From contig NZ_PVTX01000006.1 of NCBI RefSeq assembly GCF_003003075.1, positions 124,001-188,000 on the forward strand: 64,000 bases of DNA, read 5' to 3'. This document shows, piece by piece, positions 1 to 64,000 of the stretch. How positions within the stretch are numbered: position 1 is the stretch's first letter; every line of letters begins with the position of its first letter. The notes under the pieces were generated by a model. That model searched no databases, was not told the origin of the DNA, and worked only from the letters and a program-made list of their open reading frames with translations. The position numbers and the translations under genes are program-made. Source of the stretch: Isoptericola halotolerans. GTDB taxonomy: Bacteria > Actinomycetota > Actinomycetes > Actinomycetales > Cellulomonadaceae.

Positions 1-825
1 GGTCCCGCAGGCGCCGACGACCTTCCCCCGTTCGACGGCGCGCGGATCGAGAAGGTGTCCTTCCGGTACCCGGGGTCCGGCACCGAGGCGTTGCAGGACG
101 TGACCATCGAGGTCGGTCGCGGGGAGGTCGTGGCCGTCGTCGGTGAGAACGGGTCCGGCAAGACCACCGCGGCGAAGGTGCTGGCAGGGCTGTACGAGCC
201 GGACGCCGGCGACGTCCTCTGGGGCGAGACGCCCTACGCCAAGCTCTCGCAGGACGATCTGCGCAGCCGGGTGGCGGTCATCTTCCAGGACTTCGTCCGG
301 TACGCCTTCTCGGCCACGGAGAACATCGCCCTGGACCGGGCCGGTATCGACGCGCGCCAGGACCCGGCCGGCCGGGAGGACGTCCGAGCGGCCGCGCGGG
401 CCGCGGACATCGACGGCGCCCTCTCGCGCCTGCCCCACGGGTATGCGACGCGGCTGTCGAGGATGTTCGACGACAGTGCGGACCTCTCGGGGGGGCAGTG
501 GCAGCGGCTCGCGATCGCGCGAGCGTTCTACCGGGACGCGGACCTCGTCATCCTCGACGAACCGTCGGCGGCGCTCGACCCACGGGCCGAGCACGACCTG
601 TTCAGCTCGTTGCGCACGACGCTGCGCGGCCGGTCCGCCCTGTTCATCTCCCACCGCTTCGCCACGGTGCGGGGCGCCGACCGCATCTACGTCATGGACT
701 CGGGCCGGGTGGTCGAGTCGGGGACGCACACCGAGCTGATGGCCCGCCGCGGCCTGTATGCCGAGCTGTTCGAGCTTCAGGCCGGGGCGTACTTCCCCGA
801 CGGCTGGTCCAGCTCGGCACCCTGA
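1..825 (+). CDS. ABC transporter ATP-binding domain, C-terminal part (lasso cluster exporter)
   Basis: The reading frame is open from base 1, so this is the 3' part of a longer gene; a GTG at 55 is internal to the domain. Visible in order are Walker A (GENGSGKTT), a Q-loop (VIFQDF), the signature LSGGQWQRLAIAR, Walker B (LVILDEP) and the H-loop (ISHRF). This is a complete nucleotide-binding domain and its start IEKVSFRYPG is typical of exporters in which a membrane domain precedes the ATPase. It lies next to lasso-peptide genes, so it is probably the LasD-type exporter that secretes the mature peptide (inference). Its last 49 bases overlap the convergent kinase gene. The membrane half lies outside the window, so a fused or separate membrane subunit cannot be distinguished. 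Confidence 0.9.
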   Translation, partial: GPAGADDLPPFDGARIEKVSFRYPGSGTEALQDVTIEVGRGEVVAVVGENGSGKTTAAKVLAGLYEPDAGDVLWGETPYAKLSQDDLRSRVAVIFQDFVRYAFSATENIALDRAGIDARQDPAGREDVRAAARAADIDGALSRLPHGYATRLSRMFDDSADLSGGQWQRLAIARAFYRDADLVILDEPSAALDPRAEHDLFSSLRTTLRGRSALFISHRFATVRGADRIYVMDSGRVVESGTHTELMARRGLYAELFELQAGAYFPDGWSSSAP

Positions 826-1754
826 GCCCGCAGCGCCTCGACGAGCTCAGTCCCGAGGCGCTCGCGGAAGGGCGGTCCCCAGGGCACCCGCGCCGTGAAG
901 ACGGGGACGCTCGCGGCGAGAGCAGAGACCCGGGCGAACTGCTGGGCGGTCACCCGCGGGTCCCGCCACCCGAGCAGCCGGGGGAACTGCATGAGGGCGA
1001 ACGCCGCCGCCCCGCCGCGGACCCGGTCGACACGCAGCTCCTCGCACGTGCGGTCGGGGAGCGGGACGACCAGCGCACCGACCGGACGAGCGTCCGTCGG
1101 CTCACGCCCCGGTGCCAGCAGGTCGCGGCCGTCAGCGCTGCGCCCCCGGCGCGGTGAGTCCGCACCGAACCGCTCGGTGAGGGTGTCCGCGCCCTTGCGC
1201 AGCCGCAGCTCCGTCGCCCCGAGCCGAGCGAGGTGGTCGTCGCCCGCCGGGTCGACGCGGAGCACGTCGTCGGTGACGAGCGCGCCGCCCTCGGCGCAGA
1301 GCAGCGCCGCCATCGTCGACTTGCCCATGCCGGACCGCCCGACGAACCCGACGACGTCGTCCTCGAGCTGCACGGCGCTCGCATGCAGGACCGTGTGCCC
1401 GCGCAGGTAGAGCTGGAACGCCATCTGCGCCCCGGACGCGAGCACGCGCGCCACACCGGAGTCCGCGCCCTCCACCGCGTGCAGCGTGACGTGCTCGAGG
1501 TCGGGTGTGAGCACGAAGTCGCAGGTCCCGTGGAACCGGAGCCGGTAGCCGTCGTCCGACCGGGTCGCCGTGTACCAGGGGCGTTCTGGGCTCGCGTACC
1601 GCAGGATGATCTCACCGGCCGGGTCTTCGTCGGTGTGGCTGCGGTCTGCGCCGCGGCGGAGGCGAACCGTGCCGTCGACCGTCACGGACTCCGGCCGCGA
1701 GGGCATCGGCACGTCGGAGTCGACGGACAGCCCGTACAGCGTGGTCGACGTCAT
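777..1754 (-). CDS. HPr kinase-like protein, probable lasso-peptide Ser kinase
   Basis: A 325-residue protein with a P-loop GRSGMGKST at about residues 139-147 and an acidic TDD at 161-163, the layout of the HprK/PilT-type kinase fold. Homologues in lasso clusters (paeninodin type) phosphorylate the C-terminal Ser of the precursor; that is known from the family. Here the precursor at 3420-3548 does end in Ser, which fits. The ATG start overlaps the stop of the upstream B2 gene (ATGA), so the two are translationally coupled. The 3' end overlaps the convergent ABC gene by 49 bases. The residues after the P-loop region are divergent, so the substrate is inferred from context, not proven. Confidence 0.8.
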   Translation of the reverse strand: MTSTTLYGLSVDSDVPMPSRPESVTVDGTVRLRRGADRSHTDEDPAGEIILRYASPERPWYTATRSDDGYRLRFHGTCDFVLTPDLEHVTLHAVEGADSGVARVLASGAQMAFQLYLRGHTVLHASAVQLEDDVVGFVGRSGMGKSTMAALLCAEGGALVTDDVLRVDPAGDDHLARLGATELRLRKGADTLTERFGADSPRRGRSADGRDLLAPGREPTDARPVGALVVPLPDRTCEELRVDRVRGGAAAFALMQFPRLLGWRDPRVTAQQFARVSALAASVPVFTARVPWGPPFRERLGTELVEALRAQGAELDQPSGKYAPA

Positions 1755-2200
1755 GCGGATCCCCCGGTGGTCTGGGCCTGCTCGAACTCGCGGTACAGCC
1801 AGGCGGCGCCCTCGGGGTCGAGGTCCGTGCCGTCGATCCGCAGCCAGGCGTGGGCCCTGATGTGGCCGCCGTCGTCGCGGCGGACGCCGAGCACGATCTG
1901 GGGGTCGCGAGAACGCAGGCTGTGGCCGAGCACGAGGGCGGTGCGCAGGCATGTCCCGTTCACCCACCGCAGACGCAGCACGCGGCGGTCGATGCGCAGC
2001 CGGCGCAGCTCGCCGGCGGTGAGCCGCGCCGTGTCGAAAGCGGCGCGGGGTGTCGTGCCCGGTGCTCCGCCGAGCCGCAGACCCAGCACGGCGGCGGTCC
2101 GGCGCAGCCCGACCGTGCGCAGGCCCGTCTCGGCCACCAGGTACACGAGCCCGGACCGGGCTGCCCGCAGCAGCCCGCCCACCTGCCGCCGGGGGCTCAT
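1751..2200 (-). CDS. Lasso peptide B2 leader peptidase (transglutaminase-like)
   Basis: A 149-residue protein of the size usual for stand-alone B2 peptidases. The catalytic Cys is seen in WVNGTCLRTALVLG (Cys84), followed by His in GHIRAHAWL (His117) and an Asp in the next strand (IDGTDLD), the Cys-His-Asp set of the family. It should cleave the leader from the precursor after the B1/RRE protein (3748-4008) has bound it. The chosen ATG at 2198-2200 overlaps the cyclase stop (ATGA); a longer frame reaching upstream would run inside the cyclase gene and has no homologous residues. Confidence 0.85.
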   Translation of the reverse strand: MSPRRQVGGLLRAARSGLVYLVAETGLRTVGLRRTAAVLGLRLGGAPGTTPRAAFDTARLTAGELRRLRIDRRVLRLRWVNGTCLRTALVLGHSLRSRDPQIVLGVRRDDGGHIRAHAWLRIDGTDLDPEGAAWLYREFEQAQTTGGSA

Positions 2201-3348
2201 GCCGCGTCCCGGGCGCGCGTGCGGTCCTGGCTCGCCAGCCAGGCGGACTGCAGCAGGAGGCCGGTGGGGCCGGGCGGGCGTTCGCCCAGCCACGCCTTCT
2301 GCAGCTCCTCGGCGTCGACCAGGTCGTGCGGTACGCCGCTGCCGTCCCAGCTCCGTGCGAACTCACGCGTCGCCGCGCCGAGGTAGGCGAGGGTGAAGGT
2401 CGCCTTCGAGGTGCGCGCGAGGACGGCGTCCGGGAGCACGTCGGCGAACACCGCGCGCATGCCCTCCGTCCGCGAGGAGAAGCCGGTCGGGTGCCGGCGG
2501 GCCACGGCGGCGAGGAACGTCGGGTCGAGCAGCGGGTGGGCGACCTCGGCGTGGTGCTCGGCCGCGAGGGCGGAGTAGGTGCGGAAGAACTCGGTGACCG
2601 ACCGACGGCGCGCGACCCAGCGCAGCGAGCCGCCGAACGACAGCGGTTCGGCCAGGTCGTCGGCACCGATCCGCTCGACCAGCTCGTCGTGGGCGGCAGG
2701 TCGGAGCCAGGGGAGCGACATCGGCGCCCGCAGCCGGCGACGGCGGAGAACGGCCGGTGAGACTGCCGTGAGCGCGGAGCGGCGAGGGCTTCCCGGCGCG
2801 AACGGTCGGCGAGCGGTGCGCCGGAGGGCTCGGATCCGACGATCGCCGAAGACCTCGTCGCCACCCTCGCCGGTGAGGACGACCCCGCCGGCACACCGCT
2901 CGAGCAGAGGGCCGCGTGCGTGCATGGTGGCCGGCCAGAGCAGGCCGTGCCGCCGCAGGCTGTCCTGGGCGACCGGGCCGAGCAGGTCGTTCTCCGTGGT
3001 GATGGGGAGCCGCCACCAGTCGTGCAGGCCGAGGTGGTCGACGACGGTCCGCTGCCACTCGGACTCGTCGGCCTCGGCGACCCCGGGATAGACGAACGTC
3101 ACCGGGATCGGGGGCGGGGTGCCGGCCAGCGCGGTGGCGCGGCACGCTGCCGCGAGGACGGCCGAGGAGTCTCGTCCTCCGGAGAAGGTGACGTAGACCT
3201 GCCGGCCGCCGGCACGGTCCGCGATGCGTGACGTCAGGACGTCGAGGGGCGCGGCCGTGGTCCGATGGCCGGGCGACGTGTCGACCAGTCCGGGGAGCCA
3301 CGCCCACGCGGTCTCGCGAGGGGTCGGGCGGTGTACATCGAGGGCCAT
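2197..3348 (-). CDS. Lasso cyclase (asparagine synthetase-like), lacking the N-terminal glutaminase domain
   Basis: A 383-residue protein with the ATP-pyrophosphatase loop SGGRDSS (residues 56-62) and a second conserved segment TGEGGDEVFGDRR (159-171) of the AsnB synthetase domain. In lasso biosynthesis this enzyme adenylates the ring Asp/Glu side chain and forms the isopeptide bond to the core N-terminus. Known lasso cyclases are commonly near 600 residues with a degenerate glutaminase-like N-terminal domain; here the gene starts only 71 bases after the precursor stop, so that domain is absent. An in-frame extension to 4263 exists but overlaps the precursor and the divergent RRE gene, so it is rejected. 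It overlaps the B2 gene by four bases. Confidence 0.85.
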   Translation of the reverse strand: MALDVHRPTPRETAWAWLPGLVDTSPGHRTTAAPLDVLTSRIADRAGGRQVYVTFSGGRDSSAVLAAACRATALAGTPPPIPVTFVYPGVAEADESEWQRTVVDHLGLHDWWRLPITTENDLLGPVAQDSLRRHGLLWPATMHARGPLLERCAGGVVLTGEGGDEVFGDRRIRALRRTARRPFAPGSPRRSALTAVSPAVLRRRRLRAPMSLPWLRPAAHDELVERIGADDLAEPLSFGGSLRWVARRRSVTEFFRTYSALAAEHHAEVAHPLLDPTFLAAVARRHPTGFSSRTEGMRAVFADVLPDAVLARTSKATFTLAYLGAATREFARSWDGSGVPHDLVDAEELQKAWLGERPPGPTGLLLQSAWLASQDRTRARDAA

Positions 3349-3419
3349 GTCGACCTCCGCACGGATCGGCGGCACCCGCGACCGTGCCGCGGGCGCCGCC
3401 GACCGAGTGCTGGGGAGCG

Positions 3420-3548
3420 TCAGGAGACGCCGCCGCCGCCGTGCCTGTCGCCACGGAACAGGTCGCCGTCGTAGTCGATGTCGAACTGCGCCTCGAGCGT
3501 GAGGTCGGCGACCGTGCCGACCTCGCGGATGCTGGGTGCCTCGTACAT
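3420..3548 (-). CDS. Lasso peptide precursor (42 residues)
   Basis: A small gene with a strong ribosome site. Residues 2-17, YEAPSIREVGTVADLT, match the actinobacterial lasso leader pattern YxxPx(L/I)xxxG...T. The residue two after the conserved Thr is Glu19, followed by AQFDIDYDGDLF and a Gly-rich tail ending GGGGVS. If the core starts at Glu19, Asp25 or Asp27 would close a 7- or 9-residue ring; if it starts at Ala20, Asp27 would close an 8-residue ring. The final Ser is a candidate for phosphorylation by the kinase at 777-1754. It is first in an operon with cyclase, B2 and kinase. Boundary and ring are inferred. Confidence 0.85.
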   Translation of the reverse strand: MYEAPSIREVGTVADLTLEAQFDIDYDGDLFRGDRHGGGGVS

Positions 3549-3555
3549 AGAAGTG

Positions 3556-3561
3556 CCTCCT
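3556..3561 (-). promoter_or_regulatory. Ribosome binding site of the lasso precursor
   Basis: The minus strand reads AGGAGG seven bases before the ATG of the precursor, a perfect Shine-Dalgarno match and among the strongest in the window. It identifies the start of this short gene. Confidence 0.8.
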
Positions 3562-3747
3562 GTGTGTTGTGCCGGACCGTTTCAGTATTCCGAGCACGGT
3601 GTGACCGCGGCAGGTGAGGCAGGGGTGAAAAGGCCCGGAGAGCGGGTGAATGCCGTGGCCGCGCGGATGAAATCCACGAACCGGCCGGTGTGGCTCGCCG
3701 TCCGGTGGTTTGATGCCTGCGGACGACCGCGACGATGGGGGAAGACG
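3562..3747. other. Divergent promoter region of the lasso cluster
   Basis: This 186-base gap separates the minus-strand lasso operon from the plus-strand RRE gene. On the minus strand AATACT at 3588-3593 is a possible -10 for the precursor. On the plus strand GGGGGAAG just before 3748 is the RRE ribosome site. No clear operator was seen. The long open frames crossing it are shadows. Confidence 0.4.
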
Positions 3748-4008
3748 ATGCGGCTTCGCGCAGACGGGGTGACCTGGCAGGAGATCGACGGCGAGCTGGT
3801 GCTGCTGGACCTGAACTCGTCGACGTACCTCACCACCAACGCGGCCGGCACTCTGCTCGCCCGGACGCTCGCCGACGCCGACGGTGCCACCGAGGACCAG
3901 CTCGTGGGTGCGCTGGTGCGGGAGTACGGGATCGACGAGTCGGTCGCACGGACCGACACCACGGCCTTTCTCGCCGACCTGCGGCACCGCGGACTCCTGC
4001 ACGACTGA
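3748..4008 (+). CDS. Lasso RRE protein (PqqD-like, B1)
   Basis: An 86-residue protein that reads as a stand-alone PqqD-like RiPP recognition element: a beta hairpin (WQEIDGELVLLDLNSSTYLTTN), then helices with the usual LxxxY and winged-helix spacing (GALVREYGIDESVARTDTTAFLADLRHRGLL). In lasso systems B1 binds the leader and delivers it to the B2 peptidase and the cyclase. It starts at ATG 3748 after GGGGGAAG. Unusually it is divergent from the rest of the cluster, so its level may be set separately. A longer frame starting at 3735 is in another phase and runs into the xylanase; it is not this gene. Confidence 0.85.
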   Translation: MRLRADGVTWQEIDGELVLLDLNSSTYLTTNAAGTLLARTLADADGATEDQLVGALVREYGIDESVARTDTTAFLADLRHRGLLHD

Positions 4009-4023
4009 GGCGTCCCCACCGAC

Positions 4024-4085
4024 CGACGTGCGTGCCGGTCCGTGACGCTCCCGCCGGACATCGTCACGAGCCGGCACGCACGTCG
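4024..4085 (+). terminator. Inverted repeat after the RRE gene
   Basis: Perfect 15-base arms at 4024-4038 and 4071-4085 enclose 32 bases, within which GTGACG and CGTCAC can pair again. It starts 15 bases after the stop codon. There is no T-run, so it would be a GC-type terminator or a 3' protecting structure. Confidence 0.6.
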
Positions 4086-4135
4086 CCCTTCGACCGACGC
4101 GCTCCCGGTAGCGCAGGACCGCGCCGTCGCAGTGA

Positions 4136-4147
4136 GATAACGATTTC
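4136..4147 (+). promoter_or_regulatory. Possible LacI-family operator upstream of the xylanase
   Basis: GATAACGATTTC is centred on CG with A/T-rich half-sites, 19 bases upstream of the -35 element. A second near copy (GAAAACGATTTC) lies at 4404-4415 inside the gene. LacI-family repressors of sugar-polymer genes bind CG-centred palindromes of this kind; the assignment is inference. Confidence 0.4.
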
Positions 4148-4166
4148 GCACCGGTTCGTTCAGCCA

Positions 4167-4195
4167 TTGACCTTAAATGGGCGCCCCCGTAGCGT
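4167..4195 (+). promoter_or_regulatory. Promoter of the xylanase gene
   Basis: TTGACC (4167-4172) and TAGCGT (4190-4195) are separated by exactly 17 bases, a good sigma-70-type match. The transcript would have a leader of roughly 80 bases before the ATG at 4281. Confidence 0.6.
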
Positions 4196-4280
4196 TCCCG
4201 ATGACGGGGCGCGGCGCGCCCTGCCCGGGGCCCCGAGCATCGAGGCCGGCGCCCCGGCCGCACATCGCAAGGGAGCGACG

Positions 4281-7200
4281 ATGAGGCAGAGCATCACCAG
4301 GACGGTCGCGGGGCTCACCGCGGCCGCGCTGGCGGCGAGCGGCGCGGTGGGTGCCGTCGTCGTGGGAGCGTCGACGGCGGCAGCGGACGACGCCGTCATG
4401 CTAGAAAACGATTTCGATTCCACGGTGGACCCGTGGGGCCCCCGCGGCCCCGTCGAGCTGACGATCACCGACGACGCCCGCACCGGCGCCGGAGCCCTCG
4501 CCGTGACCGGACGGACGGGGGAGTGGAACGGCCCCGCGACCGACGTCACCGGCCTCTTCGCCGAGGGCGGCGTGTACCAGGTCGAGGCCTGGGTCAAGCT
4601 GCCCGCCGGGGCCGCGGACGCCACCGACGTCCACGTCACCGTCCAGGAGACGTCCGCCGACGGTGACGCCTACACCTGGGTCGGCGGGGCGGTCACCGCC
4701 ACCGCCGACGAGTGGGTCGAGGTGGGCGGCACGTACACGATGCCCGCCGGCCTCACCGCCGCCCAGCTCTACCTCGAGGCCGCGCCCGTCGGCGACGCCC
4801 ACCCCGACTTCCTCGTGGACGACGTCGTGATCACCGGCCAGCAGGTCGACGCCGGCCTGCCCGACGGGTTCGTCCCCGGCGGGGCGGTGAGCCCCACCAG
4901 CACCCCGGTGTCCGCCGCCCAGTCCGGCAGCACGGGGGGCCCGGTCGCCGCGCTCACCTTCGACGACGGGCCGAACCCGGGCACCACGCCCGCGCTTCTC
5001 GACTTCCTCGCCGCCCACGACCTGCCCGCCACGTTCTGCGTCATCGGGCAGAACATCGAGGCCGACGGCGGCGCGGAGATCCTGCGCCGGATCGTGGCCG
5101 AGGGGCACACCCTGTGTAACCACTCCACCGGCTACGCCGACATGGGCTCGATGACGCCCGAGCAGGCGCAGGCCGACATGATCGCGAACCTCGACATCAT
5201 CCGCGGCGCCCTCGGCGACCCGCAGGCCGAGGTCCCGTTCTGGCGCGCCCCCAACGGGTCCTGGGGTGCCACCCCCGGCGTCGCGGTGAACCTCGGCATG
5301 CAGCCGCTCGCCGTGACGAACACGATCGCCGACTGGGAGACGCAGGACGAGGCCACGCTCACCGAGAACCTCCGCGCCGCCCTGACCGACGGCGAGCTCG
5401 TGCTGGTGCACGACGGCGGTGGTGACCGTTCCGGTTCGCTCGCCGCGGTCGAGACCGTGGTCACCGAACGGCTCGCCGACGGCTGGGAGTTCACTCCGGT
5501 GCAGGGCACGCCCCCGGCGTCCGGCCCCGTGCTGAGCACCGACTTCGAGGACGGCCTCGACGGGTGGGGCCCGCGCACGGGCGACGACACGGACCCGATC
5601 GTGGAGATCACGACGGCGGACGCCGCCTCGGGCGAGGCCGCCGCGCTGGTCACCGGCCGCGACAGCCAGGGTGACGGCATCGGCCGGGACGTCTCGGACG
5701 CGCTCACGCCCGGCGTGCGCTACGAGGTCTCCGCCCAGGTGCGGTTCGCCGCGGGCCAGCAGCCGGACGCCGTCTGGCTCTCGCTCGCCAGCACGGCCGA
5801 CGGTTCGACGTCGTACGCCACGCTGGCGCAGTGGTCCGGCGTGACGGCGGACGGCTGGACCGAGGTCACCGCGACCTTCCAGGCGCCGGCCGGCGAGGAG
5901 CAGTACCTCTACCTGGAGACCGACTACAACGGCACCAACACGAGCGACCTCCTCGTCGACGACGTCGTGGTCTCGGTGCCGGAGCCGGCCGTGGTCCAGG
6001 ACCTCACGCCGATCCAGGAGACCGTGCCGTTCGCGGCCGGGGTGGCGATCGACTCGCGCGAGACCAGCGGCTCCGCCGCCGACCTGCTGCTGCGGCACTT
6101 CAACCAGGTCACCGCCGAGAACCACATGAAACCGGAGGCCTGGTACGACGACGAGGGCACGTTCCGCCCGCACCCCGAGGCGGTCGCGCTCATGGACTTC
6201 GCGGCCGCGAACGATCTCGCGATGTACGGCCACGTGCTGACGTGGCACTCCCAGACGCCGGACTGGTTCTTCACCGACGACGCCGGCGAGCCGCTCACCG
6301 ACTCCGCCGCCGACCAGCAGGTGCTCCGCGACCGCCTGAGGGACCACATCTTCGCGGTCGCCGAGTGGCTCGCCACGTACGGCGAGTTCGGCGCGGACAA
6401 CCCCGTCAACGCGTTCGACGTGGTCAACGAGGTCGTCGCGGACGGCGCCACGGACGACGGCCTGCGCCGCAGCGAGTGGTACCGGATCCTCGGCGAGGAG
6501 TTCATCGACCTGTCCTTCGAGTACGCGGACGAGGCCTTCAACCACACCTACGCGGCCGAGGGCGCCGACCGCCCGGTGCGGCTCTTCATCAACGACTACA
6601 ACACCGAGCAGGGCGGCAAGCAGGACCGTTACGTGGCCCTGGTCGAGCGGATGCTCGAGCGCGGCGTCCCGCTCGACGGCGTGGGTCACCAGTTCCACGT
6701 CTCGCTCGCCATGCCGGTCTCCGCCCTGGAGGTCGCGCTCGAGCGGTTCGAGGACATGCCCGTCACCCAGGCGGTCACCGAGCTCGACGTCACCATCGGC
6801 ACGCCCGAGACACAGGCGAACCTCGTCGAGCAGGGCTACTGGTTCCGGGACGCGTTCCGGATGTTCCGCGACCACGCCGGCTCGCTGCACGCGGCGACGG
6901 TCTGGGGCCTGACGGACGGCCGTTCGTGGCGTGCGGACAACGGTGCGCCGCTCCTCTTCGACGACGCCTACCAGGCCAAGCCGGCGTACCTCGGGGTCGT
7001 CGACGGCGACCTGCCGGCGCAGCAACGCTCGGCGAACGTGTTCGCCGGCGACGTCCCGCTGGACGGATCCGCCACGGCCTCGCCCCAGTGGGAGCGTCTG
7101 CCGCTGCACCAGGTCACCGCGGCCGGCGAGTCCGTCGCCGGGTTCCAGCTGCGCTGGGCCGCCGACCACCTCACCGCGTACGTGTCCGTCACCGACGGTG

Positions 7201-8336
7201 CGGCCGAGGCGAGCGACGCCGTCACGTTCGACCTCGGCGGCACGACCGCCGTCGTCGGCCGCGACGGGACGGTGACGGGCGACGCGACCGCCGAGGTCGT
7301 CGAGACCGACGCCGGGTACGACGTCGTGGCGCACCTGCCGCTCGCCGCCGCCGCGGAGGGCGACACGCTCGCCCTCGACGTCCGGGTGGACGACGGCGGC
7401 ACCTCCGCCGGGTGGAACACCCCGGGCGCGTACGGCACGCTCACCCTCCTGGAGGAGCTGAGCCACGTCGAGGTGGTCGAGGCGGCCGCGGCGCCCACCG
7501 TGGACGGCGACGTCGACGACGTGTGGACCGCGGCGAACGCCGTCACCACCGCGCAGCGCGTCGAGGGGTCGGACGGTGCGGTCGGAACCTTCCGCACCTT
7601 GTGGACCGACGACACGCTGTACGTGCTGGCCGAGGTCGAGGACCCCACCGTGGACGTCAGCGGCTCCGACCCGTGGATCCAGGACTCGGTGGAGGTGTTC
7701 GTCGACGCGGGCAACGCGAAGAACGGCGGCTACCGGGCCGAGGACACGCAGATCCGCGTCAGCGCGGAGAACGAGGTCTCGTTCGGCACGGGAGACGCGG
7801 CCGAGCAGGCGGCTCGCGTGACCTCGGCGGCCTCGCTCACCGAGGACGGCTACCTGGTCGAGCTGTCGGTCGACCTGCTCGACCAGGGCGGCGTGGGCTC
7901 GTTCCACGGCCTGGACCTGCAGGTCAACGACGCCACCGACGGCGCGCGGACCTCGGTGACCACCTGGGCCGACCCGACCGGCACCGGCTACCAGTACACG
8001 AACCGCTGGGGCGTGGCCGAGCTGGTGGCCGCCCCCGCGCCGCCCGCGCCGGACTGGGAGGAGGGCCAGGTCTACACGGCCGGCGACGAGGTGACCCACG
8101 GCGGTGCCCTGTACCGCGCGACGTGGTGGACCACCGAGGAGCCGGGCACCTCGCCCTGGGGCTCGTGGCAGGAGATCGCCACGGCACCGGACGGGACGGC
8201 GGTCTGGACGGCGTCGCGGATCTTCGTCGAGGGCGACGTCGTCGTGCATGAGGGCGACCGCTACGAGGCGCGGTGGTGGACCCGCAACCAGGCCCCGGGC
8301 TCCCAGCACGGCCCCTGGACCCTCCTCGCGAGGTAG
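4281..8336 (+). CDS. Secreted multidomain acetylxylan esterase / GH10 xylanase
   Basis: A 1351-residue secreted enzyme. Domains in order: signal peptide (1-35, cleavage near AAA-DD); a CBM4/9/22-like beta-sandwich (about 40-190); a linker; a NodB/CE4 deacetylase (about 222-404) with TFDDG (Asp228-Asp229), His281, RAPNG (322-326) and LVHD (His377); a second CBM (about 415-565); a GH10 xylanase (about 570-905) with acid/base Glu717 in VVNE and nucleophile Glu834 in TELD; two CBM9-like domains (about 910-1250); and two WW-rich chitin-binding-type repeats (about 1255-1351). It should deacetylate and cut xylan outside the cell. In CE4 the position four after His281 is normally His and here is Tyr285. 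Start ATG 4281 follows AAGGGAG. Confidence 0.93.
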   Translation: MRQSITRTVAGLTAAALAASGAVGAVVVGASTAAADDAVMLENDFDSTVDPWGPRGPVELTITDDARTGAGALAVTGRTGEWNGPATDVTGLFAEGGVYQVEAWVKLPAGAADATDVHVTVQETSADGDAYTWVGGAVTATADEWVEVGGTYTMPAGLTAAQLYLEAAPVGDAHPDFLVDDVVITGQQVDAGLPDGFVPGGAVSPTSTPVSAAQSGSTGGPVAALTFDDGPNPGTTPALLDFLAAHDLPATFCVIGQNIEADGGAEILRRIVAEGHTLCNHSTGYADMGSMTPEQAQADMIANLDIIRGALGDPQAEVPFWRAPNGSWGATPGVAVNLGMQPLAVTNTIADWETQDEATLTENLRAALTDGELVLVHDGGGDRSGSLAAVETVVTERLADGWEFTPVQGTPPASGPVLSTDFEDGLDGWGPRTGDDTDPIVEITTADAASGEAAALVTGRDSQGDGIGRDVSDALTPGVRYEVSAQVRFAAGQQPDAVWLSLASTADGSTSYATLAQWSGVTADGWTEVTATFQAPAGEEQYLYLETDYNGTNTSDLLVDDVVVSVPEPAVVQDLTPIQETVPFAAGVAIDSRETSGSAADLLLRHFNQVTAENHMKPEAWYDDEGTFRPHPEAVALMDFAAANDLAMYGHVLTWHSQTPDWFFTDDAGEPLTDSAADQQVLRDRLRDHIFAVAEWLATYGEFGADNPVNAFDVVNEVVADGATDDGLRRSEWYRILGEEFIDLSFEYADEAFNHTYAAEGADRPVRLFINDYNTEQGGKQDRYVALVERMLERGVPLDGVGHQFHVSLAMPVSALEVALERFEDMPVTQAVTELDVTIGTPETQANLVEQGYWFRDAFRMFRDHAGSLHAATVWGLTDGRSWRADNGAPLLFDDAYQAKPAYLGVVDGDLPAQQRSANVFAGDVPLDGSATASPQWERLPLHQVTAAGESVAGFQLRWAADHLTAYVSVTDGAAEASDAVTFDLGGTTAVVGRDGTVTGDATAEVVETDAGYDVVAHLPLAAAAEGDTLALDVRVDDGGTSAGWNTPGAYGTLTLLEELSHVEVVEAAAAPTVDGDVDDVWTAANAVTTAQRVEGSDGAVGTFRTLWTDDTLYVLAEVEDPTVDVSGSDPWIQDSVEVFVDAGNAKNGGYRAEDTQIRVSAENEVSFGTGDAAEQAARVTSAASLTEDGYLVELSVDLLDQGGVGSFHGLDLQVNDATDGARTSVTTWADPTGTGYQYTNRWGVAELVAAPAPPAPDWEEGQVYTAGDEVTHGGALYRATWWTTEEPGTSPWGSWQEIATAPDGTAVWTASRIFVEGDVVVHEGDRYEARWWTRNQAPGSQHGPWTLLAR
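4404..4415 (+). promoter_or_regulatory. Second CG-centred palindrome inside the xylanase gene
   Basis: GAAAACGATTTC shares the ten bases AACGATTTCG (its last ten including the following G) with the site at 4136-4147. It sits just after the signal-peptide codons. A roadblock operator is possible; chance is not excluded. Confidence 0.3.
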
Positions 8337-8448
8337 TGCCGCCCCCGCCGAGGTAGGTGCGTTCCGGCCGAGGTAGTAGCCCGTCGGTCGAGGTAGTGCC
8401 CGAGTCGACGCTCGGGCTACTACCTCGACACTCGGGCTACTACCTCAG
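8328..8448. repeat. GAGGTAGT array, four direct and two inverted copies at 20-bp spacing
   Basis: Copies of GAGGTAGT(GCC) or close variants begin at 8330, 8350, 8370 and 8390. Two inverted copies (GAGGTAGTAGCCC on the minus strand) follow, with equivalent bases at 8426 and 8446. The intervening bases differ. The xylanase TAG stop lies in the first copy and the TGA stop of the convergent ABC gene lies in the last inverted copy. The inverted copies can pair with the direct ones to form hairpins (a bidirectional terminator is possible). Confidence 0.85.
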
Positions 8449-9110
8449 CGCTCGGTGACGGTGCCCTTGGCGATCCGCAGGCGCCGCTGCGCACGCCGGG
8501 CGACGGCGGTGTCGTGGGTGACCATGACGATGGTCAGTCCCTCCTCCTTCCACAACCCCTCGAGCAGCTCGACGATCTCGTCGCGTGTCGCCTCGTCGAG
8601 GTTGCCCGTGGGCTCGTCGGCGAGCAGCACCCGAGGCTCCTTGACCAGCGCGCGAGCGATCGCCACGCGTTGCTGCTGGCCGCCGGACAGCTCGCCGGGC
8701 AGGTGGTCGGCGCGCTCGGCGAGCCCGACGGACGCGAGTGCCTCGAGCGCCCGCCGTGTGCGCTTCTCCGCCTTCACGTGCAGCGGGACCATCGCGGTCG
8801 CGACGTTCTCGGCAGCGGTGAGCGTCGGGATGAGGTTGTAGTGCTGGAAGACGAAGCCGATGCGTTCTGCCCGCGCGCTGGTGAGCGCGCCGTCGGAGAG
8901 CTTCGCGAGGTCGTCGCCCGCGAGCAGCACGCTGCCCGACGTCGGTCGGTCGAGCCCGCCGAGCATCTGCAGCAGGGTGGACTTGCCCCCGCCGGTGGGT
9001 CCCTGGATCGCGACGAGCTCGCCGTCGCCGATCTCGAGGTCCACGGACCGCAGGGCATGGACGGTGCGCTTCCCGGTGTACGTCTTGGTCACGTTCTTCA
9101 GCTGGTACAT
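8445..9110 (-). CDS. MacB/LolD-type ABC transporter ATP-binding protein
   Basis: A 221-residue ATPase with Walker A (GPTGGGKST), Q-loop (FVFQHYNLIPTLTAAENV), signature LSGGQQQRVAIARAL, Walker B (VLLADEPTGNLD) and H-loop (VTHD). The TAAENV and DEPTGNLD wording is typical of the MacB/LolD/FtsE branch, which works with FtsX/MacB-type permeases. The permease gene lies 29 bases upstream in the same direction, so the two form one transporter. Start ATG 9110; longer frames lack homology. Substrate unknown: export of peptides, drugs or lipids is possible. Confidence 0.9.
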   Translation of the reverse strand: MYQLKNVTKTYTGKRTVHALRSVDLEIGDGELVAIQGPTGGGKSTLLQMLGGLDRPTSGSVLLAGDDLAKLSDGALTSARAERIGFVFQHYNLIPTLTAAENVATAMVPLHVKAEKRTRRALEALASVGLAERADHLPGELSGGQQQRVAIARALVKEPRVLLADEPTGNLDEATRDEIVELLEGLWKEEGLTIVMVTHDTAVARRAQRRLRIAKGTVTER

Positions 9111-9139
9111 GGTGGGGTTCCTCTCGGGTACGACGTCGG

Positions 9140-10660
9140 TCAGGCGAGCGAGCGCAGGGCTTCGGCGGGGCGCAGGCGCGCGGCGCGCCAACCACCCACG
9201 ACTCCGGCGAGGAGCCCGCCGAGGACCGCCAGGCCCACGGCGGCGACGACGACCCACACGGTGACGGGCGCGGAGAGCGCCACGTCGACGGCACTGGTCG
9301 CGGTGTCCGCGGCCTGGCCGAACGGGGCACCACCGCCACGACCGCCGCCGGTTGCCTGACCGCCGCCGGGTGCCTGACCGCCGGCGCCGGGCCCGCCGAC
9401 GGCGAGCCCGCCGGACGATCCGCTCAGCGTGATGCCGGCGAGGTTGACGGCGAGCACGGCGACCGCGCCCAGCGCGACGCCCACCACGCCCCCGAGGAGG
9501 CCCTGCACCACGGACTCGCCCGCGACCTGCCCGACCACGCGGGGCTTGCCCCAGCCGATGGCCTTCAGGGTGCCGAGCTCGCGGGTGCGGCGGTTGACGC
9601 CCGAGACGGTGAACAGGATCGCCAGGCCGAACGCGGCAGCCAGCACGATGATGCTGAGCCAGGTCCCCAGCGTGCTGACCAGCGACGAGGCCGTGGACAG
9701 CGATCCGGTGACGTCGTCCGCGAGGTCGGACTGCGTGCTGACGGACGCGTCGGGCAGGGCCGCGCCGACGGCGTCCGCGACGGCGTCGACATGGTCGGCG
9801 GAGTCCACCGAGACGTAGACGTCGGTGACCTGGCCGTCCAGGTCGGCGAGCGTCTGGGCGAGGACCAGCGGGACGTAGACGTCCGAGGAGGTCGCGACGC
9901 CGTCGCCGGTGGTCGACGTCACCGTGCCCACCACCTCGAGGTCGCTGTCGCCGACGGAGAGGGTGTCGCCGACGGTGATCTCCGCGGTCTCGGCGTAGGT
10001 CGCGTCGAGCACGGCGACCTCGTCGTCACCCGCCTCGAGCCCGCGGCCCTCGGCGACCTCGACCGTGGTGAGGGGGCCGACGGCGTCGGCGGACGGGTCG
10101 ATCCCGGTGACGGTGAAGGAGTCGACCTCGAACGCGCTGCCACCCGCGCCGTCGGGCCCCCCCGCTCTGCCGGGGCCGCCCTGCTCGCCGGCCTGGCCTG
10201 GCCCGCCGCCGGCCTCCATCTGCTCCTGCATCGCTTCCATGTCGGGCATCTCGCCGCTGAACGAGGTGCTGGTGAGCGTCAGCGCGGCGGCTGCGTCCGT
10301 CACGTGCTCGACCCCCTCGATCGTGTCGAGCGACGCGGCGTCGAAGGTCGCGGTGCCGCGTTCCACGCTCAGCTGTGCCTGGTCGAGCGAGCGTGTGCCG
10401 TCGTCGTCCGCCTCGCCTGCTTCCGCGTCGAACTCGAAGCGACCGGGCCTTCCGCCTCCAGCCTCTCCGGGCTGGGACACGGTGACGTCCGTGCCGACGC
10501 CGTAGACGGACTCGAGGACGGCCGTCTGCGCGTCGCGGACGCCGGTGGACACGGACGACACGACCATGACGAGCGCGATCGCGACGGCCAGCCCGACCGC
10601 GACGACGGCGGTCTGCTTGCGTCGGTGCCGTAGCTCGCGGCGCAGGTAGGTGAGGAACAT
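9140..10660 (-). CDS. MacB/FtsX-type ABC transporter permease
   Basis: A 506-residue membrane protein: a first membrane helix (about 17-40), a large extracytoplasmic MacB-core-like domain (about 50-330), then three helices in the C-terminal half containing the FtsX signature region (RTRELGTLKAIGWGKPRVVGQ). Two Gly-rich low-complexity stretches are inserted, one in the outer domain (MEAGGGPGQAGEQ onward) and one between the last two helices. Start ATG 10660 follows AAGGAGT. Forms a transporter with the ATPase at 8445-9110; such pairs often answer to a nearby two-component system, and possible response-regulator repeats lie upstream. Confidence 0.85.
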   Translation of the reverse strand: MFLTYLRRELRHRRKQTAVVAVGLAVAIALVMVVSSVSTGVRDAQTAVLESVYGVGTDVTVSQPGEAGGGRPGRFEFDAEAGEADDDGTRSLDQAQLSVERGTATFDAASLDTIEGVEHVTDAAAALTLTSTSFSGEMPDMEAMQEQMEAGGGPGQAGEQGGPGRAGGPDGAGGSAFEVDSFTVTGIDPSADAVGPLTTVEVAEGRGLEAGDDEVAVLDATYAETAEITVGDTLSVGDSDLEVVGTVTSTTGDGVATSSDVYVPLVLAQTLADLDGQVTDVYVSVDSADHVDAVADAVGAALPDASVSTQSDLADDVTGSLSTASSLVSTLGTWLSIIVLAAAFGLAILFTVSGVNRRTRELGTLKAIGWGKPRVVGQVAGESVVQGLLGGVVGVALGAVAVLAVNLAGITLSGSSGGLAVGGPGAGGQAPGGGQATGGGRGGGAPFGQAADTATSAVDVALSAPVTVWVVVAAVGLAVLGGLLAGVVGGWRAARLRPAEALRSLA

Positions 10661-10767
10661 GGCACTCCTTCGAAGTGGCGTGGGGCCGATGGGCCAGGAC
10701 GGTCGACGCCGTCTGGCCTGGACGCCCGCAACCTAGGTGCCGGACCTGGTGCGTTCCTGCCGCGGAC

Positions 10768-10785
10768 CTGTGAACAGGCTGTGAA
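10768..10785 (-). promoter_or_regulatory. Direct repeats upstream of the ABC operon (OmpR/PhoB-type box)
   Basis: CTGTGAA occurs at 10768-10774 and again at 10779-10785, an 11-base period; on the minus strand this reads TTCACAG twice. An inverted TTCAC follows at 10792-10796. Direct repeats at 11 bases are typical of OmpR-family response regulators. No such regulator gene is in the window. Confidence 0.45.
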
Positions 10786-10822
10786 GTCGCAGTTCACGAG
10801 CCTCCGCGCCACTCCCTCGGCG

Positions 10823-11521
10823 TCAGGTGGCCGCGTCGCGGCCGGACGCCGGCCCCAGCATGCCGGCGATGCGCTGCTCGATCGCGTCGGTGGCGGCGTC
10901 CGGGAGGACGAGGATCCCCTCGAGCTCCTTGGTGGCCCGGCGGTACGCCGACTGGCGCTCCGCGTGGCTCGCCCCGGGGTCGTCGGCCAGTGCCAGGAGC
11001 TTCTTCGCCCGGTCGAGCGCCCGGCGCTCGTCGGCGGTGAAGTCGGAGGCGAGCCGGCGCTTAGCCTCGCGCTCCGCGATGTCGAAGGTGAGCTGGTACT
11101 CGCGGACCGCCGCGCGGTAGCGCTCGAGACGGCGGCGGTCACGCAGCTCTTCCGGGTCGTCGGGGCGCAGGCTGTCGGCGTCGCGCCGCGCCCGGTGGAA
11201 GTCGACGGTGACCTGTTCCCGCATGTCCGTCATCACGGGGAACTCGAGGCTCTTGACGGCGTCCAGCTCGTACTCGAGCCAGCGCTCGTTCGTCCGGTCG
11301 TGCTCGGCGGTGGTGCGCTCGATCTCGCTCGTGAGGGCTTCCTCGGCCTGGGCGGTGGCGAGCTGGTCGGCGTGCTTGAGCCGGTAGAGCTCGATCTTGT
11401 CGCGGCGCCGGCGCTCGTCCCACTTCTGGGCGCCCTTGGCCCATCCACCGACGATGCCGCTCAGTGGAAAGACCAGCCACCAGTAGGAGCCGAGGAAGTC
11501 CCAGAAGCCGTCCACCGCCAT
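10823..11521 (-). CDS. Membrane-anchored coiled-coil protein of unknown function
   Basis: A 232-residue protein not assigned to a family. It has an N-terminal membrane helix (FWDFLGSYWWLVFPLSGIVGG, roughly residues 5-25), then a long, highly charged helical region rich in Arg, Glu and Lys with RxRRRDKIELYRLKHADQLATAQ as the most regular segment. The shape resembles the actinobacterial proteins that carry one helix and a cytoplasmic coiled coil. It is divergent from eno and ends 162 bases from the ABC permease start. Start ATG 11521 is the only one placed before the helix. Confidence 0.65.
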   Translation of the reverse strand: MAVDGFWDFLGSYWWLVFPLSGIVGGWAKGAQKWDERRRRDKIELYRLKHADQLATAQAEEALTSEIERTTAEHDRTNERWLEYELDAVKSLEFPVMTDMREQVTVDFHRARRDADSLRPDDPEELRDRRRLERYRAAVREYQLTFDIAEREAKRRLASDFTADERRALDRAKKLLALADDPGASHAERQSAYRRATKELEGILVLPDAATDAIEQRIAGMLGPASGRDAAT

Positions 11522-12981
<1,460 letters not shown>

Positions 12982-13006
12982 GACGCTCGGCCTGACGGCC
13001 CGACGG

Positions 13007-13040
13007 CGGCCGGTCACCTCCCGCGGGAGGTGACCGGCCG
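13007..13040 (+). terminator. Perfect 34-bp palindrome after eno
   Basis: The sequence is a perfect palindrome without spacer, centred at 13023/13024 on CCGCGG, 26 bases after the eno stop. It would form a strong stem, probably ending or protecting the eno transcript and separating it from ftsB. Confidence 0.65.
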
Positions 13041-13101
13041 TCGTCGTCCCCGGCGCGGTGGCGCGCCGACGGCGGTCGTGCGCCGCCGTCGCAGGGTTGG
13101 G

Positions 13102-13107
13102 CACAAT
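13102..13107 (+). promoter_or_regulatory. -10 element for a leaderless ftsB transcript
   Basis: CACAAT lies exactly six bases before the GTG at 13114. The same distance recurs before many genes in this window and places transcription start at or next to the start codon. Confidence 0.5.
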
Positions 13108-13113
13108 CGAGGG

Positions 13114-13788
13114 GTGCCCTCCCGACGTCCCGCCGCCCCACGATCTCGCCGACCCGCTTCCCGGCCGGGGGCCCGGACGACGGCGCGCCCGGCCGCCTCC
13201 ACGGGGCGCTCCCGGGCGACGGGCGCGAGCAAGGCCGCTCCGCAGCAGGGGAAGAGCGGGCGCCGCCCGGCCGGACCGGCGCGGGACGACCGGCGGCGCA
13301 GCCGGCTCGGGCTGGTGCTGCCCGAGGTCCTCACCGTCCGGTTGCTGGTGCTGTCGGTGGTGGTGCTGCTGGCCTTCGTGCTGCTGCTGCCGACGGTGCG
13401 CGGCGCCGTCCAGCAGCGCGCCGAGATCGACCGGCTGCAGGCGGAGCTCGCCGCCCACGAGTCGGAGCGCGCGGAGCTGGAGGACGAGCTCGGCCGCTGG
13501 GACGACCGCTCCTACGTGGTGGAGCAGGCGCGCACCCGACTGAACTACGTGATGCCGGGCGACACTGTGTGGCGGGTCGTCGACGCGGACGAGGTGGCCG
13601 ACGGCGGCACCCCGGCGGAGGGCGACGCGCCGACGGAGCCGGCCCGGCCCGCCGGGCCGGCCGGTGCGCCGTGGTACCAGGCGATGTGGGAGTCGGTCCA
13701 GGTGACCGACGCCCGCGCCACGACGGTCGATGGTGACGAGGACGACGGTACGGACGTGGAGCCGGGTGGCGCGGACGGGGGAGAATGA
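13114..13788 (+). CDS. ftsB: FtsB/DivIC septum formation initiator family protein
   Basis: A 224-residue protein: an Arg/Pro/Ala-rich cytoplasmic tail (1-80), one membrane helix (VLTVRLLVLSVVVLLAFVLLLP), then a coiled coil (VQQRAEIDRLQAELAAHESERAELEDELGRW) and the family motif YVVEQARTRLNYVMPGD. FtsB-type proteins work with FtsL and FtsQ in the divisome. An acidic, Pro-rich C-terminal extension follows. The GTG at 13114 is preferred because of the -10 element spaced for a leaderless message; a frame start at 13030 would lie in the palindrome region. Four bases separate it from DUF501. Confidence 0.88.
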   Translation: MPSRRPAAPRSRRPASRPGARTTARPAASTGRSRATGASKAAPQQGKSGRRPAGPARDDRRRSRLGLVLPEVLTVRLLVLSVVVLLAFVLLLPTVRGAVQQRAEIDRLQAELAAHESERAELEDELGRWDDRSYVVEQARTRLNYVMPGDTVWRVVDADEVADGGTPAEGDAPTEPARPAGPAGAPWYQAMWESVQVTDARATTVDGDEDDGTDVEPGGADGGE

Positions 13789-13792
13789 CCAG

Positions 13793-14314
13793 GTGACCTC
13801 GCAGCCTCCGGTTCCCGCCGACGACCCGACCGCCGTGACCGCCCGCGACCTCGAGGTGCTCGCCGAGCAGCTCGGCCGTGCGCCGCGCGGGGTGGTGGGC
13901 ATCGCCGCGCGCTGCGTGTGCGGCCGTCCCCTGGTGGTGCGGACCGCGCCGCGGCTGCCCGACGGCACGCCGTTCCCGACGACGTACTACCTGACGCACC
14001 CCGGCGCCGTCGCCGCGGCCTCCCGGCTCGAGGCCGACGGTGTCATGCGGGAGATGTCGCAGCGGCTGACCGAGGACGACGAGCTCGCGGCGGCGTACCG
14101 GCGGGCGCACGAGCACTACCTCGCCCGGCGCGAGGAGCTGGGCCACGTCGAGGAGGTCGCGGGGATCTCGGCCGGCGGCATGCCCACGCGCGTCAAGTGC
14201 CTCCACGTGCTGATGGGGCACGCGCTGGCGGCGGGCCCGGGCGTGAACCCGCTGGGTGACGAGGCCCTGGAGCGGGTGCGCGACCAGTGGCGTCCGGACC
14301 GGTGCTCGTGCTGA
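13793..14314 (+). CDS. DUF501 family protein
   Basis: A 173-residue protein of the conserved actinobacterial DUF501 family, found between ftsB and ppx as in mycobacteria (eno, ftsB-like, DUF501, ppx2). Typical pieces are VAARC-like RCVCGRP, PFPTTYYLTHP, and TRVKCLHVLMGHALAAGPGVNPLGDEAL, with Cys-His residues that could bind metal. The function is not known. GTG start 13793 follows GGGGGAGAA; it begins four bases after the ftsB stop, so they are probably cotranscribed. Confidence 0.9.
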   Translation: MTSQPPVPADDPTAVTARDLEVLAEQLGRAPRGVVGIAARCVCGRPLVVRTAPRLPDGTPFPTTYYLTHPGAVAAASRLEADGVMREMSQRLTEDDELAAAYRRAHEHYLARREELGHVEEVAGISAGGMPTRVKCLHVLMGHALAAGPGVNPLGDEALERVRDQWRPDRCSC

Positions 14315-14360
14315 CGGCTCCGCGCGGGCACGTGTCGGTCCGGGATGAGAGGGTGCGGTC

Positions 14361-15317
14361 GTGATGAGCAGCAGCACCCGTGTCGCCGCCGTGGACTGCG
14401 GCACCAACTCGATCCGCCTACTGGTCGCCGACGTCTCCGACGACGGCACCCTCACCGAGCTCGACCGGCGCATGGAGATCGTGCGGCTCGGCCAGGGCGT
14501 GGACCGCACCGGAGAGCTCGCGCCTGAAGCGCTCGAGCGCACGCTGGCGGCCTCTCGGGAGTACGCGAAGGTCGCTGCGGAGATGGGCGCGACCCGCGTG
14601 CGGTTCGTGGCCACCTCGGCCACCCGGGACGCGCGCAACCGTGCCGACTTCGCCGCCGGCGTGCGAGCCGCGCTGGGCGTGGACCCCGAGGTGGTCTCGG
14701 GCGAGGAGGAGGCCCTGCTCTCCTTCCGGGGCGCCACGAGCGGCTCGGCGAGCGAGCACCCCGGCCCCTACCTCGTGGTGGACCTCGGCGGCGGCTCGAC
14801 GGAGCTCGTGCTGGGGTCGACGACGCCGGACGCGGCCGTCTCGATGGACGTCGGCTCCGTGCGGCTCACCGAGCGCCACCTGCACTCCGACCCGCCCGCG
14901 GCCGCGGAGATCTCCCGGGCCCGCGCGGACGTGACGTCCGCGCTCGACGCGGCCTCCGCCGTCGTCCCGCTCGGGCGGACGGCCACGCTGGTCGGTCTGG
15001 CCGGATCCGTGACGTCGGTGACGGCGCACGCCCTGGGGCTCACCAGCTACCGGCGCGAGACCATCAACGGCGCCGTGCTGAGCGTGGACGACGTGCTCGC
15101 CGCCTGCGAGGACCTGCTCGGCCGCACGCGCGAGGAGCGGCTGGCCCTCGGGTTCATGCACCCGGGCCGCGCGGACGTCATCGGCGCCGGTGCGCTGGTG
15201 TGGTCGCAGGTGGTGACGCGGGTCCGCGACGAGGTCGCGGCGTCGGGCGGCGCGCTGACGCACGTGGTGACCTCCGAGAGCGACATCCTGGACGGGATCG
15301 CCCTCTCCCTGGCCTGA
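14361..15317 (+). CDS. ppx: Ppx/GppA-type exopolyphosphatase
   Basis: A 318-residue member of the Ppx/GppA phosphatase family (actin-like ATPase fold). Phosphate-binding motifs DCGTNSIRLL (N-terminus) and DLGGGSTELVLG are clear, plus a catalytic Glu region GEEEALLSF. Actinobacterial homologues hydrolyse short-chain polyphosphate or act in (p)ppGpp metabolism. It is the short form without the HD domain. Start: GTG 14361 or ATG 14364, both after AGAGGG. Last gene of the eno block. Confidence 0.9.
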   Translation: MMSSSTRVAAVDCGTNSIRLLVADVSDDGTLTELDRRMEIVRLGQGVDRTGELAPEALERTLAASREYAKVAAEMGATRVRFVATSATRDARNRADFAAGVRAALGVDPEVVSGEEEALLSFRGATSGSASEHPGPYLVVDLGGGSTELVLGSTTPDAAVSMDVGSVRLTERHLHSDPPAAAEISRARADVTSALDAASAVVPLGRTATLVGLAGSVTSVTAHALGLTSYRRETINGAVLSVDDVLAACEDLLGRTREERLALGFMHPGRADVIGAGALVWSQVVTRVRDEVAASGGALTHVVTSESDILDGIALSLA

Positions 15318-15387
15318 TCCTCTCCTGGCGCTGTCCTGGCCCGGTCCTGGACCGCCGGCCTCACCGGGCGTGTCGCCGGGTCGGTAG

Positions 15388-15400
15388 TGCGCATCGCGCA
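15388..15400 (+). promoter_or_regulatory. Palindrome upstream of the PadR gene
   Basis: TGCGC-ATC-GCGCA, flanked on both sides by GTAGTG direct repeats, lies 37 bases before the GTG start. An autoregulatory site is possible. PadR operators are often ATGT/ACAT-based, which this is not, so the call is weak. Confidence 0.25.
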
Positions 15401-15437
15401 GTAGTGTCGTCCGCACAGGACCTGACCGGGAGGGACC

Positions 15438-15770
15438 GTGGACACCACACAGCTGCTCAAGGGAGTGCTCGACGCCGCCGTGCTCGCCGTCGTCGAGGCG
15501 GAGGACGGCTACGGGTACGACGTCGTGCGCCGGCTGCGCTCGCAAGGCCTCGACGACGTGGGGGACGCGTCGGTGTACGGCACGCTCCGGCGCCTGTACG
15601 CGGACGGGGCGCTGACCAGCTACGTCGTGCCCTCCGCGAGCGGGCCGCACCGCAAGTACTACGGCATCACCGCCCACGGGCGGCAGGTGCTCGCGATCCA
15701 GCGCAAGGAATGGCAGGAGTTCGCCGTCACCGTCGGCGGAGTCCTCGGGACCAGGAACGAGGCCGCGTGA
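15438..15770 (+). CDS. PadR family transcriptional regulator
   Basis: A 110-residue regulator of the PadR winged-helix family: LLKGVLDAAVLAVVEAEDGYGYDVVRRLRSQGLDDVGDASVYGTLRRLYADGALTSYVVPSASGPHRKYYGITAHGRQVL shows the characteristic GYGYD, SVYGTLRRL and RKYYGIT motifs. GTG start at 15438 with GGAGGGACC before it. Its stop overlaps the ATG of the membrane protein (TGATG), the usual arrangement of PadR with a DUF1700-like or other membrane target gene. Confidence 0.92.
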   Translation: MDTTQLLKGVLDAAVLAVVEAEDGYGYDVVRRLRSQGLDDVGDASVYGTLRRLYADGALTSYVVPSASGPHRKYYGITAHGRQVLAIQRKEWQEFAVTVGGVLGTRNEAA

Positions 15771-17110
15771 TGACCACCGACGACACCACCACGACCGCCG
15801 CCCCCGGCGCGATGCTCGCCGCGCACGTGCGCGGGTACGCCCAGGCCGTCCGGCTGCACCTGGCCGACCTCGGGCCCGAGGTCACCGAGGACCTCACCGG
15901 GGGCCTCGAGTCCGACCTCACCGAGGCGCTCGCCGACGCCGCCCCGGTCGCGACGAGGGCCGGCGAGCCGCAGGACGACGTCGTGCTCGACCTCACCGCG
16001 TACTTCGGCACCGCGGAGGGGTATGCGACCGAGCTGCGCAGCGCTGCGGGTTTGCCGCCCGCGGGGCCGCCGGGCCGACGGCGTTCCGGGCTGCGGGACG
16101 AGGCTGCCGCGTGGTGGTCGGGACAGCGGGAGCAGTGGACCGGACTCCTCGAGCCCGTCGCCTCGACACGGCAGTGGGGCACCGTGCGCGATGTCGCCAG
16201 GGACCTGCGACCGGTGTGGTGGCTCGCGCGGGGCTGGCTGGTCGGGATGCTGGTGATCGCCTGGTTCGGCCAGGACTACGTGGGGTTGCTTCCGACGAGT
16301 GGACCGGTCGGCCTCGTGCCGACGGACCAGACGCAGCTCGTGGTGCTGGCGGTGGGTGCGTTCGTCAGCTTCCAGTGGGGGCGCGGCCGGTGGTTGCCGA
16401 CCGGGTGGAGGTTGCCGGTGGCCGTCGCGACGAGCGCGCTGGCGATCCTCCTGCTGCCGGCTGCGCTCGGCGAGACCAAGACGCAGATCCTGTACGGGGC
16501 GCTCGACAACGACGGTGGCTTCGCCGCCGGCTACCAGGCAGGGCAGGACGATGCGCGATCGACGGCACAGGCAGTCTCCTACGGCGGCGCTCCGGGGGAC
16601 GACGGCGTCTGGGTCGACGGCATGCAGGTCTCCAACCTCTTCGCGTTCGACGCGAACGGTGACCCGATCAAGGACGTCCAGCTCTACGACGACCGCGGCC
16701 GGCCCGTGCGGACCGTGACCGAGAGCAGGGCCACCGATGTCTGGGAGGTGCCCCAGACCGAGGGGCCCTGGTACTTCCGGCCCGCCACGGCCACCGACGG
16801 ACGGGAGCGCTGGAACGTCTACCCGCTGCGCGCGCTGCCCGAGACGGGCGTCGAGTGGGGAGCCGACGGCATGGCACCTGTCGTCGGCGTCCAGCCCCAG
16901 ACGATGCCGTGGCCCTTCCTCAAGGCGCCCGTGTCGATCGAGCCCGACGACGGGACCGCACCGGAGCCGACGCCGTCGCAGGAGCCCTCGCAACCGTCGG
17001 ACGACGACGCGTCGCGGGACGGCGAACCCTCGGAGGCTCCGGCGTCGGGCACCACTGACCTGCCCCGACCTGGCCCGACGGCGGTGATCGACGCGAGCCG
17101 GCAGCCCTGA
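15770..17110 (+). CDS. Membrane protein with DUF1700-like N-terminus, PadR-linked
   Basis: A 446-residue protein. The N-terminal 90 residues (VRGYAQAVRLHLADLGPEVTEDLTGGLESDLTEALAD) resemble the short helical domain found before membrane segments in PadR-coupled proteins. About three membrane helices follow (VWWLARGWLVGMLVIAWFG, TQLVVLAVGAFVSF, RLPVAVATSALAILLLP), then an outer domain with YDDRGRPV-like strands and a Pro/Glu/Ser-rich C-terminal tail. Function not recognised; translational coupling to the PadR regulator suggests shared control. Confidence 0.75.
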   Translation: MTTDDTTTTAAPGAMLAAHVRGYAQAVRLHLADLGPEVTEDLTGGLESDLTEALADAAPVATRAGEPQDDVVLDLTAYFGTAEGYATELRSAAGLPPAGPPGRRRSGLRDEAAAWWSGQREQWTGLLEPVASTRQWGTVRDVARDLRPVWWLARGWLVGMLVIAWFGQDYVGLLPTSGPVGLVPTDQTQLVVLAVGAFVSFQWGRGRWLPTGWRLPVAVATSALAILLLPAALGETKTQILYGALDNDGGFAAGYQAGQDDARSTAQAVSYGGAPGDDGVWVDGMQVSNLFAFDANGDPIKDVQLYDDRGRPVRTVTESRATDVWEVPQTEGPWYFRPATATDGRERWNVYPLRALPETGVEWGADGMAPVVGVQPQTMPWPFLKAPVSIEPDDGTAPEPTPSQEPSQPSDDDASRDGEPSEAPASGTTDLPRPGPTAVIDASRQP

Positions 17111-17156
17111 CGTCCCCTGTGGCGGAGCCCGCGCGCGAGTGGTCCGCGGGCGGTCG

Positions 17157-17162
17157 TAGACT
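17157..17162 (+). promoter_or_regulatory. -10 element for leaderless ndh
   Basis: TAGACT stands six bases before the ATG at 17169. No ribosome site is present between them, consistent with a leaderless message. Confidence 0.55.
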
Positions 17163-17168
17163 GGATCC

Positions 17169-18620
17169 ATGCCTCAGAACGTTCTGTCGACGGACACCCA
17201 TGCCCAGGACGCGCCCGCGCCCACCCCGCGTCCGCGCAAGGTCCCGCGCATCGTCGTGCTCGGCGGTGGATCCGTCGGGCTCTACGTGGCGCGCCGCCTG
17301 CGCAAGAAGCTCGGGAAGCGAGAGGCGGCGATCGTCGTCGTCGACCCGCGGCCGTACATGACGTACGCGCCGTTCCTGCCCGAGGCGGGGGCCGGCTCGA
17401 TCGACGCCCGCGACGTCGTCGCCCCCCATCGCATCGCGCTCAAGGGCGTCGACGTGCTGCAGGGCAAGGTCTCCCAGATCTCCCACGGCGACCGCAAGAT
17501 CACGATCCACCCGGAGTCGGGCCCGGACTACGAGGTCTCCTACGACCAGCTCGTCCTCGGGCTCGGCTCGGTCTCGCGCACGCTGCCCATCCCGGGCCTG
17601 GCCGAGAACGCCATCGGGTTCAAGAACGTGGAGGAGGCCATCGCGGTCCGCAACCACGTGCTGAACCGCATGGACGTCGCGTCCTCGACCTGGGACGCCG
17701 ACCTGCGTCGCAAGATGCTGACCTTCACGTTCGTCGGCGGTGGCTTCGCCGGGATCGAGGCCCTGGCCGAGATCGAGGACATGGCGCGGTACGCGACGCG
17801 GAACTACCCGACGATCGAGGCCGAGGACCTGCGCTTCGTGATGATCGAGGGCGCCGGCCGCATCCTGCCCGAGGTCTCCGAGCCGATGGGCGAGTGGGCG
17901 CTCGAGGAGATGAAGAAGCGCGGCATCGAATTCCACCTCAACACGTTCCTCAGCTCGTGCGAGGACGGCCACGTGGTGACCTCCACCGGCGTCGAGTTCG
18001 ACACCGAGACGATCGTGTGGACGGCGGGCGTCAAGGCGAACCCGGTCATCAAGGAGAGCTCGGACCTCCCGGTGGACAAGATGGGCCGCGTCACCGTCAA
18101 GGCGACGCTGCAGGTCGAGGACGAGAACGGCGAGGTAGTGCCCGGGGCCTGGGCCGCCGGCGACTGCGCCGCCGTGCCGGACCTGCTGAACCCGGGCAGC
18201 TTCTGCCCGCCGAACGCCCAGCACGCCATCCGCGAGGCCACCCAGCTCGCCGACAACATCGTCGCGCAGCTCCAGGGGACCGAGCCCGTGGAGTACAAGC
18301 ACAAGAGCGTCGGCGTGGTCGCCTCGCTCGGCCTGTACAAGGGCGTCGCGGAGCTCTTCGGCTTCGTCAAGCTCAAGGGCCCGCTGGCGTGGCTCGCGCA
18401 CCGTGGCTACCACGTGATGGCGATGCCGACCGGCAACCGCAAGCTCCGCATCCTCATCGGGTGGATCGGCCAGTTCCTCATGGGTCGCGAGATCGTCTCG
18501 CTCGGTTCGCTGCACGACCCGCGTGACGAGTTCCGCAAGGCGTCGGTGCCGCCGAAGCCCCAGAACGAGAAGGTCGAGCAGAAGGCCGAGGCGTCGGCGG
18601 CGCGGGCCGAGAAGGGCTGA
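17169..18620 (+). CDS. ndh: Type II NADH dehydrogenase
   Basis: A 483-residue NDH-2: FAD-binding Rossmann motif VVLGGGSVGLYVARRL near residue 35, NAD-binding motif FVGGGFAGIEALAE near 195, and the FAD-contact segment AAGDCAAVPDL. It oxidises NADH and reduces the quinone pool without pumping protons, at the inner face of the membrane. The C-terminus (LRILIGWIGQFLMGREIVSLGSL) has the amphipathic membrane-binding region and a Lys/Glu-rich tail. Start ATG 17169 fits the leaderless -10. A long inverted repeat follows. A single GAGGTAGTGCC, as in the arrays elsewhere, occurs inside the gene at 18132. Confidence 0.95.
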   Translation: MPQNVLSTDTHAQDAPAPTPRPRKVPRIVVLGGGSVGLYVARRLRKKLGKREAAIVVVDPRPYMTYAPFLPEAGAGSIDARDVVAPHRIALKGVDVLQGKVSQISHGDRKITIHPESGPDYEVSYDQLVLGLGSVSRTLPIPGLAENAIGFKNVEEAIAVRNHVLNRMDVASSTWDADLRRKMLTFTFVGGGFAGIEALAEIEDMARYATRNYPTIEAEDLRFVMIEGAGRILPEVSEPMGEWALEEMKKRGIEFHLNTFLSSCEDGHVVTSTGVEFDTETIVWTAGVKANPVIKESSDLPVDKMGRVTVKATLQVEDENGEVVPGAWAAGDCAAVPDLLNPGSFCPPNAQHAIREATQLADNIVAQLQGTEPVEYKHKSVGVVASLGLYKGVAELFGFVKLKGPLAWLAHRGYHVMAMPTGNRKLRILIGWIGQFLMGREIVSLGSLHDPRDEFRKASVPPKPQNEKVEQKAEASAARAEKG

Positions 18621-18649
18621 CGCCCTGGCGTGACCCGGCCGGGCGGCTT

Positions 18650-18713
18650 CGTTCGGCACGTCCTGTCCCGTTCGGTACCTTGAGCTGCCGAACGGGACAG
18701 GATGTGCCGAACG
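18650..18713. terminator. 26-bp-arm inverted repeat between ndh and the tRNA
   Basis: Arms at 18650-18675 and 18688-18713 pair over 26 bases with a single G-T wobble and a 12-base loop. It begins 30 bases after the ndh stop. It probably ends ndh and insulates the tRNA gene. Confidence 0.65.
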
Positions 18714-18740
18714 TGGCCGCCCGCTCCTGTCTCCGGCGTC

Positions 18741-18814
18741 GCCCCCGTAGCCCAACTGGCAGAGGCAGCCGGCTTAAACCCGGTCCAGTCCCGGTTCGAA
18801 CCCGGGCGGGGGCA
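18741..18814 (+). tRNA. tRNA with UAA anticodon and short variable loop
   Basis: A 74-base cloverleaf: acceptor GCCCCCG/CGGGGGC (7 perfect pairs), D arm with GG in the loop, anticodon stem GCCGG/CCGGT around loop CTTAAAC (anticodon TAA at loop positions 3-5), a five-base variable loop (CCAGT), T stem CCCGG/CCGGG with loop TTCGAAC, discriminator A; CCA is not encoded. UAA reads UUA (Leu), but bacterial tRNA-Leu normally has a long variable arm, which is missing here. It may be the unusual class-I-shaped UAA tRNA described in some actinobacteria; charging identity cannot be told from sequence. Confidence 0.85.
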
Positions 18815-18974
18815 CCCTTCGCGATGCCGGCGCGTCGCGGCCCCCGGACGGCGGCACGCGGCCCCCGACGGCGGTACGTGGCCGGGCGGGCGCCCTTCTG
18901 CCCGTAGCAGAACGGCGCCGCGAGGCGGTGGTCCGTCCGGTGCGGCCGCCCCGACCACGGGTAACTTCAGACGT

Positions 18975-19352
18975 ATGAGCGACGAGACGTACCCACCGCG
19001 CGAACCTCTGCTGCGGAGCCTCGTCGGCGCGATCCTGCGCCGCGCCCGGCTGCGGCAGGGACGCACGCTGGCCGAGGTCGCAGCGGCGGCCCGGATGTCC
19101 ACCGCGTACCTGTCGGAGGTGGAGCGTGGACGCAAGGAGGCGTCGTCGGAGGTGCTGGCGTCGGTCTGCGGCGCGCTGGGGATAGGTCTGGTCGACCTCG
19201 TCGGCGACGCGCACCTCACCTTGGCCACCGTGGAAGCCCAGCGCGGCGAGGCCCGCGTGCTGAAGAACATCGGCGAGCGGGGCGTCGCCGTCGGTCCGGC
19301 GGCCGGTGCCGGACCGGTCGTCACGACCGACGCCGTCCTCCTCGCCGCCTGA
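18975..19352 (+). CDS. ClgR/PopR-like XRE family regulator
   Basis: A 125-residue regulator. The helix-turn-helix (LAEVAAAARMSTAYLSEVERGRKEASSEVLASVCGALG) closely follows the actinobacterial ClgR pattern, with the YLSE-ERG-KEASSE wording. ClgR activates clp protease genes, and the paralogue PopR in Streptomyces sits next to and activates the extra clpP3-clpP4 pair. Here two clpP genes lie downstream on the opposite strand, which suggests the PopR role (inference). TAACTT lies seven bases before the ATG, so it may be leaderless. Confidence 0.85.
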   Translation: MSDETYPPREPLLRSLVGAILRRARLRQGRTLAEVAAAARMSTAYLSEVERGRKEASSEVLASVCGALGIGLVDLVGDAHLTLATVEAQRGEARVLKNIGERGVAVGPAAGAGPVVTTDAVLLAA

Positions 19353-19642
19353 GCGGGCACGCGCCGGAGCCGACCCGGAGCCCGCTACCTGGTCCTGCCG
19401 GGGCCGAGCCTCAGCAGGGCCGCAGCGCTGTCGTGCGGTCGGGACCTGGGGTGCGCGGATCGAGGGTGCCCGGTCGGCGTGACCCCGTCACGCTCAGCGT
19501 CCGGCGATCACGCCTGGCGTGAATCTCACGCCAGGCGTGATCTGCGCGCGCGCTGCGGTGCCGAATCACGCCAGACGTGCACGTCCGCAATTGACCATCG
19601 GCTCCGCCCGCCTCACGCAGCGAGACCTCACGCAGCGAGCCC
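19353..19642. other. Convergent gap between the ClgR-like gene and clpP
   Basis: 290 bases. They contain a double palindrome (19506-19542), a degenerate third copy (19565-19580), and a 15-bp tandem repeat running into clpP. No gene was found. Confidence 0.5.
19506..19542. repeat. Double palindrome between clgR-like and clpP
   Basis: Two 17-base arms (19506-19522, 19526-19542) are perfect inverted copies around ATC. Each arm is itself a palindrome, TCACGCC-T-GGCGTGA. A degenerate third copy (TCACGCCAGACGTGC) begins near 19566. It may be a convergent terminator or a cluster of protein sites. Confidence 0.6.
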
Positions 19643-19654
19643 TCACGCAGCGAG
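19611..19654. repeat. 15-bp tandem repeat (three copies) at the clpP 3' end
   Basis: CCTCACGCAGCGAG starts at 19611, 19626 and 19641. On the minus strand each copy encodes Leu-Ala-Ala-stop in the clpP frame, so the clpP tail and stop codon appear three times in frame. Confidence 0.7.
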
Positions 19655-20257
19655 CCCGCGGGCGGCGAGCTTGCGGGAGGTGACGACGGCGTCGGCGACG
19701 CCGTACTCGACGGCCTCGGCCGCGGTGAGGATCAGGTCGCGGTCGGTGTCCCGGCGCAGCTGGGACGCCGGCCGGCCGGTGTGCCGGGCCAGGAGCGTCT
19801 CCGTCTCGTCCCGCAGGCGCTGGATCTCGCGCGCCTGGATGGCCAGGTCGGAGACGGTGCCCTGGCTCTGACCGGACGGCTGGTGCAGCAGCACGCGGGA
19901 GTGCTCGAGCACCGAACGCCTGCCCGGGGTGCCGGCGGCGAGCAGCACGGCCGCCGCCGACGCCGCCTGCCCCATGCAGGTGGTGGCCACGTCGCAGCGC
20001 ACGAACTGCATCGTGTCGTAGATCGCCGTCATGGCCGTGGCGGAGCCGCCGGGGGAGTTGATGTACAGGTCGATCCCCGTGTCGGGGGACTCGGACTCGA
20101 GGTGCAGCAGCTGCGCCATCACGACGTTCGCGACGCCGTCGTCGACCTCGGTGCCGAGGAAGATGATGCGGTCGCGCAGCAGGCGGCTGAACACGTCGGA
20201 GGCGCGTTCGCCGAGCGGGGTGCGCTCCACGACGCTGGGAATCGTGTAGCTGCTCAT
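19643..20257 (-). CDS. clpP: ATP-dependent Clp protease proteolytic subunit (second of pair)
   Basis: A 204-residue ClpP. The handle region [22 protein letters not shown], the catalytic Ser in [14 protein letters not shown], His in LLHQPSG, and the late Asp ([21 protein letters not shown]) form the expected triad. It assembles with a Clp ATPase into a degradation chamber. Its ATG overlaps the stop of the upstream clpP by one base (TGATG), so the pair is coupled. No clpX or trigger-factor gene is adjacent, unlike the housekeeping clpP1P2, so this may be an accessory pair. The C-terminus is GLAA. Confidence 0.95.
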
Positions 20258-20883
20258 CACAGACCCACCTTCCGGCCGGGCGCCGTCGGGCGGACGTCGT
20301 CCACCGACTCGACGACGCGGTCGACGAACCCGTACTCGACGGCCTCGGCCGCGGTGAACCAGCGGTCGCGGTCGGCGTCCTCGGTGATCTGGGCGAGGGT
20401 GCGGCCGGTGTGCTGCGCGGTGAGCTCGGCCATGACCCGCTTGGTGTGCTCGAGGTTCTCGGCCTGGATGGCGATGTCGATGGCCGTCCCGCCGATGCCG
20501 GCCGACGGCTGGTGCATGAGCACCCGGGTGTGCGGCAGGGCGTAGCGCTTGCCGGCCGTGCCCGCGGTGAGCAGGAACTGGCCCATGCTGGCGGCGAACC
20601 CGACGCCGACGGTGACGACGTCGTTGGGCAGCAGCCGCATGGTGTCGTACACGCCGAGGCCGGCGGACACGGAGCCGCCGGGGGAGTTGATGAACAGGGC
20701 GATGTCGGCCGCGGCGTCCTCGGCGGACAGCAGCAGGAGCTGCGCGCAGACGCGGGTGGCGACGGCGTCGTCGATCTCGGTGCCGATGACGACGATGCGT
20801 TGGTGCAGCAGGCGTGTGGCCAGCTGGTCGTCGAACGGTGCGGGGGGCGTGGGCGTCTCCGAGCGGAGCGTGGTGATCGTCAT
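20257..20883 (-). CDS. clpP: ATP-dependent Clp protease proteolytic subunit (first of pair)
   Basis: A 208-residue ClpP with [20 protein letters not shown], catalytic Ser in [11 protein letters not shown], His in LMHQPSAG and Asp in [21 protein letters not shown]. It has a 16-residue N-terminal extension that may be processed. It is the promoter-proximal gene of the pair; ClpP paralogues in actinobacteria form mixed rings of two heptamers. Likely activated by the ClgR/PopR-like protein at 18975-19352 (inference); no clear operator match was found in the 48 bases upstream. Confidence 0.95.
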
Positions 20884-20931
20884 GGCCCCACCGTGCGCCG
20901 TCGCGGTCGGTGGGGGAACGATCCTCTGCCG

Positions 20932-21900
20932 TCAGCGCATCCGCTCCTGGCAGATCGCCGTGCCACCGGCGCGGTCGGCCGGGTCCGCCGGGTCGGCGTG
21001 GTGGCGGCGCGCGGTGGCTGCGGCCGCGCGGACGACGGCGTCGAGCACCTGACGCACGGCGCGCCGTCGCGCGCGGTCCGGCCGCAGCACGGCCGAGACG
21101 TGCCGGTCGGCCGGGATGCCGGTGAGCGGGCGCAGCGTGAGCCGGTCGCCCACCGGCGTGGTGAAGCGGGGGAGGATCGCCAGCCGGTCGCCGGCGGCCA
21201 CCAGCGCCTCGACGAGCCGGTTGTCCGTGAGGCGTTGCCGGACGTCGAGACGCGTACCGGTGGCCCGCTCGATGCTCTGCAGCACGGTGTCGAAGGGGTA
21301 GCCGGGCGGCACCCCGATCCACTCGGCCCCGGTCACGTCGGACACGTCGACCGATGCCCGCGCCGCGAGCGGGTGGGCGGGGGACATCGCGACGTCGAGG
21401 GGTTCGACGGCGACGGGCACGACGACGAGCCCGTCCGTCCGCGCCGGTCGCGGGCTCGTGAAGCTGTGCGCGACGACGATGTCGTGGTCGGCCGCCAGGG
21501 CACCGAACTCGGCCTCGGCCACGTCGGCGTCGGTGTAGCGCAGCTCGACGCCGGTGCCGGCCATCGCCCGCTCGACGTCGGGGAGCAGGAACGTGGCGGC
21601 GCTCGGCAAAGCCGCGAGGGTGACCGTGCCGACCGGTTCGTCGCGGAACGCGTCCCAGCGTGCCTGCACCTCGGCGAGCGCCGTGGCGACGTCGACCGCG
21701 CCGTCGGCCAGCAGCCGCCCGGCGTCGGTGAGCCGGACGCCCCGGCCGGCGGGCTCGACGAGCGCGACACCCAGCTCACGCTGCGCGGTGCGGAGCTGCT
21801 GCGAGACGGCCGACGGCGTGCGGTGCGTCGCCGCGGCGACGGCGGAGATGCTGCCGCGGTCGGCCAGCTCGCGGAGGAGCTCGAGGTGCCGGACGTCCAT
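20932..21900 (-). CDS. LysR family transcriptional regulator
   Basis: A 322-residue LysR protein: N-terminal HTH ([39 protein letters not shown]), then an effector domain starting [17 protein letters not shown]. The conserved divergent EamA transporter gene (21973-22917) is its likely target. TAGGCT lies six bases before its ATG, so the message is probably leaderless, and a palindrome overlaps that -10 element, consistent with autorepression. The last 25 residues are Ala/Asp/Pro-rich and outside the domain. Confidence 0.92.
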
Positions 21901-21909
21901 GTAGGCAGC

Positions 21910-21926
21910 CTACCGAATAGCGGTAG
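21910..21926. promoter_or_regulatory. LysR-type operator in the lysR/eamA gap
   Basis: CTACCG-AATAG-CGGTAG is a perfect 6-base-arm palindrome. It overlaps the -10 element (TAGGCT, complement of 21907-21912) of the lysR gene and lies about 45 bases before the transporter start. Confidence 0.6.
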
Positions 21927-21972
21927 AACATTTCGCTTGTTCTTCATGGTGCTCCGGCCGGACGATGACCGC

Positions 21973-22917
21973 ATGCCGTTCCGACACCGCCTCCTCGCCG
22001 CCTCCGTGGCCGTCATGTGGGGGTTGAACTTCCTGGCCATCGATGCGTCGCTCGGTCACTTCCCGCCGATGTTCCTCGTGGCCCTGCGGTTCGCGGTGAT
22101 CGCCGTCCCGACGATCTTCCTGGTACCGCGGCCGCAGGTGCCCGTCCGGTGGCTGGTCGGCTACGGCGTCGGGTTCGGGATCCTGCAGTTCACGTTCCTC
22201 TACTGGGGGATGGCCGTCGGGATGCCCGCCGGGCTGGCGTCGCTGGTGCTGCAGGCGTCCGGACCGTTCACGGTGGTGCTCGGGGCGACCTTCCTGCGAG
22301 AACGGGTCGGCTCGCGTCAGGTGGCCGGCATCCTGGTCGCCGTCGCCGGACTGACCGTGGTCGGCTGGCAGCAGGCGCAGACGGCGGCGCTCCTGCCGTT
22401 CCTGCTGACCCTCGCCGGTGCGCTGGGCTGGGCGATCGGCAACATCTCGAACCGGCAGGCCCGGCCGCAGAACCCGCTGCACCTGACGCTGTGGATGTCG
22501 GTGGTGCCGCCCGTGCCGATGCTGGCGGTCGCGCTGGTGGTCGAGGGGCCGGCCGAGATCGTCGGGTCCCTGACGTCTTTCGACGACCCCGGTGCCGTCG
22601 GCGCGCTGGTCGGGCTCGCCTACACGGTGGTGGTGGGCACGGTGCTGGGCTCCGGCATCTGGACCTGGCTCATGGCACGCCACCCCGCGGGGGTGGTGGC
22701 GCCCTACTCGATGCTGGTCCCGGTCGTGGGCATGGCGGCGGCGTGGGTCGTCCTCGGGGAGGCGGTCAGCGTCCCGGAGCTGGGCGGCGCGGCTCTCGTG
22801 GTGGCCGGGGTCCTGTGGGGCGGGGCGCGGCGCCGGGCGCGTGCCGAGGAGCCGTCCGGCTCCGGCGGTGCGGCCCGCGGGCGCGGCTCCTCAGGGCTGG
22901 TCGTCGCGCGACGCTGA
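21973..22917 (+). CDS. EamA family (DMT superfamily) transporter
   Basis: A 314-residue integral membrane protein with about ten helices in two EamA repeats (ASVAVMWGLNFLAIDASLG at the start; PYSMLVPVVGMAAAWVVLGEAV in the second half). Such proteins export amino acids or other small metabolites. The charged tail after VLWGGARRRARAEEP is not part of the fold. Start ATG 21973; GACGAT stands six bases upstream, so a leaderless start is possible, and an ATG at 21943 in frame is an alternative. Its end overlaps the convergent regulator by 27 bases. Confidence 0.88.
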   Translation: MPFRHRLLAASVAVMWGLNFLAIDASLGHFPPMFLVALRFAVIAVPTIFLVPRPQVPVRWLVGYGVGFGILQFTFLYWGMAVGMPAGLASLVLQASGPFTVVLGATFLRERVGSRQVAGILVAVAGLTVVGWQQAQTAALLPFLLTLAGALGWAIGNISNRQARPQNPLHLTLWMSVVPPVPMLAVALVVEGPAEIVGSLTSFDDPGAVGALVGLAYTVVVGTVLGSGIWTWLMARHPAGVVAPYSMLVPVVGMAAAWVVLGEAVSVPELGGAALVVAGVLWGGARRRARAEEPSGSGGAARGRGSSGLVVARR

Positions 22918-23559
22918 CGGCCGGTCGCGGCGGCGCACGGCGTCCACCATCGGGAACGCGTTGAAGTGGACCTGGACCGGGACGGCACCGGGCACGTCCT
23001 CCTGGTCCCGCAGCGGGGCCAGCTGCTCGTCGAGGACGGCACTCACGGCGTCGATCACGCGGGCGAGCTGCTCGGGAGTGGCGAAGAGGTTCGCGGTGCT
23101 GAGCGTGACGGCGTCCTGCCAGTCGGCGAAACCCGGAGCGTCGAGCTCGCTGTCACCGATCGCGTCGAGCAGCTGCCAGATCTTCTGCTGGCGGTTGCGC
23201 TCGAACTCGGCGTTCACCAGCGACTTGGTGGTCCGCAGGCCGGCGTCGTCATGGTCCTCCGGGCCGATCGAGAAGCCGCCGGGGGAGGCCTCCCACCAGC
23301 GTTCACGGGCCGTGCCTCGGCCCTCGACCTCCCGGACGAAGTCGTGCTTGGCGAGCTGACGCAGGTGGTAGCTGGTCGACCCGCTCGACTCGCCCACCAT
23401 CTCGGCCAGCCCGCTGGCGGTGAGGGCGCCGTGGACCTGCAGCAGGTCGAGGATCCGGACGCGCAGCGGGTGCGACAGCCCCCGCAGCCGGGTCGCGCTC
23501 AGCTGGTCGGGTCGCCGGGACGGTGCGGCCGGGCGCTCCGGGGTCTCGCTCATGCCCAT
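22891..23559 (-). CDS. ArsR-type (HTH_20) transcriptional regulator
   Basis: A 222-residue regulator. The N-terminal winged helix (LRGLSHPLRVRILDLLQVHGALTASGLAEMVGESSGSTSYHLRQLAKHDFVREV) is of the ArsR/HTH_20 type with the SYHLRQLAKHDFV recognition region; the C-terminal half is a helical domain seen in longer HTH_20 members. It follows a 78-residue gene with an 18-base gap, both under the promoter-operator at 23858-23887, so it is probably autorepressed. ATG at 23559 or 23553. Confidence 0.85.
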   Translation of the reverse strand: MGMSETPERPAAPSRRPDQLSATRLRGLSHPLRVRILDLLQVHGALTASGLAEMVGESSGSTSYHLRQLAKHDFVREVEGRGTARERWWEASPGGFSIGPEDHDDAGLRTTKSLVNAEFERNRQQKIWQLLDAIGDSELDAPGFADWQDAVTLSTANLFATPEQLARVIDAVSAVLDEQLAPLRDQEDVPGAVPVQVHFNAFPMVDAVRRRDRPSASRDDQP

Positions 23560-23577
23560 GACGGTACAGCGAGGCGG

Positions 23578-23814
23578 TCAGCGCAGTCCCAGCGGGTTGA
23601 CCTGCGCAGCGTTGTCGCGCATGTGCTCGCCCGCGCGACGGCGGGCCTCGGCGGCGCGGCAGGCGCCGGTGCGCTCGGGGCGCCGGGTGGGCGAGGTCCG
23701 GGCCATGCGGGTTCCGAGCGCGACCAGCCCGCGACCCAGTCGGTCGACGAGACCGTCCAGCAGGCGGTGGTGGTGGCGATCGGTGGCGGTAGGGGCGGTG
23801 ATGGCGAGCAGCAT
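23578..23814 (-). CDS. Small unknown protein upstream of the ArsR-type regulator
   Basis: A 78-residue basic protein (LLDGLVDRLGRGLVALGTRMARTSP, then Arg/Ala-rich, ending NAAQVNPLGLR). No family was recognised. An amphipathic helix in the middle and the short size resemble the small companions often encoded just before HTH_20 regulators in actinobacteria. It is the first gene after the operator-controlled promoter and 18 bases before the regulator. Start ATG 23814; longer in-frame starts lie beyond the promoter and are rejected. Confidence 0.6.
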   Translation of the reverse strand: MLLAITAPTATDRHHHRLLDGLVDRLGRGLVALGTRMARTSPTRRPERTGACRAAEARRRAGEHMRDNAAQVNPLGLR

Positions 23815-23857
23815 GTCGGACTCCCGGTGACGGCGGACGACTCTTCGACGTGGTACC

Positions 23858-23887
23858 AACATAGCGTTGCAAAGAGGCCTTTGCAAC
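23858..23887 (-). promoter_or_regulatory. Promoter with ArsR-type operator
   Basis: The palindrome GTTGCAAAG-AGGC-CTTTGCAAC occupies 23866-23887 with perfect 9-base arms. On the minus strand TTGCAA (within its first arm) and TATGTT (complement of 23858-23863) are 17 bases apart, so the operator covers the -35 and spacer of the promoter that reads toward 23814. This is a textbook repressor site. Confidence 0.8.
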
Positions 23888-24089
23888 GGGATCTTTGGAT
23901 TCGTCTCAGACGAGTGTGCGGACGCGGTGAAATCTGCGGGGCGGGCCCCGCAATCGTACAAATGTTCGAACAGGTCGTCCAGGGTTCATCCGCCCGTGAC
24001 CCGGCGGGAACTCCACCGGCGTAGGCTCCGTTGAGCAGCCGTACGATGCCGCCGTCGTGCACCTCCCCGTCGCTTCCCCTGGAGTGTGT
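23888..24089 (+). other. Leader region of the RND pump gene
   Basis: TACGAT at 24042-24047 is a possible -10 element for the pump gene. A GTG at 24057 lies nine bases after it and could be a leaderless start; TGGAG at 24080-24084 favours the later GTG 24090. Nothing else was found. Confidence 0.4.
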
Positions 24090-27000
24090 GTGTTCCGCCT
24101 TGCCCGCTTGTCCCTGGCCAACCGTGCCGTCGTGGCGCTCGCCACGATCGCGATCTTCGCCTTCGGTGCGCTGAGCCTGACCTCGCTGAAGCAGGAGCTC
24201 ATCCCGTCGCTCGAGTTCCCGGCCGGGGCGGTCGTCGCCGTGTACCCGGGGGCGTCGCCGGAGGTCGTGGAGCAGAACGTCACGGAGCCGCTCGAGGCCG
24301 CCGCGCAGACGGTCGAGGGCATCGAGTCGATCAGCTCCTCGGCGTCCACGGGCATGTCGATGACCACGGTCGAGTTCGCCTACGGCACGGACATGGACGC
24401 CGCCACGCAGCGCCTCACCACCGCCGTCACGCGGACCCAGTCGCAGCTCCCGGAGGACGTCGAGCCGCAGGTCATCACCGGCTCGCTCGACGACCTGCCC
24501 GTCATCCAGCTCGCCGCGGCGGGGGCCGACGACGTCGCCGCCCTCGCGGACGAGATCGACACCGTCCTGGTGCCCGAGCTGGAGCGGATCGACGACGTGC
24601 GCTCGGTGGCGGTCACCGGCGGCCAGGCCGACCAGGTGCTCATCGAGGTCGACCCCGCCGAGCTCGCGGAGGACGGGCTCGAGCTGACCCAGGTGACCGA
24701 CGTCCTCGCGGACTACGGCGTGGTGGTGCCGGCGGGCACCGTCACCGAGGACGGCGCCACCTACTCGCTGCAGGCCGGCACCCGCGTGGAGAGCGTCGAG
24801 GACCTCGAGGAGATCCCGCTGGTCCCGTCGGCCACCGGGGCCGGCGCCGGTGCCGCCGGCCCCGACGCCGCAGCAGGTGCCGGAGCAGCCGACGACGGCG
24901 CCACCGCGCCCGGCGACGCGGCGGACGTGCCGCCGTCGGGCACAGGGGGCCAGCCGGGTGCCGACGGCGGGGCGACCGTCCCCGGCCAGGACGAGCTGCT
25001 GCCGGACGCCAACGCGCCGCCCGAGGTGCCGGAGCCCGTGCTCCTCGGCGACGTCGCCGAGATCACGGTCGCCCCCACCGAGGCGACCTCCTTCTCCCGT
25101 CTGGACGGCGAGCCGTCGCTCGGCATCGCGATCACCAAGACCCCGCAGGGCAACACCGTCGACGTCTCGCACGCGGTGCAGGACGTCATCGACGACAACG
25201 CCGCCGAGCTCGAGGACGCCGGCATCAGCACCGCCGTCGTGTTCGACCAGGCGCCCTTCATCGAGGAGTCGATCGAGGGCCTGGCCACCGAGGGCGGTCT
25301 GGGCCTGATCTTCGCGATCCTCATCATCCTGGTGTTCCTGCTGTCGGTGCGCTCGACGCTGGTCTCGGCCGTCTCGATCCCGCTGTCCCTGGCCACGGCG
25401 TTCCTCGTCATGGACCTGACCGGGTACACGCTCAACATCCTCACGCTCGCCGCGCTGACCATCTCCATCGGCCGCGTGGTCGACGACGCGATCGTCGTCA
25501 TCGAGAACATCAAGCGGCACCTGTCCTACGGCGAGGACAAGAAGCAGGCGATCCTCACCGCCGTCGGAGAGGTCGCCGGGGCGATCTCCGCCTCCACGAT
25601 CTGCACCGTCGCGGTGTTCCTGCCCCTGGGGCTCGTCGCCGGCATGACGGGCGAGCTGTTCCGGCCGTTCGCGTTCACCGTCGCCATCGCGATGCTCGCC
25701 TCGCTGCTCGTGGCGCTGACCATCGTGCCGGTGCTCGCGTACTGGTTCGTCAAGGCGCCGCGGGGGACCGAGGGTGCCACGGACGGCGGGGCCTCGATCC
25801 GGGAGGCCGCCGAGGCCAAGGAGCGCCGCGGGCTCTGGCAGCGCGCGTACGTGCCGAGCCTCGCGGCGTCGCTGCGGCACCCGTGGATCTCGGTGGTGAT
25901 CGCCGTCGGCATCCTCGCCGGCACGCTCGCCCTCGTCCCGCGCCTGGAGACCAACTTCATCGGGGACTCGGGCCAGGACACCGTCTCGGTCACCCAGACG
26001 TTCACCGACACCGCGTCGCTCGAGGCGCAGGACGACGCCGCACGTGACATGGAGGAGGCGCTCGGCGAGGTCGAGGGCATCGAGACCGTCCAGACCTCGG
26101 TGGGCGCCGGCGACGCCGGCGAGGCCGCGTTCTTCGGCGGCGGCTCGACGCCGACCGCCACCTTCTCGATCACGCTCGACGAGGCGGCCGACCCCCTCGC
26201 CGTCCAGGACGACGTCCGCGAGGCGGCCGAGTCGCTGGCGGGGGAGGGCCCGACGACGGAGGTCAGCGTGGCCGGGGGTGACTCCGGCTTCGGCTCCACC
26301 ACCATCGACCTGGTGGTGCGCGCCAACGAGACCGACGACCTCGCAACGGCCGCCGAGGCGGCCCAGGAGGCGGTGTCCGGGCTCGACGGCGTCGCGGAGG
26401 TCACGAACGACCTCTCCGCCGCGCAGCCCGTCCTGCAGGTCACCGTGGACCGGGAGGCCGCCGCCGAGGCGGGCCTCACGGAGACGCAGGTGGCCGGCAT
26501 CGTCTCGGGCACGATGAACCCGGAGCAGACCGTCGGCGAGGTGGACCTCGGCGAGGGTCCCGTGGACGCCGTCGTCGTCTCCGGCGAGGCGCCGCAGTCG
26601 GTCGAGGAGGTCGAGGAGATCGAGATCCCGACCGCCACCGGCATGGTGCCGCTGACGGACGTGGCCGCGGTCGAAGAGGTGGAGACGCCGAGCTCGATCA
26701 GCCGCGTCGACGGCGAGCGCTCGGCCACCGTGTCGATCACCCCGGAGAGCCAGGACCTCGGCACGCTGAGCACCGACGTGGCCACCGCCGTCGACGGGCT
26801 CGACCTGCCGCCGGGCGCCACCGTCGAGGTCGGCGGCGTCGCGGCGGACCAGGAGGAGGCCTTCGCCGACCTCGGGCTGGCGCTGCTGGCCGCGATCGCG
26901 ATCGTCTACCTGATCATGGTCGCGACGTTCAAGTCGCTCGTGCAGCCGCTCATCCTGCTCGTCTCCGTGCCGCTGTCCGCGACCGGTGCGCTCGTCGCGC

Positions 27001-27455
27001 TGCTCGCCACCGACACCCCGCTCGGGGTGCCGGCGCTCATCGGTGTGCTGATGCTCGTGGGCATCGTGGTGTCGAACGCCATCGTGCTCATCGACCTCAT
27101 CAACCAGTACCGGCTGCGCGGCCGGTCGCTGGACGAGGCGGTGCGCGAGGGGGCACGCAAGCGACTGCGTCCGATCGTCATGACGGCGCTGGCGACCATC
27201 GGTGCGCTGACCCCGATGGCCGTCGGTCTCACCGGCGGCGGGGCCTTCATCTCCCAGCCGCTCGCTCTCGTGGTGATCGGCGGGCTCGTCTCGTCCACCC
27301 TGCTGACGCTGCTCATCGTCCCGGTGCTGTACGTGCTGGTCGAGGGGCGCAAGGACCGCAAGGAGGCCCGGCGCGAGCGGCGGGCCGCGAAGCGGGAGAC
27401 GAAGCGGGTCGAGAAGAAGGACCGGGAGGCCGCCGCGCAGGCCGCCCGGGGCTGA
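24090..27455 (+). CDS. RND family efflux transporter (AcrB/HAE-type)
   Basis: A protein of about 1121 residues. It has the 1+6 / 1+5 helix plan of RND pumps: helix 1 at LANRAVVALATIAIFAFGAL, porter domains, then the proton-relay helix GRVVDDAIVVIENIKRHL with the paired Asp, a second large periplasmic-type loop, and the C-terminal helices with SNAIVLIDLINQYR. A Gly/Ala/Pro-rich insertion (about residues 250-315, GAGAAGPDAAAGAGAADDGA onward) sits in the first porter loop. Substrate unknown. GTG 24090 follows TGGAG; GTG 24057 is the alternative. The Lys/Arg-rich tail is cytoplasmic. Confidence 0.92.
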   Translation: MFRLARLSLANRAVVALATIAIFAFGALSLTSLKQELIPSLEFPAGAVVAVYPGASPEVVEQNVTEPLEAAAQTVEGIESISSSASTGMSMTTVEFAYGTDMDAATQRLTTAVTRTQSQLPEDVEPQVITGSLDDLPVIQLAAAGADDVAALADEIDTVLVPELERIDDVRSVAVTGGQADQVLIEVDPAELAEDGLELTQVTDVLADYGVVVPAGTVTEDGATYSLQAGTRVESVEDLEEIPLVPSATGAGAGAAGPDAAAGAGAADDGATAPGDAADVPPSGTGGQPGADGGATVPGQDELLPDANAPPEVPEPVLLGDVAEITVAPTEATSFSRLDGEPSLGIAITKTPQGNTVDVSHAVQDVIDDNAAELEDAGISTAVVFDQAPFIEESIEGLATEGGLGLIFAILIILVFLLSVRSTLVSAVSIPLSLATAFLVMDLTGYTLNILTLAALTISIGRVVDDAIVVIENIKRHLSYGEDKKQAILTAVGEVAGAISASTICTVAVFLPLGLVAGMTGELFRPFAFTVAIAMLASLLVALTIVPVLAYWFVKAPRGTEGATDGGASIREAAEAKERRGLWQRAYVPSLAASLRHPWISVVIAVGILAGTLALVPRLETNFIGDSGQDTVSVTQTFTDTASLEAQDDAARDMEEALGEVEGIETVQTSVGAGDAGEAAFFGGGSTPTATFSITLDEAADPLAVQDDVREAAESLAGEGPTTEVSVAGGDSGFGSTTIDLVVRANETDDLATAAEAAQEAVSGLDGVAEVTNDLSAAQPVLQVTVDREAAAEAGLTETQVAGIVSGTMNPEQTVGEVDLGEGPVDAVVVSGEAPQSVEEVEEIEIPTATGMVPLTDVAAVEEVETPSSISRVDGERSATVSITPESQDLGTLSTDVATAVDGLDLPPGATVEVGGVAADQEEAFADLGLALLAAIAIVYLIMVATFKSLVQPLILLVSVPLSATGALVALLATDTPLGVPALIGVLMLVGIVVSNAIVLIDLINQYRLRGRSLDEAVREGARKRLRPIVMTALATIGALTPMAVGLTGGGAFISQPLALVVIGGLVSSTLLTLLIVPVLYVLVEGRKDRKEARRERRAAKRETKRVEKKDREAAAQAARG

Positions 27456-27616
27456 CCAGCCAGGACCGGAGACGGTCCCGGACACGTCACAGATCGGCCG
27501 GGAACCTGTCGGCCGGGTCGCGCGTTGCCTAGGATGATGGCCACGGCCAGCGACCCGGCCCTGTCCGCGCGACGACCCGTCGTCGGGCACCCGGCAGCCG
27601 CGACCAGGAGGAGCTC

Positions 27617-28441
27617 ATGAGCAACCCCGTCTTCTCGAACAGCGCCGTCTTCGGCGAGCCCCGCCGGGGCGCCGGAGGCACCGCGACGGCACCGGCCGGC
27701 CAGGCCGGTCGCTTCGGCGCGCAGGCCGCCGACGCCGCGTCGCTGCAGAACATGTACAACGCGCCGTCGGCCACGCCGGTCGACACGAAGCGCCTGACCT
27801 ACACCGACGTCATCATGAAGACGGCCGGGCTGCTCTCGCTGCTCGTGGTGGTCGCGGCGGTGAGCTGGTCGCTCACCGAGACCATCCCGTCGCTGTGGAT
27901 CATCGGCATGGTCGTGGGCCTGGTGCTCGGACTGGTCAACGCCTTCAAGAAGAACCCGAGCCCGCTGCTCATCACGCTGTACACGGTGGCGCAGGGCCTG
28001 TTCCTCGGCGGGATCTCGCGGTACTACGAGTCCTGGAACGACGGCGTGGTCCTGCAGGCGGTCCTCGCGACGCTGTCCGTCTTCGCCGTCGCGCTGGCGC
28101 TGTTCAGCTCCGGCAAGGTGCGGGTGACGCCCAAGTTCACGCGCTTCCTGCTGATCGGCATGATCGGCTACCTGGTCTTCTCCCTCGTCAACGTCGTCCT
28201 GGTGTGGACCGGCGTGCTCGAGGGCTGGGGCATGCGCGGTGGCACGCTGGGCATCATCGTCGGCCTCTTCGCCGTGGTGCTGGCGTCCATGTCGCTCATC
28301 GTCGACTTCGACTCCATCAAGCGCGGTGTCGAGCAGGGCGTCCCGGCCAAGTTCGCCTGGTCGGCGGCCTTCGGCCTGCTGGTCACCCTCATCTGGCTCT
28401 ACCTGGAGATCCTGCGTCTCCTCGCGATCTTCCGCGAGTGA
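27617..28441 (+). CDS. Bax inhibitor-1 / YccA family membrane protein
   Basis: A 274-residue protein with a 60-residue Gly/Ala-rich cytoplasmic N-terminus and seven membrane helices; DFDSIKRGVEQGVPAKFAWSAAFGLLVTLIWLYLEILRLL at the end is the Bax1-I/YccA signature with the conserved Asp pair region. Bacterial members are implicated in pH-sensitive ion leak or membrane-protease control; the role here is unknown. Start ATG 27617 with a perfect AGGAGG at 27606-27611. Confidence 0.9.
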   Translation: MSNPVFSNSAVFGEPRRGAGGTATAPAGQAGRFGAQAADAASLQNMYNAPSATPVDTKRLTYTDVIMKTAGLLSLLVVVAAVSWSLTETIPSLWIIGMVVGLVLGLVNAFKKNPSPLLITLYTVAQGLFLGGISRYYESWNDGVVLQAVLATLSVFAVALALFSSGKVRVTPKFTRFLLIGMIGYLVFSLVNVVLVWTGVLEGWGMRGGTLGIIVGLFAVVLASMSLIVDFDSIKRGVEQGVPAKFAWSAAFGLLVTLIWLYLEILRLLAIFRE

Positions 28442-28480
28442 CGCACCTCCCGGCGCGGTAGCACGCGCCCGCTCGACCGA

Positions 28481-28522
28481 GACGACGGCCGGCCACCCGA
28501 TCCCGGGTGGCCGGCCGTCGTC
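28481..28522 (+). terminator. Terminator hairpin after the Bax-inhibitor gene
   Basis: Perfect 19-base arms at 28481-28499 and 28504-28522 with a four-base loop (ATCC). It begins 39 bases after the stop codon and directly precedes the GAGGTAGT array. Confidence 0.75.
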
Positions 28523-28527
28523 GTCCG

Positions 28528-28629
28528 CCGAGGTAGTGCCAGCCCTGCCGAGGTAGTGCCAGGCCCGGCGAGGTAGTAGTGGAACAGCCGAGGTAGCGCC
28601 GGGCGCCGCGAGGTAGTTGCGCGCTCAGC
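28528..28629 (+). repeat. GAGGTAGT array, five direct copies at exact 20-bp spacing
   Basis: Copies start at 28530, 28550, 28570, 28590 and 28610. The first two read GAGGTAGTGCC; the others vary after GAGGTAG. The intervening 9 bases are GC-rich and unrelated. The end of the array touches the TGA stop of the convergent tetR gene (28625-28627). Confidence 0.9.
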
Positions 28630-29230
28630 CGGGCTCGCGGCGAGCGAGCGCGGCGATACCGGCGACGAGCATGTCCACCAGGGCGTCGAAGCTGCGGTCC
28701 ACGTCCTGCGGCGCGCGGAACCCTCCGCCCAGCTCGAGGGTCACGAAGCCGTGCACGGCGGACCGGACGGCCCGCACGGCGTCGACCACGCACTCCTCGG
28801 GCAGGTCGAAGCCGCGCAGCGTCGCGACCGCGACGGCGACGCTCTCGGCGGCGGCGTCGCGGTGGGCGGCGTGCGCCGGGTCGTCCGGGTCGGGCCCCGT
28901 CTGGGCGGCGGCGTACCGGCCGGGGTGGACGCGGGCGTAGCCGCGCCACGCGTGCGCCATGGCGCGCACGGCGTCGGGCCCCGACAGCCCGACCGTCGCG
29001 CGCGAGGTGGCGCCCGCGAGCTCGCCGACCGCGCGGACGGACACCTCGCGGCGCAGCTCGGCCAGCGAGCCGACGTGCTTGTAGAGGCTGGGGGTCGCGA
29101 CCCCCGCCCGGGCGGCGACCCGGGCGAGGGTGAGGTCGGCGAACCCGCCCGTACCGCCGTCGTCGACCACCCCCAGCGCGAGGCCGACGACGGCCTCGCG
29201 CGACAGCCCGGCCCTAGGCACGGGGGTCAC
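28625..29230 (-). CDS. TetR family transcriptional regulator
   Basis: A 201-residue TetR protein: HTH at FADLTLARVAARAGVATPSLYKHVGSLAELRREV and a TetR_C-type ligand domain with WRGYARVHPGRYAA. It is translated after the hydrolase in one operon (its GTG start overlaps the hydrolase stop; GTG 29230 or 29221). The palindrome before the hydrolase promoter is its probable operator, so the operon would be autoregulated. Confidence 0.9.
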   Translation of the reverse strand: MTPVPRAGLSREAVVGLALGVVDDGGTGGFADLTLARVAARAGVATPSLYKHVGSLAELRREVSVRAVGELAGATSRATVGLSGPDAVRAMAHAWRGYARVHPGRYAAAQTGPDPDDPAHAAHRDAAAESVAVAVATLRGFDLPEECVVDAVRAVRSAVHGFVTLELGGGFRAPQDVDRSFDALVDMLVAGIAALARREPG

Positions 29231-30089
29231 CGGTGGCCGTGGGGAGCTCGGCGAGGAACTCGAGCACCGCCGGGACCACGACGTCGGGAGTCTGGTGCTG
29301 CGGGTAGTGACCGGCCTCGGGGACGAGGACGGCGTGCCGTGCCGGTGTGCCGAGCGCGCCCTGCACCCAGGCGAGCTCCGCCGCCGGGTCGCTGAAGTCG
29401 GGGTCGAGGTCTCCGACGACGGCGAGCGCGGGCGCCTGGATCTCGGCCAGGCGGCGTTCGACCACGCTGTGGTCGAGCGCCAGGGCCAGGTGCCGGAACG
29501 AGCGCAGGTGGGCGCCGTCGGACATCGCGGCGCGGACCTGCGCGACGTGCTCGGCGTGCCGGGGTGACCGCCGCCCCTTGCTGATCATCGAGTAGTAGCC
29601 GGCCCAGACGGCGGCGCCCCACGGGCGGGCGAACAGCACGCGATAGGCCGCGTGCAGGAGCCGCTGCTTGCCGGGCGAGGCGGTCTCGCGCAGGAACGGG
29701 CTGAGCAGCACGAGCCCCCGGACGAGGTCGGGCCGTTCGGCGGCTGCCCAGGCCGCGGCGGACGCGCCCATCGAGTTGCCCATGAGGACGGCGGGGCCCG
29801 CGTCGAGGTGCTCGACGAGCGCCAGGAGGTCGGAGCCGGTGGCGTCGTCGCCGTGCCGGGTGAAGGTGGTGTCCGAGTCGCCGTGGCCGCGCAGGTCCGT
29901 CACGACGACCCGCCACCCGGCCTGGACCAGCGCCGGGGTGACGTCGTCGTAGGTGGATCTCAGGTCGCCCATGCCGGGGACGGCGACGAGGACCGGGCGA
30001 TCGGCGTCGTCGGGGGAGGTGTCGGTGTAGGCGAGGCGGCCCTCGGGGCGCTGGAGGGAGCGGTGCGGGACGTGCCGGCTTGTGCTCAT
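29214..30089 (-). CDS. Alpha/beta hydrolase
   Basis: A 291-residue alpha/beta hydrolase. Oxyanion segment VLVAVPGMGDLRSTYDD, DLRGHGDSD, nucleophile elbow GNSMGAS (Ser), acid in GDLDPDFSD and His in AGHYPQHQTPD form a complete catalytic set. Substrate unknown; fold branch is the epoxide hydrolase/esterase type. Start ATG 30089 is seven bases after TAGCTT, so the message is leaderless; a longer frame to 30143 would cross the promoter and is rejected. Confidence 0.88.
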   Translation of the reverse strand: MSTSRHVPHRSLQRPEGRLAYTDTSPDDADRPVLVAVPGMGDLRSTYDDVTPALVQAGWRVVVTDLRGHGDSDTTFTRHGDDATGSDLLALVEHLDAGPAVLMGNSMGASAAAWAAAERPDLVRGLVLLSPFLRETASPGKQRLLHAAYRVLFARPWGAAVWAGYYSMISKGRRSPRHAEHVAQVRAAMSDGAHLRSFRHLALALDHSVVERRLAEIQAPALAVVGDLDPDFSDPAAELAWVQGALGTPARHAVLVPEAGHYPQHQTPDVVVPAVLEFLAELPTATGDPRA

Positions 30090-30091
30090 AG

Positions 30092-30125
30092 CCAATAAGC
30101 TACGCCTATTAGCCAAAAAGTGCAA
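30092..30125 (-). promoter_or_regulatory. Leaderless promoter with TetR-type operator
   Basis: On the minus strand TTGCAC (complement of 30120-30125) and TAGCTT (complement of 30097-30102) are 17 bases apart. The imperfect palindrome CCAATAAG-ctacg-CCTATTAG (30092-30112, six of eight pairs) covers the -10 and part of the spacer. The region is strikingly AT-rich for this genome. Confidence 0.65.
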
Positions 30126-30189
30126 GAGCGCCGGCCGCACCACCCACCGACAGGTCGGGGATGCGGCCGGAGCGGTGGCCGGAGCCTGC

Positions 30190-32106
30190 TCAGGAGCCCC
30201 GCGGCGTGCGGAACGAGCGGTGGTCCGTGGGCTCCTCCTCGGCCCGGATCACGTGCATGACCGCGTTGATCAGCGCCAGGTGGGTGAACGCCTGCGGGAA
30301 GTTGCCCAGGTGCCGCCCCGTGCGCGGGTCGATCTCCTCGGCGTACAGGTTCAGCGAGGACGCGAACGACAGCAGCCGCTCGCACAGCGTCCGCGCCCGG
30401 TCGATCTCGCCGATCTCGCACAGGGCGCTGACGAGCCAGAACGAGCAGATGGTGAACGTGCCCTCCTCGCCCTGCAGGCCGTCGTCGGTCTCCTCGGTCC
30501 GGTAGCGCAGCACGAGGCCCTCCTCGGTGAGCTCGTCCGCGATGGCCAGCACCGTGGCGCGCACGCGCTCGTCGTCCGGCGGGAGGAACCGCAGCAGCGG
30601 CACCAGCAGCAGCGAGGCGTCCAGGGCGTCGTCGCCGTACCGCTGGGTGAACACCCCGCGGTCGTCGACGCCCTTCGTGCAGATGTCGGCGTGGATCTCG
30701 TCGGCCAGCTTCTGCCACTGCTCGGCGAAGTCGGGCTCGTCGTAGAGACGGGCGAGGCGCGCGCCACGGTCGAGCGCCACCCAGCACATGAGCTTGGAGG
30801 AGGTGAAGTGCTGCGGCTCGCCACGCACCTCCCAGATGCCGCGGTCCGGCAGGTGCCAGTGCTTGGCGGCCTCCTCCACCTGGCGCTTGAGCACGGGCCA
30901 CAGCGCCTCCGGCAGCTGCTCACGGTTGCGCGTGTGCAGGTACACCGAGTCGAGGACGGCGCCCCAGACGTCGTGCTGGCGCTGGTTGTAGGCCGCGTTG
31001 CCGATCCGCACCGGCCGAGCGCCCTCGTAGCCGCTGAGGTGGGTCAGCGCCTGCTCGGTGAGCCGTTCCTCCCCGCCCACGCCGTACATGATCTGCAGCT
31101 GCTTGTTGTCGTGGCAGGCGTCCTGGATGAACGCGAAGAAGTCGTTGGCCTCCCGGTCCAGACCGAGGGTGTACAGGCCCCACAGCGCGAAGGTCGAGTC
31201 CCGGATCCAGGCGTACCGGTAGTCCCAGTTGCGCTCGCCGCCGGGGGTCTCGGGCAGCGACGTGGTCGCGGCCGCCAGCAGGGCGCCCGACGGCGCATAG
31301 GTCAGTCCCTTGAGCGTCAGCGCGGAGCGCTGCAGGAAGATGCGCCACGGGTGGTCGGGGAACGAGCCCTGCGTGATCCAGTCACGCCAGAACTGCTCGG
31401 TGCGCCACATCTTGTCGATGGCCTCGTCCCAGGACGTGGGCGCCGGCAGCGGGGACCAGGCCAGGGCCACGAAGTGCGTCTCGCCCTCGCTCATCCGGGT
31501 GCGGGCCTGCGCGCGCTGGCCCTCGAGCCCGAAGCGGAGGCTGGAGCTGAGCCGCAGGTCCGGGTTCTTGCCACCCATCTGGGCGATGACCGACGAGTAG
31601 CCGTCGTCCAGGTAGTCCCAGTCCGGCTCCCCCCGGGCGTAGTCCGGCTTCGGCGAGCAGACCACCTCCAGGTCGACGGTGCCGGAGACGCACTTCACGG
31701 TGCGCAGCAGCACGTGCTCGGCGTCGTGGTCGGTCGGCGTCCGGCGGTGGGTCTGCGAGCGCTCGTCGAGGTTGTGCCACGGTCCCATCACCATCGCGTC
31801 GCGGACCACCAGCCAGCCGGTCGACGTCTGCCACGTGGTCTCGAGGATGAGGGTGCCCGGCAGGTAGCGCCGCGCCACCGGGACGCGGGCGCCGTGCGGG
31901 CCCACGCGGAACATCCCTGCTCCGCGGTCGAGGATCGCGGAGAAGACGCTGGGGGAGTCGGGGCGGGGCAGGCACAGCCACTCGATCGCGCCGCTGGGCG
32001 CGACCAGGGCGTTGGTCTCGCAGTCGGACAGGAACGCGTACTCCGCGATGGAGGGGAAGGTGCTGCGACCGTCGGTCCGCGGGGTCGGCTGGGCATCGAG
32101 CGTCAT
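30190..32106 (-). CDS. GH15 family glycoside hydrolase (trehalase/glucoamylase-like)
   Basis: A 638-residue protein of the actinobacterial GH15 branch that includes mycobacterial-type trehalase. Markers: [35 protein letters not shown] at the N-terminus, [47 protein letters not shown] (with the catalytic-acid Glu region), and LYAEEIDP near the end (catalytic base region). No signal peptide, so it is cytoplasmic. Probably hydrolyses trehalose or a related alpha-glucoside. CAGTCT lies six bases before the ATG. Confidence 0.88.
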   Translation of the reverse strand: [638 protein letters not shown]

Positions 32107-32271
32107 GGGACCAGACTGCGCTGGGTCGGGGTCCCGGCGCCAGTTCGTGCGCCGGTGGGCCCGGAAGTTTCACACACTTGTGACGTGACGTGTCGATCCT
32201 GGGGTTTCCCGTTCGACCTGGGGGTGAGAAGGTCCCAGACGGGGGCCACCGCATCACGGGAGATGAGACGA

Positions 32272-32700
32272 ATGGCCAAGTACATGCTGATCATGCGCAG
32301 CACCGACGAGTCGGCGGCGGCGTTCGCCGACTCGGGCATCGACTTCGACGAGATGCTCGCCACGATGGGGCGCTTCAACGAGGAGATGATCGAGGCCGGT
32401 GTGCTGGTCGCCGCCGAAGGGCTCGAGGAGGCCGACAAGGGCGTCGTCGTCGACTACTCCACGGAGGAGCCGACGGTCACCGACGGGCCGTACGGCGAGA
32501 CCAAGGAGCTGTTCAACGGCTACTGGATCCTCGACGTCCCCACCATCGACGACGCCGTCGGATGGGCGAAGAAGGCGCCGCTGGCCGGCCCCGGCATGAA
32601 GTCCGAGATCCGCCGCATCCCGTCCATCGACGAGTTCCCGGCGGACAACGAGTGGATCCGCCGCGAGCGCGCCTGGCGCGAGCGCACCGGGCAGCTCTGA
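32272..32700 (+). CDS. YCII-related DGPF-domain protein
   Basis: A 142-residue protein of the YCII/DGPF family: KYMLIMRSTDES at the start and the marker DGPYGETKELFNGYWILDVPTIDDAVGWAKKAP. It is a close paralogue of the next gene. DGPF proteins are the conserved partners of ECF42 sigma factors, and such a gene follows. ATG 32272 is preferred; an ATG three codons earlier (32263) is possible. Biochemical activity is unknown. Confidence 0.88.
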   Translation: MAKYMLIMRSTDESAAAFADSGIDFDEMLATMGRFNEEMIEAGVLVAAEGLEEADKGVVVDYSTEEPTVTDGPYGETKELFNGYWILDVPTIDDAVGWAKKAPLAGPGMKSEIRRIPSIDEFPADNEWIRRERAWRERTGQL

Positions 32701-32774
32701 GCGTCCGGCGCACCACGACATCACGACACACCACGACACCCCCACACACCAACCCGGACGACGAGGACGAGACC

Positions 32775-33197
32775 ATGCCGAAGTACATGCTGATCATGCG
32801 CGGGACCGACGAAGGCCAGGCCGACTACGAGGAGATGGACTTCACCGAGGTCATCGCCGCGATGGGTCGCTACAACGAGTCCCTGATGGACGCCGGGGTG
32901 CTCACCGCCGGCGAGGGGCTCTCCGACGCGTCCGAGGGCGCCGTCGTCGACTTCTCCACCGACACCCCCGTGGTGACGGACGGACCCTACGGTGAGACCA
33001 AGGAGCTGTTCAACGGGTTCTGGATCCTCGACGTCGCGTCGCGGGAGGAAGCGGTCGAGTGGGCCAAGCGCGCGCCGCTCAGCGGACCGGGCACCAAGCT
33101 CGAGGTGCGGCGCATCAACGGGGTCGAGGACTTCCCGGCCGACAACGAGTGGATCCAGAAGGAGAAGGAGTGGCGCAAGGAGCTCGGGACCGAGTGA
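32775..33197 (+). CDS. YCII-related DGPF-domain protein, second copy
   Basis: A 140-residue protein clearly paralogous to the preceding gene (KYMLIMRGTDEG; DGPYGETKELFNGFWILDVASREEAVEWAKRAP; EDFPADNEWIQKEKEWRKELG). The pair probably arose by tandem duplication. Its TGA overlaps the GTG start of the sigma factor (GTGA), which ties the two together translationally. Confidence 0.9.
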   Translation: MPKYMLIMRGTDEGQADYEEMDFTEVIAAMGRYNESLMDAGVLTAGEGLSDASEGAVVDFSTDTPVVTDGPYGETKELFNGFWILDVASREEAVEWAKRAPLSGPGTKLEVRRINGVEDFPADNEWIQKEKEWRKELGTE

Positions 33198-34570
33198 GCG
33201 CCCGGCACGGCGTGCCCGACGGCGGCAGCCCGGCACCAGCACCGGCACCAGCACCGGCGCCCGGCGACGGGTCCCCGGAGGATCCCGACGTCGGGCGCCG
33301 GGCCGTCGAGGCGACCTGGCGGATCGAGTCGGCGCGGATCGTCGGTGCCCTGGCCCGCTACACCGGCGAGCTCGCGCTGGCCGAGGACGTGGCGTCCGAG
33401 GCCGTCGCCGAGGCCCTCGTGAGCTGGCCGCGTGACGGGGTGCCCCGTGACCCGACGGCCTGGCTGCTGGCCACCGGGCGGCGGCGGGCCATCGACGCGT
33501 TCCGTCGTCGGGCCGGCCGCGACGTGCGGTACGCGGCGTTCGCCCGGGACCTGGGCGAGGGCGGGGCGCACGCGGGGGCCACGCCGTCCGACGTCGACGA
33601 GCCCGACCTGCTGTGGGACCCGGACCGGATCGACGACGACCGCCTCGCGCTGATCTTCACCTCGTGCCACCCGGTGCTGTCCAAGGAGGCGCGGGTCGCC
33701 CTGACGCTGCGCGTGGTCGGCGGGCTGACGAGCGAGGAGATCGCGCGGGCCTTCCTCGTGCCGACCCCGACGGTGCAGGCGCGCATCACCCGGGCGAAGA
33801 AGCAGCTCGGCGCGGCCCGTGTCCCGTTCGAGGTGCCGGCGGCCTCCGAACGGCCCGCGCGTCTCGGCTCGGTGCTGAACGTGCTGTACGTGATCTTCTC
33901 CGAGGGCTCGTCGGCGTCGGGTGGCGGCGACTGGATCCGGACGGACCTCGCGCGCGAGGCGATCCGGCTGGCCCGCGTCCTGTCGCGCCTGATGCCCGAG
34001 GAGCCGGAGGCGGCCGGGCTGCTCGCCCTGCTCGAGCTGACGGCCGCCCGGTTCCCGGCGCGCACCGGTCCGGACGGCGAGCCGATCCTCCTGGCGGACC
34101 AGGACCGGCGGCGGTGGGACGCCTCGGCGATCCGGCGCGGCCGGGCGGCGCTGGCACGCGCCGAGGCGGCCGGCCGTGGCCTGGGCCCGTACGCGCTGCA
34201 GGCCGCCATCGCCGAGCAGCACGACGTCGCGGCGTCGGTGGACGCCACGGACTGGGCGCGGATCGTCCGGTTGTACGAGGCGCTCGGCCGCGTGGCACCG
34301 TCGCCCGTGGTGGACCTCAACCGGGCCGTAGCGGTGTCGATGGCATCGGGGCCGCAGGCCGCGCTCGAGGTCGTGGACTCCCTGGCCGGGTCCGGCGCGC
34401 TGGCGGGCTCCTACCTGCTGCCGAGCGTGCGGGGCGAGCTGCTGTCCCGCCTGGGACGTCGCGCCGAGGCCCGCGCCGAGCTGGAGCTGGCGGCGCAGCG
34501 GTGCGGCAACGAGCGCGAGCGCGGCGTGCTGGGGGCCAAGGCCGCCGCGCTCGCCGAGCCGTCAGGCTGA
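33194..34570 (+). CDS. ECF42-type RNA polymerase sigma factor
   Basis: A 458-residue sigma factor. Region 2 (VEATWRIESARIVGALARYTGELALAEDVASEAVAEALVSWPRDGVPRDPTAWLLATGRRRAIDAFRR) and region 4 (LRVVGGLTSEEIARAFLVPTPTVQARITRAKKQL) are clear; a long helical C-terminal extension (about 230 residues, TPR-like) follows. This architecture with neighbouring DGPF proteins is the ECF42 group; no anti-sigma factor is expected. The GTG at 33194 overlaps the DGPF stop and has AAGGAG ten bases before. A run of CCGGCACCAG repeats encodes an Ala-Pro stretch at the N-terminus. Confidence 0.92.
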   Translation: MSARHGVPDGGSPAPAPAPAPAPGDGSPEDPDVGRRAVEATWRIESARIVGALARYTGELALAEDVASEAVAEALVSWPRDGVPRDPTAWLLATGRRRAIDAFRRRAGRDVRYAAFARDLGEGGAHAGATPSDVDEPDLLWDPDRIDDDRLALIFTSCHPVLSKEARVALTLRVVGGLTSEEIARAFLVPTPTVQARITRAKKQLGAARVPFEVPAASERPARLGSVLNVLYVIFSEGSSASGGGDWIRTDLAREAIRLARVLSRLMPEEPEAAGLLALLELTAARFPARTGPDGEPILLADQDRRRWDASAIRRGRAALARAEAAGRGLGPYALQAAIAEQHDVAASVDATDWARIVRLYEALGRVAPSPVVDLNRAVAVSMASGPQAALEVVDSLAGSGALAGSYLLPSVRGELLSRLGRRAEARAELELAAQRCGNERERGVLGAKAAALAEPSG

Positions 34571-35605
34571 GGGCACCGCGCCGGCGGGAGGCCGACGGCG
34601 GCGCGGGGGCAGCGTGGCCACCGCGACCCCGGCGAGGGCCAGGACCCCACCGAGCAACGCCGCCGGGGCGGGCACCTCGGCCAGGAGCGTCCAGGACAGC
34701 AGGACGACGACGGCGGGCACCGCGTAGGTCGTGGCCGCGGTGCGCCCCGCGCTCGCCCGGGTGAGCACGTACCCCCACGTGCTGAAGGCGATGGCGGTGG
34801 GGAAGACCCCGAGGTAGACGATGCCGAGCACGGTCGCCGACGACGCCACGGACAGCTGGTCCACCAGGCCGGGCAGGAACGGCAGCGAGGCCACGGTGCC
34901 GGCCAGGCAGCCCAGCCACGTCATGGTGAGGGCGTCCACGTGGGGGAGCAGGCGCTTCTGGAGGGTGGCGGCGCCGGCGTACAGCACGGCGGAGACCAGG
35001 CCCAGCACGACGCCGACGGCGTCGAACCGGCCCGAGGAGGTGGCGGCGGCGATGACGACGACGCCGGCGAACGCGACCGCGATCCCGACGAGCAGCCGAC
35101 GGGGGAACCCCTCGCCGAGGAGCAGCCCGGCGAGGACGGCGACGAGCATCGGCGCGATGTTCACCAGCAGCGCGGTGGTGCCGGCGTCCAGGTGCTGCTC
35201 GGCGGCGTTGAGCGTGAGGTTGTAGGCGCCGAACCAGGCCACGCCCCAGACCAGCACGAGAGCCAGGACGCGGCCGCGCGGGACGGCCGAGCGCCGCGGC
35301 CCGGCAGGGCTCGCCGCTGCGGACGGGGCGCCGACCGGGGTGCCGGTCGGGGTGCCGGTCGGGCGTGCCGCGCGGTCGCGCCGTCGGGTCCGTACGACGA
35401 GGAGCATCACCGTCAGCGTGGCGCTCCCCACGACGACGCGGCCCAGGGTCAGCGGACCGGGGTCGACGTCGTGCCCGACGGCGCGGATCGCCACGAAGGC
35501 GGAGGCCCACAGCAGCACGGTCGCCGTCATGGCAGCAGCCGTGAGGCGTCCGGCGCGGGAGGTGGCGTGCCCCGGTGGGGCTGCTGCCGTGCTGATGGTC
35601 GTCAT
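34562..35605 (-). CDS. EamA family (DMT superfamily) transporter
   Basis: A 347-residue protein with about ten membrane helices in two EamA repeats, and an Arg/Pro/Ala-rich cytoplasmic loop (RTRRRDRAARPTGTPTGTPV) between the second and third helices. Small-metabolite exporter by family. Divergent from a LysR regulator, as in the pair at 20932-22917. Its end overlaps the sigma-factor end by nine bases. GAAGAT lies six bases before the ATG. Confidence 0.88.
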   Translation of the reverse strand: MTTISTAAAPPGHATSRAGRLTAAAMTATVLLWASAFVAIRAVGHDVDPGPLTLGRVVVGSATLTVMLLVVRTRRRDRAARPTGTPTGTPVGAPSAAASPAGPRRSAVPRGRVLALVLVWGVAWFGAYNLTLNAAEQHLDAGTTALLVNIAPMLVAVLAGLLLGEGFPRRLLVGIAVAFAGVVVIAAATSSGRFDAVGVVLGLVSAVLYAGAATLQKRLLPHVDALTMTWLGCLAGTVASLPFLPGLVDQLSVASSATVLGIVYLGVFPTAIAFSTWGYVLTRASAGRTAATTYAVPAVVVLLSWTLLAEVPAPAALLGGVLALAGVAVATLPPRRRRPPAGAVPSA

Positions 35606-35675
35606 GCGGTGATCTTCCCCCCGAGCGATTGTTCAGCACCAGTCCTGATCTCTACCGCACCGTTCAGTGCCGCTG

Positions 35676-35681
35676 TACGGT
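35676..35681 (+). promoter_or_regulatory. -10 element six bases before the LysR gene start
   Basis: TACGGT, then GGGGAG, then ATG 35688. The same GGGGAG could serve as ribosome site if transcription began earlier. Two TGTTCAG/CGTTCAG direct repeats upstream may be regulator contacts. Confidence 0.45.
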
Positions 35682-35687
35682 GGGGAG

Positions 35688-36593
35688 ATGCTGGACGTCC
35701 ACCGCCTGCGCATCTTCCGCTCCGTCGTGGCGAGCGGCTCCGTCGCCGCGGCCGCCGCCAACCTGGGCTACACGCCGTCGGCCGTGAGCCAGCACGTCAC
35801 CGCGCTCCAGCGCGAGACCGGCCTGCAGCTCCTCGCCCGGCACGGCCGCGGGGTGAGGCCCACCGCGGCCGGCGAGGCGCTCGCCGCGCAGGCCGACGGG
35901 GTGCTCGCACGGCTCGGCGAGGCCGAGTCGTTCGTCGCGGACCTCCGCTCCGGCCGTACCGGCCGGATGTCCGTCGCGTACTTCGCCTCGGTGGGGGCCG
36001 CCTGGCTGCCGCACGTGGTCAGCACGCTCACCGAGCGGTTCCCCGGGCTGCGGCTCGAGCTCGAGCTGCGCGAGGACGTCCCCGCCGACCCGGCACGACG
36101 GGCCGACCTGCAGGTGGTCGTCGCGCCGCGCAGCTACGACCCCGGGGTGGGCGCCGCGGCCCACCACCTGCTCGACGACCCCTACGTCGCCGTCGTGCCC
36201 GCCGGCCACCCGTTCGCCGACCGCGACGAGGTCGAGCTCGCCGAGCTGGCCGACGAGGCGTGGATCGACAACGACTTCGCCCGCGGCTGGTGCCGCCGCA
36301 ACCTCCTCGAGGCGTGCCGTGCGGCCGGGTTCAGCCCGGCGTTCCGCGTCGAGGCCCACGACTACCCGACCGCCCTCGCGTTCGTCGCCGCCGGGATCGG
36401 CATCACCGTGCTCCCTGCGCTCGGCGCCGTGCACCTGCCGCCCGGCACGGTCGGCGTCCCCGCCGTGCGCCCCACGCCCTCGCGGACCATCTACGCGGTG
36501 GTGCAGGACGCCGTCGCGCACACCCCGCCGGTCCGGGCCGCCGTGGAGAGCTTGCGCGAGGTCGCCGCCGCGCCGGTCCGCGACCCCGCGTAG
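35688..36593 (+). CDS. LysR family transcriptional regulator
   Basis: A 301-residue LysR protein: HTH LRIFRSVVASGSVAAAAANLGYTPSAVSQHVTALQRETG and effector domain from MSVAYFASVGAAWLPHVVSTL. Probable regulator of the divergent EamA gene (34562-35605). Start ATG 35688 matches the HTH; a frame start at 35667 would lie in the promoter. Confidence 0.92.
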   Translation: MLDVHRLRIFRSVVASGSVAAAAANLGYTPSAVSQHVTALQRETGLQLLARHGRGVRPTAAGEALAAQADGVLARLGEAESFVADLRSGRTGRMSVAYFASVGAAWLPHVVSTLTERFPGLRLELELREDVPADPARRADLQVVVAPRSYDPGVGAAAHHLLDDPYVAVVPAGHPFADRDEVELAELADEAWIDNDFARGWCRRNLLEACRAAGFSPAFRVEAHDYPTALAFVAAGIGITVLPALGAVHLPPGTVGVPAVRPTPSRTIYAVVQDAVAHTPPVRAAVESLREVAAAPVRDPA

Positions 36594-36657
36594 GCTTGAC
36601 GCGCACTGCCGCCGGGAGACACGACCCGCGGCTCCCCGAGAACGGATGAGGTATCCC

Positions 36658-37059
36658 GTGACCACGCTTCCCACCGCCACCGGCTCCTTCGGCGACAAGC
36701 CCGAGATCACGTTCCCGGAGGGCGACGCGCCCGCGGGCCTCCAGGTCCAGGTCCTCGCCGAGGGCGACGGCCCCGTCGTCGACGCCGGCCGCACCATCGT
36801 CGTCAACTACCTCGGCCAGACCTGGGGCGGCGACGTGTTCGACAACTCCTGGGACCGCGGCCAGACGATCGACTTCCCGATCGGCGTCGGCGCCGTCATC
36901 GGCGGCTGGGACAAGGGCCTCGTCGGCCGCAACGTCGGTGACCGCGTGCTGCTGTCCATCCCGGCCGAGCACGGCTACGGCTCGCGTGGCGTGCCGCAGG
37001 CCGGCATCCCCGGCGGTGCGACGCTGGTCTTCGTCGTGGATGTGGTCGGGGTGCGCTGA
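36658..37059 (+). CDS. FKBP-type peptidyl-prolyl isomerase
   Basis: A 133-residue FKBP domain: VVNYLGQTWGGDVFDNSWDRGQTIDFPIGVGAVIGGWDKGLVGRNVGDRVLLSIPAEHGYGSRGV...GGATLVFVVDVV keeps the active-site Asp, Phe, Trp and Tyr set. No signal peptide, so cytoplasmic. GTG 36658 is favoured by GAGG six bases before; ATG 36646 is the alternative. A large nested inverted repeat follows. Confidence 0.93.
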   Translation: MTTLPTATGSFGDKPEITFPEGDAPAGLQVQVLAEGDGPVVDAGRTIVVNYLGQTWGGDVFDNSWDRGQTIDFPIGVGAVIGGWDKGLVGRNVGDRVLLSIPAEHGYGSRGVPQAGIPGGATLVFVVDVVGVR

Positions 37060-37074
37060 CCCGTTGCTGTGACG

Positions 37075-37173
37075 GGCGGGGCGGAGGACTCCCTGCGAGC
37101 TCGCGTTCACGCGCCCCAGGGGGCGCTCCACTTCGGGCGGATGACGAGCTCGCAGGGAGTCCTTCGCCCCGCC
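37075..37173. repeat. Nested inverted repeat between FKBP and the methyltransferase gene
   Basis: Outer arms 37075-37103 and 37145-37173 (29 bases, one mismatch). The 41-base loop contains an inner perfect hairpin, GCGCCCC-AG-GGGGCGC. The loop begins CGTTCACG and later has CACTTCG and ends TGA; the same words occur in the inverted repeat at 50016-50109. It lies at converging gene ends and could act as a bidirectional terminator. Confidence 0.75.
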
Positions 37174-37235
37174 TTGTGTCTGCGGCCCGGGGCGGTCCTG
37201 GGTCTGGGCGCTGGGCTGGGAGCCGTGCGGCGGGG

Positions 37236-38468
37236 TCAGGGCTTGCGGGAGCGGGTGACCGTGAAGCGGGGGTCCTGGGCCACGTGGTCCGTAGGGCCGA
37301 CCGCCCGGGCCAGCGAGCCGCGGTAGCGCAGCTTGGTGTTGAACACGCACCACAGCTCGCCGCCCGGCCGCAGGATCCGGCCGGCCGTCGCGAACATCCG
37401 GTGGGCGGCATCCGTGCTCACGGCGGCCCGGTCGTGGAACGGCGGGTTGAGGAGCACCAGGTCCGCGCTCGCGTCGGGCAGGTCGACGCCGACGTCGCTC
37501 CTCGTCACCGTGCCCGGCACGCCGTTCGCGGCGAGCGTCGCCCGGGTGGAGGCGACCGCGGCCGCCGAGCGGTCGGTGCCGACCACCCGGGCGTCCGGGT
37601 AGCGGCGGCCCAGCACCACGGCGAGCAGCCCGGTCCCGGAGCCCAGGTCGACGGCGTCACGCACCCGCGACGCCGCGGGCCAGCGCCCCGCGGTGGTCAG
37701 CAGGAACCGGGTGCCGTGGTCGAGCCCGGCGCCGGCGAACGCGCCACCGTGCGCGACGACGTCGACGTGCTCGGCCGGGGCGGCGCCGTCGTGCGTGGGT
37801 GTGGCCGCCGCCAGCAGCTCGGGATCGGTGAGCCGCTCGCGGGCCGGGTAGAGCGGGGTGGCCGAGCGTGCCTCGGGCCGGGGCGTCGTGGCGACCAGGG
37901 CGCGCGACTTGCTGCGCGCCAGGGTCGCGTGCACGGACTCGAACCGGTCGCCGAGCACGTCGTTCATGGCGCGCGTCATGTGCTTGATGCGGCCACCGGC
38001 GAGCAGCGTGACGTCGTCGGCGGCGTACCGGGCGACGGCCTCGGCGATCTCGGTGAGCTCGCCCAGCGACTTGGGGAGCTGCAGCAGGACGAGCCGGGCG
38101 CCGTCGAGCAGGGTGGGGCCCAGGTCGTTCGACGTGGCGATGCGGCCGCGGGCGTCCGCCAGCGTGTCCCGCACCCGGGAGGCGTTGTGCAGCGTGGCCG
38201 TCTCGGAGTCGATCGTGTCGTGGTGGGTGCGGACCGTGGCCGCCCCCAGGGCCAGGGCTCCCAGGGTCAGCGCCCCGAACCGGTCGCCCACGACGACGAC
38301 GCCCCGCGGTCCGGCGTCCGCCACGAGCGGTGCGGCCTCGGCGAGCAGCAGGCGGTCGGTGGCGTCCACGGCGACGGGGGCGTCAGGGCGCGTGCCGTCG
38401 TCGGGCCACGGGACGAGCTGGTCGAGCAGGGTGGTCAGGGACGGCGGTGGGACGGCGGGGGAGGTCAC
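37236..38468 (-). CDS. RsmC/RlmG-like methyltransferase (probable rRNA guanine-N2 methyltransferase)
   Basis: A 410-residue protein with a pseudo-methyltransferase N-terminal half (VVVVGDRFGALTLGALALG) and a catalytic half with the SAM motif DLGSGTGLLAVVLGRR and the N2-methyltransferase motif NPPFHDR. This two-domain plan matches RsmC/RlmG enzymes that methylate guanines in rRNA. Start GTG 38468 is preferred because TACGGT lies exactly six bases upstream; an ATG at 38492 in frame would overlap the divergent SelT start. Confidence 0.85.
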   Translation of the reverse strand: MTSPAVPPPSLTTLLDQLVPWPDDGTRPDAPVAVDATDRLLLAEAAPLVADAGPRGVVVVGDRFGALTLGALALGAATVRTHHDTIDSETATLHNASRVRDTLADARGRIATSNDLGPTLLDGARLVLLQLPKSLGELTEIAEAVARYAADDVTLLAGGRIKHMTRAMNDVLGDRFESVHATLARSKSRALVATTPRPEARSATPLYPARERLTDPELLAAATPTHDGAAPAEHVDVVAHGGAFAGAGLDHGTRFLLTTAGRWPAASRVRDAVDLGSGTGLLAVVLGRRYPDARVVGTDRSAAAVASTRATLAANGVPGTVTRSDVGVDLPDASADLVLLNPPFHDRAAVSTDAAHRMFATAGRILRPGGELWCVFNTKLRYRGSLARAVGPTDHVAQDPRFTVTRSRKP

Positions 38469-38474
38469 GGGACG

Positions 38475-38484
38475 ACCGTAGTCT
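38475..38484. promoter_or_regulatory. Overlapping divergent -10 elements
   Basis: The ten bases ACCGTAGTCT read TACGGT on the minus strand (38475-38480) and TAGTCT on the plus strand (38479-38484). Each stands six bases before its own start codon (GTG 38468 and ATG 38491). The two leaderless promoters share two bases, so simultaneous use is unlikely. Confidence 0.5.
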
Positions 38485-38490
38485 GGGCGC

Positions 38491-38829
38491 ATGGACGAAG
38501 CCACGTCGTCGGACGCCCGGGTGACCATCACCTACTGCACGCAGTGCCGCTGGCTGATGCGGGCCGCCTGGGTGGCGCAGGAGCTGCTGCAGACGTTCCG
38601 GACGCGGCTGGGCGAGGTGGCGCTCGTGCCGGGTACGGGCGGGGTGTTCCGCGTCGAGCTGGTGCCGGCGCCGGGCGCGGAGCCGGTGCTGCTGTGGGAC
38701 CGCAAGGCCGAGGGCGGGTTCCCTGAGATCCCGCCGCTGAAGAAGGCGGTGCGGGACGCCGTCGCGCCGGACCTCGCGCTGGGGCACACGGACCGCGTGG
38801 CCGCCGCGGATCAGGACGGCAGTTCGTGA
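38491..38829 (+). CDS. SelT/SelW/SelH family (Rdx-type) protein
   Basis: A 112-residue thioredoxin-like protein: the redox motif CTQC in VTITYCTQCRWLMRAAWVAQELLQTF, then the FRVEL and LLWDRKAEGGFPE strands typical of the Rdx family. The selenocysteine of animal SelW is Cys here. Predicted redox role, partner unknown. The stop codon lies in the left arm of the following inverted repeat. ATG 38491 fits the leaderless -10; GTG 38521 is an alternative. Confidence 0.85.
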   Translation: MDEATSSDARVTITYCTQCRWLMRAAWVAQELLQTFRTRLGEVALVPGTGGVFRVELVPAPGAEPVLLWDRKAEGGFPEIPPLKKAVRDAVAPDLALGHTDRVAAADQDGSS

Positions 38830-38871
38830 TCTGACCGGCACCTCGAACTGCCGATCAGATCACGAAGTGCC
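38818..38871. terminator. Inverted repeat between SelT-like and DUF5997 genes
   Basis: Arms 38818-38834 and 38855-38871 pair over 17 bases with one mismatch; the 20-base loop contains GGCA...TGCC that can pair again. It overlaps the stop codon of the plus-strand gene and ends seven bases from the stop of the minus-strand gene, so it probably serves both. Confidence 0.6.
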
Positions 38872-38878
38872 GGTCGGA

Positions 38879-39268
38879 TCAGCGGTTCTCTGCTCTCTTC
38901 GCCTCGGCCGCGACCCGCTCCTCCTCGGCGCGGACCTTGGCGGCGGTCTCGCGCTCGCGGACCAGCCACGCGGGCGGGTCGTCGCGCAGCTCGTTGATCT
39001 GGTCGGTCGTGAGCGGGTCGGTGATGCCACCGCGCGCCAGGCCGGCGATCGAGATGCCGAGCCGGCCGGCGACGACGGGGCGCGGGTGCGGCCCGTTGCG
39101 GCGCAGCTCGACGAGCCACTCGGGCGGCTGCTCCTCGAGCTTCTCGAGCTCGGCGCGGGTGATCCCGTGCTCCTGGAACTCCGGCGGCGTGGCGGGCAGG
39201 TACACCCCGAGCTTCTTCGCCGCGTTCGTCGGCTTGAGGACCTGCTGGGAGAAGGGGGTTCCGGCCAT
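38879..39268 (-). CDS. DUF5997 family protein
   Basis: A 129-residue protein with the family wording LKPTNAAKKLGVYLPATPPEFQEHGITRAELEKLEEQPPEWLVELRRNGPHPRPVVAGRLGISIAGLARGG. The function is unknown. In actinobacteria it is commonly divergent from a LysR-substrate-domain protein, exactly as here. TAGGCT (complement of 39275-39280) lies six bases before the ATG. The C-terminal 25 residues are a charged helix. Confidence 0.85.
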   Translation of the reverse strand: MAGTPFSQQVLKPTNAAKKLGVYLPATPPEFQEHGITRAELEKLEEQPPEWLVELRRNGPHPRPVVAGRLGISIAGLARGGITDPLTTDQINELRDDPPAWLVRERETAAKVRAEEERVAAEAKRAENR

Positions 39269-39308
39269 GGGCCCAGCCTAGTCGCCGGTCGGCGGCCGCG
39301 GCGCCCCG

Positions 39309-39314
39309 TAACCT
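39309..39314 (+). promoter_or_regulatory. -10 element for the LysR-like gene
   Basis: TAACCT stands six bases before GTG 39321. With the TAGGCT at 39275-39280 for the opposite gene it makes a 52-base divergent leaderless promoter region. Confidence 0.5.
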
Positions 39315-39320
39315 GGTCGC

Positions 39321-40226
39321 GTGAGCGACGACACCCGCCCCGCGCCGGGCGGCACCGGGCCCGACGACGGCGGTCCCGGCCCGGACGACGGCCCGCGGTT
39401 CCGGCTGGGGTACGTCCCCGGGGCGACGCCGGGCAAGTGGGCCAGGACCTGGCGCGAGCGGCTGCCCGGGGTGTTCCTCGAGCTGGTCCAGGTAGCGGCC
39501 GCCGACGTGCCGTCCGCCCTGCGCGACGGCGAGGTGGACGCGGCGATCGGCCGGCTGCCCGTCGACAAGGAGACCTTCCACGCCATCCCGCTGTACGCCG
39601 AGCTGCCCGTGGTGGTGGTCTCGAGGGACCACCTGGTCGCGGCCACCGAGGAGTCCGAGCGGGTCGCGGCCCACGACCTCGCCGACGACGTCCTGTGGGT
39701 CCCGCGCGACGACGTCCTGCTCGGCGCCGGTGTCGATCGCCCGGGCCGCCGTCCGGAGGCCTACGACGACGGCACGGGAACCCTGGTGGAGCCGGTGCCG
39801 GCCTCGACCGAGGAGGCGATCGCGTGGGCCGCGACCGGCTCCGGCGTGGTCGTGACGCCGATGTCGCTCGCGCGGCTGCACCACCGCAAGGACACCGTGA
39901 ACCGGGTCGTCGAGGGCGTGCCCGAGTCGCCGGTCGGTCTGGTCTGGTGCCGGGACGGCCTGCCCGACGACGTGGCGGAGCTGGTCGAGGAGCTCGTCGG
40001 CATCGTGCGCGGGCGCACGGCGAACAGCTCGCGCGGACGTGGTGCTCCCGACGAGGCCCGCTCGCCGAAGAAGGCTCCGGCCAAGGGCGGCTCCGGGAGC
40101 AAGGGCGGCAAGGGCGCTGCCGAGGGCAAGAAGGCCGCGGCAGCTCGTCGGGGCAAGGCGCAAGGACCCCGTGGCAGCGGGAGCCGGGGGCGCGGGCGGC
40201 CGGGGCAGGGGCGCCGCGGACGCTGA
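39321..40226 (+). CDS. LysR substrate-binding-domain protein without HTH, basic tail
   Basis: A 301-residue protein. Residues 30-220 form a LysR-type periplasmic-binding-fold domain (FRLGYVPGATPGKWARTWRERLPGVFLELVQV... DAAIGRLPVDKETFHAIPLYAELPVVVVSRDH). There is no N-terminal helix-turn-helix: the gene begins with a Gly/Pro/Asp-rich stretch. The last 70 residues are rich in Lys, Gly and Arg, a possible nucleic-acid-binding tail. It is paired with DUF5997. It may sense a ligand without classical DNA binding; function is unknown. Confidence 0.85.
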   Translation: MSDDTRPAPGGTGPDDGGPGPDDGPRFRLGYVPGATPGKWARTWRERLPGVFLELVQVAAADVPSALRDGEVDAAIGRLPVDKETFHAIPLYAELPVVVVSRDHLVAATEESERVAAHDLADDVLWVPRDDVLLGAGVDRPGRRPEAYDDGTGTLVEPVPASTEEAIAWAATGSGVVVTPMSLARLHHRKDTVNRVVEGVPESPVGLVWCRDGLPDDVAELVEELVGIVRGRTANSSRGRGAPDEARSPKKAPAKGGSGSKGGKGAAEGKKAAAARRGKAQGPRGSGSRGRGRPGQGRRGR

Positions 40227-40283
40227 GCGCGGCGCGGACAGGGCGTCGTGACGGACACAAGGCTTATTGTTCTCTCGTACCCC

Positions 40284-40312
40284 TTCACGCGGTAAGTCCG
40301 TTTCGATAGGAT
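40284..40312 (+). promoter_or_regulatory. Promoter of the LPQTG protein gene
   Basis: TTCACG (40284-40289) and TAGGAT (40307-40312) with a 17-base spacer. The leader of about 80 bases contains a hairpin (CGGCTCGG-acga-CCGAGCCG, near 40338-40357). Confidence 0.5.
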
Positions 40313-40398
40313 CGCCTGCGCACCCCGCTGCGTCCCGGCTCGGACGACCGAGCCGACGCCTGCGTGGCACACCCCGTCCTGACTCACAGAGGAGCGCC

Positions 40399-41319
40399 AT
40401 GCGCACGCCCCTAGCCCTCGGAGCCGCCGTGCTCCTCGCCCTCGGCCTCACCGCCGGACCCGCTGCCGCGACGGGAGGCGGCGACCGCCACTGGGACGGC
40501 CACGGGGACTCGCGCATCGGCGACCGGTGGGACGGCGGCGAGGTCGAGAAGGGTGGCAAGACCTACGGCTGGCCCGAGGACACGCGCACCTGGGGCGACA
40601 ACGTCTGCCCGGACATGGACGTGGCCAAGACGGACGTCGACGGGGAGCGCGAGACGATCACCCTGACGGCACCGGAGGGCAAGCTCATCTCCGCGTACTG
40701 CGTCAAGGCAGGTTCGGCGCAGCAGGGCGACGGCCCGAAGATCGTCACGCTCGACGAGCCGGTGGCCGAGGTGACCATCTCCTACGTGGCAGGCGGCAAG
40801 TGCAAGGCGATCAGCCACTACGCCGTGGCGTACGTGGACGCCGGCACGCCGACGGACGTCCCGGACGAGTCGACGGACCCGACGCCGAAGCCCACGCCCT
40901 CGACCCCGGACGGCGAGACGCCGCCGGCCGAGGAGCCCGGGGACGACCCGTCGGACCAGCCGAGCCCCTCGCCGTCGGCCGAGCTGCCGGACGAGACGCC
41001 CGAGGTCCCCGGGGGCGAGGAGCCGGGCGAGCCGGCCGTCGAGACCGAGGAGCCCACGACGGACGAGTCGCCGGACCCCCGCCCGCAGACGGTGGCCCCC
41101 GTGGAGCCCGGTGCGGGCGAGGGTGACGAGCCGCGTGCCTCCGAGGTCGCCGTCGAGCTCGACGCCGACGAGGCGGAGACGGTGCGCGCACAGACGCAGG
41201 CGGAGCTGCCGCAGACCGGCCCGGGTCGCGCGATCGGGATCACCCTCGGCGCTCTGGCGCTGGTGGGTGCCGGCGTCGGCGCCGTGCTCTACGCCCGCTC
41301 GCGGCGCGCCTCGGCCTGA
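40399..41319 (+). CDS. LPXTG-type cell-wall surface protein
   Basis: A 306-residue secreted protein: signal peptide (MRTPLALGAAVLLALGLTAGPAAA), a folded domain of about 120 residues with two Cys (DNVCPDMDVAKT and AYCVKAG, plus GGKCKAISHYAVAY), a Pro/Glu/Asp/Thr-rich stalk (about 150-260), then the sorting signal LPQTG at 270-274, a membrane helix and RSRR tail. A sortase should anchor it to peptidoglycan; no sortase gene is in the window. The folded domain was not recognised. ATG 40399 follows AGAGGAG. Confidence 0.88.
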   Translation: MRTPLALGAAVLLALGLTAGPAAATGGGDRHWDGHGDSRIGDRWDGGEVEKGGKTYGWPEDTRTWGDNVCPDMDVAKTDVDGERETITLTAPEGKLISAYCVKAGSAQQGDGPKIVTLDEPVAEVTISYVAGGKCKAISHYAVAYVDAGTPTDVPDESTDPTPKPTPSTPDGETPPAEEPGDDPSDQPSPSPSAELPDETPEVPGGEEPGEPAVETEEPTTDESPDPRPQTVAPVEPGAGEGDEPRASEVAVELDADEAETVRAQTQAELPQTGPGRAIGITLGALALVGAGVGAVLYARSRRASA

Positions 41320-41346
41320 CGACCCACGCCGGTGAGCGCCGGCACC

Positions 41347-41399
41347 CACGACGGCCCGGTATCGGGAGCGTGACCCGCTCCCGATACCGGGCCGTCGTG
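41347..41399 (+). terminator. Strong hairpin after the LPQTG gene
   Basis: Perfect 24-base arms (41347-41370 and 41376-41399) with a five-base loop, 27 bases after the stop codon. It probably ends transcription from both converging genes, since the ligase gene ends at 41474. Confidence 0.75.
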
Positions 41400-41473
41400 C
41401 GTCCGGATCCGTGCGTCCGGATCCGTGCGCCGACCGTCGCGGACCGCCGTGCGGCCGCGGTGCGGCTTCAGCC

Positions 41474-43033
41474 CTAGACGCTGCCCACCGTCCGCACCTG
41501 GTCGATGGTGTCCGCCTCCTCGGCCGTCTTGTCGTCGCGGTAGCGGACTACCCGCGCGAACCGCAGGGCGACGCCGCCGGGGTAACGCGGGGACCGCTGC
41601 ACGCCGTCGAACGCGATCTCGACGACCTGCTCCGGGCGCACGCGGACCACGGAGCCGTCGGTCGGCCCGTCGGCGAGCTCGATGAACCGCTCGGTCTGCC
41701 AGGCGAGCGTCTCGTCGGTCATCCCCTTGAACGTCTTGCCCAGCATGACGAAACCGCCGGTGGCCGGGTCGCGCGCGCCGAGGTGGATGTTCGACAGCCA
41801 GCCCTCGCGGCGCCCTGATCCGCGCTCGACGGCGAGCACCACGAGGTCGAGCGTGTGTCGCGGCTTGACCTTGACCCAGGCGGATCCGCGCCGTCCGGCG
41901 TCGTACGGGGCGTCGAGCGACTTGAGGACGAGCCCCTCGTGCCCGGCGGCCACCGTGTCGTCGAAGAAGCCTTGGACGGCGTCGGGGTCGGCGGACACGA
42001 CGCGGGGCACGACGGCGGACGGCGGCGCGGCGATGTCGAGCGCGACGAGGCGTTCGGCGGCCGGCGCGTCGATGAGGTCGGACCCGTCCAGGTGCAGGAT
42101 GTCGAAGAAGAACACGGTCAACGGCGTCCGGCCCTGGTGGCTCTCGGCGTCGTGGCTGCCGGTGCGCGCGGCGGTGTCCTGGAAGGCTCGGGGCCGTCCC
42201 GTCTCGTCCAGCGCGATGGCCTCGCCGTCGAGCACGGCCGACTCGACGTCGAGGGACCGTGCCAGCGCCACGACCTCCGGCAGGCGTTCGGTGATGTCGT
42301 CGAGCGAGCGCGTGAACACGGAGACGTCGTCACCGGACCGGTGGACCTGGACGCGGATGCCGTCGAGCTTGACGTCTGCGGCGACCTCGACGCCGTCGAA
42401 CCGCTCGAGCGCTCCACCGACGTCGGGCGCCGAGGAGGCGAGCATGGGGCGGACGGGGCGCCCCACCCGCAGGCCGAAGGACTCCAGCGCCGGGGCGCCG
42501 CCGGTCAGTGCTGCCCGCGCGATGGGGCCGGACAGCGCGCTGAACATCGCGGCCCGGCGCACGGACGTCAGCGGGACGTCGGCGGCGGCGGCGATGGCGT
42601 CCAGGAGCAGGGAGTCGAGGGCGCCCTGCCGCAGCTCGCCGAGGACCAGCCCGGTGAGGAAGCGCTGCTCGTCGGGCGTGGCGCGGGAGTAGAGGGCCGT
42701 CAGCGCGGCGGCGCGGGCCGCCTGGGACCCGGGCCCCTGCAGCCCGGCCATGGTCTCGAGGGCGTCGTCGACCTGGACGGGGGTCAGGCTCGGCTCTCTC
42801 GCGGCCGCAGGCGGGTCGGCGAGCGAACGCCAGCCGACCCCCGTGCGGCGCTGGCGCGCCCGGCCGGAGAGGTAGGAGGCGACGACCTCGATCTGGGTAC
42901 CGCGCTGCTCGGGCGGCACGTCGCCCTCCCCGGCGGCGGAGCGCAGGGCCGCGGCCAGCAGCTCGCGCTTGCGCAGGCGGGACCGCGTCGCGGCGACGGC
43001 GGCGTGGGTGTCGACGAGCTCGGCGAGCAGCAC
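41474..43033 (-). CDS. ATP-dependent DNA ligase (LigB-type)
   Basis: A 519-residue ligase of the size of mycobacterial LigB. The adenylation motif VKLDGIRVQVH has the nucleotidyl Lys at about 222; further motifs include TRSLDDITERLPEV, VLDGEAIA, FFFDILHLDG, EGLVLKSLDAPY and WVKVKPRHTLDLVVL. An N-terminal DNA-binding domain precedes and an OB-fold follows. It seals nicks using ATP, as an accessory to the NAD-dependent replicative ligase. Start GTG 43033; longer frames enter the HxlR gene region. Confidence 0.92.
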   Translation of the reverse strand: MLLAELVDTHAAVAATRSRLRKRELLAAALRSAAGEGDVPPEQRGTQIEVVASYLSGRARQRRTGVGWRSLADPPAAAREPSLTPVQVDDALETMAGLQGPGSQAARAAALTALYSRATPDEQRFLTGLVLGELRQGALDSLLLDAIAAAADVPLTSVRRAAMFSALSGPIARAALTGGAPALESFGLRVGRPVRPMLASSAPDVGGALERFDGVEVAADVKLDGIRVQVHRSGDDVSVFTRSLDDITERLPEVVALARSLDVESAVLDGEAIALDETGRPRAFQDTAARTGSHDAESHQGRTPLTVFFFDILHLDGSDLIDAPAAERLVALDIAAPPSAVVPRVVSADPDAVQGFFDDTVAAGHEGLVLKSLDAPYDAGRRGSAWVKVKPRHTLDLVVLAVERGSGRREGWLSNIHLGARDPATGGFVMLGKTFKGMTDETLAWQTERFIELADGPTDGSVVRVRPEQVVEIAFDGVQRSPRYPGGVALRFARVVRYRDDKTAEEADTIDQVRTVGSV

Positions 43034-43091
43034 CCGTCGATCGTCGCAGGGCACACCGACAGTCGCGCGGCGGCTCCCGCTGCCGGTGGGG

Positions 43092-43469
43092 TCAGGAAGC
43101 CTTCGTGCGCGCCTCGTCGTACGCGGCGCGGGCCGCCAGGACCTCGCCGGCGTGGGCGAGGGTCCACTGCTCGATCGCGCGGATCGGTGCGAGCGCGCCG
43201 TGACCGGCGTCGGTGAGGGTGTACTCGACGCGGGGCGGCACCTCGGCATGGACGGTCCGGGCGACGAGCCCGTCGCGCTCCAGGCCGCGCAGGGTCTGGG
43301 TGAGCATCTTCTGGGAGACCCCGTCGACGCGGTGGGCGAGCGCGGTGAAGCGCAGCGGGCCGCCGTCGAGCGCGCCCAGGACGAGCACCGACCAGCGGTC
43401 GGCGATGCGGTCCAGGACGGTGCGGCTGGGGCAGCCGCGCTGGTACGGGTCGAACGGGAGCTGGGTCAC
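43092..43469 (-). CDS. HxlR family transcriptional regulator
   Basis: A 125-residue HxlR winged-helix protein (VLDRIADRWSVLVLGALDGGPLRFTALAHRVDGVSQKMLTQTLRGLERDGLVART, PPRVEYTLTDAGHGAL). It has Cys14 (QRGCPS), the usual redox or aldehyde-sensing position of the family. Divergent from an NAD(P)-binding reductase gene, with a perfect palindrome between them. GTG 43469 with AAGGAGG before it. Confidence 0.93.
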   Translation of the reverse strand: MTQLPFDPYQRGCPSRTVLDRIADRWSVLVLGALDGGPLRFTALAHRVDGVSQKMLTQTLRGLERDGLVARTVHAEVPPRVEYTLTDAGHGALAPIRAIEQWTLAHAGEVLAARAAYDEARTKAS

Positions 43470-43511
43470 GGGTCCTCCTTGCGCGCCGCCAGTCTACGTC
43501 CTAGCCTCTCC

Positions 43512-43532
43512 GTTGGAGAGCGACTCTCCAAC
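43512..43532. promoter_or_regulatory. HxlR operator
   Basis: GTTGGAGAG-CGA-CTCTCCAAC: perfect 9-base arms, 3-base spacer, in the 86-base gap between hxlR and the reductase gene. TTGGAG within it could be a -35 on either strand, so binding would block both promoters. Confidence 0.75.
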
Positions 43533-43555
43533 AGTAACTATCAGAGGAGCCCCAG

Positions 43556-44200
43556 ATGGCACGCATCACCGTGATCGGTGGCACCGGGTACGCCGGCACC
43601 CACATCGTCCGTGAAGCCGCAGCCCGCGGCCACGAGGTCCGGTCGCTCAGCCGGTCGGCCCCCGCGGAGCGGGTCGACAGCGTCGAGTACACCGAGGGCT
43701 CGGTGCTCGACGACGCCGCGATCGCCGCCGCGCTCGACGGCACCGACGTCGTCGTCGCCAGCGTCTCGCCCCGCGGAGACATGGCCGGGCAGGTCCGGCC
43801 CGCGTACGCCCGGCTCGCCGCCGCGGCCCAGGAGCGCGGCGTGCGTCTCGCCGTCGTCGGCGGCGCCTCCTCGCTGCAGGTCGCCGGGGGCGGACCGCGG
43901 CTGCTCGACACCCCCGAGTTCCCCGACGCCTTCAAGGACGAGGCCGCCGAGTTCGCCGCCATCCTCGACGACCTGCGTGAGGCGTCCCCGGAGCTCGACT
44001 GGTTCTACCTCAGCCCCGCCGCGACGTTCGGTGCCTACGCGCCGGGCGAGGACACCGGCAGCTACCGCGTCGGCGGCGACGTGCTCCTCACCGACGACGC
44101 GGGGGAGTCCGCGATCTCCGGCCCGGACTTCGCCCGCGCGCTCGTCGACGAGATCGAGACCCCCGCGCACCGGCGCACCCGGTTCACCGTGGCGCACTGA
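43556..44200 (+). CDS. NAD(P)H-binding atypical SDR protein
   Basis: A 214-residue protein with the dinucleotide motif GGTGYAGTHIVREAAARGHEV and the atypical SDR (NmrA/YwnB-like) pattern SLSRS, GTDVVVASVSPRGD, LAVVGGASSL, YLSPAATFGAY. Likely a quinone or flavin reductase or a redox sensor. Controlled by the divergent HxlR regulator. ATG 43556 after GAGGAG. Confidence 0.88.
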   Translation: MARITVIGGTGYAGTHIVREAAARGHEVRSLSRSAPAERVDSVEYTEGSVLDDAAIAAALDGTDVVVASVSPRGDMAGQVRPAYARLAAAAQERGVRLAVVGGASSLQVAGGGPRLLDTPEFPDAFKDEAAEFAAILDDLREASPELDWFYLSPAATFGAYAPGEDTGSYRVGGDVLLTDDAGESAISGPDFARALVDEIETPAHRRTRFTVAH

Positions 44201-44242
44201 GCCGCCGCGGCGCACGCACCGCGGCGCACGCAGCGGCAGCGG

Positions 44243-44914
44243 TCAGGCGGCGTCCGGGAACGGCACGCCCGTCGTCGCGTGGCAGCGGTACCCGTGCGGG
44301 TTCTTCGCGGCCGACAGGTACTGCTGGTGGTAGTCCTCGGCGTAGAAGAACGGACCCGCCTCCGCCGCGGGGCGCATCTCGGTGGTGATCGGGTCGTAGC
44401 CCTTCGCGGCCAGCACCTCGCCGTACTGCTCGGCCGTGCGGCGGACCGCCTCGGCCTGCTCCGGCGTCGTCCAGTACACGCCGGAGCGGTACTGGGTGCC
44501 CACGTCGTTCCCCTGGCGGAAGCCCTGGGTCGGGTCGTGCCGCTCCCAGAAGATCTTGAGCAGCTCGGCCTCGCTCACCCGGGACGGGTCGTACGCGACC
44601 ATCGCCGTCTCGGTGTGCCCCGTGCGGGCCGAGCACACCTCCTCGTACGTGGGGTTCGGCGTCGTGCCCCCCATGTAGCCGACGGCGGTGCTCACCACGC
44701 CGGGGACCTGCCAGTAGATCTCCTCGGCGCCCCAGAAACAGCCCATCGCGAGGTAGAGCACCCGCGTGCCCGGCTCCCACGGGCCGGTGAGCGAGGTCCC
44801 CAGGACGGTGTGCGTGCGGGGGGCGGGCAGGATCGGCGACTCACGGCCGGGCAGGGTGTCCTCGGGAGCCACCATCGTCGTCTTCGCCGACTGGCCGAAC
44901 AGGTTCTCGAACAT
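44243..44914 (-). CDS. msrA: Peptide-methionine (S)-S-oxide reductase
   Basis: A 223-residue MsrA: catalytic GCFWGAEE (Cys59), [43 protein letters not shown] and [18 protein letters not shown]. The N-terminal 45 residues ([20 protein letters not shown]) and a C-terminal CHATTGV are typical of the actinobacterial form, where extra Cys residues regenerate the enzyme with thioredoxin. ATG 44914 after GGAGG. It repairs oxidised Met. Confidence 0.96.
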
Positions 44915-45012
44915 CGCGTCGCCTCCTTGGTGCGGTGCGGGGGCCGTTCTGCCGACCCCGCACCTGCGCAACGATGCGGCGCGCCCCGGTGTTCCGCCGT
45001 CGGCCCCGTGTC

Positions 45013-45082
45013 CTCCGCTGTGGGTGCACGACGCGCCGTGGGCACGAGGGTCATATCGGCGTGTCGTGCACCCACAGCGGAG
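45013..45082. terminator. Inverted repeat between msrA and the antiporter gene
   Basis: Perfect 20-base arms (45013-45032, 45063-45082); the 30-base loop starts GCGCC and ends GGCGT, which extends the stem. It ends 12 bases before the antiporter stop on the minus strand and would terminate that gene; msrA starts beyond it, transcribed away. Confidence 0.65.
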
Positions 45083-45094
45083 AGGGGGGAGGGG

Positions 45095-46687
45095 TCAATC
45101 GAGGTCGCGGACGGCGCGGGCCTCGACGTCGGCGAGCACCTCGTCGGCGACGTGCGGGCTCGCCAGCCCCTCGTTGCGCGCCCGGACGACGACGCCGCGC
45201 TCGACCTCCGTCGCGTCGCGCAGCAGCGCGTCGACCAGCTCGCCGTACCGGCCCTCCACGTCGTCCCCGGCGCTGCGGGCCTGCGACAGGGCCCGCTGGG
45301 CGGTGAGGTAGCCCTCGTACTGGAGCGCGACGGCCTCCCGCACCGGTGCCGGGACGTCGTCGCGCGCCAGGACGGACTCCAGGGCGGCGCGGGTCGCCTC
45401 CTCACGCAGCCGGGCGATCTCCGCCACCTCGTCCACCGTGCTGCCGACGCCGAGGCGGCGCACCACGGGCGCGAGCGTCAGCCCCTGCAGGACCAGCGTC
45501 ATCAGCACGACCATCAGCCCCACGAAGACGACGGTGTCCCGGTGCGGGAACTCGTCACCGGAACCCACGAGGTGCGGCAGCGCCAGCGCGGACGCCACCG
45601 ACACCACGCCGCGCATCCCCGCCCACGAGATCACCGTCGTCTCGCGCCGCGTGAACGCCCCCACGCCCGCGACGTCCGCCGGCACGCCCTGGCGCACCGC
45701 CCGGGCGGCCAGGCCGCGCTCCAGCAGCCACACCGCGGGGAACATCCACACGAACCGCAGCACCACCAGAAGCGCGACCACACCGAGCGCGAGCGGCAGC
45801 GTGGCCGCGCCCACGGGGGAGCCGTCGAGCACCGAGGTCAGCTCGAACCCGATGAGGACGAACACGACGCCGGTGATGAGGTAGTCGGCGTACTCCCACA
45901 CGGAGCGGCCCAGCAGCCAGCCGCCGGAGGAGACCGAGGTGTGCGACACGTTGCGCAGCAGCAGGCCCAGGGAGAGGACCGCCAGCACGCCCGACCCGTG
46001 GAGCTCCTCCGCGAGGACGTAGGCGACGAACGGCAGCGCGAGCGTGACCGTGGTCTCGGCGGCCGGCACCCGGAGGCGGCCGAGCACCACGTGGCCGAGC
46101 CAGCCCAGGGCCAGCCCGACGGCGACGCCCACCACGAGCGCGAGCGCCAGGTCGAGGCCCACCTCGCCCGCCGTCACCGACCCGGCCACGACCGCGGCGA
46201 CGGCCACGTGGTACATCACCAGGGCGGTGGCGTCGTTGAACATGCCCTCGCCCTCGAGCACCGTCACCACCCGCCCCGGCAGGCGCAGGCGCCGGGCCAC
46301 GGCGGTGGCGGCGACCGGGTCGGGCGGTGCCACGATCGCCCCCAGCACCCACGCCACCGCCCACGGCACCCCCGCCGCGTGCGCGACGACGGCGACGAGC
46401 GCCGCGGACGCGATCGTCAGCCCGACGGCGGTCAGCAGGATGGGCCGGGCCTGCGCGGAGAACTCGCGCGCGGTGGAGCGCTGCGTCGCGGCGAACAGCA
46501 GCGGCGGCAGGACGACGGGCAGCACGAGGTCGGGGTCGATCGACAGGTGCGGGGTGCCGGGCAGCAGCGGCAGCGCGATGCCGAACAGGGTCAGCAGCAC
46601 CGGCAGCGGGACCCGGATCCGGTCGGCCAGCGGGGTCAGGACCACGATGCCGGCGATCACCGTGCCCCACAGGGCGATCGAGGACAT
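45095..46687 (-). CDS. CPA1 family Na+/H+ antiporter
   Basis: A 530-residue protein with about twelve membrane helices and a cytoplasmic tail of some 110 residues. The CPA1 motifs GAIVAPPDPVAATAVARR, EGEGMFNDATALVMY and the Arg in TRRETTVISWAGMRGVVSVA are clear. It exchanges Na+ (or K+) for H+ and helps pH and salt homeostasis; the ectoine genes 4 kb away also point to osmotic stress, though not as one operon. ATG 46687. Confidence 0.93.
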   Translation of the reverse strand: MSSIALWGTVIAGIVVLTPLADRIRVPLPVLLTLFGIALPLLPGTPHLSIDPDLVLPVVLPPLLFAATQRSTAREFSAQARPILLTAVGLTIASAALVAVVAHAAGVPWAVAWVLGAIVAPPDPVAATAVARRLRLPGRVVTVLEGEGMFNDATALVMYHVAVAAVVAGSVTAGEVGLDLALALVVGVAVGLALGWLGHVVLGRLRVPAAETTVTLALPFVAYVLAEELHGSGVLAVLSLGLLLRNVSHTSVSSGGWLLGRSVWEYADYLITGVVFVLIGFELTSVLDGSPVGAATLPLALGVVALLVVLRFVWMFPAVWLLERGLAARAVRQGVPADVAGVGAFTRRETTVISWAGMRGVVSVASALALPHLVGSGDEFPHRDTVVFVGLMVVLMTLVLQGLTLAPVVRRLGVGSTVDEVAEIARLREEATRAALESVLARDDVPAPVREAVALQYEGYLTAQRALSQARSAGDDVEGRYGELVDALLRDATEVERGVVVRARNEGLASPHVADEVLADVEARAVRDLD

Positions 46688-46780
46688 GGCGGCTCCGGTC
46701 GGTCGGGGACGGGCGACGGCGATGGTCGCGCACAGTCTGCCCCTCCGGCGGGTGCGGTGCACCCTGTCGGGGGCCCGGCG

Positions 46781-46786
46781 TAGCGT
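46781..46786 (+). promoter_or_regulatory. -10 element for the YdeI-like gene
   Basis: TAGCGT, six bases, then ATG 46793; no ribosome site. Leaderless by the pattern seen elsewhere. Confidence 0.5.
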
Positions 46787-46792
46787 CGCAGC

Positions 46793-47404
46793 ATGGCCCG
46801 ACCGAACGATCCCGATGCCCTCCTGCTGCCCGGCGTGGACGCCTGGCGGGCGTGGCTCGACGAGCACGAGGATTCCGCGCCCGACGGCGTGTGGCTGATC
46901 GTGGCGAAGAAGGGCCAGGACGCGCCGACCACCCTCACCCGCGCCGCGGCGCTGGAGGAGGCGTTGTGCAGCGGCTGGATCGACGCGCAGGCGAAGAGCC
47001 GGGATCAGGCCACGAGCCTGCAGCGGTACTGCCCGCGCCGGCGCCGCAGCATCTGGTCCGTGCGTAACCGGGAGATCGTCGCCCGGCTGATCGCCGAGGG
47101 GCGCATGCGCCCCCGCGGCCAGGCGGAGATCGACCGGGCGCAGCAGGACGGCCGCTGGGACGCCGCCTACGCGGGACCGGCCACGATCGAGGTGCCGCCC
47201 GCCCTGTCCGCGGCGCTCGCCGGGAGTCCCCGTGCGACCGCCATGTGGGAGATCCTCACGTCGCAGAACCGGTACGCCATCCTCCACCGCCTGGCGACGG
47301 TGAAGAAGGACGAGACGCGCGTGCGCAACGCCGCCAGGTTCGTCGCGATGCTGGAGCGCGGCGAGACGCTGTACCCGCAGCGGCGCAAGCTCGAACCCGA
47401 CTGA
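46793..47404 (+). CDS. YdeI/OmpD-associated family protein
   Basis: A 203-residue YdeI-type protein: WRAWLDEHEDSAPDGVWLIVAKKG, LTRAAALEEALCSGWIDAQAKSRD, the Arg-rich YCPRRRRSIWSVRNREIVARLIAEGRM, and a C-terminal helical ITSQNRYAILHRLATVKK-like segment. Known members are linked to stress or peptide resistance, but the molecular activity is unclear. Confidence 0.85.
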   Translation: MARPNDPDALLLPGVDAWRAWLDEHEDSAPDGVWLIVAKKGQDAPTTLTRAAALEEALCSGWIDAQAKSRDQATSLQRYCPRRRRSIWSVRNREIVARLIAEGRMRPRGQAEIDRAQQDGRWDAAYAGPATIEVPPALSAALAGSPRATAMWEILTSQNRYAILHRLATVKKDETRVRNAARFVAMLERGETLYPQRRKLEPD

Positions 47405-47471
47405 CCGCTTCGCCGTCGGCGAACCTCCGACCTGCCGGAGGGACCGTCAGGCGATGCCGCCACGGGCCACC

Positions 47472-47477
47472 TAGTGT
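47472..47477 (+). promoter_or_regulatory. -10 element for the AI-2E family gene
   Basis: TAGTGT, six bases (GGGCCC), then GTG 47484. Fits the leaderless pattern. Confidence 0.5.
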
Positions 47478-47483
47478 GGGCCC

Positions 47484-48752
47484 GTGGTGAACCCGGAGGA
47501 GGCCTCTGCCAGCGGCCGTGACATGGTCCCGGCGAGCGTGCGCGGGGCCGCGGCGTGGTCGTGGCGCCTGCTCATCATCGCCGCCGGGGTCGCGGGGCTG
47601 GTCTGGCTGCTCTCCCAGCTCAAGACGATCGTCGTCCCGGTCGCCGTGGCTCTGCTGATCAGCATCCTGCTGCGTCCCCTGCGGCTCACGCTCGAGCGGT
47701 GGGGCGTGCCCCGCGGGCTCGCGACGGCACTGTCCATCCTGGGACTCATCGCGTTCGTGACCGGGCTCGTGGTCGTCGCGGGCCAGTCGATCGTCAACGG
47801 CTTCCAGGACCTGTGGGACCAGGCCGTGGCAGGCTTCGAGGAGTTCCTCACCTGGTTGTCCGAGGGCCCGCTGGGCCTCGACACGGCGACGTTGAGCGAC
47901 CTGGGCAACCAGGCGCAGGACCTGGTCGCGGAGCAGAGCTCCTCCCTGATCACCGGCGCCCTCGGCGCGGCGACGACGGTGGGCCACGTCCTGGTCGGCA
48001 TCATCATCGCGCTCTTCTGCACCATCTTCTTCCTGCAGGACGGCCGCAGCATCTGGACCTGGGTCGTCAACGTGCTGCCGATGGCGGCCCGGGAGAAGGT
48101 CCACCAGGCCGGCCGGCGCGGCATGGTGACGCTGTCGTCCTACGTGCGCACGCAGATCCTGGTGGCACTGGTCGACGCCCTCGGCATCGGCATCGGCTCG
48201 GCCTTCTTCGTCCCGGCGCTGGCGATCCCGATCGGCATCCTCGTGTTCATCGGGTCGTTCGTGCCGATCCTGGGGGCGATCGTGACGGGCGCGATCGCCT
48301 GCGCCGTCGTCCTGGTCGCCGAGGGGTGGGTCGCCGCGGCCATCATGCTCGGCATCGTGCTGCTGGTCCAGCAGGCCGAGAGCCACATCCTCCAACCGTT
48401 CCTCATGGGGCACGCGGTCTCCCTGCACCCGGTGGCCGTGGTGCTGGTCGTCGCGGCAGGCAGCCTGGCCGCAGGGCTCATCGGCGCGTTGTTCGCGGTG
48501 CCGCTCGCCGCCGTCCTCAACACCGTCATGCAGTACCTGCACGGGCACGACAAGTTCCCCGAGCTCGGGACCGCCGACCACCTGCCACTCCTGCGCCGCC
48601 GTCCCTCGCTCGCCGACCTGCCAGGTACGCTCCTGTGGCCAAGCCGGTCCGGCGCGTCGCAGGGCGACGCCGGTGCAGCGCCCACCACCCCGGGTGCTGA
48701 CCCTGCCGTACCGGCTGACGACGCCGGACCGGCAGGAGAGAGCAGGACGTGA
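47484..48752 (+). CDS. AI-2E family transporter
   Basis: A 422-residue membrane protein of the AI-2E/YhhQ-type (PF01594) family: about eight helices, with LISILLRPLRLTLERWGVPRGLATALSI near the start and the characteristic ALGIGIGSAFFVPALAIPIGILVFIGSFVPILGAIVTGAI. A Pro/Ala-rich tail follows. Members export small molecules or act as Na+/H+ antiporters; the substrate is unknown. Its stop overlaps the GTG of ilvA (GTGA), so the two are coupled. Confidence 0.9.
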   Translation: MVNPEEASASGRDMVPASVRGAAAWSWRLLIIAAGVAGLVWLLSQLKTIVVPVAVALLISILLRPLRLTLERWGVPRGLATALSILGLIAFVTGLVVVAGQSIVNGFQDLWDQAVAGFEEFLTWLSEGPLGLDTATLSDLGNQAQDLVAEQSSSLITGALGAATTVGHVLVGIIIALFCTIFFLQDGRSIWTWVVNVLPMAAREKVHQAGRRGMVTLSSYVRTQILVALVDALGIGIGSAFFVPALAIPIGILVFIGSFVPILGAIVTGAIACAVVLVAEGWVAAAIMLGIVLLVQQAESHILQPFLMGHAVSLHPVAVVLVVAAGSLAAGLIGALFAVPLAAVLNTVMQYLHGHDKFPELGTADHLPLLRRRPSLADLPGTLLWPSRSGASQGDAGAAPTTPGADPAVPADDAGPAGESRT

Positions 48753-49969
48753 CGACACCGCACCCCATCCATCGTGTGACGCTGGCCGACGTCCGAGCGG
48801 CCGCAGAGCTGCTCGCCCCCGTGGTGACCCGCACGCCGGTGCACCCGTTCCGGGCGCTGACGCAGATCGCGGGCGCCGACGTCGTCCTCAAGTGCGAGAA
48901 CCTGCAGCGGGCCGGCTCGTTCAAGATCCGGGGCGCGTACACGCGGCTCGCGGGCCTGACGCCGGAGGAGAAGCAGCGCGGCGTCGTCGCGGCGTCCGCC
49001 GGCAACCACGCCCAGGGCGTGGCGCTCGCCGCGGAACAGCTCGGCATCCCCGCCGTCGTCTACATGCCGCTGGGAGCCTCGGTGCCCAAGCTGGAGGCGA
49101 CGCGGGGCTACGGCGCCGAGGTGCGCCAGCTCGGTGCCAGCGTGGACGAGGCGTTGGGCGCGGCTCGTGCCGAGGCCGCCCGCACGGGCAAGGTGCTCAT
49201 CCACCCGTTCGACCACGTGGACGTGGTCGCCGGCCAGGGCACCGTCGCGCTGGAGATCCTGGAGCAGGTGCCCGACGTCGGCACGGTCGTCGTGCCGCTC
49301 GGTGGCGGCGGGCTCGTGGCCGGCATCGCCACGGTGCTGGCGGAGCTGGCGCCGCACGTCAGGGTGGTCGGCGTGCAGGCGGCCTCGGCGGCGGCCTACC
49401 CGGCCTCGCTGGCCGCGGGGCGCCCGCTCGCCGGTGACCTGGGGGCCACCATGGCTGACGGCATCGCCGTCGGCACGCCGGGGGACGTGCCCTTCGAGGT
49501 GCTGACCCGCCTCGGCGTCGAGGTGCGCACCGTCACCGAGGACCAGATGTCGCGCGCGCTGCTGATGGTGGCCGAGCGCGGCAAGCTCGTCGTGGAGCCG
49601 TCGGCGGCCGCGTCGGTCGCGGCGGTGATGGCGACGCCGCATGCGTACCCCGGGACCGTGGTGCCCGTGCTGACCGGGGGCAACATCGACCCGTTGCTGC
49701 TGCAGCGCGTGGTGCAGCACGGCCTCGTCGCGGCGGGCCGGTACCTGCAGCTCTCGGTGCGGCTGGACGACAAGCCGGGCGCCCTGGCGACCCTGCTGGA
49801 GACGATCGCCGCCGCCGAGGGCAACATCGTGCGCGTGGACCACCGCCGCACCGACACCACCCTGGAGATCTCCGAGGTGCTCGTGACGCTGCAGCTCGAG
49901 ACCAAGGGCTACGAGCACCGGGCGGCGGTCCTGGACCGGCTGCGCAACGACGGCTACCGCATCGGCTGA
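48749..49969 (+). CDS. ilvA: Threonine ammonia-lyase (threonine dehydratase)
   Basis: A 406-residue PLP enzyme. PLP Lys in RAGSFKIRGAY (Lys59), phosphate-binding loop PLGGGGLVAGIA, and a C-terminal ACT-like domain (LQLSVRLDDKPGALATLLETIAAAEGNIVRVDH). It deaminates threonine to 2-oxobutanoate; the single ACT domain and length fit the IlvA/TdcB type of actinobacteria, and the enzyme may be biosynthetic or catabolic. Coupled to the membrane protein upstream. Confidence 0.94.
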   Translation: MTTPHPIHRVTLADVRAAAELLAPVVTRTPVHPFRALTQIAGADVVLKCENLQRAGSFKIRGAYTRLAGLTPEEKQRGVVAASAGNHAQGVALAAEQLGIPAVVYMPLGASVPKLEATRGYGAEVRQLGASVDEALGAARAEAARTGKVLIHPFDHVDVVAGQGTVALEILEQVPDVGTVVVPLGGGGLVAGIATVLAELAPHVRVVGVQAASAAAYPASLAAGRPLAGDLGATMADGIAVGTPGDVPFEVLTRLGVEVRTVTEDQMSRALLMVAERGKLVVEPSAAASVAAVMATPHAYPGTVVPVLTGGNIDPLLLQRVVQHGLVAAGRYLQLSVRLDDKPGALATLLETIAAAEGNIVRVDHRRTDTTLEISEVLVTLQLETKGYEHRAAVLDRLRNDGYRIG

Positions 49970-50015
49970 GGGCGAGCGGCCGGCCCCGTCAGGACGGCGG
50001 CCGGAACCCTCTGAA

Positions 50016-50109
50016 GACGCGAGAAGGCCCCCGCGCACGGTCGTCAAACGCGAAGTGCAGGGCGCGCAGCGCCCGTGAACGCGACCGTGCGCGGGGGCCT
50101 TCTCGCGTC
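50016..50109. repeat. Nested inverted repeat between ilvA and ectC
   Basis: Perfect 28-base outer arms (50016-50043, 50082-50109). The 38-base loop holds an inner perfect hairpin GGGCGC-GCA-GCGCCC. Read on the minus strand the loop starts CGTTCACG and has CACTTCG before its end TTTGA, as in the element at 37075-37173. It lies between the converging ends of ilvA and ectC and may end both. Confidence 0.8.
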
Positions 50110-50127
50110 GCCCCGCGCGGTGAGAGC

Positions 50128-50541
<414 letters not shown>

Positions 50542-50593
50542 GTGTCTCCTCGGTCGTAACAGGCGTGAAGGTCGGGTCGGTCGAGCGGCGTGA

Positions 50594-51892
50594 TCAGGAG
50601 CCCAGGACGGTGTCGAACGCCTCGTCCAGGATGGCCAGGCCGCGACGCAGCTCGTCCTCGGTGATGGTCAGCGGCGGCAGCAGCTTGACGACCTCGCCGT
50701 CGGGACCCGAGGTCTCGACCAGCAGACCGTGCTCGAACGCGTACTGCGTCACCCGGCCGGCCAGCTCGCCGTCGGGCAGCTGGAGGCCGCGGGCCAGGCC
50801 GCGGCCCTTGGCCATCAGCTCGTGGTCGGGGTGGCGCGAGACGACCGAGTTGAAGTGGCTCTCGACGATCAGGCCCTTGGCCTTGATCTCCTTCTCGAGG
50901 GTGTCGTCGGACCAGTAGGTCCGGATCGCCTCGGAGGCCGTGGCGAACGCCGGGGCGAACCCGCGGAACGTGCCGTTGTGCTCGCCCGGCTCCCACACGT
51001 CCAGCTCGGGACGCACGAGGGTGAGGGCCATGGGCATGCCGTAGCCGGAGATCGACTTCGACAGGCAGATGATGTCCGGGACGATGCCGGCCTCCTCGAA
51101 GGAGAAGAACCCGCCGGTGCGGCCGCAGCCCATCTGGATGTCGTCGAGGATCAGCAGGATGCCGTGGGCCTTGCACAGCTCGGCGAGGCCACGGAGCCAC
51201 TCGGCGCGCGCGGCGTTGATGCCGCCCTCGCCCTGGACCGTCTCGACGATGACGGCGGCGGGCTCGTTGAGGCCGGACCCGCCGTCCTCGAGCATCCGCT
51301 GGAAGTACTGGAAGTCGTCGACGTCACCGTTGAAGTAGTCGTCGTACGGCATCGGGGTGGCGTGCACCAGCGGGATGCCGGCGCCGCCGCGCTTCATCGA
51401 GTTGCCGGTCACCGACAGGGCGCCGAGCGTCATGCCGTGGAACGCGTTGGTGAAGTTGATGACGGACTCGCGGCCCGTCACCTTGCGGGCGAGCTTGAGC
51501 GCCGCCTCGACGGAGTTCGCGCCGCCGGGGCCGGGGAAGACGACCTTGTGGTCGAGGCCGCGGGGCTCGAGGATGGTGGTGCGGAAGGTCTGCAGGAACT
51601 CGCGACGCGCCGTGGTGAACATGTCGAGCGTGTGCACCATGCGGTCGTCCGCGAGGAAGTCCAGGAGGACCTTCTTCAGGATCGGGTTGTTGTGCCCGTA
51701 GTTGAGCGAGCCTGCTCCCGCGAAGAAGTCGAGGTACTCGGTGCCGTCCTCGGCGTACACGGTGGCGCCGACCGCACGGTCGAACACCACGGGCCAGGCG
51801 CGGGAGTAGCTGCGGACCTCGGACTCGAGGGCGGTGAAGCCCGTCGGGTCATCGCCGGTCGACGCGTCGGACTGGGGGGTCAGGGTCGTCAC
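50594..51892 (-). CDS. ectB: Diaminobutyrate--2-oxoglutarate transaminase
   Basis: A 432-residue class-III aminotransferase with [37 protein letters not shown], the PLP-binding Asp ([15 protein letters not shown]) and Lys ([10 protein letters not shown]). It makes L-2,4-diaminobutyrate from aspartate semialdehyde. GTG 51892 is chosen because AGAGGAG lies eight bases before it; GTG 51901 would have no ribosome site. Confidence 0.96.
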
Positions 51893-51989
51893 GGAGGACA
51901 CTCCTCTGAGGTGGTGCGCGCGGGTGCTTCGAGTGGAACGGGGGCTGCGTCGTCACCTGCGCGCGGGACCGGCGCAACCCGGTGTCGTG

Positions 51990-52541
51990 TCAGTTGCGGA
52001 AACCCTCGATCACGAGCAGCGGTTCTGCCTCGTGGCCGTCGGGGAAGTGGTGCGCCTCGAAGCCGGACACCTCGGTGAGCGTGGCGTCGCGGTCCTCGGA
52101 CCAGCGCCGGAAGACGCGGCGGGAGGCGGCGTTGTCCTCGGTGACCGTGGTCACGAGGGAGGTGATCTCCGGCTGCTCGTCGATGACGGCGTCGATGAGC
52201 CGCCCGGCGAGCCGACGACCGCGGGCGCGTTCGTCGACCGCGACCTGCCACAGGAAGTAGCGGCTCGGGTCGGCCGGCAGGCGGTACCCGGTGACGAAGC
52301 CGACGACGTCGTCACCCAGCAGGGCGATCCGGCACGTGGCGGAGAAGTGGTCCGCCAGCAGCAGATAGCTGTACGACGAGTTCAGGTCCAGCGAGCCGGA
52401 GTCCCGGGCCACCCGCCACATGGCGCCACCGTCGTCGACGGTGGGCGGGCGGATCGTCAACGGCGTGGCGCCGTCCCCGGCTGCCGCGTCCGCGGTCGCC
52501 GGGTTGGTCGGTGTGGTCGATGTGCCGTCAGAGATTGTCAT
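51990..52541 (-). CDS. ectA: L-2,4-diaminobutyrate N-acetyltransferase
   Basis: A 183-residue GNAT enzyme: LTIRPPTVDDGGAMWRVARDSGSLDLNSSYSYLLLADHFSATCRIA, VGFVTGYRLPADPSRYFLWQVAVDERARGRRLAGRLID and VTTVTEDNAASRRVF. It acetylates diaminobutyrate in ectoine synthesis. The N-terminal 30 residues are Thr/Ala-rich and variable. ATG 52541; an ATG at 52555 is possible. TATGGT on the minus strand about ten bases before the start may be the -10 of the ect operon. Confidence 0.95.
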   Translation of the reverse strand: MTISDGTSTTPTNPATADAAAGDGATPLTIRPPTVDDGGAMWRVARDSGSLDLNSSYSYLLLADHFSATCRIALLGDDVVGFVTGYRLPADPSRYFLWQVAVDERARGRRLAGRLIDAVIDEQPEITSLVTTVTEDNAASRRVFRRWSEDRDATLTEVSGFEAHHFPDGHEAEPLLVIEGFRN

Positions 52542-52621
52542 ACCGCGAACAACCATAGACACGATCGAGGGATAATCCCACCCCGCCCAGATGATTTCAG
52601 GGTGCGACATTGACCACAGCC

Positions 52622-52665
52622 GCACGATGCCGGGGCGTCCGACGATGGACGCCCCGGCATCGTGC
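52622..52665 (-). terminator. greA terminator
   Basis: Perfect 19-base arms (52622-52640, 52647-52665), six-base loop, three bases past the greA stop. It separates greA from the ect promoter downstream on the same strand. Confidence 0.8.
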
Positions 52666-52668
52666 AGG

Positions 52669-53148
52669 TCAGCCGGAGAACGGCTTGGCGGAGCGGATCT
52701 CCACCGGGATCTCGCGCCCGTTCGGCGCGGTGTAGCTGGTGGACTCGCCCACCTTCTTGCCGTCGATGGCCGCGCCCAGCGGCGACGTCGGGGAGTAGAC
52801 GTCGAGGTCGGTGGTCCCGGCGATCTCGCGGGAGCCCATGAGGAACGTCATCTCGTCGCCCGCCACCTCGGCGACGACGACCATGCCGGCCTCCACCGTG
52901 CCGTCGTCGGCGGGCTTCCCGACCTGCACGTGACGCAGCTTCTCGGTCAGCTCGCGGATGCGGGCCTCGTTCTTCCCCTGCTCCTCGCGGGCCGCGTGGT
53001 AGCCGCCGTTCTCCTTGAGGTCGCCCTCGTCGCGTGCGGCAGCGATGCGCTCGGCGATCTCGGTGCGGGCCGGTCCGGAAAGGCGCTCCAGCTCCGACTG
53101 CAACCGGTCGTGAGCCTCCTGGGTGAGCCAGGTGACGTTCTCGGTCAC
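52669..53148 (-). CDS. greA: Transcription elongation factor GreA
   Basis: A 159-residue GreA: coiled-coil N-terminus TWLTQEAHDRLQSELERLSGPARTEIAERIAAARDEGDLKENGGYHAAREEQGKNEARIRELTEKL with the tip acidic residues, and the FKBP-like C-terminal domain (YSPTSPLGAAIDGKKVGE). It stimulates RNA polymerase to cleave backtracked RNA. GTG 53148 with AAAGGAGAG upstream. Confidence 0.97.
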   Translation of the reverse strand: MTENVTWLTQEAHDRLQSELERLSGPARTEIAERIAAARDEGDLKENGGYHAAREEQGKNEARIRELTEKLRHVQVGKPADDGTVEAGMVVVAEVAGDEMTFLMGSREIAGTTDLDVYSPTSPLGAAIDGKKVGESTSYTAPNGREIPVEIRSAKPFSG

Positions 53149-53301
53149 GAGGGCTCTCCTTTCGTGGTGCTCGTCGCCTGCCCCGGGTGACGCGCGCCGG
53201 TGCGCCCGGCGGGCGTCGGCACGCGCGCCGGACGGCGCAGGACTGCGTGTGAATCCCTCAGGATAGCCGACGCGGGCGCGGACGTGCACCGTATGGCGCG
53301 C

Positions 53302-53733
53302 TCAGCCGCCGGTGGGGGCGCAGGCCGTGACGTCGGCGGCGGTCGCCTCCTCGGAGGTGCCGACGGTCACCGTGTAGGCCGAGGTCCGGTCCTGCACGGG
53401 GCCCACCGGAACCTCGAGCGTGCCCACCTGCGCGTAGCTGGTGGACAGGGCGTCGACGGTGCAGACCGCCGTCGTGCCGGGAGGCATGTGCACCTGGAAG
53501 GTGACGTCCAGGTGCTCGGCGTCGACGACCTCGAACCCCACCATCTCGGCGGTCACCGGGTCCGCGGCGGTCCGCGCGAACGAGAACCAGGCCGTGGCGC
53601 CGACGGCGGCGGCCAGGGCCACGCCGATGGCGACCTTGGCGCCGCGTCCCGGACCTCGGCGCGCCGTCGCCGGGGTGGTCGGCGAGTCTCCGTAGCGGCC
53701 GGGCGGGACGGTGGGGGACTGCTCGGAGGTCAT
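53302..53733 (-). CDS. DUF4307 family membrane protein
   Basis: A 143-residue protein with a Pro-rich N-terminus, one membrane helix (VAIGVALAAAVGATAWFSF) and an extracytoplasmic beta domain ending in two Cys-containing strands (AVCTVDALS; ADVTACAPTGG). This is the DUF4307 layout, often next to mca and greA in actinobacteria. Function unknown. GACAAT lies six bases before its ATG. Confidence 0.85.
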   Translation of the reverse strand: MTSEQSPTVPPGRYGDSPTTPATARRGPGRGAKVAIGVALAAAVGATAWFSFARTAADPVTAEMVGFEVVDAEHLDVTFQVHMPPGTTAVCTVDALSTSYAQVGTLEVPVGPVQDRTSAYTVTVGTSEEATAADVTACAPTGG

Positions 53734-53786
53734 GACACCATTGTCCTCCACGAGGCGGACGTCCCGAACCCATCCCAGGAGGACCC

Positions 53787-54683
53787 TTGACCGGCGAACC
53801 ACTGCGGCTCATGGCGGTGCACGCGCACCCGGACGACGAGGCGAGCAAGGGCGCCGCGACGACGGCGAAGTACGCGGCCGAGGGTGTCGAGGTCCTCGTC
53901 GTCACCTGCACCGGCGGGGAGCGCGGCGACGTGCTCAACCCGTCCTTCGTGCCCCCCGAGGGGCTCTCGTTCGACACGATCGAGGACAAGCGCGCCGTGC
54001 GACGCCTCGAGATGGCCGCGGCCGCGGCAGCGCTCGGCGTGCGCCAGCAGTGGCTGGGGTTCGTCGACTCGGGCCTCCCGGAGGGCGACCCTCTGCCCCC
54101 GCTGCCGGAGGGCTGCTTCGCGCTGGTCCCGCTGGAGGAGGCCGCCGCGCCGCTCGTCGAGCTCGTCCGCCAGTTCCGCCCGCACGTCATGACGACGTAC
54201 GACCCGACCGGTGGGTACCCGCACCCGGACCACATCCGCTGCCACGAGGTCGCGTTCGAGGCCTACCACGCGGCGGGCGACGCCGGCCGCTACGCCGTGG
54301 ACGGCGGTGCGGAGCCGTGGGCGCCGCGCAAGCTCTACTACAACCACGGCTTCTCGATGGAGCGCATCCGCGCGGCGCACGAGGCCATGACGGGCGCCGG
54401 CCTGGAGTCGCCGTTCGGCGACTGGATCGAGTCGCGCACCGCCCGGGAGATCCCCGAGCGGGAGGTCACCACCCGGATCGACGTCTCCGACCACTTCGCC
54501 CAGCGGGACGCGGCGCTGGTCGCGCACGCCTCGCAGATCGATCCCGACGGCTTCTTCTTCGCGGTGCCGCGCGACCTCGAGGTCGACGTGTGGCCCACCG
54601 AGGAGTTCGAGCTCGCCGACTCCCGGGTGCCCGTGGAGACACCGGAGGACGACCTGTTCGCCGGCGTCCGGGAGGAGTCCTGA
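53787..54683 (+). CDS. mca: Mycothiol S-conjugate amidase
   Basis: A 298-residue member of the Mca/MshB family: zinc motif HAHPDDEASKG, TCTGGERGDVLNPSF, GVRQQWLGFVDSGLPEGDPLPPLPEGCFA, RPHVMTTYDPTGGYPHPDHIRCHEVA. Length and the last segment match Mca, which cleaves mycothiol-toxin conjugates. TTG start 53787 with AGGAGG at 53777-53782. First of a three-gene operon with overlaps of three and four bases. Confidence 0.92.
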   Translation: MTGEPLRLMAVHAHPDDEASKGAATTAKYAAEGVEVLVVTCTGGERGDVLNPSFVPPEGLSFDTIEDKRAVRRLEMAAAAAALGVRQQWLGFVDSGLPEGDPLPPLPEGCFALVPLEEAAAPLVELVRQFRPHVMTTYDPTGGYPHPDHIRCHEVAFEAYHAAGDAGRYAVDGGAEPWAPRKLYYNHGFSMERIRAAHEAMTGAGLESPFGDWIESRTAREIPEREVTTRIDVSDHFAQRDAALVAHASQIDPDGFFFAVPRDLEVDVWPTEEFELADSRVPVETPEDDLFAGVREES

Positions 54684-55045
54684 TGTCCGCCGCGCTGCTC
54701 GCCGGCCTGCTCGCCGACGTCGGCCCGTCACCCAGCCCGACCACCCCGCCGCTGGAGAGCTGGGAGGTCACCCCGGGGCTGACGGGGTTCCTCGCGACGT
54801 TCGCCGTCGCCGTCGCCGCCGTGCTGCTGTTCTTCTCCCTGAGCCGCCACATGCGCAAGGCGAACGCCTACGCCCGGGCGCACGGCATCGAGGTGCCGGA
54901 GCGACGCTCGATCGGGTTCCGGGCCGCGGGCGACGACCGCGGCACGTCGGCGAGCTCGCCCGACGCGGCCGGCACGCCGGTCTCGCCGTCGGACGCGTCG
55001 CCGGACGGCGGCGCCCCGGACGGGCCGGGTCGGCACCCGGCATGA
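54683..55045 (+). CDS. Small single-helix membrane protein
   Basis: A 120-residue protein: a short outside segment (PSPSPTTPPLESWEVTPG), one membrane helix (LTGFLATFAVAVAAVLLFFSLS) and a cytoplasmic tail starting RHMRKANAYARAHGIEVPERR, then Ser/Asp/Pro-rich. The helix followed by RHMRK resembles small membrane proteins found next to mca in other actinobacteria. Function unknown. ATG overlaps the mca stop. Confidence 0.75.
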   Translation: MSAALLAGLLADVGPSPSPTTPPLESWEVTPGLTGFLATFAVAVAAVLLFFSLSRHMRKANAYARAHGIEVPERRSIGFRAAGDDRGTSASSPDAAGTPVSPSDASPDGGAPDGPGRHPA

Positions 55046-55854
55046 CGCGCGTCACCGTCGCCCAGGTCGAGGTGTCGGACGACCACGAGGCGAACCGGTA
55101 CATGGTCGGGGACGCGTTCTCCGCCGCGGCCGCGGTGCAGGCAGACCTGCTCGTCCTGCCCGAGTACGCCTCGGGGTACCACCGGCACGGCGTCGGCATC
55201 GAGCACGCCGAGCCGCTGGACGGGCCGTTCGTGTCCATGCTGCGCGCGCTCGCCGCGGAGCACGGGACGGCGGTGCTCGCCGGCACGACGCTCCCGGGTG
55301 CCGAGCCGGGACCGGCCGGCGGGGAGCGTCGCGGGGTGAACGCCGTCGTCGCCGTGGACGCCTCGGGGGCGCTCGCGGGCGTCTACCGCAAGGTCCACCT
55401 CTACGACGCGTTCGGCACGCGCGAGTCGGACCGCCTCGAGCCGGGGCCGGCCGACGCCGAGCCGTTGACGCTCCGGGTGGGCGAGCTGACCTTCGGCGTG
55501 ATCACCTGCTACGACCTGCGGTTCCCCGAGTCGGCGCGCCGGGTGGTCGACGCCGGGGCGGACGTCCTGGTGGTCCCCGCCGCCTGGGTCGCGGGCCCCC
55601 TCAAGGCGGAGCACTGGCGCACGCTGCTCGCGGCGCGGGCGATCGAGAACACCGTCGTGGCGATCGGTGTCGGCATGGCCGGCAAGGGCGTGACGGGCAG
55701 GTCCGTGCTCGTGGGGCCGGACGGCGTCGTCGGCCTGGAGCTGGACGAGCGCCCGCAGTACCGCACGGTGGACCTGGACCCCGCGGAGCTCGCTGCGGTG
55801 CGCCGGGCGAACCCGTCGCTGGAGAACCGGCGCTACGCCGTCGTGCCCCGCTGA
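55042..55854 (+). CDS. Nitrilase superfamily carbon-nitrogen hydrolase
   Basis: A 270-residue C-N hydrolase with the Glu-Lys-Cys triad: Glu41 in LLVLPEYASG, Lys117 in YRKVHLYD, Cys156 in ITCYDLRFPE. The spacing fits the Nit1/Nit2-like omega-amidase or deaminated-glutathione amidase branch, plausible beside mca in thiol metabolism, but the substrate is not shown. ATG overlaps the preceding stop by four bases. Confidence 0.88.
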   Translation: MTRVTVAQVEVSDDHEANRYMVGDAFSAAAAVQADLLVLPEYASGYHRHGVGIEHAEPLDGPFVSMLRALAAEHGTAVLAGTTLPGAEPGPAGGERRGVNAVVAVDASGALAGVYRKVHLYDAFGTRESDRLEPGPADAEPLTLRVGELTFGVITCYDLRFPESARRVVDAGADVLVVPAAWVAGPLKAEHWRTLLAARAIENTVVAIGVGMAGKGVTGRSVLVGPDGVVGLELDERPQYRTVDLDPAELAAVRRANPSLENRRYAVVPR

Positions 55855-55859
55855 TCCTC

Positions 55860-55921
55860 GCCGAACGTCGAGGTTCGGCCCGGAATGCGGCGCCAAACCG
55901 GTCCGAACCTCGACGTTCGGC
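55860..55921. terminator. Inverted repeat between nitrilase and hemolysin III genes
   Basis: Perfect 19-base arms (55860-55878, 55903-55921), 24-base loop. Each arm can fold on itself (CCGAAC...GTTCGG). It lies between converging gene ends, 6 bases after the nitrilase stop. Confidence 0.6.
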
Positions 55922-55965
55922 GGCCGGCGGGCGGCGGACGGCGGCGGCCGGGGGGACGCCCGGCG

Positions 55966-56697
55966 TCACACGGCGGCGAGGTAGATCGCCACGGTGTGGC
56001 AGGTGAACCCGACCACGGTCAGCGCGTGGAAGATCTCGTGGAAGCCGAACCAGCGGGGCGAGGGGTCGGGGAACTTGGTGCCGTACACGACGGCGCCGAG
56101 GGTGTAGGCGAGCCCACCTCCGGCCACGAGCCAGACCACCGCGGGGCCGCCGGTGGCACCGAACTGGCCCAGGTAGCCGACGGCCACCCACCCGAGGGCC
56201 AGGTAGATGGGCACGTAGAGCCACCGTGGCGCACCCATCCACAGCAGCCGGGTGAGCACGCCGGCGGCGGCGCCGATCCACACGACGGTGAGCAGGATCG
56301 TCGCGGAGCGCGGGTCCAGCAGCATGACGGCCAGCGGTGTGTAGGTGCCGGCGATGATGATGAAGATGTTCGCGTGGTCCAGGCGACGCAGGGCCGCCTC
56401 GACGCGCGGCGACCAGGTGCCGGTGTGGTAGACGGCGCTGGTGGCGAAGAGCATGAAGGCGCTGAGCCCGAAGACCGCCGCGGCGACCTTCCCGGCGACC
56501 GGTTCGGCCAGCACGACGAGGACGATGCTCGCAGCCAGCGCGAGGGGGGTCGTGGCCGCGTGGATCCACCCGCGCAGCCTGGGCTTGAGACGCCGCACGG
56601 CGTCCTTCGCGTCCTGTGCCACGCCCTTCGCGGCGGCGATCGTCTCGCCGTGCTCCGGGGCGTCGACCCGACCACGACGCTCGGCTCCTCCTGCCAC
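55966..56697 (-). CDS. Hemolysin III family (PAQR-type) membrane protein
   Basis: A 243-residue protein with seven membrane helices and the Hly-III/PAQR marks: a His-containing SAVYHTGTWSP, LDHANIFIIIAGTYTP, and HEIFHALTVVGFTCHTVAIY with paired His residues. Related proteins are thought to be hydrolases or regulators of membrane lipids. GTG 56697 after AAGGAGA. Divergent from an isoprenyl synthase gene, an arrangement also known in mycobacteria, with an operator between them. Confidence 0.9.
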   Translation of the reverse strand: MAGGAERRGRVDAPEHGETIAAAKGVAQDAKDAVRRLKPRLRGWIHAATTPLALAASIVLVVLAEPVAGKVAAAVFGLSAFMLFATSAVYHTGTWSPRVEAALRRLDHANIFIIIAGTYTPLAVMLLDPRSATILLTVVWIGAAAGVLTRLLWMGAPRWLYVPIYLALGWVAVGYLGQFGATGGPAVVWLVAGGGLAYTLGAVVYGTKFPDPSPRWFGFHEIFHALTVVGFTCHTVAIYLAAV

Positions 56698-56728
56698 TGG
56701 ATGTCTCCTTGCTGCTGTTCGACCGATC

Positions 56729-56748
56729 AACCTACGGTTCCGTAGGTT
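56729..56748. promoter_or_regulatory. Perfect palindrome between hlyIII and the isoprenyl synthase gene
   Basis: AACCTACGG-TT-CCGTAGGTT, 9-base arms, 2-base spacer. It contains TAGGTT, a possible -10 of hlyIII on the minus strand. TetR/DesT-like repressors bind similar sites, but no regulator gene of that kind is adjacent. Confidence 0.65.
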
Positions 56749-56914
56749 ACGCCAGCGTAGGCGTCGTCCGACACCCCGCTCGCCGGGGTCCTGTGAAGAT
56801 CGTGCGACGGGATCGCGGGGCCTGCTCGCCCGGCCCGCCGGACGTCCCGTGCGGACGGCCCGGAGCGGTACCGTTGTCCCGATTCGTCCGCCCCCCACCC
56901 CGCGAAGGACCAGC

Positions 56915-57676
56915 GTGCGCCTGCCCCACCCGCTGTACAGCCTGTACGAGCGTCGGCTCGCCGGGTCCCTGGACCGCGAGCAGATGCCACGCCATGTCGG
57001 GGTCATCCTCGACGGCAACCGGCGCTGGGCGAAGTCCTTCGGCGAGACGGCGGCCACGGGGCACCGGCGTGGCGCCGACAAGATCACCGAGTTCCTCGGC
57101 TGGGCGGAGGAGCTGGGCATCGAGGTCGTGACCCTCTGGATGCTCTCCACGGACAACCTCGCGCGCCCGAAGGGCGAGCTCGCCAACCTGCTCGACATCA
57201 TCGAGGACGCCGTCCGTGACCTCGCCGGCTCGGGACGCTGGCGCCTGCGCGTGATGGGACGGCTCGACCTGCTGCCGGAGCGCCTCGCGAGCGCCCTGCG
57301 CGCCGCCGCGACCGAGACGGCCGACGTCGTCGGTCTGCACGTCAACGTCGCCGTCGGCTACGGGGGTCGCCACGAGATCGCCGACGCGGTGCGGTCCTAC
57401 CTGCGCGCCGAGGAGGCCAACGGGACCACGCTGGCCGAGCTGGCCGAGCGCCTGGACGTCGAGGACATCGCGGCCCACCTGTACACCAAGGGTCAGCCGG
57501 ACCCCGAGCTGGTGATCCGGACCTCCGGCGAGCTCCGGGTGGGCGGCTTCCTCATGTGGCAGAGCGCCCACTCCGAGCTGTCGTTCGTCGAGGCCTACTG
57601 GCCGGACTTCCGGCGCGTGGACTTCCTGCGGGCGCTGCGCGACTTCTCCCGGCGCGAGCGCCGGCTGGGACGATAG
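56915..57676 (+). CDS. Isoprenyl transferase (cis-prenyl synthase)
   Basis: A 253-residue cis-prenyltransferase with HVGVILDGNRRWAKSFGE, GHRRGADKITEFLGWAEELGIEVVTLWMLSTDNLARP, GYGGRHEIADAV and RTSGELRVGGFLMWQSAHSELSFVEAYWPDF. It condenses isopentenyl diphosphate to a Z-prenyl chain. Adjacent hlyIII suggests the short-chain Z-farnesyl diphosphate synthase type (Rv1086-like), but product length cannot be read from sequence. GTG 56915 after GCGAAGGA. Confidence 0.94.
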   Translation: MRLPHPLYSLYERRLAGSLDREQMPRHVGVILDGNRRWAKSFGETAATGHRRGADKITEFLGWAEELGIEVVTLWMLSTDNLARPKGELANLLDIIEDAVRDLAGSGRWRLRVMGRLDLLPERLASALRAAATETADVVGLHVNVAVGYGGRHEIADAVRSYLRAEEANGTTLAELAERLDVEDIAAHLYTKGQPDPELVIRTSGELRVGGFLMWQSAHSELSFVEAYWPDFRRVDFLRALRDFSRRERRLGR

Positions 57677-57725
57677 GCCACGACGGCCAGACGCTCGCGG
57701 CGACGACGCCGGGACAGGAGAACCC

Positions 57726-58214
57726 ATGACGACACCCGACACCACCTTGTCCGGCTCGGCACGTGACGCCGCGCGGACCTGGGAGGCGCTGTTCCGCACC
57801 CAGGTCACCCTCATGCGCCGGTTCCAGGCCGACTCCGTGTGGAGCGAGGTGTCCATGCGCGAGTACGACGTGCTGTTCACCCTGTCCCGGGCGGCGAGCT
57901 GCACGATGCGGCTGCGCGACCTCAACGAGAGCGTCCTCATGGCGCAGTCGTCGCTCTCCCGGCTCGTCGAACGGCTCGAGGACCGTGAGCTGGTGCTGCG
58001 CTCCGTCCCGGACGACGACGCCCGCGGCACCCTCGTCGCGCTGACCGAGACCGGACGCCGGGTGCAGCGAGCCGTCGGACGGCGGCACGTCCGGGCGATG
58101 GAGCAGTACGTCGGCGGCGCCCTGGACATCGAGGAGCAGGCGGAGCTGACGCGCCTGCTCGACAAGCTGCGCGGCGCACAGGTCGGCATCGCGGACTGGA
58201 CACCGCAGGATTGA
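57726..58214 (+). CDS. MarR family transcriptional regulator
   Basis: A 162-residue MarR protein: SMREYDVLFTLSRAASCTMRLRDLNESVLMAQSSLSRLVERLEDRELVLRSVPDDDARGTLVALTETG has the helix-turn-helix and the wing with DDARGT. No palindrome was seen in its own 49-base upstream gap. Target unknown. ATG 57726 with GACAGGAG before it. Confidence 0.9.
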   Translation: MTTPDTTLSGSARDAARTWEALFRTQVTLMRRFQADSVWSEVSMREYDVLFTLSRAASCTMRLRDLNESVLMAQSSLSRLVERLEDRELVLRSVPDDDARGTLVALTETGRRVQRAVGRRHVRAMEQYVGGALDIEEQAELTRLLDKLRGAQVGIADWTPQD

Positions 58215-58224
58215 TCGCGCCGGT

Positions 58225-58230
58225 TATCCT
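58225..58230 (+). promoter_or_regulatory. -10 element for the glycerate kinase gene
   Basis: TATCCT, six bases (CGCCCC), then GTG 58237. Leaderless pattern. Confidence 0.5.
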
Positions 58231-58236
58231 CGCCCC

Positions 58237-59442
58237 GTGACCTCGCCGACGACTGCCGAGCCCGCCGCCCAGCACGCCGTGACCCGCACCGACACGCCCG
58301 ACGCGCCCCACGTCGTGGTCGTGCCCGACTCCTTCAAGGGCAGCCTCGGCGCCACCGACGTCGCCGCGGCGCTGCGAGCCGGCGTCCTCGCCGCCTGTCC
58401 CGGGGCCCGGGTGACGAGCCTGGCCATGGCCGACGGCGGGGAAGGCACCCTCGACGCCCTGCTCACCACGTGGTCGACCCCCGTCCGGCACGTCGAGACG
58501 GTCGATGCCGTGGGCCGCCCGCGGACCGCACGGTGCGCGGTCTCGCCCGACGGCCGCACCGGCGTCGTCGAGCTGGCCGAGGCGAGTGGCCTGCCGGCCG
58601 TCGGCGACGTCCCGCTCCAGCCGCTGCACGCCGGCACGCGCGGCACCGGCGAGCTCGCGGCGGCCGTGCTCGACGCCGGCGTCGAGGAGGTGCTGGTCTG
58701 CCTGGGAGGCTCCGCCTCGACGGACGGCGGCGCGGGCGTCCTGGCCGGCCTGGGTGCCCGGCTGCTCGACGCGGACGGCGACCCCGTCCCCGACGGCGGC
58801 GAGGGCCTGGCGCAGGTGGCCTCCCTCGACCTGTCGGGCCTGCACCCTCGCGCCCGTGCGGTGCGCTGGCGCCTGGCGGTCGACGTGACCAACCCGCTCG
58901 TCGGTGAGCTGGGGTCGGCCGCCGTGTTCGCCCCGCAGAAGGGCGCCGGCCCGGGCGACGTGGCCTTCCTCGACGCGGCGCTGGCCCGGTGGGCGGACCT
59001 CCTCGAGCGCGAGACCGGCGTCCGCGTCCACGAGCTGCCGGGAGCCGGTGCCGCCGGAGGTGTCCCCGCGGCGCTCGTGGCGCTGCTCGGCGCGGAGCTC
59101 GAGCCGGGGGCGTCGCTCGTCGCCGAGGCCGTCGGTCTGCCGGCGGCGCTCGAGGACGCCGCGCTGGTGATCACCGGGGAGGGGTCGTTCGACTCCCAGT
59201 CGGTGCGGGGCAAGGTGGCCGACGGCGTCGCGCGCCTCGCCGCGGCGTCCGCGGCCCGACCCCCGGTCGTGGTGGTGGCCGGCCAGGTGCTGCTCCCGGC
59301 CGAGCAGGCCCGTGCGGCGGGGATCGCCGCGGCGTTCTCGATCGCCCCCGGGCCGATCGGCCTCGACGACCTGATGTCACGGACGGCCGCGCGGCTCAGC
59401 GAGGTCGCGGCGTCGGTCACGAGCCTCACGCTCGCGCGGTAA
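58237..59442 (+). CDS. Glycerate kinase (GarK/GlxK type)
   Basis: A 401-residue kinase: VVVVPDSFKGSLGATDVAAALRAGV, ADGGEGTLDALL, VCLGGSASTDGGAGVLAGLGA, AVFAPQKGAGPGDVAFLD, TGEGSFDSQSVRGKV. These are the class-I glycerate kinase motifs; the enzyme phosphorylates glycerate to 2-phosphoglycerate. The N-terminal 25 residues are not conserved; the start is set by the -10 spacing. Confidence 0.93.
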   Translation: MTSPTTAEPAAQHAVTRTDTPDAPHVVVVPDSFKGSLGATDVAAALRAGVLAACPGARVTSLAMADGGEGTLDALLTTWSTPVRHVETVDAVGRPRTARCAVSPDGRTGVVELAEASGLPAVGDVPLQPLHAGTRGTGELAAAVLDAGVEEVLVCLGGSASTDGGAGVLAGLGARLLDADGDPVPDGGEGLAQVASLDLSGLHPRARAVRWRLAVDVTNPLVGELGSAAVFAPQKGAGPGDVAFLDAALARWADLLERETGVRVHELPGAGAAGGVPAALVALLGAELEPGASLVAEAVGLPAALEDAALVITGEGSFDSQSVRGKVADGVARLAAASAARPPVVVVAGQVLLPAEQARAAGIAAAFSIAPGPIGLDDLMSRTAARLSEVAASVTSLTLAR

Positions 59443-59461
59443 GGGGCGGGCGGGCCCCCGG

Positions 59462-61393
59462 TCAGGGCGCGGAGTCGTCGTGCAGGACGACGCGGGACAG
59501 CTCGACGTCGCCGCCCGGCAGCACCCAGTAGTGCAGGCGCCGGGCCTGCGGCGCGCTCGCCTGGAGGGAGAGGCGCATCGCCTGGGCGCCGTCGGTCTCG
59601 CGCACCAGGTAGGGGCTGCCGCCGCCGTCGCCGCGCCGGAGCCGGTGCAGCTCGAACCCCGGCACGTCGGGCGCTCGCCCGGTGAGGACGAGGACGACGG
59701 CGCGGTGGACCCGGTCCTCCAGCCCGCGCCCGACGTCGGCGAGCGAGTCGCAGAACCGCGGCCCGACGGTGAAGGGTGGCAGGGGGTACCGGTCCTTCTC
59801 GTCCGCGCCGATGATCTCGGCCCAGACGCGCAGGACGTCGAACCGCAGCTGGGCCTCGGGGTCGGTGAACAGCCGCCGCACGGTGCCGGGCGCCGGGGTG
59901 CGCGCCCGGTCCTTGCGGGCGCTGCGGATCTTGGCCTTGTACCGCTCGACGTCGTCGTGCAGCCGGTCGAGGCGGTCGCGCTGCTCCCGCGCGAGGTCGC
60001 GCAGCCCGATCACCTCCAGCTCGAGAGCGTGGACGGTGGCGCGCAGCTCGGAGGCGTCCCGTTCGGCACGGTCCGCCCGGGAACGGTGCTCGTGGACGGA
60101 CAGCTCGAGCTGGTTCACCAGGGCCTTCTTGGGCGGTCCGGGTGCCGCGGCGGTGCTTCCCGTCGGGGGATCGGCGGCTTCCGACGACGGCGTGCCGGCC
60201 TCGGTACGGCCGTCCGGCCCCGGTCGGGCACCGGGCGGCGGGACGGCGGGCCGACGCCCGGGGCCGGGGACCGGCCAGGGAGCGGGCGGCGGCCCCGGAG
60301 CCCGCGTGGCCTCGGGCGGCGTCCCGGCGGAGGCACCGGACGTCTCGTCGTCGTCGACGGGGGAGGGGGCGGGGAGCCAGGGTGGACCGCCGTCGAGCAG
60401 GCTGAGGGCCGCCAGGGTGGCGTCGGCATCGTCCACGTCGTCGAGCCGCAGGTCGGGCCGCCACGTGCCGCCCCCGGGCCCGGGGACGGGGTGCCCGGGG
60501 AGCATCCGCGCGGCGACGGCCTCGCCGACGGAGAAGAGGTCGCGCAGGTCGTCGTCGCCCCGGGTGGCCTGGTCGCGGGCGACCCGCACCGTCACCGCGG
60601 GCGTGAGGGCCAGCAGCACGGTGTCGGCCGTGACCTGGTGCACCTGTGCCGGGACGACGGCGCCGTCGGGGTAGCTGTCGTGGACGCGGGCGAGCTGTGC
60701 GGCGGAGTCCGGCAGCATGGCGCGCACGTCGAGGCGCCGCGAGCCGGCGTCGAGCGTGCCCCGGACCCGCATGCCCGGCGCCAGGAGCCGGTCGACGGGG
60801 ACGATCGGCAGCGTCAGCTCCTGGGCGACCTGCGCGGTGGTGCCGTCGGGGGTCTGCACCAGCGCACGGGTGCCGACCACGCCGAGCACGGTGGCCGTCG
60901 TCGTCGCCGGCCGTGCGGCCGCGGTGGGGGTGCCGGTGAGGCCCGCGTCGGCCGCCGCCGTGAGGGCGTCCTGGACGAGCCGGTCGTGGACCCGGGTTCC
61001 CTCGGCGTCGTCGTAGGCGAACCACAGCGGCGAGCGTGACAGGTCGTGGACCCACTCCACGCCCACCGGGTAGACCCGTGACGCCCCGCCGTACACCTGG
61101 GTGCCCTGGGGCATGCCGTGGGAGAAGGCCCAGGAGGGTTCACCGGTGTGGATGACGACGACCTCGGCGAGGCCGTGCAGCTCGTCCAGCACCCGGGCGG
61201 GGTCGACGTAGGGGCTGCCGCGGTCCCGGGGGGTGGACACGACCACGACCGGCCAGCTCCGGTCGGGGTGGTGGAGGCGGGCGGCGAGCTCGTCCGCCTG
61301 CGCCGTCGTGCGGACGTGCGCCACAGCGGTGGGGACCCGCGCCGGAGCGGTGCGGTCGGGGCCGGAGGAGGTCGCGGTGCGGGTGCTGGCCAC
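59462..61393 (-). CDS. Large multidomain protein of unknown function
   Basis: A 643-residue protein that was not assigned to a family. Visible parts: an N-terminal alpha/beta domain (VVVVSTPRDRGSPYVDPARVLDELHGLAEVVVIHTG, SHGMPQGTQVYGGASRVYPVG, LWFAYDDAEG); two S1/OB-like beta segments (about 155-230 and 230-310); a Pro/Gly/Ala-rich linker (about 330-430); a coiled coil (about 435-500); and a C-terminal domain of about 120 residues with SPYLVRETDGAQAMRLSL and LHYWVLPGGDVELSRVVLHDD, resembling a RelE/ParE-like fold. No membrane helix. GTG 61393 after GGAGG. Nucleic-acid binding is plausible. Confidence 0.8.
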   Translation of the reverse strand: MASTRTATSSGPDRTAPARVPTAVAHVRTTAQADELAARLHHPDRSWPVVVVSTPRDRGSPYVDPARVLDELHGLAEVVVIHTGEPSWAFSHGMPQGTQVYGGASRVYPVGVEWVHDLSRSPLWFAYDDAEGTRVHDRLVQDALTAAADAGLTGTPTAAARPATTTATVLGVVGTRALVQTPDGTTAQVAQELTLPIVPVDRLLAPGMRVRGTLDAGSRRLDVRAMLPDSAAQLARVHDSYPDGAVVPAQVHQVTADTVLLALTPAVTVRVARDQATRGDDDLRDLFSVGEAVAARMLPGHPVPGPGGGTWRPDLRLDDVDDADATLAALSLLDGGPPWLPAPSPVDDDETSGASAGTPPEATRAPGPPPAPWPVPGPGRRPAVPPPGARPGPDGRTEAGTPSSEAADPPTGSTAAAPGPPKKALVNQLELSVHEHRSRADRAERDASELRATVHALELEVIGLRDLAREQRDRLDRLHDDVERYKAKIRSARKDRARTPAPGTVRRLFTDPEAQLRFDVLRVWAEIIGADEKDRYPLPPFTVGPRFCDSLADVGRGLEDRVHRAVVLVLTGRAPDVPGFELHRLRRGDGGGSPYLVRETDGAQAMRLSLQASAPQARRLHYWVLPGGDVELSRVVLHDDSAP

Positions 61394-61596
61394 GACGCCT
61401 CCTCCGCTACGGTCCGGCCGGGCTCACGAGCCTACCCGCGGCCGTGACCTGCGGCCCGATGGCGATGCCGCGCGGCGGGAACCAGCGCCCCGGGCGACCG
61501 CCGGCCAGGAAGATGACGCCGTGTGCGTTCAATGTCACGTCCGTTCGTCCGTGCCCGGGGTCACCGCCGGGCCCGACCGGTGCGAGGATGAGGGTC

Positions 61597-62742
61597 ATGC
61601 CGATGACCCCCCGGTCGGCCGATCCCGGCCCCTACGACGCCCTGCTGCTGTACTCCTTCGGTGGCCCGAACAAGCCGGAGGACGTCGTCCCGTTCCTCCG
61701 CAACGTGACGGCCGGCAAGGGGATCCCCGACGCGCGGCTCGAGGAGGTCGGCGAGCACTACTACGGGTTCGGCGGCAAGAGCCCCATCAACGAGCAGAAC
61801 CTCGCGCTGAAGGCGGCGCTCGAGGCCGAGCTCGCCCGCCGCGGCATCGAGATCCCCGTCGTGTGGGGCAACCGCAACTGGGAGCCGTACACCGCGGACG
61901 CGGTCGACGAGCTCGAGCGGCTCGGGGCCGAGCGCGCCGTCGCGCTCGTGACCTCGGCGTACTCGTCGTACTCCGGATGCCGGCAGTACCGAGAGGACCT
62001 CGCCGTCACGCTGGAGCGGCGCGGCCAGCTCGACCACACCGGCTCTACGGGCGTGCAGTTCGACAAGATCCGCTCCTACTTCAACCACCCCGGGTTCGTG
62101 CAGGCGAACGTGGACGCGGTGCTGGACGCCTATGCCGCGCTGGAGGCCCAGGGCGGCGCCCCGGCCGAGGCGAAGCTCGTGTTCGTCACGCACTCCATCC
62201 CCGACACGATGGAGGCGGCGTCCCGGATCTCCGGCGCCACGTACGCCCAGCAGCACCTCGACGTCGCCGGCGTGATCGCCGGGCGCGTCGCGGAGCAGCG
62301 GGGCCACGCCGTCGAGTGGGAGCTGGCCTACTGCTCACGCTCCGGTCCGCCCACCCAGCCGTGGCTGGAGCCCGACGTCAACGACCTGCTGACCGAGCGT
62401 GCCGCCGAGGGCCTGCGCGACGTCGTGATGTCCCCCATCGGGTTCGTCTCCGACCACATGGAGGTCGCCTACGACCTCGACACCGAGGCGATGGCCACCG
62501 CGACCGAGCTGGGCATGAACGCCGTGCGCGCGGGGACGGTCGGCACCCGCGAGCCGTTCGTGGCCGGCCTGGTCGACCTCCTCCTCGAGCGCGCCGCGCT
62601 GGCCCGCGGGGAGGACGTCGAGGAGGCCACCGTGGGCGACCTGCCCGCCTTCCGCTCCGTCTGCGAGGTCGACTGCTGCCTGCGGCGCGACGGCGAACCG
62701 AGCGGTGTCCCGGCCCTGTGCTCGCGTGACGTCTCGCGCTGA
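61597..62742 (+). CDS. cpfC: Coproporphyrin ferrochelatase, [2Fe-2S]
   Basis: A 381-residue ferrochelatase: YDALLLYSFGGPNKPEDVVPFLRNVTAGKGIP, SAYSSYSGCRQYREDL, FVTHSIPDTM (metal-binding His), SRSGPPTQPWLEPDV and SPIGFVSDHMEVAYDLD. C-terminal Cys cluster CEVDCC and LCSRD with the upstream SGCRQY give the four ligands of a [2Fe-2S] centre known in actinobacteria. It inserts iron into coproporphyrin III. ATG 61597 or 61603. Confidence 0.95.
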   Translation: MPMTPRSADPGPYDALLLYSFGGPNKPEDVVPFLRNVTAGKGIPDARLEEVGEHYYGFGGKSPINEQNLALKAALEAELARRGIEIPVVWGNRNWEPYTADAVDELERLGAERAVALVTSAYSSYSGCRQYREDLAVTLERRGQLDHTGSTGVQFDKIRSYFNHPGFVQANVDAVLDAYAALEAQGGAPAEAKLVFVTHSIPDTMEAASRISGATYAQQHLDVAGVIAGRVAEQRGHAVEWELAYCSRSGPPTQPWLEPDVNDLLTERAAEGLRDVVMSPIGFVSDHMEVAYDLDTEAMATATELGMNAVRAGTVGTREPFVAGLVDLLLERAALARGEDVEEATVGDLPAFRSVCEVDCCLRRDGEPSGVPALCSRDVSR

Positions 62743-62778
62743 CCGGCCGTCCTGACGAACGAACCGAAGGAGAACAGC

Positions 62779-63543
62779 GTGAGCGACCAGCACATCCACG
62801 GCGACACCGGCGAGGCCGTCGACGCGCGGGCCATCAACGAGACCGTCCGCTACGCGATGATCTCGGTGTTCTCCGTCGCTGCGCCGCTGCCGGCCGACGG
62901 CGCGGTCCGCGAGGAGCTCGTCGCCGCGGCCGAGGATGCGCTGTGGGACGGCCGGCCCCGGGACGACCGTGACGCCGAGCGGGCCGACGGCGGCGTCGTC
63001 GTGCGCGGGGTGTACGACGTGGCGGGACTGCGTGCCGACGCCGACCTCATGGTCTGGGTGCACGGCCCCACCGTGGAGTCCGTGCAGGGCGCCTACCAGC
63101 GGTTGCGGGCCTCGGGCCTCGGGGCGCACCTCGTGCCCGAGTGGTCGGTCGTGGCGCTGCACCGCGCCGCCGAGTTCAACAAGGGGCACGTGCCGGCGTT
63201 CCTCGCGGGGGAGCAGCCGCGGGACTACCTGTGCGTGTACCCGTTCGTCCGCTCCTACGAGTGGTACCTGCTGCCCGACGACGAGCGCCGCACGATGCTG
63301 CGCGACCACGGCATCGCGGCCGCCGGGTACCAGGACGTGCGGGCGAACACGATGAGCACCTTCGCCCTGAGCGACTACGAGTGGCTGCTCGCGTTCGAGG
63401 CGGACGAGCTGCACCGGATCGTGGACCTCATGCGGGACCTGCGTGCCACCGAGGCGCGACGCCACGTGCGCGAGGAGGTGCCGTTCTACACCGGTCCGCG
63501 GGTGGAGCTGGGTGCCTGGGCGGACCGGCAGCCCCTCGCCTGA
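62779..63543 (+). CDS. chdC: Coproheme decarboxylase (HemQ/ChdC)
   Basis: A 254-residue chlorite-dismutase-fold protein: [119 protein letters not shown]. It converts coproheme to heme b and so completes the coproporphyrin-dependent pathway after cpfC. GTG 62779 with AAGGAG. Confidence 0.95.
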
Positions 63544-63583
63544 CGCCTCGGCGTCGGGTCGTCGTGCGGGCCCGCCCAGATGC

Positions 63584-63595
63584 TCAGCAGGCTGA
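63584..63595 (+). promoter_or_regulatory. Small palindrome before the TspO-like gene
   Basis: TCAGC-AG-GCTGA, 20 bases before ATG 63615, in the 71-base gap after chdC. A MarR-type site is possible; alternatively it is chance. Confidence 0.3.
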
Positions 63596-63614
63596 TGTTC
63601 GCCATGCTGGAGCC

Positions 63615-64000
63615 ATGAGCACCGAGAACGCCGCCATCACGTCCTCAGCCCCGCCCACCGCCGCCGACCGGGTGCGTCAGGTCGTCGTGCTGCTCGGGTC
63701 GCTCCTGGCGATCGCCGCAGCCGCCGTCGGATCCGGCGCGGCCGGCGGCCAGCCGGTCTCCGAGGCGGCCGGCGGGGCGCTCTCCGCCGAAGCCACCGTC
63801 GTCGCCCCCGGCTCGCCGGCCTTCTCCATCTGGTCGGTCATCTACGCCGGGCTCCTGCTGTTCGCGATCGTCCAGCTCCTCCCGGGCCGCGCCGCCGACC
63901 CGCGGATGCGCGCGCTCGGCTGGTGGGTGCTCGGGTCGATGCTGCTCAACGCCGTCTGGATCGGCGTCGTCCAGGCCGGCTGGCTGTGGGGCAGCGTGCT
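63615..64000 (+). CDS. TspO/MBR-like membrane protein, N-terminal part
   Basis: The frame is open to the window end (128 residues seen). A first membrane helix (VVVLLGSLLAIAAAAVGSGAAG), then PGSPAFSIWSVIYAGLLLFAIVQLLPG, ALGWWVLGSMLLNAVWIGVVQAGWLWGS. The FSIWSVIYAGL and LNAVWI wording with frequent Trp matches the TspO/MBR (tryptophan-rich sensory) family, some of which bind porphyrins; that fits its position after two heme genes. The remaining helices are outside the window. Confidence 0.75.
   Translation, partial: MSTENAAITSSAPPTAADRVRQVVVLLGSLLAIAAAAVGSGAAGGQPVSEAAGGALSAEATVVAPGSPAFSIWSVIYAGLLLFAIVQLLPGRAADPRMRALGWWVLGSMLLNAVWIGVVQAGWLWGSV

Follow-up and report, generated by a model that had tools for sequence, protein, structure and literature searches.

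Lasso peptide clusters that carry a kinase gene have been published from Firmicutes, Proteobacteria and Bradymonadales and, as putative clusters, from Acidobacteriaceae and Sphingomonadales, according to the accessible parts of the reports (PMC8498205, PMC5067487, PMC10368454). As far as the available text goes, the kinases of these systems have a His-Lys-Asp-Asp motif (PMC9266682), and PsmK/PsmN provide a precedent for a kinase paired with a nucleotidyltransferase (PMC9266682, PMC8498205). Here, we describe a kinase-linked lasso peptide cluster in the genome of the soil actinobacterium Isoptericola. An earlier note on this DNA had suggested that such a product may be undescribed from this lineage, which agrees with the groups published in the open-access literature. 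For Isoptericola sp. AK164, the accessible text of a 2023 report mentions "a cluster of Lasso peptide" (PMC10425560).

Within the 64,000-nucleotide stretch that was analysed (the window), the cluster is real and lies where it had first been placed. Its enzyme genes are encoded on the minus strand: the short asparagine-synthetase-type cyclase C (383 aa, 2197-3348; PF00733, 63.7 bits), the leader peptidase B2 (149 aa, 1751-2200; above cut-off for PF13471 and for NF033537, 46.7 bits against 33) and the HPrK-like kinase K (325 aa, 777-1754). B1, a PqqD-type RRE of 86 aa, is divergent at 3748-4008 on the plus strand (PF05402, 53.3 bits; NF033530, 47.3 bits and thus below the cut-off of 70). The proposed coupling of all minus-strand genes by ATGA overlaps held only in part. 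Such overlaps were read from the sequence for C/B2 and B2/K, whereas 71 nt separate the precursor stop from the start of C. A strong hairpin occupies this gap (central 19 pairs at 3364-3404, minus strand); the fold of 3349-3425 reached -56.8 kcal/mol (z -6.35), matched by 0 of 200 shuffles, and the hairpin may tune how much precursor is made relative to the enzymes. Upstream of the precursor, a ribosome-binding-site-like AGGAGGC was found by eye (3555-3561, minus strand). The predicted exporter is an MsbA-like ABC protein whose gene is cut by the window edge, leaving the 3' part at 1-825 on the plus strand; in the wider region the gene is complete (628 aa, L004:10939-12825). Its 3' end overlaps that of K by 49 nt on opposite strands. 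Beyond the window, a PF14907 nucleotidyltransferase gene (107.4 bits) adjoins the exporter gene and is followed by mfd, which was identified by eye and from its matches.

The assignment of K as an HPrK-like kinase stood, on a weak Hpr_kinase_C match (22 bits, below the gathering score of 33.3) together with the residues H124, K145, D162 and D163, invariant in 14 relatives, and a PEPCK/HPrK-like fold. A phmmer search of K against PDB chains gave nothing significant, and the A1 profile retrieved an HPr kinase from the PDB at 9e-5, mixed with similar-scoring ABC ATPases matched through the P-loop. Bacillota kinases were sought by tblastn with K and the nucleotidyltransferase in plasmids, which returned only weak proteobacterial and haloarchaeal matches.

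The precursor gene (3420-3548, minus strand) encodes 42 residues and has relatives. As had been noted, it combines a lasso-type leader (NF033521, 24.5 bits against a cut-off of 19) with a final Ser. The leader pattern YxxPxL..G..T is present, and a match to the leader model predicts a leader of residues 1-18 (3495-3548) with Thr at -2. From this Thr(-2) rule, cleavage is expected after leader residue 18, leaving a predicted core of 24 residues, Glu1 to Ser24 (3423-3494), in line with position statistics over 26 cores. Under the same rule, 18 of 26 cores begin with Ala or Gly. A core start at Ala2 (Thr at -3) was also considered; it places an acid at position 8 in 20 of 26 cores, but scatters the first residues (Q 6, N 4, E 4, others), so that the Glu1 start is preferred, albeit not proven.

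Terminal Ser closely accompanies the kinase. Of the 28 distinct precursors in the close kinase clade, 26 have Ser as their last residue and two finish with Ser-Arg, whereas Ser is last in 0 of 19 recognised YxxP precursors at kinase-less loci (Fisher 3e-11, ignoring relatedness and leaving out L160). The 28 derive from 31 listed precursors after counting the identical G010 and G004 once and excluding G566 and G767, which have divergent kinases; the set of kinase hits excludes the strong matches L062-L066 and includes, among the weaker ones, only G566 (region L150). Kinase loci in which no precursor was recognised are L024, L033 and L037 (short contigs), L045, L050, L056 and L058. For the comparison, 40 regions were taken from the 64 of 246 class genomes with a B2 match. 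Five of them carry K by model (L150, L151, L156, L157, L158), and the remaining 35 comprise 19 with a YxxP precursor, L160 with WxxP candidates only, and 15 without an accepted precursor. Terminal Ser is not exclusive to kinase loci, since all five WxxP candidates of L160, which is kinase-less by model, end in Ser.

On this basis, we regard it as fairly probable that the cluster encodes a lasso peptide pathway whose product bears a phosphate-based tag at its C-terminus, and infer the following route. B1 would bind the YxxP leader of the precursor, and K would phosphorylate the C-terminal Ser, probably while the peptide is still a precursor, as PadeK is reported to do. B2 would cleave between Leu(-1) and Glu1, and the short C would then activate Asp9 and join it to the N-terminal Glu1, yielding a nine-residue ring with a 15-residue tail that is presumably threaded. 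The nucleotidyltransferase may extend the phosphate with a hexose or a nucleotide group, and the ABC protein would export the product. Because such a decoration is suggested by analogy with pseudomycoidin, the gain of 80 Da expected in the earlier note may not mark the end product; the part of its claim that places the phosphate on the last residue is favoured, since terminal Ser and K tend to occur together. The monoisotopic neutral masses calculated for a product from the Glu1 core are 2564.13 after cyclisation, 2644.10 when phosphate is added and 2806.15 when a hexose is added as well, whereas a core starting at Ala would have 2435.09 and 2515.06.

Phosphate, as mono- or polyphosphate, could itself be the end point, with the nucleotidyltransferase idle or acting on another molecule, and we consider this unlikely. 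Such an outcome has parallels: in the accessible parts of the reports, the final form of paeninodin is a phosphopeptide, ThcoK and SyanK produce polyphosphate (PMC9266682), and deletion of lppN in the system for linear polyphosphorylated peptides (LPP) caused no visible change (PMC13381572); moreover, 4 of 27 close-clade loci are without a nucleotidyltransferase by model in the stretch examined. However, the gene was found by model in 23 of these 27 loci (weakly in four), abuts the exporter gene in the Isoptericola cluster and has a dN/dS of 0.25-0.29, which speaks against this alternative.

The ring-forming step deserves a closer look, as C is unusually short. Its SGGRDSS loop comes after 55 residues. 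C lacks the N-terminal region, about 200 residues long, that ordinary lasso cyclases have, and so falls short of the usual length of this enzyme. Although the synthase domain itself and its fold are present, C scores only 12.5 bits with NF033535, against 525. The short-C model found 27 cyclases at 25 loci that likewise lack the N-terminal region, a shortness that is partly by construction because the model was built from short cyclases. In the three kinase-less control clusters scanned, C has about 600 aa, and at L157 a long C stands beside a close-clade kinase. We rejected an in-frame upstream N-terminal domain: the longest C frame has 688 aa (GTG at 4263) and no N-terminal Pfam domain. This rejection rests on length, as Pfam names no such domain in the three long controls either; an upstream extension would cross the precursor and B1 genes. 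Literature searches for short or truncated lasso cyclases showed none among the matches listed.

A short C might give an unthreaded macrocycle or another amide rather than a threaded lasso, which we judge improbable. In its favour, besides the missing region, a sister genus apparently does without C, three precursors are free of acidic residues within positions 2-12, and Glu is unusual as the first residue of a lasso core. On the other hand, the leader, B1 and B2 are all of lasso type, and 22 of 26 cores carry an acid at position 8 or 9 (shuffle mean 7.8, p 5e-5; four cores without), in addition to the frequent Ala/Gly start. The window core has Asp7 and Asp9 as its acids within positions 7-9, and the predicted ring is Glu1-Asp9.

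It is very doubtful that K targets another residue, or not this peptide. In the accessible accounts, the target of BsfK and of LppK is Ser3 of the core (PMC10368454, PMC13381572), and the terminal-Ser rule is broken at divergent-kinase loci (L156: T, V, N; L057: P; L059: N). The third residue of the window core, in contrast, is Gln if the Thr(-2) rule is applied, and the last residue of this core (Ser24; codon 3423-3425, minus strand) is its sole Ser/Thr. That the cluster is silent or decaying is hardly credible: a simple sigma-70-like search, with other promoter types outside its reach, found no promoter and no terminator, and 7 of the 18 genomes of the genus have no K, but the frames are intact and relatives occur in several genera, and the presence of K in the other 11, the recurrence of the neighbouring genes across the wider loci and the dN/dS of 0.18-0.37 for K, C, B2, B1, the nucleotidyltransferase and the ABC gene (against two relatives) indicate that the cluster is more than chance.

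A related genus (G065, locus L036) carries an apparently cyclase-less version of the cluster adjoining mfd, whose core contains no acids and whose product is probably linear. The only match of long-C queries within L036 was an Asn synthase gene (L036:13907-15886), rejected as lasso cyclase; it adjoins a glycosyltransferase-like frame, and its product starts with MCGIAG, which we take to be the glutamine-using AsnB motif with Cys2. The short-C profile had no match in G065, G137 and G025 and one weak match (1e-6) in G147. We tentatively put forward a more specific picture, less assured than the tagged pathway as such. A minimal single-domain cyclase may close the Glu1-Asp9 ring while the C-terminal Ser bears a phosphate-linked sugar; at the same mfd-adjacent locus, the sister genus may have lost the cyclase and now produce a linear peptide that bears the tag at its C-terminus and is freed by the lasso B2. 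The tag, not the knot, could then be the conserved functional part.

If the tagged pathway holds, C-terminal tagging of lasso peptides reaches Actinomycetota, and the 28 precursors, including the two Ser-Arg exceptions, offer natural substrate sequences for work on kinase specificity. A working 383-aa cyclase would mean that lasso cyclases can do without their N-terminal region, and it would provide a compact engineering scaffold, while the cyclase-less sister cluster makes the purpose of the tags directly testable.

Among known systems, kinase-less actinobacterial lasso clusters share the YxxP leader, B1, B2 and an Asn-synthase-type C, but have no K by model, a long C in those scanned and no Ser-ended precursor among the 19 recognised YxxP ones. 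LPP, as far as its report is accessible (PMC13381572), shares the RRE, HprK-like kinase, NTP transferase and MsbA-like exporter, and L036 comes closest to it. LPP differs in its signal-peptidase-like LppS, its Ser3 target and its leader motif YxxPxVLxHQxIxFETxxS, absent by eye from the window precursor, which reads YEAPSIREVGTVADLT; in the window cluster the leader is of lasso type, a B2 is present and the predicted target is the last Ser. Paeninodin (pade) and the ThcoK/SyanK clusters share, by their available descriptions, the kinase, the conserved C-terminal Ser and the His-Lys-Asp-Asp residues. The nucleotidyltransferase gene beside the exporter sets the window cluster apart from the paeninodin type, as does the gene order, A-C-B2-K with divergent B1 here and C-A-K-B1-B2-D in firmicutes (PMC5067487, accessible text). 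Pseudomycoidin (psm) of Bacillus pseudomycoides, likened here by its partly accessible description (PMC9266682, PMC8498205), shares the lasso leader, split B1/B2, C, HPrK-like kinase, nucleotidyltransferase and C-terminal Ser, while the window cluster is actinobacterial, with a divergent B1, a short C and a predicted Glu1.

The window encodes a compact and genuine RiPP cluster. Its precursor gene (3420-3548, minus strand) specifies a 42-aa peptide that scores 24.5 bits with the lasso leader model NF033521 (cut-off 19). Together with the domain matches of the cyclase C (2197-3348, minus; Asn_synthase), the leader peptidase B2 (1751-2200, minus; NF033537) and the RRE protein B1 (3748-4008, plus; PqqD), this bears out the lasso cluster with a Ser-ending precursor described in the earlier note. 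The HPrK-like kinase K (777-1754, minus) matches Hpr_kinase_C (Pfam) with 22 bits, under the threshold of 33.3. That note had also coupled precursor, C, B2 and K by ATGA overlaps, which holds for C/B2 and B2/K in the window sequence, whereas a 71-nt gap containing a hairpin (-56.8 kcal/mol, z -6.35) separates the precursor from C. Of the ABC exporter only the 3' end lies within the window (1-825, plus); the adjoining stretch to the left, L004, completes it to 628 aa and continues leftward with a PF14907 nucleotidyltransferase outside the window (107.4 bits), whose end abuts the exporter start, and then mfd. A large secreted protein (4281-8336), by eye a polysaccharide deacetylase plus xylanase-type hydrolase, adjoins the cluster, and loci L016, L019 and L025 have a similar gene close to their own clusters.

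Altogether, 31 precursors (30 distinct) were gathered from kinase-bearing loci, each verified on its DNA, and 28 were retained after setting aside two with divergent kinases. C-terminal Ser was found in 26 of them and a Ser-Arg end in the other two (G048 and Luteimicrobium G027). The control comprised 40 regions around B2 matches in the class, 35 of them without K by the model, and not a single one of the 19 YxxP precursors recognised in these kinase-less regions ends in Ser (Fisher 3e-11, kinship ignored). In the window core the terminal Ser is the sole Ser/Thr, as in 6 of the 28 cores. Against the rule stand the kinase-less (by model) region L160 (G639, 94-2734 and 8581-9501), where five minus-strand WxxP candidates all end in Ser, and three divergent-kinase loci with precursors ending in T, V and N (three candidates in L156), P (L057) and N (L059). 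L160 also contains a sulfotransferase (PF00685); the L156 candidates (G698, 6904-7748) resemble each other, with a long Asn-synthase frame as well as the divergent kinase nearby. In the divergent-kinase loci L150 (G566) and L151 (G767), which also have a nucleotidyltransferase, B1 and B2, the precursors are short and finish with Gly-Ile repeats and Ser; when the 9.5 kb examined were searched by tblastn with eight long C proteins and the short ones, no cyclase came up. What is best inferred from the genes is still the product claimed earlier, a lasso peptide phosphorylated at its C-terminal Ser.

In an alignment of 14 relatives, H124, K145, D162 and D163 of K are invariant. Its predicted structure (pLDDT 89.5) best matches PEP carboxykinases (1.2e-8), with HPr kinases second (1ko7 2.8e-5, 3tqf 4.7e-5; TM-scores modest). 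The Lys of an RLRKG stretch is kept in 15 of 18 aligned kinases; it is replaced by Thr or Pro in the kinases of both Ser-Arg loci and by Asp in L025.

Among 18 genomes of the genus (Isoptericola), 11 carry K, and it is present in 18 of 200 of the family (spread over 5 of 25 genera) and in 27 of 396 of the phylum (E <= 1e-10), six of these, the window's own included, at E < 1e-50. At least 22 K loci lie in named genomes, and the matches listed include Cellulosimicrobium arenosum, Luteimicrobium, three Nocardioides, Phytoactinopolyspora, Qaidamihabitans, Prauserella, Actinophytocola and an Acidimicrobiaceae MAG. One kinase, two precursors and two short cyclases share a single cluster in C. arenosum (L034:1255-4138), and the Prauserella locus (L053) also contains a pair of precursors and a pair of short cyclases. 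The Halopiger xanaduensis plasmid pHALXA01 (L163) carries nucleotidyltransferase, B2, PqqD, asnB and ABC genes plus a weak match to K, possibly an archaeal counterpart of the cluster.

Counted under the Thr(-2) rule (Glu1 to Ser24 in the window), the core carries Asp/Glu at position 8 or 9 in 22 of the 26 precursors that accompany a short C (at 9 in 20 of them), compared with 7.8 on average for shuffled cores (p 5e-5). Residue 1 is Ala in 9, Gly in 9, Glu in 6 and Gln and Leu in one each (n=26). A start one residue later fits the acids about equally well (23/26) but scatters the first residues, so the Thr(-2) start is preferred as likely, though not certain. The four misfits are G024a (Glu7) and G016, G005 and G024b, in which, residue 1 aside, no acid occurs before position 13. 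In the precursors with a Cys pair (L022:1793-1972, L023:2827-3012, L034:3959-4138) the first acid after residue 1 is at position 13 under the Thr(-2) rule; a start four residues later would put Asp at 9. For the window, a Glu1-Asp9 ring is predicted. Asp7 is a possible alternative ring acid; in the close relative G012, position 7 is Asn, so that Asp9 is the acid left under the Thr(-2) start.

C is only 383 aa long. A model built from short relatives found 27 C proteins in 25 loci, all with the SGGxDSS loop 51-64 residues into the match. The gap from precursor stop to C, measured for 25 of them, is 552 nt in one case and 17-191 nt in the other 24. Three kinase-less controls have open frames whose Asn_synthase domain begins at residue 218-229, and 20 of the 40 control regions, among them the kinase locus L156, have 214-347 open residues ahead of the loop (upper bounds). 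The same sweep yielded a short C with a close-clade K (L158) and a long C (581-aa open frame) beside a close-clade K (L157), so a short C does not strictly go with K. For the window C, the predicted fold (pLDDT 85.9) gave asparagine-synthetase-type matches (TsnB9 4.7e-8, human ASNS 1.7e-7). A literature search found no description of short lasso cyclases, which does not prove that there is none.

Of 27 close-clade loci, 23 have a nucleotidyltransferase match by model, four of them weak (1e-16 to 4e-20). For pseudomycoidin, two reviews describe phospho-Ser formation by PsmK and one or two hexoses by PsmN, leaving direct action of PsmN open (PMC9266682, PMC8498205); in the LPP family (linear polyphosphorylated peptides), PMC13381572 reports no visible effect of lppN deletion. 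Solely by analogy with pseudomycoidin, the end product of the window cluster is likely to be heavier than +80 Da.

In the related genus g9 of the same family, genome G065 has a cluster of B1, K, B2, nucleotidyltransferase and exporter genes. Its precursor has a lasso leader and a core that lacks Asp and Glu and ends in Ser. This acid-free core (HGRGKG...GGGIS) belongs to L036:8271-11611, near mfd. The short-C profile had no match in the whole G065 genome, nor in G137 or G025, and one weak match in G147; the sole Asn synthase found in L036 starts with MCGIAG and looks like AsnB. Since mfd lies near the G065 and window clusters, as in 7 more of 24 loci examined, the shared neighbourhood would fit a cyclase lost in place; the whole cyclase-less locus was seen in one g9 genome only. 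Taken together, the window cluster is, by its predicted genes, a paeninodin/pseudomycoidin-like tailored lasso cluster of Actinomycetota whose cyclase is short and which has a cyclase-less relative. The gene set of this relative resembles that of the LPP family but, unlike LPP, includes B2 and a lasso leader.
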